IMG/VR virus record: IMGVR_UViG_3300025087_000800
Location: 1-24,847 of that record
Origin: a virus
Reading direction: 5' to 3' (one strand)
DNA: 24,847 bases
Position numbers and translations under genes: made by a program
The notes under the pieces: model-generated
Seen by the model: the letters and a program-made list of their open reading frames with translations, nothing else
Databases searched by the model: none
What the model was told of the DNA's origin: nothing
In this document: positions 1 through 24,847 of the stretch, in pieces
How positions within the stretch are numbered: position 1 is the stretch's first letter
How the letters are laid out: every line of letters starts with the position of its first letter

Positions 1-1025
1 ATGGAATTGTGTGATGCACAGAAAGCATAAGCATCAGCGACATTAGGCCGAAGTTGTACGCCAAAAAAGTATGACGAATCTCCAGTGATAGTAGAAGTTT
101 TTGAGAATTGCAGCATAATGGTTTCGCAGGATGCTCCGGTAGTAACCACCAGTTTTGTTCCGGCCTCAACCAGAGATGAGTCGTTGCTAAAATTCCGGTA
201 ACATAAGGGGATGAGGGTGTCGTTATCAATCCCCGACATCCTGACCGCCAGCGAATCCAATTTGCCGGAAAACGATTTCATCTTACCTTCTGTTACATCG
301 TAAAATGCTGTCCCGGTTGGAATTGAAAGGGCACTGTTACTACAATACGATGTTTGTGTAATGATATCCGATTCAGACCATTCAACGTAAAGCACCGGAT
401 AGTTGACGCTGTTGGTATCGGATGTATAGAGAGTCATAAAATCGTTATTAGTAACTTCAACGTGTTGAAACTTGAATCCGATATTCCGCAAACTGGTGTA
501 CCATCCACTATCGAAAACGGGCTTCACGTTAAGATAAATAGTGTCTCCGGCACCATAGTCGGCCTCGTAGAAAGAATCGAGTTTCATCGGATAGTAATCT
601 TCCGTAGAACTTCCAGCTCCGGCAGTTGTCCACGCGACCGGCTCACCTCCTCCGACAGCGTTATCCCATGTCATCGTCGCCTCGTCGATATAACGCCGAA
701 GGGCGTATAGAAATACCCAATTTTCGGTTGTGGTTGCGGCATTATAGACCACAACTCTTATCGTCGCGCTGTCACAGATATTACTCCCCATTGAATCCTT
801 GACGGCCCCAAACTGCAAGAAGGATCGTTTTTCTGAACCAACCACCTCACCTATATACATTCGATATATGGCCCCGTAGTTGGTAGTGGTATTGGCGTCG
901 CTACCATAGGAATCGTGAGTTGCCGTTGCTCCACTAATAGAAAACGACCCACTCACCCCGGTGATCTCCCCCATTAAAGAGCATGGGATCAACAGGAATA
1001 TCGCCAGCCATTTAATCCACTTCAT
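1..1025 (-). CDS. Exported DNRLRE/CBM96-like virion-associated protein, truncated by window edge
   Basis: The frame is open from an ATG at 1025 to the left edge (341 codons seen, C-terminus missing). The N-terminus is a signal peptide: two lysines, then a hydrophobic run (WLAIFLLIPC) and a possible cleavage site after SLMG near residue 19. Residues about 30-207 have the pattern of DNRLRE/CBM96-type beta-sandwich domains: a conserved SFLQF strand (68-72), an IDEATMTWDNAVGGGEP segment (113-129), and a closing strand YPVLYVEW (199-206). Such domains occur in secreted carbohydrate-binding or adhesive proteins. The ATG overlaps the end of the fibre gene by 14 nt, so it is the next gene of the same operon. 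It may be an adhesin or receptor-binding accessory. The domain call is from pattern memory and is moderately sure; the reading frame is clear. Confidence 0.7.
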   Translation of the reverse strand, partial: MKWIKWLAIFLLIPCSLMGEITGVSGSFSISGATATHDSYGSDANTTTNYGAIYRMYIGEVVGSEKRSFLQFGAVKDSMGSNICDSATIRVVVYNAATTTENWVFLYALRRYIDEATMTWDNAVGGGEPVAWTTAGAGSSTEDYYPMKLDSFYEADYGAGDTIYLNVKPVFDSGWYTSLRNIGFKFQHVEVTNNDFMTLYTSDTNSVNYPVLYVEWSESDIITQTSYCSNSALSIPTGTAFYDVTEGKMKSFSGKLDSLAVRMSGIDNDTLIPLCYRNFSNDSSLVEAGTKLVVTTGASCETIMLQFSKTSTITGDSSYFFGVQLRPNVADAYAFCASHNS

Positions 1026-2727
1026 AGATCACCGTAATCTGAAGTTGGTTAATATCGGTTGCCGGGAGGACGGCCATAATGTACGCCCCCGCCGCTATTC
1101 CGGGGTTGGACATTGTTCCATCATCCTCGCCCTCTCTGGCCGTACTCGCAACCTTGATTGCACTGGCCGTCTCAATAATAGTTTCGGTTCCCGACCAGTC
1201 GTTTTCGGTCGTTTCATAAAAATCCACAATGTAATCAGCCGGGGCCACCGGACGACACGACAATTTGATATGCAGAATGGTTATGCCGTTCGGAAACTCG
1301 TCGGAGTATATCGGAGCAATTATTATGGTGTCCTCCTCTACCCCGTCCGGGTTTGTGATTGTCGCCCGGAACGCCTTATACCCAGTCTCAATTCTTCCGG
1401 CTATTGACAACTTATCATCAATAGTCGCCGTGTCCGCATTAAGCCGCCCCGGAGTCACCGTCAGGCTGTCGATGGTGCAGTTCTCGTTAAAGACCAGCAG
1501 TCCAGCCCCCGTCTCATCGTCCATGATTGCGACCAATTCAGACGAGGCATCAATCTCGGCCTCTTTCAGTATCGTAGCATCAGCCGCTTCGTAGTCATCC
1601 GCCCGCCCCGTCAAAGAATCAATTAACCTTTGATCTGTTACTAAAATACTCTCTGCGGCAGTAGAATCAGAACTATAAAAATCTACCGCCACGAACTTGC
1701 TGGCGACCTTCATATCGGGTGCGTCAATCGTCCCATCGACAATCTCGGCACTTGCGATTGTCTGACCAAGATGTGATAGGGCGAGACCGGCAGTATCTAT
1801 ATCCTCGAAACCTATTACGGCATTGCCAAACACAGTCGAATCGAATGTTTTCCAATAAAGACTATCCCCCAATGCTCCGGTCGAATCATGGAATAATAAA
1901 ACCTGCCCCTCTGATGGAGCCTCCTCAGACACGCGTATATTGCGAATCGAGTCAGCATCGCCGTGACCAATCAACTGATACCGGGCGTCACCTTCATTGA
2001 TGCCAAGAACCGAATCGTTCAAAGTGCCACCAGTTTCATCTGCCGCCCAATACGTTGAATCCCCAGCCGTTCCGGTTGAATCTTTGAACTTGAGGACATA
2101 ACCATTGGTAGGAATAACCGTGCTGAACGTATATACATTCGGGCCATGACCATAAGTCAGATCGGTGATTGAGGTCATACCCGAATCGCCCACAATCACA
2201 GACCCGGACAACTTGATCCCGGTATTCGGAGATTCAGGCGCAAACACTGACCAGACCCCGCTATCGGTTTCAGTCGTGTATTCCAGTCCATTTCCCGAAT
2301 CACGGGTAAAGCCTTTCGTCGCCAATCCAGCCGCGCCGCTCTGAATCCCAGTATCGACATCATAATAGCCGTCAGAACCAAAATCGGTAAACCCATAAGC
2401 CACGGAATCGCCAAAATTCCAGCCACCAGCCGCATACCGGCCCGTCAAGTTGACCATGCTGTCCAGCAACACCGAATCAAGGTGGAGGTCACCCGTCCGC
2501 GCAAATTCGATATAATTGTTAATCAGTAACGAATCGTAAGACGATAACCCCGACCCACCGGCATCGAACACTATGTTAGTCCCGTCGCTGTATACCTTTA
2601 ACGTGTCGGTAGTGAATATATGATAACAGGTATCGTTTCGACAGGTCAACTTGTAGCGCGGCGGGAACGTTCCTGCCCATGTATCGGCACACAAGAGAAC
2701 GATCAACAATAATAGCCACTTTTTCAT
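1012..2727 (-). CDS. Putative tail fibre/appendage protein with signal peptide
   Basis: 571 aa. It begins with a classic signal peptide (MKKWLLLLIVLLCADTWAG, cleavage near residue 19). The body is rich in Gly, Asp, Ser and Thr, as in fibrous beta-structured phage proteins. It holds two related segments at about 208-227 and 274-292, each with V-L-x-F-x-DSTG-x-x-GDS-x-YW. A segment at 324-343 (AEIVDGTIDAPDMKVA) resembles the short beta-hairpin repeats common in tail fibres. The C-terminal 100 residues look like a compact beta-sandwich ending in strand QLQITVIYEV. The start ATG overlaps the methyltransferase stop as ATGA. Fibre is inferred from composition, repeats and location after the tail genes. 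No chaperone or depolymerase motif is recognised. The signal peptide is unusual for a phage fibre. Confidence 0.6.
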   Translation of the reverse strand: MKKWLLLLIVLLCADTWAGTFPPRYKLTCRNDTCYHIFTTDTLKVYSDGTNIVFDAGGSGLSSYDSLLINNYIEFARTGDLHLDSVLLDSMVNLTGRYAAGGWNFGDSVAYGFTDFGSDGYYDVDTGIQSGAAGLATKGFTRDSGNGLEYTTETDSGVWSVFAPESPNTGIKLSGSVIVGDSGMTSITDLTYGHGPNVYTFSTVIPTNGYVLKFKDSTGTAGDSTYWAADETGGTLNDSVLGINEGDARYQLIGHGDADSIRNIRVSEEAPSEGQVLLFHDSTGALGDSLYWKTFDSTVFGNAVIGFEDIDTAGLALSHLGQTIASAEIVDGTIDAPDMKVASKFVAVDFYSSDSTAAESILVTDQRLIDSLTGRADDYEAADATILKEAEIDASSELVAIMDDETGAGLLVFNENCTIDSLTVTPGRLNADTATIDDKLSIAGRIETGYKAFRATITNPDGVEEDTIIIAPIYSDEFPNGITILHIKLSCRPVAPADYIVDFYETTENDWSGTETIIETASAIKVASTAREGEDDGTMSNPGIAAGAYIMAVLPATDINQLQITVIYEVD

Positions 2728-3239
2728 GTTTGATAAACCTCACCTACAAAAAATCCGGGGATAATCCATTTTCTTTCAGTCAACCACCAGTCTGACATTT
2801 GACCATTCATCTTAAAATCAGCATGGAGTTTAATTCCATGTTTAGGAATAATGGTTTTTAACACATTCCATCCCAGACCTTCTGGATACGTTATAATAAG
2901 TTGCCCTCGACATACTCTATGGCACTCCACGAGGGTCGCAACGGGATCGGACGTATGTTCAATAACGCCGATCAAGCAAACCGTATCAAAAGACTTATCA
3001 GAATACGGTAATTTCTCAGCCCGACAAACATCAACTTCGATACCAAACTTATTATAATCTATTATATCGCACGATGTCACGTCTGGATAGATAGCCCCAA
3101 CAACACCATCGCCACAACCGACATCAAGGACTTTACCGGAGATATACTTATCAACAAAACCCAGTTGCCGCTTGGCAAGTAATCGGGTAGGCCAATTCTT
3201 CTGACCGGAAATGTATTGCTGTCTAATCATTTCAACCAC
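2724..3239 (-). CDS. Class I SAM-dependent methyltransferase (Methyltransf_11-like)
   Basis: 171 aa. Motif I is clear at residues 37-45 (VLDVGCGDG), the SAM-binding loop. An acidic stretch follows at 57-61, then a motif-IV-like segment FDTVCLIGVIEH at 84-95, typical of small-molecule or glycan Methyltransf_11 enzymes. The chain is short for the family, and the C-terminal part (from about 115) may be a substrate-binding cap. I chose the GTG at 3239 because GGAG lies 4 nt upstream; an ATG at 3230 is the alternative. The GTG overlaps the stop of the 33-aa gene by 1 nt and the gene ends in an ATGA overlap with the fibre. The substrate is unknown. A role in modifying glycans, with the glycosyltransferases in this block, is inference. 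Confidence 0.8.
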   Translation of the reverse strand: MVEMIRQQYISGQKNWPTRLLAKRQLGFVDKYISGKVLDVGCGDGVVGAIYPDVTSCDIIDYNKFGIEVDVCRAEKLPYSDKSFDTVCLIGVIEHTSDPVATLVECHRVCRGQLIITYPEGLGWNVLKTIIPKHGIKLHADFKMNGQMSDWWLTERKWIIPGFFVGEVYQT

Positions 3240-3340
3240 TAATCTCCAAAATGTAACCAGCCAAACCAGTAGATAAACACGGTTACGGCCATAAACCCGC
3301 CCATAACCAGCCGATCTTCCAACGCGATTCGCTTCTTCAT
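3239..3340 (-). CDS. 33-aa single-pass membrane peptide (possible holin-like or lysis accessory)
   Basis: A short frame from ATG 3340 to TAG encodes MKKRIALEDRLVMGGF followed by a hydrophobic Trp/Phe-rich stretch (AVTVFIYWFGWLHF). The basic N-terminus and single transmembrane segment predict an inner-membrane peptide. The start overlaps the preceding gene's stop as ATGA, and its own stop overlaps the methyltransferase GTG, so it fits exactly into the coupled gene chain. That placement is the main reason to think it is real. It follows another one-TM small protein, and such pairs occur in phage lysis cassettes, but no endolysin is visible. Function is unassigned. Confidence 0.6.
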   Translation of the reverse strand: MKKRIALEDRLVMGGFMAVTVFIYWFGWLHFGD

Positions 3341-3519
3341 AACTTCACCTTAATTATATATCCGAGTATGAAGGCCAGTACCGCCCAACCGCCGGTGATA
3401 ACCCCCCGCCACACCTCAAGTCTGCGTACCCGACCGTTCAAATGCGTCATCTGTCCGATCATCCAACTGCGCCACTCCTTGTCGTTCTCAACTAACAGAT
3501 CGAACGTCTGCTTATCCAT
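3337..3519 (-). CDS. Small XhlA-like membrane protein (possible holin component)
   Basis: 60 aa from ATG 3519, or 66 aa from ATG 3537. I prefer 3519 because AAGGGG lies 6 nt upstream, while the 3537 ATG only has a distant GAGG, although it overlaps the giant gene's stop as TAATG. The N-terminal two-thirds is charged and probably helical (EWRSWMIGQMTHLNGRVRRLE). The C-terminus is one transmembrane segment (ITGGWAVLAFILGYII) ending in lysines. This layout resembles XhlA-type haemolysin/holin-associated proteins. It overlaps the 33-aa membrane gene by ATGA. A role in lysis is inference. Confidence 0.65.
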   Translation of the reverse strand: MDKQTFDLLVENDKEWRSWMIGQMTHLNGRVRRLEVWRGVITGGWAVLAFILGYIIKVKL

Positions 3520-3536
3520 ATTAATCCCCTTAGACA

Positions 3537-6500
3537 TTATTGTTCTAACCTCGGTAATGGTTCTAATCCGGGCAATGGTTCAAGTCCCGATTTGTTTGAT
3601 GTCTTTTTGTTCTTGTCATAAGTGCTTGCCCCAATTCCAAAGAACGTCAGCCCTCCAACCGCCGCCGCCCGTCCCGGCCCCTCAAGCCGCCACGCGTCCT
3701 CAATATCACTAACCACCATCGGCGTTATCATATCAAGTGCTCGATCTTCCCAACCACGTGGTTTCCCGACTAACGGTCTCCCCTGTAGTTCTTCAATGCC
3801 GAATGTCATTACGGGGCTTAACTTGTAGGCTACCGATCTGCCGACAAAATCAACTACATCAAGACGCTTCTCACTCTTAGATAATCCGTCTCCAGTCCAA
3901 CCCCACTTATCGGTAGCGGCCACACCCAGTCTTGTGACAACCCTCATCGGTTGCTGTAATCCGCCAAATATATCAATCCGCGTACCACCTGACTTTATCT
4001 TTCCCCAATCAGAATTGCGCGGATCATCACCGACTTCCATACCGGCCAATTTTGCCAGTCCAAGAGTAACCAATCCTGCCGATGCTAACCGGACATAATT
4101 GAGAGCAATTTCTTTCCTGACTCGCGGATTGCGCATCTCACGAAGTCCCATGAACGGATATTGGATACGACTCAAGGCAAACTTGGGCGCAAAAAACGGC
4201 ACCGCCGCATATTTTGATAGAAAATCGGCCCGCCCCATATTCCCACGACCACTACAGATATTAACGAAATTGGCCCACCTCTGGAGTTCTTGGGGCGTGG
4301 CATTAGGATATTTATCGAGGTAAAAATCGAAAGAAGCCTTACGCATCCCATTAAGAAAAGTTGTCATGTGACGGTTGGAGGCCTTTATCAAATGACCAAC
4401 CCCCGGAACCTTCTCTATCATATTCGCCATGAACATTTCTTCTTTGGCGTTAGGAACACCATCGAGTTCGCTCCAATGGAGTTTAGCTTTTTCGGCAAGA
4501 TAGAACCGGGGATCATTACGCCACATATTGTCATACTGTTCGGATTTGTACTTACTGAAAGTAGCCCTGAAAGCCCGACCAAATTCTCGTGGGAAAGCCG
4601 ATGGTTTCTGTACAGCAAGTAGTAATCCTTGACGCAACGTGGCTGACATATCGGCAGTTGCCTTTAGGGTACGCATAGTATTTATAGTTTCATTGGCAAT
4701 CTTGCCAGTCACCTTGCCAGCCGTTTTGGGGCCAGATTCAGCCATCAGAATACGTAGCTTTTTGCGGGCGGCACGAAGGGCTACCTGTTTACGTTCCAGT
4801 TCCGGCGGCACCGGCTTGCGCTCCGGCTTAATCTTAAACTCACCCGTCCGCATCTGTTCTTGCAGATCAGTCATCGTGTCCTCGATCCGCATCTCTTTAC
4901 GCACCAAAGAAATCTTTTCTTTTATATCGGCCAATACTTTCGGATCGGCTGGCCGTTTCTTCTTGATATTCCGATAGTGATTATCAAGTTGATCCTGTAA
5001 CTCATTCAAGGTTTTAAGCGAACGCTGTAACTTAACATCGGTCGAGGCCGTTCTATAGGCCAGTGATCGGAGTTCTCGCAAAGTCTTGCGTAGAGCAACA
5101 ACATTTTCTGGTCGATCTAACGCCGGTTTCCTTTTATCAAATATACCCTGTTTGGCGCGTTCAACCTTAGATTGGAGACGATTCTCCAAAACTAAATCGG
5201 AAAGTTCTTTCTGTAGTTTCTGAATCTCAGGTGAAGGTTTAGGTAATTGACGCGGCTTATTGAATTCACCCTGCTTGGCGCGCTCAATATTATGGCGAAG
5301 CCTATCCTGTTTTTTAAGTTCGGCTATTTGTTTTTGTAAGGCAACTATTTGGGCGGGTTGTTGCTTGGCCGCCATAGGCTCACGGAATTTACCGCCCTTC
5401 GCATCTTCTAAAGTATCAAGAAGCCTCGCCTGAGTTTTAAGCTCGGCAATCTTCTTCTCGACCTCAGCCCGCGCCTTCGCTATACGTTTAGGGTCACGGG
5501 CGTTCAACGCCTGCCAGACATCGCGTTCGGTCAATTCCGGCATATCCGATAAGACCTGTTTGACTACGCCTTCAAGGGTTGTCGTTCCCTCACGGATATA
5601 ATTGACGGCCAATTTTCCGACCAGATAACTACCCTCTGTACTCAACCCGGAAATATCATTGACCCGTAGACCAAGATCACGCAACTGCTTCTTGATATTC
5701 TCGCGCTCGACGGCTAATTTCTGCTTCTTCTCACCGATAACCTTCTTTACTCGCGCCCGACCAGCCTCGATCTTGGCAACCTTTTCGGCCACCGCCTTTT
5801 CCATATCGGCGACCATCTTATCGTTACGGGCCTCAAGTTCATCCACCTGTTTACGTAAAGTGTCGCGTTCATTGATGGTTTTCTCAAGTTCGGCGTGCTT
5901 AACCTTGTCTATCGGCTTTTTGCTTTTAGCCGTGACCTCTTGAACCGCACGGGCCAGACTATAATCGGCGGGATCGGTTTTCATAATCCCAGCAGCTAAA
6001 GAACGAGCAACCTCGCGCCGACCAAGACGTGCCCCCTCAGTCAATTTATCGAGATCGTCAATAATGCGCTCCGACCGCGCCCGTTCCAATTCGGCCCCCC
6101 CTAAATTCCCGCGCTCAACCAGTTCTGCTTGAGTCTTAACAGACGCTTCGTATTCTTTTTCCAGCTTCACGCTTTTGATGACCATACCATACGATTCTTC
6201 GTCAGTAACCATTCGCTTAGATCGAATCGCTTCATCGGCAATCTCAAGGGCGCGCTCATCCATATTAGCGTCTTTGGCCCTCTGTGCCGTTTCCATTTGA
6301 GACTTGCGCTGGTAATCATTGAGGCTCTCTTTCCCGATCTTGGCGCGTAAGGCCTCATTCTCTTCAACATTCAAACCCCGGATATTCATCGGCTCCGGTT
6401 TTTCCACAACCGGCTTCTCCGGCGGTTTGGGCGGTTCTGTCGGCGGTGGTTCGGTCGCGGCAACCGGCTTTCTCTGCTTCGCCAGCAATTCTTCCTGACG

Positions 6501-7844
6501 GTCAAGTTTGCGCCGGGACTTGTCGGATAACGTACCCTTTTCGGGTATAGTCGTACCCTTTTCCGGTACAACTGTTTTTGAGACAGAGGGGACTACTTCT
6601 TGCTTCCCTTGCGGGACTTCTTCCTTGACCCCTTTCCGCAGGGCATCGGGCAATCCTTTCTGCTGTTCTCCACCAATCGGAGGCGCAAACGGACGTTCCG
6701 GCGTCGGGATATTCCCCAACGGAGCCTTTTGTCCAGCCCCCCGCTGATAGGTATATGGTTTAACGGTAGCCGTTTGGCCCTGTTCATTTTGACGGATCAT
6801 TTCGTCTATGGTAACACTCTCCGAGTTCATCTTCCTGATGATCGGATCGGAAGATGTCTTGGCCGCAAAGTTTAATATTGTTCCAATATCACCCGGCGGG
6901 GTTCCCCTCGACACAGCATCCAACATCTTCTGCATCTCTTTGGTATAACCCATCCCGGCCCACATTGATTCGGGAACCTTCTTATAAGCATTTCTTACAT
7001 CGCGGGCAATCTCTGGAATAGAGTAACCCTTCCCACCCATCAACCCCAGAGTGGCTCCCTGAGCCAAGTCGGACGTAATCTCCTCTACACTTCCCCCTCG
7101 TAAAACCGTTGGTAATGAAAACAATGTTCCACCGGCGGCAGATCGGGCGGGTGCAGACAAATACCCTGTTGCACCCAAAGATTTCAACATGGCGGCATTG
7201 CTTATGCCAGCCTGTAACATACCAGCCGGATTATCGGGAGAAACAGATGCCGCGCCAGATAAAAATCCGGCCTTCCCCATCCCGCCAGTCAGTCGGTCAA
7301 GCGTCAAGAGTTGTGCAATTTCTCCCGGAAAAGCCATTAACCCAGAAGCGGTTTTCTCCCCAAAACCAACAGGTTCACGACTCGTGATAGCCCCACGCCA
7401 TTGTTCCGCGCCAGACCTCAACTTTTCCGAAAGACCTTTTCCCGTGCCATAGACCTTACTCAGTAAGTCAAGAACATTGGCAGTCTTTTCGGCTGGTCCC
7501 GCGATCAATTCTCTCGCGGCATACTTTACGGGATACGTCGCCCGATCAACGATATTCTCCGGCTCCGGTTGCCACGGAAACCTGTCTCTTTTATTCAACC
7601 CTAAGGGTGCCCGTAATCCAGTCGCCGCTTCCCATTGTTCGGGAGACTGGGGCTTATTCTCGAACGGAAGTTTAACGTCCGTCGATACCGCCGGTTGAGA
7701 TGTTACGTCAAGGCCAGACAGTTGTGGTTTCTCTACCGCCGGCGCAAAATCGGCGGGGTTGTAGGACGCGGTGTCCTCTTTCATAAATTCATCAAAGCTC
7801 ATCTTGGGCTTTGACTTGTTCATAAATTCATCAAAGGTAGGCAT
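3537..7844 (-). CDS. Giant internal virion/polyvalent-type protein, 1435 aa
   Basis: The largest gene in the window. The N-terminus has two copies of an FDEFM motif (residues 4-8 and 17-21). Residues about 105-260 are Gly/Ala-rich and amphipathic. A Pro/Lys/Glu-rich linker spans about 380-490, then long charged coiled-coil-like helices (about 500-1035) include three exact-period 41-residue repeats (801-923) and a degenerate one (about 980-1032). The C-terminal 400 residues (IANETINTMRTLKATADMSA, SKYAAVPFFAPKFALSRIQY and later Gly/Ala hydrophobic stretches) resemble the C-terminal domains of phage polyvalent or DNA-ejection proteins (LPD38-like, from memory). The end is a short LEPLPG repeat. 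It is not an N4 virion RNA polymerase: no polymerase motif was seen. Its place after the tail hub suggests an internal virion or ejection protein. Confidence 0.7.
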   Translation of the reverse strand: MPTFDEFMNKSKPKMSFDEFMKEDTASYNPADFAPAVEKPQLSGLDVTSQPAVSTDVKLPFENKPQSPEQWEAATGLRAPLGLNKRDRFPWQPEPENIVDRATYPVKYAARELIAGPAEKTANVLDLLSKVYGTGKGLSEKLRSGAEQWRGAITSREPVGFGEKTASGLMAFPGEIAQLLTLDRLTGGMGKAGFLSGAASVSPDNPAGMLQAGISNAAMLKSLGATGYLSAPARSAAGGTLFSLPTVLRGGSVEEITSDLAQGATLGLMGGKGYSIPEIARDVRNAYKKVPESMWAGMGYTKEMQKMLDAVSRGTPPGDIGTILNFAAKTSSDPIIRKMNSESVTIDEMIRQNEQGQTATVKPYTYQRGAGQKAPLGNIPTPERPFAPPIGGEQQKGLPDALRKGVKEEVPQGKQEVVPSVSKTVVPEKGTTIPEKGTLSDKSRRKLDRQEELLAKQRKPVAATEPPPTEPPKPPEKPVVEKPEPMNIRGLNVEENEALRAKIGKESLNDYQRKSQMETAQRAKDANMDERALEIADEAIRSKRMVTDEESYGMVIKSVKLEKEYEASVKTQAELVERGNLGGAELERARSERIIDDLDKLTEGARLGRREVARSLAAGIMKTDPADYSLARAVQEVTAKSKKPIDKVKHAELEKTINERDTLRKQVDELEARNDKMVADMEKAVAEKVAKIEAGRARVKKVIGEKKQKLAVERENIKKQLRDLGLRVNDISGLSTEGSYLVGKLAVNYIREGTTTLEGVVKQVLSDMPELTERDVWQALNARDPKRIAKARAEVEKKIAELKTQARLLDTLEDAKGGKFREPMAAKQQPAQIVALQKQIAELKKQDRLRHNIERAKQGEFNKPRQLPKPSPEIQKLQKELSDLVLENRLQSKVERAKQGIFDKRKPALDRPENVVALRKTLRELRSLAYRTASTDVKLQRSLKTLNELQDQLDNHYRNIKKKRPADPKVLADIKEKISLVRKEMRIEDTMTDLQEQMRTGEFKIKPERKPVPPELERKQVALRAARKKLRILMAESGPKTAGKVTGKIANETINTMRTLKATADMSATLRQGLLLAVQKPSAFPREFGRAFRATFSKYKSEQYDNMWRNDPRFYLAEKAKLHWSELDGVPNAKEEMFMANMIEKVPGVGHLIKASNRHMTTFLNGMRKASFDFYLDKYPNATPQELQRWANFVNICSGRGNMGRADFLSKYAAVPFFAPKFALSRIQYPFMGLREMRNPRVRKEIALNYVRLASAGLVTLGLAKLAGMEVGDDPRNSDWGKIKSGGTRIDIFGGLQQPMRVVTRLGVAATDKWGWTGDGLSKSEKRLDVVDFVGRSVAYKLSPVMTFGIEELQGRPLVGKPRGWEDRALDMITPMVVSDIEDAWRLEGPGRAAAVGGLTFFGIGASTYDKNKKTSNKSGLEPLPGLEPLPRLEQ
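5076..5444 (-). repeat. Three 41-aa tandem repeats within the giant protein
   Basis: Residues 801-841, 842-882 and 883-923 are three units of exactly 41 residues. The shared pattern is an aliphatic/charged start, RL, then a helix ending in AK-x-G-x-F, a proline-containing linker, then a second helix with V/I-x-x-L-x-K/R-x-L/I. A longer diverged unit (924-979) and another good match (about 980-1032, with RTGEFKIKPERKPVPPELE) follow. Each unit looks like a helix, a short proline hinge, then a helix. Confidence 0.8.
7780..7836 (-). repeat. 18-bp direct repeat encoding the duplicated FDEFM motif
   Basis: TTCATAAATTCATCAAAG occurs at 7780-7797 and again at 7819-7836, 39 bp (13 codons) apart. On the coding strand both encode SFDEFMK/TFDEFMN-type sequence at the very N-terminus of the giant protein. 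Perfect nucleotide identity suggests a recent duplication or strong constraint. Confidence 0.85.
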
Positions 7845-8719
7845 TATTGCCCGCCCCCCATTTGACGATAACGGTTAATAGCGGCCTGCCGTTGCTCCGG
7901 CGTAAGCCTATCCCAATCGCCAATATTCTGGCTCAACCACTGAACGGCACCGTTGTCCTGAGCCGAACCACCCGGCTGACTTCCGCCACCGTAAAGAGTG
8001 CGATATAACGGAGATACCCCCTCTAAAGAAGCCGCAGAATCACGGGCTGCTGGATTCCCCTTATTCCAAAACATCATGTTCTGATACGGCTGATAAAGAG
8101 GATTTGTTACTTGTTCCCCCCCCATACCTAAGAATCCACCTTGTTTTATTGTCGGAGTCGGGGGGGGGGCGTTTTTATACGTTTCATCGGTTCCACCGGC
8201 CAAACGATAATTACCTGATTCACGGGTACGATTCTTGGCTATAGCGTCACTTAAAATATCACCCAGTTTTTTACGTTGTTCCAGTCCTCGATTGGCGGCG
8301 ATATTGGGGTCAGTATTATCCCCATAAATATCCTGATAAACCGGGTTCTCACGGAAAGACGGATCGGTCAAGGCCCGTAAAAGCATAGCCGCCTTAGCCT
8401 CAGATTCGCTCATCGGCCCCGGCTGTTGCATGGCCTTTGCCGCACCCTCGTGCGTGTACTTAAAGGCCTCCCAGTTTTTATCACGATTCCAACGATCTTG
8501 GGCCAACTGATCCTGTCCCTGACCATACTCAAACTCTTTCTGTTGCTGACCGAACTGAGTCTGCCAATTCTGCTGTTGCTGACGAGCCTGACCCTCGCGC
8601 CAAGCACGATCCAGAGATTCCAGCATCATCTGGTGGTTGTACTCTTTGGCTTTTCGATAACCGCCAATACCACCGGAAGCACCACGTAACAGGGCCGCGA
8701 TCAATTCATTATTAGCCAC
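7844..8719 (-). CDS. Unknown Gln-rich virion candidate
   Basis: 291 aa from a GTG at 8719, with GGGGGA 5 nt upstream. The first 35 residues are Gly/Ala-rich (LLRGASGGIGGYRKA), followed by a Gln/Arg-rich helical segment (QARQQQQNWQTQFGQQQ) and a Gly/Pro/Asn-rich C-terminal half. The last 30 residues (WDRLTPEQRQAAINRYRQM) look helical. No family recognised. It lies between the 149-aa protein and the giant protein, a place where podovirus-like phages often encode internal core or ejection proteins, and it overlaps the giant gene by 1 nt (TAATG). The coding strand contains a run of ten C (8160-8169) that encodes APPPT, and a run of eight G, so length errors here would shift the frame. Confidence 0.65.
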   Translation of the reverse strand: MANNELIAALLRGASGGIGGYRKAKEYNHQMMLESLDRAWREGQARQQQQNWQTQFGQQQKEFEYGQGQDQLAQDRWNRDKNWEAFKYTHEGAAKAMQQPGPMSESEAKAAMLLRALTDPSFRENPVYQDIYGDNTDPNIAANRGLEQRKKLGDILSDAIAKNRTRESGNYRLAGGTDETYKNAPPPTPTIKQGGFLGMGGEQVTNPLYQPYQNMMFWNKGNPAARDSAASLEGVSPLYRTLYGGGSQPGGSAQDNGAVQWLSQNIGDWDRLTPEQRQAAINRYRQMGGGQ

Positions 8720-8721
8720 AA

Positions 8722-9171
8722 TTATCCCCCAGTCAACTGAGACAAGAGATTAAGGATATATTGCCGTCGCTGTTCGTTCAACCCAACCGCCCATTGCTGG
8801 TTCTGGTTGGAGGTCTGAGCCGCAATCGGAAAATAGTTCTGCGCAAACATATTCTGCATCTGCCCCGAACGCGCCCCCCCACTGCGAGATGCGGCATACG
8901 ACATATTCGATCTGACCGGAGCAAGGGCATCGTAATTACGGTTCTGCAAGGTATTCAACATCGTCTGAGAAACGACAGGTTTGTCGATATTGCCACCCCA
9001 CCGAAGCATATCATATAAATCTTTACGCTGGTCAAATCCCCATTTCTGCTGCTTCCTTTGCTCCATCCCACCGAAATAATCAGCCAGTCCACCAAGCCCA
9101 AATTCGGCAATCGACAAAAGCGGATTCACCTTTGGTGTCTTTCCGGCAGACCCTTGTGCATATTCATCCAT
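8722..9171 (-). CDS. Unknown small virion candidate, 149 aa
   Basis: Starts at ATG 9171 with AGGAGG 8 nt upstream, the Shine-Dalgarno overlapping the tail hub stop codon. An N-terminal Gly/Leu-rich stretch (IAEFGLGGLADYFGG) is followed by a Gln/Asn/Arg-rich body. Residues about 88-105 (SNMSYAASRSGGARSGQMQN) and the end (QQWAVGLNEQRRQYILNLLS) suggest helices and flexible linkers. Small proteins of this kind precede large internal proteins in podovirus-like genomes. No family or catalytic motif recognised. It ends 2 nt before the next GTG. Confidence 0.65.
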   Translation of the reverse strand: MDEYAQGSAGKTPKVNPLLSIAEFGLGGLADYFGGMEQRKQQKWGFDQRKDLYDMLRWGGNIDKPVVSQTMLNTLQNRNYDALAPVRSNMSYAASRSGGARSGQMQNMFAQNYFPIAAQTSNQNQQWAVGLNEQRRQYILNLLSQLTGG

Positions 9172-9183
9172 CGACCCAACCTC

Positions 9184-11871
9184 CTAATCAACCGGCATCG
9201 GGCCGGTCGGCAAGTATTTCAAATCCACGCGATCAATCGTCAGACTGTCTGCGTAGGTTCTTAATTCTATCTTAAACCCCTCAGATTCGGGACAATTCAC
9301 GTCTCGCCGCTTAACCCTAAAGCCCGTCGAATCACGGACAGTAGCCACAACACCAGTGTCCATAATGTCGTAAACATTGAACACCACTCCATTGCTATCG
9401 TTGGAATGTTTCCATAGTTTGAACTCGGTGATCTTTCCCATATCCCCGGTGGCGTACATCAGGTGCGACTTCCATTGGGCCAGTATCGAATCGCCATTGT
9501 CGGTGTCGATACCACCGAATTTGTATATATCATCGGAACTGTCGAGGATAAAAACACGTCTTTTATCCGGTCGGGCATCGGCAGAATAGGCCGTATCATA
9601 GGCGACCACCATCTTCGGTGCTATTGTCTGCTGATGCCACTGACCGGATGCATCTAAAACAAAACTGGTATCGATCGTCGGGAACGACAGCCACATATTC
9701 TTTTCACCTTCATCAAACCAGATGACCGCCTCGCGCAAGGTATCAATAGGATAACGGTCGAGATGCGCTTGGATTGGTTTTGATATCGACGGTGAAATCG
9801 TTCCGCCTGATTCTTTGTACTGTGACCGTAACGGACCGGAGATCGCCTGCAAACCAGCCGACGATAAAAACACAACTCCGCCGTTGGGATCATGCTTGAG
9901 CGTCTTGGGGGCAATACAACCAACCCCGACAAGATAAGTTTCGACATTGTAAGCATCTTTCCCGGCTTCGGTTGCGCGGAAAATAGTATTGTTTTGAGTG
10001 ATAAGGATGGCATTACCATCAACAATCATTCCGGTTATCTCGTCGCCATTATCAAGGTTGACTGAGAAATTGTCACCATCCCGATAGACGGCCGGTTCAG
10101 AACCGTACTCACCCCAATACGAAAAGTAAATTCTGTTGTCATCTCCGGCCCAAAGTAAACGGTCATTCAAGACAACCGGATAATCCATCGGGCCGATATA
10201 GCCGGAACCGACAAAAGGCGGTTTGCCCGTCCAGCTTGACCATGAGAGAGTATCGGTTCGAGTAATCGAAACCGAGGTGTCAGTATTGGTCTTGATTGTG
10301 TCAATAATCCGAAACTCAGAATAATAGATATGTCTTAATATAGTATCCCTAATTTGTACCGCGCCACGACACCATCGAGAACCATCGTCGCGTCTTATCA
10401 CCGGAGAGTTGTCGGCACAATAAAAAGTTACCTCATTCGTATATGCCTCTATATAATAAAGAGCCGGAGACCAATCAAGTCTCGTTGTATCTGATATTTT
10501 CACTCTTTCTTGTGTTTCTTGCGCTCTCAATAATAACCGCCAGAGATGACGTTTATGCGATGGTAACGGCGGAACATAAAACTGGAGTGCCGTGTCATAA
10601 ATTGAATCAGCCGCACCACTGCGATAAGCAACGGGGATTCGGGCAACCGAACCCATTTGAGAAACCATTCCCGTTGCCGAATCATAATAGGCGATAGCAT
10701 ACAACGTCGCTTGCCAAGACGTGTCGTTTATAGTATTGTAGCCCTTAGATATACCCTTCCACGCGTTACTGGCTCCCCCATTAAACGTACTTTTCCACTC
10801 CGGTGCGCCAAGACGCAAAGCACTATCTCCTGCACCACCGAACCAAACCCCCGACGCTGTGTCCTGAGTCCGGTAAACCGTATCTACAAAGCCGACAAAA
10901 CAATGTGGAGAATCCGAACTCGCAACAAATCGACTATCTTTAATCGAATCTATAAAGTGGAACGTCGAATATCCGGTTGTGGTATCGTAAATCGTATCTG
11001 TTCCAACTAGAAAGAAGCTATCATTTGGCTGACGGTTAGCCCTCGTTCGGCATATTTGTAATATAGTACGATCATAGTTGAGCATATTACTGGTCGGAAT
11101 TATTTCAGGCGAATGGATAAAAACCCAGTCAGAATCAACTGTCACCCCATAACTCAAGGCGTGGAGATTCAAAGAATCGGGATAACCGATAAAAACCCAC
11201 GTTGTTTCCGGTGGAGGCCCAGTAGCAATGCTGATCACCTTGTTCCGCATGGCATACCAGTATTTGCCGTTCAGTAGATTATTCTTAGAAACCGAATCTA
11301 CGGACAGGGTTTCGGCCATCGGGGTATATTCCCACGTACCCGGAGGAGGCTCGACCAGCGGCTTGACGTTCCCATGAAACCGCAGAGGCCGACCATACTT
11401 ACGACCCATAAAGACCGTACCGTTATAGGTCGCGCAATTAATCGGTTCGGTCGCGTAATGGAATGGGTAGCCATTAGATGCCACCATGTTAAGCCCAAAT
11501 TCTTCTGTTTTCAATATCCAAGCATACGGTGCTGACCGAAACGTCGTTGTCGTAGCATCAAAAAGAAACGTCGCAAACAGTCGTTTAGTGTTCAATTCCG
11601 AATAGAACGGGTAAATGCTGGTGTAGTGGCCGGATACGCCCGTCCCGTTAATCCCAGTCGCCCAGATAGCATAACCCTCTCGCTTGTGCAGGGCCAGTCG
11701 TTCGTCGCACAGAAAGTTGACGCTCCGCGAGGCCACGCCGATCTCTGCCGTATGCTCATTGATCGACTTGTCGATACCCCTCGGTATGAAAGTAGTGTTC
11801 TGGGCGGCGGAGAGTGTGACCGCCCAGAACGTCAGGAGAGGAAGGAGCATTACTTTGATTCTACGCGCCAT
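9184..11871 (-). CDS. Tail hub/nozzle-like beta-propeller protein with signal peptide
   Basis: 895 aa. The first 23 residues are a signal peptide (MARRIKVMLLPLLTFWAVTL then SAA, cleavage before QN). Residues about 565-780 carry beta-propeller-like signatures known from podovirus hub/nozzle proteins: DYPVVLNDRLLWAGDDNRIYFSYW (563-586), NGDEITGMIVDGNAILITQN (608-627), VGVGCIAPKTL (648-658), GGVVFLSSAGLQAIS (664-678). A C-terminal beta domain follows. Thr/Asp-rich segments at 290-340 and 505-545 are unusual additions. The role, closing or extending the tail tube, is inferred from fold pattern and position after two connector-like genes. It overlaps the preceding gene by 22 nt. A hub with a Sec signal is unexpected. 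An exported beta-propeller adhesin is the main alternative. Confidence 0.6.
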   Translation of the reverse strand: MARRIKVMLLPLLTFWAVTLSAAQNTTFIPRGIDKSINEHTAEIGVASRSVNFLCDERLALHKREGYAIWATGINGTGVSGHYTSIYPFYSELNTKRLFATFLFDATTTTFRSAPYAWILKTEEFGLNMVASNGYPFHYATEPINCATYNGTVFMGRKYGRPLRFHGNVKPLVEPPPGTWEYTPMAETLSVDSVSKNNLLNGKYWYAMRNKVISIATGPPPETTWVFIGYPDSLNLHALSYGVTVDSDWVFIHSPEIIPTSNMLNYDRTILQICRTRANRQPNDSFFLVGTDTIYDTTTGYSTFHFIDSIKDSRFVASSDSPHCFVGFVDTVYRTQDTASGVWFGGAGDSALRLGAPEWKSTFNGGASNAWKGISKGYNTINDTSWQATLYAIAYYDSATGMVSQMGSVARIPVAYRSGAADSIYDTALQFYVPPLPSHKRHLWRLLLRAQETQERVKISDTTRLDWSPALYYIEAYTNEVTFYCADNSPVIRRDDGSRWCRGAVQIRDTILRHIYYSEFRIIDTIKTNTDTSVSITRTDTLSWSSWTGKPPFVGSGYIGPMDYPVVLNDRLLWAGDDNRIYFSYWGEYGSEPAVYRDGDNFSVNLDNGDEITGMIVDGNAILITQNNTIFRATEAGKDAYNVETYLVGVGCIAPKTLKHDPNGGVVFLSSAGLQAISGPLRSQYKESGGTISPSISKPIQAHLDRYPIDTLREAVIWFDEGEKNMWLSFPTIDTSFVLDASGQWHQQTIAPKMVVAYDTAYSADARPDKRRVFILDSSDDIYKFGGIDTDNGDSILAQWKSHLMYATGDMGKITEFKLWKHSNDSNGVVFNVYDIMDTGVVATVRDSTGFRVKRRDVNCPESEGFKIELRTYADSLTIDRVDLKYLPTGPMPVD

Positions 11872-12563
11872 TTATCCACCATTCGTAATTTTATGTCAGC
11901 CGCTTCTTCCATATACATGGCCTTATAAACATCCGCCATCGGCCCCCGAACCGACGTTTCCGCCAACCATGCCGAAAGATATATAAGACAATTCTTGTAC
12001 TCATACGGGATATTAACGGTTCCCAATGTATCGGGGTGAGCGGGACGGGCGTAATATTCGATCATTACCGTATCGGTAAACTGCGGCGTCGGGAATATCC
12101 GTATAGAATCGCCATGAACTTCAAAGAACCCAGCCGAATCAGTACCATCCGACAAGGCGATATACTTCTTCATCAGTTCCGGGTTCAGGACAATATCGTT
12201 CAGGTTAAAAACCTCGATCATCGGGTCGGAAGTCCCGTTCTTCACCCTCGATACATCACGAACCCCGATAAGCCCCTGATCTACCAGATACTTTCTGGTC
12301 CCTTTAGTCAGCGTCAAAAGCCTCGATTTCTCGACCGTGATTGCCCGACTGATAGTCCCGAAGGCCATCAAGACATAAGTGTGCAACTGGCTCGAATCGC
12401 AGTTCGGAGTTCCCTTAACCGAATCGGACATATTCATAAAGTTAGCCACACGGTAGCGGTACTGCTTGACCGTCAAGAGGCTATCGTTGTCGGCCAGAAG
12501 AACCCCCGGAAAGAACAAGAACAAAAATAACCATTTCTTTACCATGACCATGTTCCCCACCAT
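11850..12563 (-). CDS. Connector/adaptor-like protein with signal peptide
   Basis: Up to 237 aa from ATG 12563. In-frame ATGs at 12551 and 12545 are also possible. The one at 12545 gives the most natural signal peptide (MVKKWLFLFLFFPGVLLA, cleavage before DND). The mature part starts helical, then has beta strands (HGDSIRIFPTPQFTDTVMIEYYARP), and ends in a long helical region with VPYEY-like and AAWLAE-like features (IPYEYKNCLIYLSAWLAETS ... YMEEAADIKLRMVDKWR). This order resembles phage head-tail adaptor proteins and resembles the upstream 212-aa protein, but with a signal peptide added. It overlaps both neighbours (25 nt and 22 nt). The adaptor role is inference from pattern and position. 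Confidence 0.6.
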   Translation of the reverse strand: MVGNMVMVKKWLFLFLFFPGVLLADNDSLLTVKQYRYRVANFMNMSDSVKGTPNCDSSQLHTYVLMAFGTISRAITVEKSRLLTLTKGTRKYLVDQGLIGVRDVSRVKNGTSDPMIEVFNLNDIVLNPELMKKYIALSDGTDSAGFFEVHGDSIRIFPTPQFTDTVMIEYYARPAHPDTLGTVNIPYEYKNCLIYLSAWLAETSVRGPMADVYKAMYMEEAADIKLRMVDKWRVESK

Positions 12564-13177
12564 CTTGCGTATTCGCGGACATTCGTGTTATCAATCGTAC
12601 TGAAAATAGAGGCCCAGTTCTTGCGGTCCCGCTTCCATGCCCTTTTTATCTCTTGTTCGGCGACATACTTAGATGAGGCATATTCCGGTTTATCCGGCGT
12701 GACCATGAGACTGTGGGCCATTGCCGCCAGTTCACCGGTGTGCTTGTCTGGAATCTCCGAGACAGAAAATATCTTCTTCTTATATAAAACATAGATCGAC
12801 ATACTCGCCACCGGCGGGGCCAACTGTCCATACCACGTTCCATCCTGTTCATAAAGTTTACAGGCCGCAGGATACGAACCGGAAAGGTTGTCGAGACGCG
12901 GTATCTCGTAGTCGAATTTCTCAGCCGCCCAGACCCAAATATATCCACCAGACGACGATTCGCGTTCCCGCATGGTAATCGTGCCATCGAAATCGTCATC
13001 GAAGGTTATAATTCCGTTGGCATCCGAAGTCAATGTGACCTCTTTTCTCGCCCATGACCACGGGAACCTGCCGCCAAACGTGGAAGCCGCCATATTCGAG
13101 GCGAATTCTACTCGCGATTCCGACGGCTTAATGCCATAACAGGCGGCAAGATATGCCCTGAAATCCTTATCGGTCAT
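12539..13177 (-). CDS. Head-tail connector/adaptor-like protein
   Basis: 212 aa. The N-terminal helices (FRAYLAACYGIKPSESRVEF), a central beta region with YIWVWAAEKFDYEIPRL and MSIYVLYKKKIF, and a C-terminal helical tail (PEYASSKYVAEQEIKRAWKR) give the layout of phage head-completion adaptors, in which a four-helix body packs on the portal. No signal peptide, unlike its downstream neighbour. ATG 13177 overlaps the FmdB-type gene as ATGA. The C-terminal Trp-rich end (REYARWWGTWSW) is distinctive. Family assignment is by pattern and gene order only. Confidence 0.6.
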   Translation of the reverse strand: MTDKDFRAYLAACYGIKPSESRVEFASNMAASTFGGRFPWSWARKEVTLTSDANGIITFDDDFDGTITMRERESSSGGYIWVWAAEKFDYEIPRLDNLSGSYPAACKLYEQDGTWYGQLAPPVASMSIYVLYKKKIFSVSEIPDKHTGELAAMAHSLMVTPDKPEYASSKYVAEQEIKRAWKRDRKNWASIFSTIDNTNVREYARWWGTWSW

Positions 13178-13404
13178 AACCAGCGTCCTTTTTCACCGAT
13201 CTTTTCCTCATGTTCAATATCGGCTTCAGCGTTCATTACTGCGGGACTCCAGCAGTAGGTCGAGAACTGGATTCCACGATAATTCCGTCTTGCTTCGCCA
13301 GAGCATCGGCTACATCGGACAATTTCTCCGGGTCGCCCTTCGATTGAAGCCCAGATTTCCTCAATGCCTCCGCAAGAGGCGCATACAAATTCGTATCTTG
13401 GCAT
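13174..13404 (-). CDS. FmdB-family zinc-ribbon protein, overlapping the glycosyltransferase
   Basis: 76 aa. MPRYEFVCASCGG matches the start of FmdB-type zinc ribbons, and four cysteines (C8, C11, C31, C34) form two CxxC knuckles, enough to bind one zinc. After residue 52 the chain is acidic and basic without motif. Its first 169 nt lie inside the 3' end of the glycosyltransferase gene in another frame, so this DNA codes for two proteins. The knuckle spacing and the N-terminal match make this frame convincing. It ends in an ATGA overlap with the 212-aa gene. The function of phage FmdB-like proteins is not known. Confidence 0.75.
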   Translation of the reverse strand: MPRYEFVCASCGGIEEIWASIEGRPGEIVRCSRCSGEARRNYRGIQFSTYCWSPAVMNAEADIEHEEKIGEKGRWL

Positions 13405-14165
13405 AAATCCAACATCCTCTCAGTTTTCACCACTTCGTCCCGGTAAACCTTAAAATTGTCCACGCCGAACGGATACCAACCGATATGAAGTAGCGGTATC
13501 CTCGGCTCGACCCAAATATCATAACCGAGTTTCATGGCATTGATGCAGAACAGATAATCCTCTCCACGTAACTCAACTTCTTGGACCATCGGGTTGTATT
13601 GAAGCGGGTTCTGGAACAACGGCGTCGGCGGTTGCGTCACGTGATACATCTTCTCGATAACGTGCCGCTTAATCAATACCATCCCGAAACCCAACTGATG
13701 CACCCGAAACGGCTCATCTTCAGGCCACTTGGCGATATGGCGCATCCCGCCTTGAAAGAACATAGATATGTTCAATTTGTACGGCGGGAATTTCCGCACC
13801 GTCATGGCGCCGACAATATCCTTATCGGCGTCGATCAGTAGTTCGAGGGCCGACATCGGGTTGTAATCCTGCGGGAAACACTGGTCATCATCGATAAACA
13901 ACAGATAATCGTGCCTTGTGTTTCCATTTCCGTCTCGCGCCAAAAAGGTCTTGACTATTTCATTCCGGGCCTGAGCCGCTATCGAACAACCAGCCGGGTG
14001 CCAAAGATCATAAGGATCAACGGCATATCCCTTAGAACCAAGCGTTTGAAACAACAAATGAACTTGATAGTTGTTCAAATGCTCCGGCTTGTTCGCTATC
14101 GGACGACCAATCGTTATGCCCGGTTTAATCAGTTTTTTCTCCAACTTCCTTAAACTGTTCAGCAT
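13236..14165 (-). CDS. GT-A-like glycosyltransferase
   Basis: 309 aa. The core is GT-A-like: an early Rossmann-type part, ARNEIVKTFLAR (66-77), then a DxD-type metal/nucleotide-sugar site FIDDDQ (90-95), a later acceptor-side motif GEDYLFCINA (201-210) and an HIGW segment (227-230) in the position of a metal-coordinating His. The start ATG 14165 has AGAGGAAAG just upstream. Residues from about 254 on are encoded by DNA that also encodes the FmdB-like protein, so the last 55 residues are probably a non-conserved tail. It lies between the capsid gene and connector genes. Decoration of the virion or of host surface sugars is possible; the sugar and acceptor are unknown. Confidence 0.78.
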   Translation of the reverse strand: MLNSLRKLEKKLIKPGITIGRPIANKPEHLNNYQVHLLFQTLGSKGYAVDPYDLWHPAGCSIAAQARNEIVKTFLARDGNGNTRHDYLLFIDDDQCFPQDYNPMSALELLIDADKDIVGAMTVRKFPPYKLNISMFFQGGMRHIAKWPEDEPFRVHQLGFGMVLIKRHVIEKMYHVTQPPTPLFQNPLQYNPMVQEVELRGEDYLFCINAMKLGYDIWVEPRIPLLHIGWYPFGVDNFKVYRDEVVKTERMLDLCQDTNLYAPLAEALRKSGLQSKGDPEKLSDVADALAKQDGIIVESSSRPTAGVPQ

Positions 14166-14184
14166 CTTTCCTCTCCATTTTTAA

Positions 14185-14207
14185 GGAGGGGGATTTATTC
14201 CCCCTCC
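14185..14207 (-). terminator. GC-rich hairpin after the capsid gene (terminator-like, no U-tract)
   Basis: GGAGGGGG (14185-14192) and CCCCCTCC (14200-14207) form a perfect 8-bp stem with a 7-nt loop, 15 nt beyond the capsid stop. On the minus strand the stem is followed by TTAAAAATGG rather than a T run. It is therefore more likely an RNA-stabilising or partial-termination element that sets capsid mRNA above the downstream genes. Confidence 0.5.
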
Positions 14208-14221
14208 CAGTTAACTACTCA

Positions 14222-15484
14222 TCAATGATACGACCAGAGGCCGATACACCACTTCGAGTTCAGGGCTTTAGGAACAAACGCAAACGTCCAGCCAACCGTC
14301 GAATATCGGTTGAGCGGGTTTGAGGTGTCCTGAGGTCCCGGATTCTTGATGATAATCTTGGCCTTATTCTGGCCGGGGAACGACGTTACACCGAAGGCCT
14401 GTTGACCCAAGAATAATGAGGTGTAAACCCGTCCCGTAGCCGAATAGGTCTGAGTCGTGTTCGTGTTAGATTTCCAGTTCTGAGTCGCCTCAATAAACCG
14501 GAAACCATGCATCCTGCCGACCTCGCCCTTGTAATATCCACCTTCGGGTTTGTAGTTCGTCATCGTGGTGAACCGGCTATCCGACATCAAGTCGGCCATA
14601 ATATCCGGGTCCATAATGGCGACATAATACCCGTCGCTGAATTTAGGGGCAAGGTTCTTGGTCAACTTAGCTTTGACCTCTCGGAGAACATTATAAGTAG
14701 GAATGTCCGCAGTCGTCAAGGCCGAAGTCCCGACAAGGGCGAATTTCGAGGATGAATCACAAGCCGCCTCAAATCCGGGGCTGACCGTGATCGTACCCCA
14801 TGTACCGGCGGAAGCGTAGTCGGTTACATACCGGGTCTGACCTTCGTTAGTTCCGGCAGTGATACAAATAAGTCCGCCGCCCTTTGCATCCTGACAGTTC
14901 CACCAATCAGCAGTCGTCCCGACCGTAGCCGAAGCGCACATGACCGAAGTTGAGGTGTTACTGGTCGTCTCGTGCTGTACAGCCACATTGTACAGGGCCA
15001 GCGAAGCCGCCGAGTTACTCTGATACTCGTCAACCCGCATCGGCATCATACCGTAAAGAGCGACCTCATTCCACGTTTTCAGATCAATGGTACGACCGGC
15101 ATGGTCGCCCCACAAACCGACAACGCCCTCAAGATCGCGGTCGATATGAGTGTCGGACACAATAGACGAGTGCTGCGAGAACGCGCCATACTCGACTATC
15201 GTAGCATTGATTTCCTGACCGGAAATCTTGGTCGCGTCAGGGTTAATACCCTCAGTCAACGCGCTATAAGCAGAGGCCACGGGAATTTCATTATACCTGA
15301 AATACCGGACCTGTTTACCATTCCCTTTCGGGAGAGGCCGTCTCTGACCAAACGGATAAAGCACAACGGTTTCTTGCGCCCGCGTAAGAAACTTGCGGTC
15401 GTAGAAAATAATATTACCGAAACCGATGTTACCGGTACTGGTCTGATAAGTGCCATCGCCAAATGTTGAATACCAATCAGCCAC
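14222..15484 (-). CDS. Major capsid protein, N4-gp56 family
   Basis: 420 aa. The N-terminal part has the N4-gp56-family pattern: FYDRKFLTRAQETVVLYPFG (27-46), RRPLPKGNGKQVRYFRYNEI (48-67), LTEGINPDA (76-84), INATIVEYG (92-100), then an A/D-x-D-x-x-x-E helix region (109-140). A beta-rich insertion lies at about 168-258 (GQTRYVTDYASAG ... SKFALVG), followed by the P-domain-like C-terminal part (PTYNVLREVKAKL, YYVAIMDPDIMADL, RMHGFRFIEA). It starts with GTG (AAGGA 12 nt upstream), which is unusual for a highly expressed capsid gene; no in-frame ATG fits. It follows the scaffold gene after 16 nt. Confidence 0.9.
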   Translation of the reverse strand: MADWYSTFGDGTYQTSTGNIGFGNIIFYDRKFLTRAQETVVLYPFGQRRPLPKGNGKQVRYFRYNEIPVASAYSALTEGINPDATKISGQEINATIVEYGAFSQHSSIVSDTHIDRDLEGVVGLWGDHAGRTIDLKTWNEVALYGMMPMRVDEYQSNSAASLALYNVAVQHETTSNTSTSVMCASATVGTTADWWNCQDAKGGGLICITAGTNEGQTRYVTDYASAGTWGTITVSPGFEAACDSSSKFALVGTSALTTADIPTYNVLREVKAKLTKNLAPKFSDGYYVAIMDPDIMADLMSDSRFTTMTNYKPEGGYYKGEVGRMHGFRFIEATQNWKSNTNTTQTYSATGRVYTSLFLGQQAFGVTSFPGQNKAKIIIKNPGPQDTSNPLNRYSTVGWTFAFVPKALNSKWCIGLWSYH

Positions 15485-15500
15485 TTACTATCACCATCCT

Positions 15501-16358
15501 TTATTCATCTTCCGAGCCATATCCTCCATAATATTCTCTCAACTTTTCGAGCGGCATACTATACAACTCTTGTTGAGTCAGGGGTTTCCGCGCCGGTGAA
15601 ACCGGCGGTTTACGTCCCGTACCTGAAGTCGTAGCCCGGAGACTTTGTTGTTCAATGTTTTTGTTTATTGTCTCTTTGGCCTTTTCGACAACCGCCTGAG
15701 TTTGTGGTGCTGTGAGTTCTTTGGCCCGCCTGTAAACTTCAGCAAGCGGGTCTCTGAGATACATAATCCCAGGTTCTTCTTCAAGAATCCGAGCCGTGGT
15801 TCCATCCTTGATGAACTTATCCATTTCAGGATGTTCTCTATTGAAATCGTTTAGCCTTTGTAGTTCTAAACGGCTTTCAAGGTTTTGTATCTTCTTCTCA
15901 TACTCAGTCAGCTTATCCGGGGTGACATAGCGTTGGTCGAGGACCGGAATAGGATTCTCCCAGAATTTCTCATCTGGGGTCGTCGGCACGTTTCTTTTCT
16001 GCGCCTCGATCTCAGCGATCTGCTGAGCCATCCTTTCCTTTTCTACCTCTAACCGCGCCTTCTCCTGAGACAACTGGGTCTGCCACTTGTTCATATAAGG
16101 GATGCGGTTTAGAGCATCGACCACACCGCCCGGAAACTGGCGATCAAGGCCAAGACGCTGGTATTCAGCGTCGTATGGATGAACTACGGGTTGGTCCTCA
16201 ACCAGGGGCTGAGCAACTTCCGGTTCTTCTACCGGGATTTCCGCCGGTGCGGGAGCGTCATCCGGTTTCTTTTCCGGTTCGACCGGAACATCGGACTGCT
16301 CTTCTTTGTAAAATTCGTCCTCGTCACCAACGACGAATTTGTTGATAGAATCTGGCAT
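15501..16358 (-). CDS. Capsid scaffold-like protein
   Basis: 285 aa, acidic. Residues 17-60 are Pro/Glu/Asp-rich (PVEPEKKPDDAPAPAEIPVE), then a conserved-looking YDAEYQRLGLDRQFPGG segment, a coiled coil (about 100-125), a DKLTEYEKKIQNLESRLELQ helix (about 148-167), and a basic helix-rich C-terminus (about 245-280) typical of the capsid-binding end of scaffolds. It sits immediately before the capsid gene and after the 89-aa gene with no gap. No protease domain is seen. Assignment rests on position, composition and coiled coil; I am fairly confident. Confidence 0.8.
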   Translation of the reverse strand: MPDSINKFVVGDEDEFYKEEQSDVPVEPEKKPDDAPAPAEIPVEEPEVAQPLVEDQPVVHPYDAEYQRLGLDRQFPGGVVDALNRIPYMNKWQTQLSQEKARLEVEKERMAQQIAEIEAQKRNVPTTPDEKFWENPIPVLDQRYVTPDKLTEYEKKIQNLESRLELQRLNDFNREHPEMDKFIKDGTTARILEEEPGIMYLRDPLAEVYRRAKELTAPQTQAVVEKAKETINKNIEQQSLRATTSGTGRKPPVSPARKPLTQQELYSMPLEKLREYYGGYGSEDE

Positions 16359-16628
16359 TTAGCCTCCTGCGGCGTCCTCTTTGAGTGCCGCATTTTTGTT
16401 TTTAATCGCTTGTTCGACGATGGATAGTGCGTCTTTCAACCCACGCCTTCGTCCGTTATCATAATTTAATTTATTCAAGTCATTGACAATACAGTCGTTT
16501 CCCCTCTGTATAGAATCGGCCTTGTCGGTAACAAGTTTGGCATACAACGCCCATGCGTTAATACTCGACAAGGCTTCAAGGGCGTCGCCGATCTGGATTG
16601 TTTCTTCTTTAGTCACGGCCCCACGCAT
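16359..16628 (-). CDS. Unknown 89-aa helical protein
   Basis: Starts at ATG 16628 (MRGAVTKEETIQIGDALEAL). No Shine-Dalgarno is visible, but the start lies 20 nt inside the end of the exported 167-aa gene, so translation is probably coupled. The protein looks fully helical with heptad-like hydrophobic spacing and ends in AALKEDAAGG, meeting the scaffold ATG directly. An ORF extension upstream to 16697 exists, but its N-terminal part (VVPPLVKRSIVLIPSLIRFM) lies on the exported gene and looks spurious. No family recognised; a virion or assembly helper is possible. Confidence 0.55.
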   Translation of the reverse strand: MRGAVTKEETIQIGDALEALSSINAWALYAKLVTDKADSIQRGNDCIVNDLNKLNYDNGRRRGLKDALSIVEQAIKNKNAALKEDAAGG

Positions 16629-17112
16629 GAATCGTATGAGCGATGGTATAAGAACTATCGACCTTTTCACCAGCGGAGGCACCACTGTCATCGGCATCGG
16701 TCATAACCGTAACCTTGATCCGAATATCAGGTTTCGCACTATCGGCCAGCCACGTATAAATCAGATTATATCCCGTAGTCGCATAGGTCGAGTCGCCGGT
16801 GATAATAAAGGTCTTGATCGTATCATAAGGATTGTCGGTTGTACCCGGTCCCTGCTCCAAAGTCACAAGGGCCGTACAAACCGTCATCCCGCCGAAAGTG
16901 ACATCCGCCTGATACTGGAGTTTGTTAAAGCGGTATTTGTAGGCCGGGAAATTGGGTTCATAGTAGAAAACCTCAGTCGTGTCGGCAACGGTAGAATCCC
17001 CCTGCAAATATGTAAAGGTATCAGTCCAAGTCCGGGTTTCCTTGTAACTATCGGCCCAGACATAGATCACCGTTGCCAATACCAACATGGCAAGGAGAAT
17101 GATTCTTTTCAA
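16609..17112 (-). CDS. Unknown exported protein (signal peptide, beta-rich)
   Basis: 167 aa. The N-terminus is a signal peptide: MKR, hydrophobic run IILLAMLVLATVIYV, and cleavage after VWA before DS. The mature 145 residues are Thr/Asp/Tyr-rich and strand-like (TYLQGDSTVADTTEVFYYEP, ATTGYNLIYTWLADSAKPDI), resembling an immunoglobulin-like or decoration fold. It stands two genes before the scaffold. Capsid decoration proteins can occur there, but a decoration protein would not need export. Role unassigned. Confidence 0.6.
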   Translation of the reverse strand: MKRIILLAMLVLATVIYVWADSYKETRTWTDTFTYLQGDSTVADTTEVFYYEPNFPAYKYRFNKLQYQADVTFGGMTVCTALVTLEQGPGTTDNPYDTIKTFIITGDSTYATTGYNLIYTWLADSAKPDIRIKVTVMTDADDSGASAGEKVDSSYTIAHTIHAWGRD

Positions 17113-17123
17113 TTTCGTACCTC

Positions 17124-17912
17124 CTAAAGTATGGAAAGTGTAGCCGGAATCGTAACCAACAAGACCGGCATAAACACGCGAATTTCAATCCATACAGAAG
17201 GTACAGCAAGCACCAACATGAAAAGCCCCATGACAAGATAGGTGATGTCGGCCCCGACAAATACGGCGAGACCGACATACCATGCAAGAAGCAAAAAGAA
17301 TAAGATATGCTCATAGCGAAACCCGAACCGGAGATCGTCAAGATTCCGCTTGAGCATAACCGCGCTGCAATAGCGTTTCTTTTTCCCGTAATATATCCTC
17401 GGTATGGCATACCCGGTAAGGAATACCCCCATGAGGAACAATGCCCCCACTATTCCTCCGGTGAGGACATAGTAAAGAATGGGAATGAACACGCCAGTTT
17501 CGCGGTTGAGTGCGGCCAGTAACGTAAGGGGCACCAGCCACACAAGGTGCTGCTGACTCTGTGTTGAAATAGCGCAAGCCGACGCAAGGAACCCGAACTC
17601 AAAGAAGCAGTCGGCGTAATCGAACAAAAAGAACACCGGCAGTATGGCCGTTAAAAACAAAACGCCATGCCACCATGTATATCCAAAAGACTTACAATAA
17701 AAAGCGAAAGAAAGAAGGGCAAACCATATCCCAAGACCTTTGATTAAGATATATCGGTACTTGCCGTTGAACACTGGAAGATATTTATATAGCCACGGAA
17801 CCAGTACCCGATACTGCATTGGGGCCATAGATTCATTCTTGAGAACCGGCGCGATAGACCCATACCCATTCCAGACGACGTTCATATTATAACTGGTCAT
17901 CCGCAGTTCCAC
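17124..17912 (-). CDS. Polytopic membrane protein, GT-C-like; start uncertain
   Basis: 262 aa from GTG 17912. It has about seven transmembrane segments. The N-terminal loop contains MAPMQYRVLVPWLYKYLP and a later TALLAALNRETGVF-type region contains an NRE motif; both are typical of membrane glycan glycosyltransferase-like proteins of the GT-C type. The start is problematic: neither GTG 17912 nor ATG 17900 has a Shine-Dalgarno. The in-frame DNA upstream is open to a TAA near 17970 and encodes SLLVTFILALLLLYVELR, an obvious transmembrane helix, but without ATG, GTG or TTG. The true protein may begin upstream, or be reached by frameshift from the 38-aa gene. A polytopic enzyme between portal and capsid genes is unusual. 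With the GT-A-like gene it could modify host or virion glycans. Confidence 0.6.
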   Translation of the reverse strand: MELRMTSYNMNVVWNGYGSIAPVLKNESMAPMQYRVLVPWLYKYLPVFNGKYRYILIKGLGIWFALLSFAFYCKSFGYTWWHGVLFLTAILPVFFLFDYADCFFEFGFLASACAISTQSQQHLVWLVPLTLLAALNRETGVFIPILYYVLTGGIVGALFLMGVFLTGYAIPRIYYGKKKRYCSAVMLKRNLDDLRFGFRYEHILFFLLLAWYVGLAVFVGADITYLVMGLFMLVLAVPSVWIEIRVFMPVLLVTIPATLSIL

Positions 17913-17944
17913 GTAAAGCAGAAGTAAGGCAAGTATGAAAGTAA

Positions 17945-18061
17945 CTAAAAGCGAAGCGGACCTCCCTTATAAATTCCGATGACCTTTTCATGTCCATCAT
18001 CGAATTTCAAACACACGAATTTGAAATACTCGGACTCTGTAATTTCTCTCTCTATTACCAT
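17945..18061 (-). CDS. Unknown 38-aa peptide
   Basis: From ATG 18061 to TAG it encodes a charged peptide beginning MVIEREITESEYFKFVCLKF and ending KGGPLRF. The ATG lies 7 nt inside the end of the preceding gene (ATGGTAA), so it fits the coupled chain. Its 3' end contains AAGGGAGG (17961-17968) 10 nt before TTT-TAG. A Shine-Dalgarno-like element at that distance before a stop is the arrangement used to stimulate -1 frameshifting, and the -1 frame enters the transmembrane helix of the next gene. It could be a small protein or the N-terminus of a longer fused product. Confidence 0.5.
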   Translation of the reverse strand: MVIEREITESEYFKFVCLKFDDGHEKVIGIYKGGPLRF

Positions 18062-18285
18062 TCCGCACCCATTGAAAAAGAGACTAAGTCCTTTGGATCA
18101 TTAGGCAATCCGAGTTTTTCACGCATTACTTTTGCTTCTTCTTCTTTCGCTATTATATAATCTCCAACTGGATATATGCTGGACATATCATCGGGGTCAT
18201 GCCCCGGATAGAATTTCTGAAACATCTTCTTACCAAATTCCTCCATTGGTATAATAAAAAACGAAGTAGAACAAAAATCACTCAT
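18055..18285 (-). CDS. Unknown 76-aa protein
   Basis: Starts at ATG 18285, overlapping the portal stop as TGATG; a GTG 3 nt upstream is an alternative. It begins MSDFCSTSFFIIPMEEFGKK, then a charged segment with PGHDPDDMSSIYPVGDYIIA and a basic/acidic helix EEEAKVMREKLGLP. No family recognised. It is soluble, short and lies directly after the portal, where many phages keep small accessory genes. Confidence 0.6.
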   Translation of the reverse strand: MSDFCSTSFFIIPMEEFGKKMFQKFYPGHDPDDMSSIYPVGDYIIAKEEEAKVMREKLGLPNDPKDLVSFSMGAEW

Positions 18286-20270
18286 CACTGCATCCTTCCT
18301 ACATGGGTATCATTTCTATCGTTGGCGGAGCGATTCGCCTCCGCTTCCGTTCTTGGTTGAGGCGTACGGGCAGAATCGGGTTGCTTACTATCGCCCCCTT
18401 GACTGCCCATAGTCGCCTCCTGACCAGACATCATTTTCATCATCGCCATCTCCTGCAACAACTGCGCCAACGCCATCTCCTGCTGGTCGTCCATAGTCGT
18501 TGACGGCAGTATCTTGTCGATCTTATCCTGTTGCCATGTCCATTGATCGTACAATTCCGCCAGAAGTAGATCGACGCGAGGCCATAGATTCGGAGGGTAT
18601 CCCATATTGGCGTACAGGGTCATCAGGTTCATCAATGGTTGCAACGTCTGGATAATCTGTTGAGCGATAATTCCACGCTGAGTTTCCCGCGTCGAAGCCT
18701 CACAAATAAAATCGACATCGGCCCGTATCTGTGCCGGAGTCATAGTCCGCCACTCAAGACCGCGTTCGCCGATCACCGAAATCACATACTCGTTGGTGAG
18801 ATAATACGAATTGATCGAGTTGCGCTTCTTATACAATGGCCGGACGAAAGTCCTCTCCCAAGTACGGATATAATCGTTAATACCGATCTTGGTTTCCATT
18901 GCCAGAATCTCGGCCTCACCCAACGTCTCGACGCCGGTCTGGGCGATTCCCTCACTCTGATCCTTGATACCAGAAACGCTCTGGCCCATCGTCCGCAACA
19001 TCGACAACCCATTATACAAATCGGGAGATAACGACGGGACATCAGGATAGAACACGGCTTTAGTGACATCATCCCGGTCCTCGACCTCAATAGTCTCATC
19101 GACCGAAGTGTTGATCTGAGCCGGGTCTTTAATGGCGTCGCTGTTAACAACCTTCGGACGCTTAACCAACTGCCGAAGATTGGAAAACCACAACCCCATT
19201 ACCGAATCAAGGGCGTGCTGAATCCCGTGGAAATTATCGACGAACCTCTGACCGATAAGCTCACCGAACTCCTCGATCAAAGAACCGACAATGATATTGG
19301 TTCCCTTAAGCGGGAATGGCTTATAATCGAACCTGACCAGCGTATCCTCATACTGCGTGCCCGTAACCACACCAATCACATAAAATCCAGCCGGATACTT
19401 TTCGCCATTAGAATCGTCCACTTCATCAGCCGGATCATAGTAACCTTGCCATTCCAGATAAATACAATGGTCGGAGAAATACTTCTTATCTACCTCAAGT
19501 CCAGCCAGCCGACGGCGTTCCCGAAGATTATCGTTCTGGGAACTGGTGTCTCCGCCCTGTTCGGAAGTCTTTTTAACCTTGTCTCGATTGAAGAAATACG
19601 TTTCATTGAAATAACTGGGGCGTCTACGAGAGCGGATAATAAATGGTTCGCGGTCCTCGACCGTTTCCTTTTCAGGGGTAAAGAAGAAATCGAACACGTC
19701 GATCAATTCCAACGACGCACCGAGGTAAGTAGGGTACTCGACGATCTTCGGTACGCTGACCGTAATCGGAGTGCCGTCCAGATTAAGGGCCGGTTGACCC
19801 ATATCGTCCATGATGGGTTGTTCTTCGTTGACAACCGTCTCGTCGAACTCTTTCTTAAACACTATCTGGGCCGGACAGATACCATAGATGGCGGCATTGA
19901 GAACGCCCTTCGCGTTCTTGCTCTCGATCTCGTCCTCAGAATCCTGATAATCGAACATCTCCCGCTTAGCGACCGCCTCGCGCTCGTCGGTTTTCTCCCG
20001 GCCATAGATCGAACAAGGACGGTTTTTATAAAAGAGCTTTTCACGGACGCGCTTGACAAGACTATTGACTTGCTCGGTCGTAAAGGGAACTGGAAAGCGG
20101 TTGTTCTTTTCTCGCGAATGGATATTGGTACTCAGTTGAGACGACCGATAATGCTCATACCGTTCCAAACATTCCGTATGAAACGGGCGCAGAAATTCCT
20201 CGGATCGCTCAAAATCCTTGAGAACCTTTTCTACCGCCTTTTGTTGCCAGTCTAAGGTTTCTTCTTCCAT
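18285..20270 (-). CDS. Portal protein
   Basis: 661 aa. The N-terminal helical region (RYEHYRSSQL, NSLVKRVREKLFYKNRPCSIYG), the clip-like segment, the long central region (LERRRRLAG, GERGLEWRTMTP) and the length fit podovirus-type portals. Position next to terL and before the scaffold supports it. The C-terminal 60 residues are Gln/Met-rich helix then Ser/Gln/Asn-rich (QQEMALAQLLQEMAMMKMMS), probably a barrel or disordered crown. It forms the dodecameric ring at one capsid vertex through which DNA is packaged. ATG 20270 overlaps the zinc-ribbon stop as TAATG. I am confident from context and general sequence character. I cannot assign a specific portal subfamily. Confidence 0.85.
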   Translation of the reverse strand: MEEETLDWQQKAVEKVLKDFERSEEFLRPFHTECLERYEHYRSSQLSTNIHSREKNNRFPVPFTTEQVNSLVKRVREKLFYKNRPCSIYGREKTDEREAVAKREMFDYQDSEDEIESKNAKGVLNAAIYGICPAQIVFKKEFDETVVNEEQPIMDDMGQPALNLDGTPITVSVPKIVEYPTYLGASLELIDVFDFFFTPEKETVEDREPFIIRSRRRPSYFNETYFFNRDKVKKTSEQGGDTSSQNDNLRERRRLAGLEVDKKYFSDHCIYLEWQGYYDPADEVDDSNGEKYPAGFYVIGVVTGTQYEDTLVRFDYKPFPLKGTNIIVGSLIEEFGELIGQRFVDNFHGIQHALDSVMGLWFSNLRQLVKRPKVVNSDAIKDPAQINTSVDETIEVEDRDDVTKAVFYPDVPSLSPDLYNGLSMLRTMGQSVSGIKDQSEGIAQTGVETLGEAEILAMETKIGINDYIRTWERTFVRPLYKKRNSINSYYLTNEYVISVIGERGLEWRTMTPAQIRADVDFICEASTRETQRGIIAQQIIQTLQPLMNLMTLYANMGYPPNLWPRVDLLLAELYDQWTWQQDKIDKILPSTTMDDQQEMALAQLLQEMAMMKMMSGQEATMGSQGGDSKQPDSARTPQPRTEAEANRSANDRNDTHVGRMQ

Positions 20271-20500
20271 TATTTCAAGAACTCCCCAATTTTAGTATTA
20301 GTTATTTCGTCCTCGACCGATTTACCATTGGGAATAATGGCCGTCTTTGTCTTTCCTGCCACCTCATCAAGAACAGCCTCCAATTTTTCAATAATGTCGG
20401 TACAGGCCGGACATGGCGCATCGTACTCAACATTAAGACCGGCAATAATATCCTGAATCGTTACGTACCCCTTATCATTGCAGGCCGGACATTTACTCAT
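20270..20500 (-). CDS. Small zinc-ribbon protein
   Basis: 76 aa from ATG 20500, chosen because GAGGGG lies 5-6 nt upstream and the reading frame upstream of it belongs to no recognisable protein. Two CPAC knuckles (C4/C7 and C30/C33), the first as CPACNDKGYV, resemble the DnaJ-type CxxCxxxG repeat and would bind one zinc ion. The C-terminal half is charged and probably helical. It overlaps the 30-aa membrane peptide by ATGA and the portal by TAATG. Function unknown; possibly a partner of terminase or portal. Confidence 0.7.
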   Translation of the reverse strand: MSKCPACNDKGYVTIQDIIAGLNVEYDAPCPACTDIIEKLEAVLDEVAGKTKTAIIPNGKSVEDEITNTKIGEFLK

Positions 20501-20589
20501 AATATCCCCTCGTTCCGCCGGATAAACCAACCAAAGATAATAGGCCAGCCAAGCAAGATGAAATTCCAAATTGGAATATCACAAACCAT
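20497..20589 (-). CDS. 30-aa membrane peptide
   Basis: From ATG 20589 it encodes MVCDIPIWNF, then a hydrophobic stretch (ILLGWPIIFGWF) and a basic tail (IRRNEGIL). One transmembrane segment with positive C-terminus. GGAG lies 8 nt upstream. The stop overlaps the zinc-ribbon ATG as ATGA. Its ATG also overlaps a TAA that closes the old terL reading frame (DEFTGLEWK), suggesting that it once followed terL directly. Function unknown. Confidence 0.5.
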   Translation of the reverse strand: MVCDIPIWNFILLGWPIIFGWFIRRNEGIL

Positions 20590-20600
20590 TATTTCCACTC

Positions 20601-20619
20601 CAATCCTGTGAACTCATCT
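20601..20619 (-). repeat. 19-bp direct repeat, copy 2 (after zinc-ribbon insertion)
   Basis: CAATCCTGTGAACTCATCT matches the copy at 20819-20837 at 18 of 19 positions, offset 218 bp. In the reading frame of terL it encodes DEFTGL, the same residues as the end of the present terminase, followed by EWK and a stop. The copies flank most of the 73-aa zinc-ribbon gene. Confidence 0.85.
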
Positions 20620-20835
20620 GTAGTCCTCCTGTTGTCCAATCGGTTTGCACGGGTCAATAGGAACGCCCGAAGATGTCCAAAAAGCAGGCCAGTAATCATA
20701 ACATTTAGGACAAGACCAATATCCCCTCGCTCCATTATACTCACATGGAATATCGGGCCATTGTGGTGTTGGAACAAAGTCCATCTCTGTCCCACATTTA
20801 CATTTCTTCTTGTTATCACAATCCCGTGAACTCAT
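20614..20835 (-). CDS. Small zinc-ribbon protein inserted at the 3' end of terL
   Basis: 73 aa. The start, ATG 20835, lies in the last codons of terL, with AGGAG 8 nt upstream. The cysteines C6, C12, C14, C31, C42 and C45, with KCKCGTEMDFVPTP and YWSCPKCYDYWPAFW, resemble a zinc-ribbon head. It ends with QQEDYR. A second frame covers the same DNA (20589-20819), but its protein has no sign of selection except the DEFTGLEWK end shared with terL. The gene looks like an insertion flanked by a 19-bp direct repeat. Function unknown. Confidence 0.65.
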   Translation of the reverse strand: MSSRDCDNKKKCKCGTEMDFVPTPQWPDIPCEYNGARGYWSCPKCYDYWPAFWTSSGVPIDPCKPIGQQEDYR

Positions 20836-22471
20836 CTACACTTCTCCTCTCCGGCTTGTAATACGTCCGCCGCTTGCGGTTCGGATCACCAGCCATTAAA
20901 ATATACCGACAGTTGTCGATATGGTCATCATCGACACCACGGACCTTCTCCCGAAACGTCTCCTCGTCCTGCTTCTGTAACCCCTTATATTGATAATGCT
21001 GCATCTGCCACGGCAACGACGCACACCGGAACCCGTCCACCACCGCCCCAGACCCGTAATCGCAACTCTGGAAAACCTTAAACTTCCCGGACTTCAAATA
21101 CTCCCAGAACTTGTATATCCCGGCCTCAAACTTCTTCTCACTCGACTGGTTCGTCCCAAATATCCGTAACCCGTTTGGGTCCGAACGTAACATCTTTATA
21201 ACCGATTCCTGACCAAAAATATCCTTACCCGTCCCGCCCTGGGCCTCGTCCGCCAACATCAAAACCACATTCTCACCGGCGTTCTTGGCCCGTATAAACG
21301 CCTTCAAATCTTCAACCGTCATCTTCTGATGACCTTCAACCCCCCATAACGACCGATAAACAAACGCCTCGCCCTCATCCGACCACGCTACCCAATCCAA
21401 AGCCGTCGGTTTCCGACGATGGGGGTCAATACTCAAGACCCTCGGCCAATGAGTTGGTATCTCAAAGTCTGCAACAACGTGCACATTCCGGCTCCACATC
21501 GGCATAACCAATCCACTCAGCGAAACAAACCGCCCCTCTAACTTAGCCGCCGCCAACCGCTCATCCGTAATCGAAGCCTTGACCGCCGCCACACCCTCCT
21601 GAGACAAATACGGGTTCCGCTCCGTCGAGAAAAACCAGTGATCAACCGTCAAACCCTCCGGCGGCTCCATAACATGACCCTCTTCCCAAACTAGTCCCAA
21701 CTCCGGGGTCATGCTCCCGACCAAATATCCGTTGTAATCCGCCAACCGCATCGAGTTTTCCCGATATATCGCCTCAATCCCATGCTCATCCATATAAATC
21801 GCATGGCAATCATCACCACCATAACTGCCCGGAGCCGCATCCCATTGCTTATATGTCATAAACTTGACCTGCGACCCATTGGCGAAATACAATACCCGGC
21901 TCCCCTCACTCCAGGCCTTATCCCAACTGCCACCCCGCAGCAAATACCGGGGCACTAATTGCTGGAATTTTTTTAAAATAACGCCGCGGATACTGTCTTC
22001 ATACGTAGGCGCGCAATACCGAATATACACCGGGGGGGCAAAACGAGGATTTGAATTTTGGTCGAGATGGTCGGTAGGGGAACCTACATTCCCACCGCAT
22101 TGAATCGGGGCATCGACACCGGGGGGCCACCCCGCCGTAAACCTGCCTGACGGACTGGCTGACCTTACCGGGTGCTCCCCTGCCGCGAATAGGATACAAT
22201 CAACAACAGCCGATTCAGTCTTGCCCGACCTATTACCACCAAACACCCAACGCTCACGAGACGGGCTATAGAAGAACCCTATCTGGTCGTTATACGGCGC
22301 GGCAGACGGTCTAAATGTCCAGAGCCGTTCGTAATTAGCTCGGTAACGTAACTTCTCGGTTGCTCTGATCTTCTGCTTGAGCAAGTCTCGCGTCGATAAG
22401 CCCTGTAGATCGGCCGGCAAGTTCCTGGAGTTGTTCGGTCGTGAGTTCGTCAAGTATTTCCTTATACTCAT
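20816..22471 (-). CDS. terL: Terminase large subunit
   Basis: 551 aa. ATPase: Walker A GGNRSGKT (78-85), Walker B AIYMDE (224-229, Asp228/Glu229), a C-motif-like GSMTPE (252-257). Nuclease domain: LSIDPHRRKPTALDWVAW (346-363, Asp349), a second acidic site VVLMLADEA (Asp408), and VDDDHIDNCRYILM (513-526) as the third. The motor cuts concatemeric DNA and drives it through the portal. The N-terminus up to about residue 45 is encoded inside terS in another frame. ATG 22471 has only a weak Shine-Dalgarno, so a later TTG start is possible. The gene ends in the repeat DEFTGL followed by TGA. Confidence 0.93.
   Translation of the reverse strand: MSIRKYLTNSRPNNSRNLPADLQGLSTRDLLKQKIRATEKLRYRANYERLWTFRPSAAPYNDQIGFFYSPSRERWVFGGNRSGKTESAVVDCILFAAGEHPVRSASPSGRFTAGWPPGVDAPIQCGGNVGSPTDHLDQNSNPRFAPPVYIRYCAPTYEDSIRGVILKKFQQLVPRYLLRGGSWDKAWSEGSRVLYFANGSQVKFMTYKQWDAAPGSYGGDDCHAIYMDEHGIEAIYRENSMRLADYNGYLVGSMTPELGLVWEEGHVMEPPEGLTVDHWFFSTERNPYLSQEGVAAVKASITDERLAAAKLEGRFVSLSGLVMPMWSRNVHVVADFEIPTHWPRVLSIDPHRRKPTALDWVAWSDEGEAFVYRSLWGVEGHQKMTVEDLKAFIRAKNAGENVVLMLADEAQGGTGKDIFGQESVIKMLRSDPNGLRIFGTNQSSEKKFEAGIYKFWEYLKSGKFKVFQSCDYGSGAVVDGFRCASLPWQMQHYQYKGLQKQDEETFREKVRGVDDDHIDNCRYILMAGDPNRKRRTYYKPERRSVDEFTGL
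20819..20837 (-). repeat. 19-bp direct repeat, copy 1 (end of terL)
   Basis: CAATCCCGTGAACTCATCT at the end of terL, 18 of 19 identical to the copy at 20601-20619. It carries the last codons of terL and the start codon of the zinc-ribbon gene. Confidence 0.85.
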
Positions 22472-22796
22472 GCTTCTGGACTATCTCACCTAACAGCTTG
22501 GCACGTAAGTCCAGAACAGTCAAGGCGTTGCGGACAGTCTCGACTTTCAGCTTAGCCCAGTCAATACCTTGTACAATGCGATTGATAATGGCTAAGGTGC
22601 TATTGTCTCTACGTTTATCCAGTTCATAATACTGGATATGGCGCGAAACGCAGTTTTTATCGAGGCCGGAGAACTGTCTTATCAACTCCGCCTGAGTCGC
22701 GCCGGACAGATATTCTTCCTCTATTTCCTTAAGCTGTTCATGCTGACAGACTTTGCATTGCCATTGGTGGCTTTTTTCTACCTTATTTTCGGCCAT
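22335..22796 (-). CDS. terS: Terminase small subunit-like DNA-binding protein
   Basis: 153 aa. The N-terminal part, CKVCQHEQLKEIEEEYLSGA (14-33), matches phage HTH proteins that begin with a CxVCxH zinc knuckle and continue with TQAELIRQF and CVSRHIQYYEL (49-59), where C49 and H53 would complete a zinc site. A helical oligomerisation region (66-120) and a charged C-terminus follow. It lies immediately before terL, overlapping it by 137 nt in a different frame. This supports a small-terminase role: recognising the packaging start and recruiting TerL. The ATG at 22796 follows a G-rich GGCGGGAATAGAGA leader. Confidence 0.8.
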   Translation of the reverse strand: MAENKVEKSHQWQCKVCQHEQLKEIEEEYLSGATQAELIRQFSGLDKNCVSRHIQYYELDKRRDNSTLAIINRIVQGIDWAKLKVETVRNALTVLDLRAKLLGEIVQKHEYKEILDELTTEQLQELAGRSTGLIDARLAQAEDQSNREVTLPS

Positions 22797-22813
22797 TCTC
22801 TATTCCCGCCACA

Positions 22814-22832
22814 ATGCACAATAATTGTGCAT
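22814..22832. promoter_or_regulatory. Perfect 19-bp palindrome between the 64-aa gene and terS
   Basis: ATGCACAATAATTGTGCAT has 9-bp arms around a central A. It sits right behind the stop of the 64-aa gene and 18 nt before terS. It could be an operator, an RNA hairpin or a packaging-related site. No U-run follows on either strand, so a terminator is unlikely. Confidence 0.6.
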
Positions 22833-23026
22833 CACAGTACATGGTAATCTTGTAATATCTCATATTCTTTGATGGACATTAAAACTGGTAGCCCAGCAAT
22901 CGGATCGTATAAAAACAAAGCTGATTTCTCACCGGATAGTTTCTTGATCTTCCCCAAAGCAATTGCCCGGTTTATTTCTGTTCGGTCAAACCATTTTTCC
23001 ATACTGTCCAGTTTCCCTACACCCAT
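22832..23026 (-). CDS. Unknown 64-aa protein, first gene of the late block
   Basis: ATG 23026 or ATG 23002 (MEKWFDRTEINRAIALGKIK). The body is basic and probably a mix of helix and strand (LSGEKSALFLYDPIAGLPVL) with a helical C-terminus. The part from 23002 looks most natural, but neither start has a strong Shine-Dalgarno. It follows the strong minus-strand promoter closely: the longer form leaves only a 10-15 nt leader. As the first gene of the block it could be a regulator, but no HTH is evident. Confidence 0.6.
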   Translation of the reverse strand: MGVGKLDSMEKWFDRTEINRAIALGKIKKLSGEKSALFLYDPIAGLPVLMSIKEYEILQDYHVL

Positions 23027-23044
23027 TGTTCAACATCCGTACAC

Positions 23045-23073
23045 ATTATACAATATGTTCAATATCTTGTCAA
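23045..23073 (-). promoter_or_regulatory. Consensus sigma70 promoter for the leftward (late) block
   Basis: On the minus strand TTGACA (23073-23068), 17-bp spacer, TATAAT (23050-23045): every position matches the sigma70 consensus. The spacer contains the direct repeat ATATTG twice, and TGTTCAA occurs at 23027-23033 and 23056-23062, flanking the -10. These may be operator sites. The start of transcription would be near 23038. Confidence 0.85.
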
Positions 23074-23135
23074 GCATTATTTTGCATTTGTCCAAAAATA
23101 ATACATATAAAAACTAATAATTATATAAAAAACAC

Positions 23136-23165
23136 TTGACAAACAGAATAAAAACCCGATATTGA
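23136..23165 (+). promoter_or_regulatory. Sigma70-type promoter for the rightward block
   Basis: TTGACA (23136-23141) with TATTGA (23160-23165) at 18-bp spacing, preceded by an A/T-rich UP-like tract (AATTATATAAAAAACAC). The upstream AAAAAACACTTGACAA matches the promoter at 24191. Transcription would begin near 23172, putting the hairpin 23176-23190 at the 5' end of the mRNA. Confidence 0.6.
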
Positions 23166-23175
23166 ATAGTAGAGG

Positions 23176-23190
23176 CCGGGATGTTCCCGG
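23176..23190 (+). promoter_or_regulatory. 5'-end hairpin before the first early gene
   Basis: CCGGGA, TGT loop, TCCCGG: a perfect 6-bp stem just 2 nt before the conserved leader motif and at the predicted mRNA 5' end. It probably stabilises the transcript. Confidence 0.5.
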
Positions 23191-23192
23191 TA

Positions 23193-23208
23193 ACCATTAA
23201 CGAGGGAG
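23193..23208 (+). promoter_or_regulatory. Conserved leader/RBS motif, copy 1
   Basis: ACCATTAACGAGGGAG, 5 nt before ATG 23214. The motif ACCATTAAYGRRGGAG recurs before all four plus-strand genes. The 3' part is the Shine-Dalgarno; the ACCATTAA part is extra. Confidence 0.8.
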
Positions 23209-23213
23209 ATGAC

Positions 23214-23450
23214 ATGACCTACAAAATTTATTTAGGTGAGGCTAAGGGTGAAAGTGAGCATTATATCATTCTCGCCGGTCCTGACGGTTCATGCACACTT
23301 GTTAGCCACGTGCCGACGCCGGAAGAATTAGCTGAATTTCTCGACCGAGAAAGGCTGTTTGAGCCGGGCAAGCCCAGACCATTATTATTCGCCTTACGCC
23401 ACCTCAAACGTAGAATGAAAACAGTGAAAGTAAGGGAAATAACGGTCTGA
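23214..23450 (+). CDS. Unknown 78-aa early protein
   Basis: ATG 23214 is chosen because GAGGGAG lies 5 nt upstream; an ATG at 23181 lies inside the leader hairpin and is rejected. It begins MTYKIYLGEAKGESEHYIIL, with a strand-turn-strand segment (ILAGPDGSCTLVSHVP), an acidic helix PEELAEFLDRERLF and a basic C-terminus (RHLKRRMKTVKVREI). No family recognised. Small early phage proteins often inhibit host functions; nothing here shows which. Confidence 0.7.
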   Translation: MTYKIYLGEAKGESEHYIILAGPDGSCTLVSHVPTPEELAEFLDRERLFEPGKPRPLLFALRHLKRRMKTVKVREITV

Positions 23451-23477
23451 CAAAAGGCTTTTAATTGTCGATATTAT
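23447..23477 (+). promoter_or_regulatory. Possible weak promoter before the 55-aa gene
   Basis: CTGACA (23447-23452, overlapping the previous stop codon) and TATTAT (23472-23477) with a long 19-bp spacer. Weaker than the other promoters; read-through from 23172 may suffice. Confidence 0.35.
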
Positions 23478-23490
23478 AGATAGAAAGCAG

Positions 23491-23505
23491 ACCATTAACG
23501 GAGGA
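23491..23505 (+). promoter_or_regulatory. Conserved leader/RBS motif, copy 2
   Basis: ACCATTAACGGAGGA followed by a short A-rich spacer to ATG 23514. It matches the first 10 nt of the leader exactly, with a 1-nt shorter purine run. Confidence 0.75.
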
Positions 23506-23513
23506 ATAGAAAA

Positions 23514-23681
23514 ATGCACAAGAGCGCAATCGACTACGCAATCAAACGCCGAATAAATCTTGGTCGGCTTGCCAACGGACATTACTACATTTGCAACAAT
23601 GGGGATATTGTGCTGGCCAGTTTATTCCCTACGGCCAAAAGCGCGATTGTAATGATGCGCAAGTATAGCCGAAAACATTAG
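23514..23681 (+). CDS. Unknown 55-aa early protein
   Basis: 55 aa from ATG 23514, with GGAGG about 9 nt upstream in the conserved leader. It reads MHKSAIDYAIKRRINLGRLA, then a beta-turn NGHYYICNNGDIVLASLFPT, then a basic helix KSAIVMMRKYSRKH. High basic charge suggests nucleic-acid or partner binding. Its TAG precedes the terminator by 12 nt. No family recognised. The reliable leader and terminator make it a convincing gene despite its size. Confidence 0.7.
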   Translation: MHKSAIDYAIKRRINLGRLANGHYYICNNGDIVLASLFPTAKSAIVMMRKYSRKH

Positions 23682-23693
23682 GCCGACTCGTCC

Positions 23694-23728
23694 AAAGCCC
23701 AATGCCATATTAGGTCTTGGGCTTTTTT
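23694..23728 (+). terminator. Rho-independent terminator
   Basis: AAAGCCCAA (23694-23702) pairs with TTGGGCTTT (23717-23725): a perfect 9-bp stem, 14-nt loop, and a six-T run (23723-23728). It closes the first early transcript. Nearby GCCATATT (23704-23711) and AATATGGC (23736-23743), and GCCC at 23732, allow a competing structure if transcription continues. Confidence 0.9.
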
Positions 23729-23810
23729 ATGGCCCAATATGGCTCAATGCTGCTCATTACAAACCTTCCTTCCAGGACACAATCCCAATTAAGAAACCGC
23801 AAGACTACGC

Positions 23811-23885
23811 GCCGCCGAAGCGGCTTGTATCGCCTCCGCTTCGCTTGGGCGATAGCAGTTAGAGGTAGAAATTCGAATTAACTGC
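23811..23885 (+). other. Candidate structured RNA: H-type pseudoknot plus stacked hairpin
   Basis: CGAAGCGG (23816-23823) pairs with CCGCTTCG (23836-23843); TATCGCC (23828-23834) pairs with GGCGATA (23848-23854). The two stems cross, as in an H-type pseudoknot, with loops of 4 (CTTG), 1 and 4 (CTTG) nt. The next base begins a third stem, GCAGTTA (23855-23861) with TAACTGC (23879-23885). A competing small hairpin, GCCGC/GCGGC (23811-23824), has a CGAA loop. The strand that is transcribed is unknown. Confidence 0.5.
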
Positions 23886-23914
23886 CAATTTAAAGATAAG
23901 AATCCCACTTTCCC

Positions 23915-23943
23915 GGATAGTCAATTCAAGACTATCACTATCC
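23915..23943 (+). other. Bistable hairpin
   Basis: GATAGTC (23916-23922) pairs perfectly with GACTATC (23930-23936), with a 7-nt loop. The overlapping GGATAGT (23915-23921) can instead pair with ACTATCC (23937-23943). The two 7-bp structures exclude each other. Confidence 0.45.
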
Positions 23944-24190
23944 CTTTATTGTTGGTTACGAGCCGACATTCAAGGCGCACCTGTCCACTTTAGTTGTTTA
24001 CTCTGTCCGGCTCTGTTTCCAGTTGGCGACGCCGGTGATCCGTATCAATAAAAACCGTGGGCAGGGCTATTGTTTCAAGCCATTTTGGTTATGATAACAC
24101 CCGCCAGCCAATCTGTCAAGCAAAATCTTCACTTTCCCGGTAAAATCTTTACCTGAATAAAAAAAACTATAAAAATATGTAAAAAAACAC

Positions 24191-24219
24191 TTGACAACAA
24201 TTAAACTATTTTGTACATT
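24191..24219 (+). promoter_or_regulatory. Strong sigma70 promoter before the 120-aa gene
   Basis: TTGACA (24191-24196), 17-bp spacer, TACATT (24214-24219), with an A-rich UP-like tract. AAAAAACACTTGACAA is shared with the promoter at 23136. Confidence 0.8.
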
Positions 24220-24239
24220 ATCCGATAGAGAGAATAGAA

Positions 24240-24255
24240 ACCATTAACGAAGGAG
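24240..24255 (+). promoter_or_regulatory. Conserved leader/RBS motif, copy 3
   Basis: ACCATTAACGAAGGAG, 8 nt before ATG 24264, about 13 nt after the predicted transcription start. Confidence 0.8.
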
Positions 24256-24263
24256 TGGAGAAA

Positions 24264-24626
24264 ATGAAAACCGAAATCATTGACAATTCGGCGGATGTTA
24301 TTGATTCCCGCGACATTATCGCCAGAATCGAAGATTTGGAGTCGGACGAGGAATCTCTTGACGAGGACGACAAACAAGAATTGAAAAACCTGAAAGCATT
24401 AGCTGACGAAGCCTCCACGTCACCGGATTGGAAATATGGTGAAACCCTGATCCGTGACAGCTATTTCGTGGAGTATGCGCAAGAGCTGGCAGGAGATATT
24501 GGAGCCATTGATAAAAATAATAGTTGGCCGAGTCGTTGTATTGATTGGGAACAAGCCGCAGAAGAGTTAAAGGTTGATTATTTTTCAGTCGATTTTGACG
24601 GCGTTGATTATTGGATAAGGGCATAA
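24264..24626 (+). CDS. Acidic phage protein, ArdA-like C-terminal pattern
   Basis: 120 aa from ATG 24264; a GTG at 24255 overlaps the Shine-Dalgarno and is unlikely. The first 50 residues are very acidic (RIEDLESDEESLDEDDKQEL). Residues about 60-120 (YGETLIRDSYFVEYAQELAG, WPSRCIDWEQAAEELKVDYF, SVDFDGVDYWIR) follow a pattern I remember from small phage and plasmid proteins, often adjacent to antirestriction genes, with some likeness to ArdA-type DNA-mimic domains (YxxYAxELxxDxG). The high Asp/Glu content fits a DNA-mimic or protein-binding role; antirestriction is a guess. It has its own promoter. Confidence 0.7.
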   Translation: MKTEIIDNSADVIDSRDIIARIEDLESDEESLDEDDKQELKNLKALADEASTSPDWKYGETLIRDSYFVEYAQELAGDIGAIDKNNSWPSRCIDWEQAAEELKVDYFSVDFDGVDYWIRA

Positions 24627-24634
24627 CAATCGTT

Positions 24635-24679
24635 GCCTGACGAGGCTTGAAAGCCGAAACTCCGGGTCAATCCCGGAGT
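24635..24679 (+). promoter_or_regulatory. Tandem hairpins in the leader of the clamp-like gene
   Basis: ACTCCGGG (24659-24666) and CCCGGAGT (24672-24679) form a perfect 8-bp stem with a 5-nt loop. Immediately before are two mutually exclusive small hairpins: GCCT/AGGC (24635-24646) and GGCT/AGCC (24644-24655). No U-run follows. They lie 8 nt before the conserved leader and may regulate translation or stability. Confidence 0.5.
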
Positions 24680-24687
24680 CGCAACTA

Positions 24688-24703
24688 ACCATTAATGAAG
24701 GAG
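24688..24703 (+). promoter_or_regulatory. Conserved leader/RBS motif, copy 4
   Basis: ACCATTAATGAAGGAG, 8 nt before ATG 24712; one C-to-T difference from the other copies. Confidence 0.8.
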
Positions 24704-24711
24704 TAAAAGCC

Positions 24712-24847
24712 ATGCTATACACAAAAGCCAATTTCGCTGTCGTTCATGGGGCGAATGATGATGAGTATCGTCCAGACCTAAATGGCGTTCATCTGAGACC
24801 CGACGGTGCAACTGAGGCCTCGAATGGACGAGTGCTATTCAAGGTAT
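24712..24847 (+). CDS. Sliding-clamp-like protein, truncated by window edge
   Basis: 45 complete codons are visible from ATG 24712. The start (MLYTKANFAVVH) is followed by YRPDLNGVHLRPDG and ATEASNGRVLFKV. This matches the N-terminal pattern of phage DNA polymerase III beta-clamp-like proteins: a D-x-x-R-x-x-L-x-G-V-x-L strand pair, then A-T-N-G-x-x-L. The clamp would tether the replicative polymerase. The C-terminus is outside the window. Its leader contains two hairpin sets and the conserved RBS motif, and it has no promoter of its own, so it is probably co-transcribed with the 120-aa gene. The assignment rests on one short domain. Confidence 0.55.
   Translation, partial: MLYTKANFAVVHGANDDEYRPDLNGVHLRPDGATEASNGRVLFKV

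Follow-up and report, generated by a model that had tools for sequence, protein, structure and literature searches.

In the Cluster I mycobacteriophage Island3, gene 68 is a small gene without homologues that is absent from its Cluster I relative Brujita, and the tail of the upstream gene 67 is repeated at its far end over ~50 bp, corresponding to 18 C-terminal residues; the authors proposed recombination between short repeats (Pope et al. 2011, PMC3029335). In the Cluster C1 phage LRRHood, the extra DNA carrying genes 43-46 has 29-bp direct repeats on either side, and the single repeat copy of its relatives is located at the extreme 3' end of a gene (PMC3029335). Morons, which are single genes inserted between two genes that adjoin in relatives, usually carry a promoter and a terminator of their own (PMC3029335).

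Island3 gene 68 and LRRHood genes 43-46 are the closest published precedents for the locus described here, which follows the terminase large subunit gene (terL) of a virus. A single virus record of 24,847 bp was analysed in full and is referred to below as the window. As in Island3, an extra small gene is present whose far end repeats the tail of the upstream gene, the direct repeat that flanks it being derived from the 3' end of that upstream gene. In Island3 the repeat comes from gene 67 and shares the frame of the new gene, whereas in the window it comes from terL and the new open reading frame (ORF) reads it in another frame; moreover, the empty relative of Island3 is close and directly alignable, whereas the window has distant relatives only. 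LRRHood and the window share extra DNA placed between direct repeats derived from a gene 3' end, but this DNA comprises 1.35 kb and four genes in LRRHood, with the single copy in close relatives, and 218 bp and one gene in the window. The locus is also moron-like in having extra DNA between terL and the portal gene, which are contiguous in relatives, but with three small ORFs rather than one. Unlike in morons, the terL tail provides the start and stop codons of the window gene, which appears to be translationally coupled.

Results

The structural genes of the window are on the minus strand. The terL gene (20816..22471, minus strand) encodes 551 aa ending in ...YKPERRSVDEFTGL and was recognised by PHROG (phrog_2, terminase large subunit, E 5.9e-20) and by alignments. 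The same structural run contains a small gene ahead of terL (22335-22796), the portal gene (18285..20270, minus strand; 661 aa), which was identified by Pfam SU10_portal (E 1.1e-14) and by synteny, and the gene of a major capsid protein of the N4-gp56 family (14222-15484; E 1.1e-48). At the far end of the run, a methyltransferase-like gene was observed (2724-3239, minus strand; Methyltransf_11, E 3.2e-11). The interval between terL and the portal gene is 546 bp long and holds three small ORFs.

Elements of another kind were found among the plus-strand small genes. The 17-bp start-associated sequence AACCATTAACGAAGGAG occurs on the plus strand at 23192-23208, 23490-23506, 24239-24255, and 24687-24703 with 0-3 mismatches, and begins 22-25 bp before the ATG of four of these genes, with 0.05 expected by chance. 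It recalls the start-associated sequences of Cluster K mycobacteriophages (PMC3203893). An identical 16-bp repeat, AAAAAACACTTGACAA, which includes a -35-like TTGACA, is present upstream of plus-strand small genes at 23127-23142 and 24182-24197 (plus strand), and these sites are probable repeated early promoters.

Subsequently, the direct repeat at the end of terL was characterised by a repeat search and by alignment. Copy 1 (20819..20848, minus strand; AGGAGAAGTGTAGATGAGTTCACGGGATTG) consists of the last 10 terL codons (RRSVDEFTGL), and copy 2 (20601..20630, minus strand; AGGAGGACTACAGATGAGTTCACAGGATTG), a second terL tail reading RRTTDEFTGL, is located 218 bp downstream. The initial annotation had reported a likeness of 18 in 19 bp at an offset of 218 bp. 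This was reproduced for the repeat core, AGATGAGTTCAC[G/A]GGATTG, and the similarity was found to be 30 bp long, not 19, with 25 of the 30 positions identical. It covers the Shine-Dalgarno-like AGGAG and the ATG of the zinc-ribbon-like ORF, both located in copy 1, whereas copy 2 contains the stop codon (TGA) of this ORF. In the terL frame, the copies differ by two synonymous substitutions and by three that replace S and V by T, and these S/T and V/T differences fall at positions variable in the family.

The repeat exceeds what is expected by chance. The 18-mer of the repeat has exactly two occurrences in the window when up to 3 mismatches are allowed (0.03 expected), and no pair within 1 kb with at least 18/19 or at least 25/30 identity was obtained in 60 dinucleotide shuffles of the window. 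Within the same distance, two pairs reach 18/19 in the real window, the terL-tail repeat and one in a coding repeat near 7780, and a single pair, again the terL-tail repeat, reaches 25/30. When viral contigs were scanned with the 18-mer, six hits were obtained, every one in unrelated genes, and the 18-mer was absent from all related TerL loci.

In the terL frame, copy 2 reads ...RRTTDEFTGLEWK and continues with EWK and a stop codon (20589..20600, minus strand), which overlaps the start codon of a 30-aa hydrophobic ORF as TAATG. The translation of copy 2 thus ends in DEFTGLEWK at 20589, in agreement with the terL end and the TAATG link that had been deduced initially by joining the repeats.

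The first of the three ORFs encodes a zinc-ribbon-like product of 73 aa (CKCG...CPKC; 20614..20835, minus strand). It starts within terL, which it overlaps by 20 bp; copy 1 provides the ATG and copy 2 the TGA. These limits, and the end of terL in DEFTGL at 20816, were confirmed as annotated. The product matched Pfam A2L_zn_ribbon with an E value of 0.0088, below the cut-off, and has both the CKCG and the CPKC knuckle; it is probably zinc-binding. A single-sequence structure model gave a pLDDT of 54, which was too poor for use. The codon usage of the ORF is near neutral (-4.5 bits), its own frame being the best of three. No homologues were found in phages, and none of 13 related records matched, an empty result that is weak with so short and divergent a query. 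Judging from its size and place, the protein is most likely an accessory cargo protein binding zinc. Furthermore, no nuclease, transposase, or integrase was detected among the ORFs of the 218-bp insert by Pfam and PHROG profile searches, the repeat search showed no inverted repeats at either end of the insert, and no intron or other RNA family of Rfam was matched at gathering scores, the insert being 218 bp long and mostly coding.

The 30-aa hydrophobic ORF behind copy 2 (20497..20589, minus strand) is single-TM-like, with a hydropathy of 1.76 over 17 residues, and its coding status is weak by codon usage. The next small gene encodes 76 aa with two CPAC knuckles (20270..20500, minus strand), overlaps the portal start by TAATG, and is clearly coding (codon usage +21 bits). 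A PHROG match (phrog_7664, E 1.7e-06) was obtained with the N-terminally extended ORF; the search for relatives yielded no more than two weak matches in phages (E 0.7), and the related records had none.

The repeat search also revealed a secondary repeat, with one copy inside the zinc-ribbon-like ORF (20718..20733, minus strand) and the other in the ribosome-binding region of the 76-aa gene (20501..20516, minus strand). These are identical at 15 of 16 positions and sit on almost the same diagonal as the main repeat (spacing 217 vs 218). The probability of such a match by chance is ~3e-4 for random window pairs near one diagonal, and the significance falls to 0.25-6.6% when the whole interval is scored with gaps. 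In addition, the portal start region GGGGAGTTCTTGAAATAATGG (20268-20292) resembles the end of copy 2, GGAGTGGAAATAATGG (20587-20606), on the minus strand. The statistics of this likeness are weak: ~0.7% of window segments score equally high, and it is the best among the other 65 TAATG sites.

No close relatives were found by TerL, portal, or capsid peptides in the viral and genome collections searched, and the nearest TerL was ~30% identical to that of the window. Distant relatives were obtained by a portal-based search with alignment queries, which gave eight loci (L250-L257). In the seven with a detected terL (L250-L256), the portal start ranges from 11 bp within terL to 1 bp past its end. 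In L257, where terL was undetected by tblastn, a terL-like ORF with the ending TTGY is followed within a few bases by the portal gene. An N4-type capsid gene is present in all eight, with a GT-like gene beside it in five, in the same order as in the window. None of the eight has a gene between terL and portal, and their sequences are too divergent for an alignment of the repeat itself. Since terL and portal adjoin in these relatives, the 546 bp with three small ORFs in the window are regarded as derived.

In the TerL tails of L250-L255, 4-11 further residues come after a conserved TG(R), and L256 has RGR at this place. These tails (TGRxxGV...) are extended past TG as DEFTGLEWK is, and resemble it more than DEFTGL; hence DEFTGLEWK is plausible as the older terL end. 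This hints that copy 2 may represent the older end and that TerL may now be three residues (EWK) shorter. The initial annotation regarded terL as preserved, and the gene is indeed still intact, but EWK would have been lost if copy 2 is the old end. It also suggested looking for genomes that lack the 218-bp segment. No zinc-ribbon gene was found at the terL end of the relatives, whereas a genome with the 218-bp segment exactly missing and terL ending in DEFTGLEWK was not found in the collections searched.

A second TerL clade (L015, L174, L020, L259, and L261) was also compared. Its TerLs are 62-67% identical to that of L015 and about 28-30% to that of the window, and their tails, Y-x-P-x-R...TGY, match YKPERRSVDEFTGL of the window. 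The zinc-ribbon gene is absent behind terL in all five members, and the site is variable in gene content. In L015, terL is joined by TAATG to a 30-aa hydrophobic ORF; the similarity of this ORF to that of the window is not significant (shuffle p 0.19), and the link is therefore a mere positional parallel. In L020 (4620-5079) and L259 (up to 1818), TerL has no stop after TGY and runs into a hydrophobic tail of ~21 residues. An HNH endonuclease gene (Pfam HNH) directly follows this fused tail in both, and homology of the 30-aa ORF of the window with their hydrophobic ORFs was not significant. Another small gene is located behind terL in L174 and L261. The HNH genes thus share with the window gene their place right after terL, but they encode a nuclease and no terL-tail repeat stood out beside them, whereas the window gene encodes no nuclease.

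When 247 TerL loci were scanned for a repeated terL tail, the window scored 16, L214 scored 14, and the best control 14; such a repeat is a rare or short-lived phenomenon. In L214 (2100-2275), one copy of a 14-bp repeat, GGGAGATTCTGATG, marks the terL end and another the portal start, with a 52-aa gene between them. A second gene may thus have been acquired between terL-tail copies in L214, but a ribosome-binding site explains part of the repeat and one control reached the same score.

Discussion

We consider it probable, though by no means assured, that this lineage acquired the 73-aa gene at a position between terL and the following gene, with an ectopic crossover as the likeliest event. A gain in the lineage of the window, rather than repeated losses, appears best supported because both the portal/capsid relatives and the second TerL clade are without the zinc-ribbon gene. 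The repeat, which is beyond chance and placed exactly at the ORF limits, also argues for a gain. The initial annotation had suggested a homing-like or recombinational insertion; the contiguous terL and portal genes of the relatives agree with a recombinational gain, but with neither a nuclease nor an intron found, the homing-like character was not borne out.

In the proposed event, one ectopic (unequal) crossover would have occurred between two related phages. The left part, consisting of terL and the zinc-ribbon gene, would derive from one parent and the right part from the other, beginning inside the terL tail of that parent, so that the sequence past the zinc-ribbon gene would be joined at a point ~30 bp from the end of the shared terL tail. 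In one step, this would give a product with a terL tail on either side of the new gene. The AGGAG...GATGAG in the terL tail would supply a Shine-Dalgarno sequence, an ATG in one frame, and a TGA in another. Because the tail offers these signals together, the new ORF would be bounded exactly by the repeats, opened by copy 1 and closed by copy 2, and could be translated by coupling to terL. Thanks to its start and stop signals, the terL tail may be a favourable landing site. The differences between the copies fit two terL alleles, as expected, but five in 30 bp are too few to separate two diverged parents from one old duplication. Several observations count against this crossover or are left over by it. 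No close relative is present in the collections, and so neither a parent nor an exact empty site was seen; the codon usage of the zinc-ribbon-like ORF is near neutral; and the secondary repeat and the likeness at the portal start are unaccounted for.

The secondary repeat is a point in favour of a tandem duplication, in which a ~218-bp unit of terL tail and zinc-ribbon gene would have been doubled on the spot, the 30-aa ORF and the beginning of the 76-aa gene being what is left of the second unit after decay. Its near-identical diagonal is rarely matched by random pairs, and a CPxC knuckle is found near the matching place in both the zinc-ribbon and the 76-aa genes. However, the stretches between the repeats are no more alike than chance (X/Z, global p 0.61 and local p 0.32; Y/Y', p 0.28 and 0.60), while the repeats themselves are 83-94% identical, and the 73-aa and 76-aa proteins are not significantly similar (shuffle p 0.16). 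We regard this reading as unlikely, and the dissimilarity of the intervening stretches led us to reject a plain 218-bp tandem duplication as the main explanation. Insertions that restore a 3' end are usual for site-specific elements, and the HNH genes of L020 and L259, although in a distant TerL clade, indicate that the site accepts such genes. A homing endonuclease, small transposon, or integrase with target duplication is nevertheless very improbable here, since the 218-bp insert encodes none of these enzymes and has neither terminal inverted repeats nor an Rfam-matched RNA element, and since the repeat has mismatches and is longer than usual for the target duplication of a transposon.

The repeat might instead be a functional signal, either a terminase recognition site or a shared translation-start element, and not a scar. 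In favour of this, the repeat includes both a Shine-Dalgarno-like sequence and a start codon, Cluster K mycobacteriophages are known to share start-associated sequences (PMC3203893), and this phage has its own element of that kind before four early genes. We nevertheless think a signal very unlikely: the repeat has two copies only in the window, 17 bp of the match extend from the ATG into coding sequence, copy 2 opens a 12-codon frame only, and the early-gene element differs in sequence, while the 18-mer occurs in none of the related TerL loci. Purine-rich ribosome-binding regions are alike by function, and chance or convergence could in principle have produced the likeness, but this is extremely improbable given that none of the 60 shuffles equalled it, that the match reaches far past the ribosome-binding site, and that L214, with its 14-bp repeat, is the only one near among the 247 TerL loci. 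A decidedly unlikely extension of the gain is that the terL 3' end is a recurrent insertion site in podovirus-like phages, at which the tail is copied for each gene added. Successive small genes would then stack behind terL, each bounded by a terL-tail copy; the window would record two gains, one represented by copies 1 and 2 around the zinc-ribbon gene and the other, which would have brought the next two genes, by the weaker likeness of GGAGTGGAAATAATGG in copy 2 to GGGGAGTTCTTGAAATAATGG at the portal start, and L214 would be an independent case.

Taken as a probable gain by ectopic crossover, the locus is a clear example of a known, ordinary route of phage gene gain, caught with the scar still readable. 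It would indicate that the tail of an upstream gene can give a newcomer both its start and its stop signals, and would add a case outside the mycobacteriophages to the recombination pattern described in 2011. Furthermore, it indicates the terL/portal junction as a variable spot.
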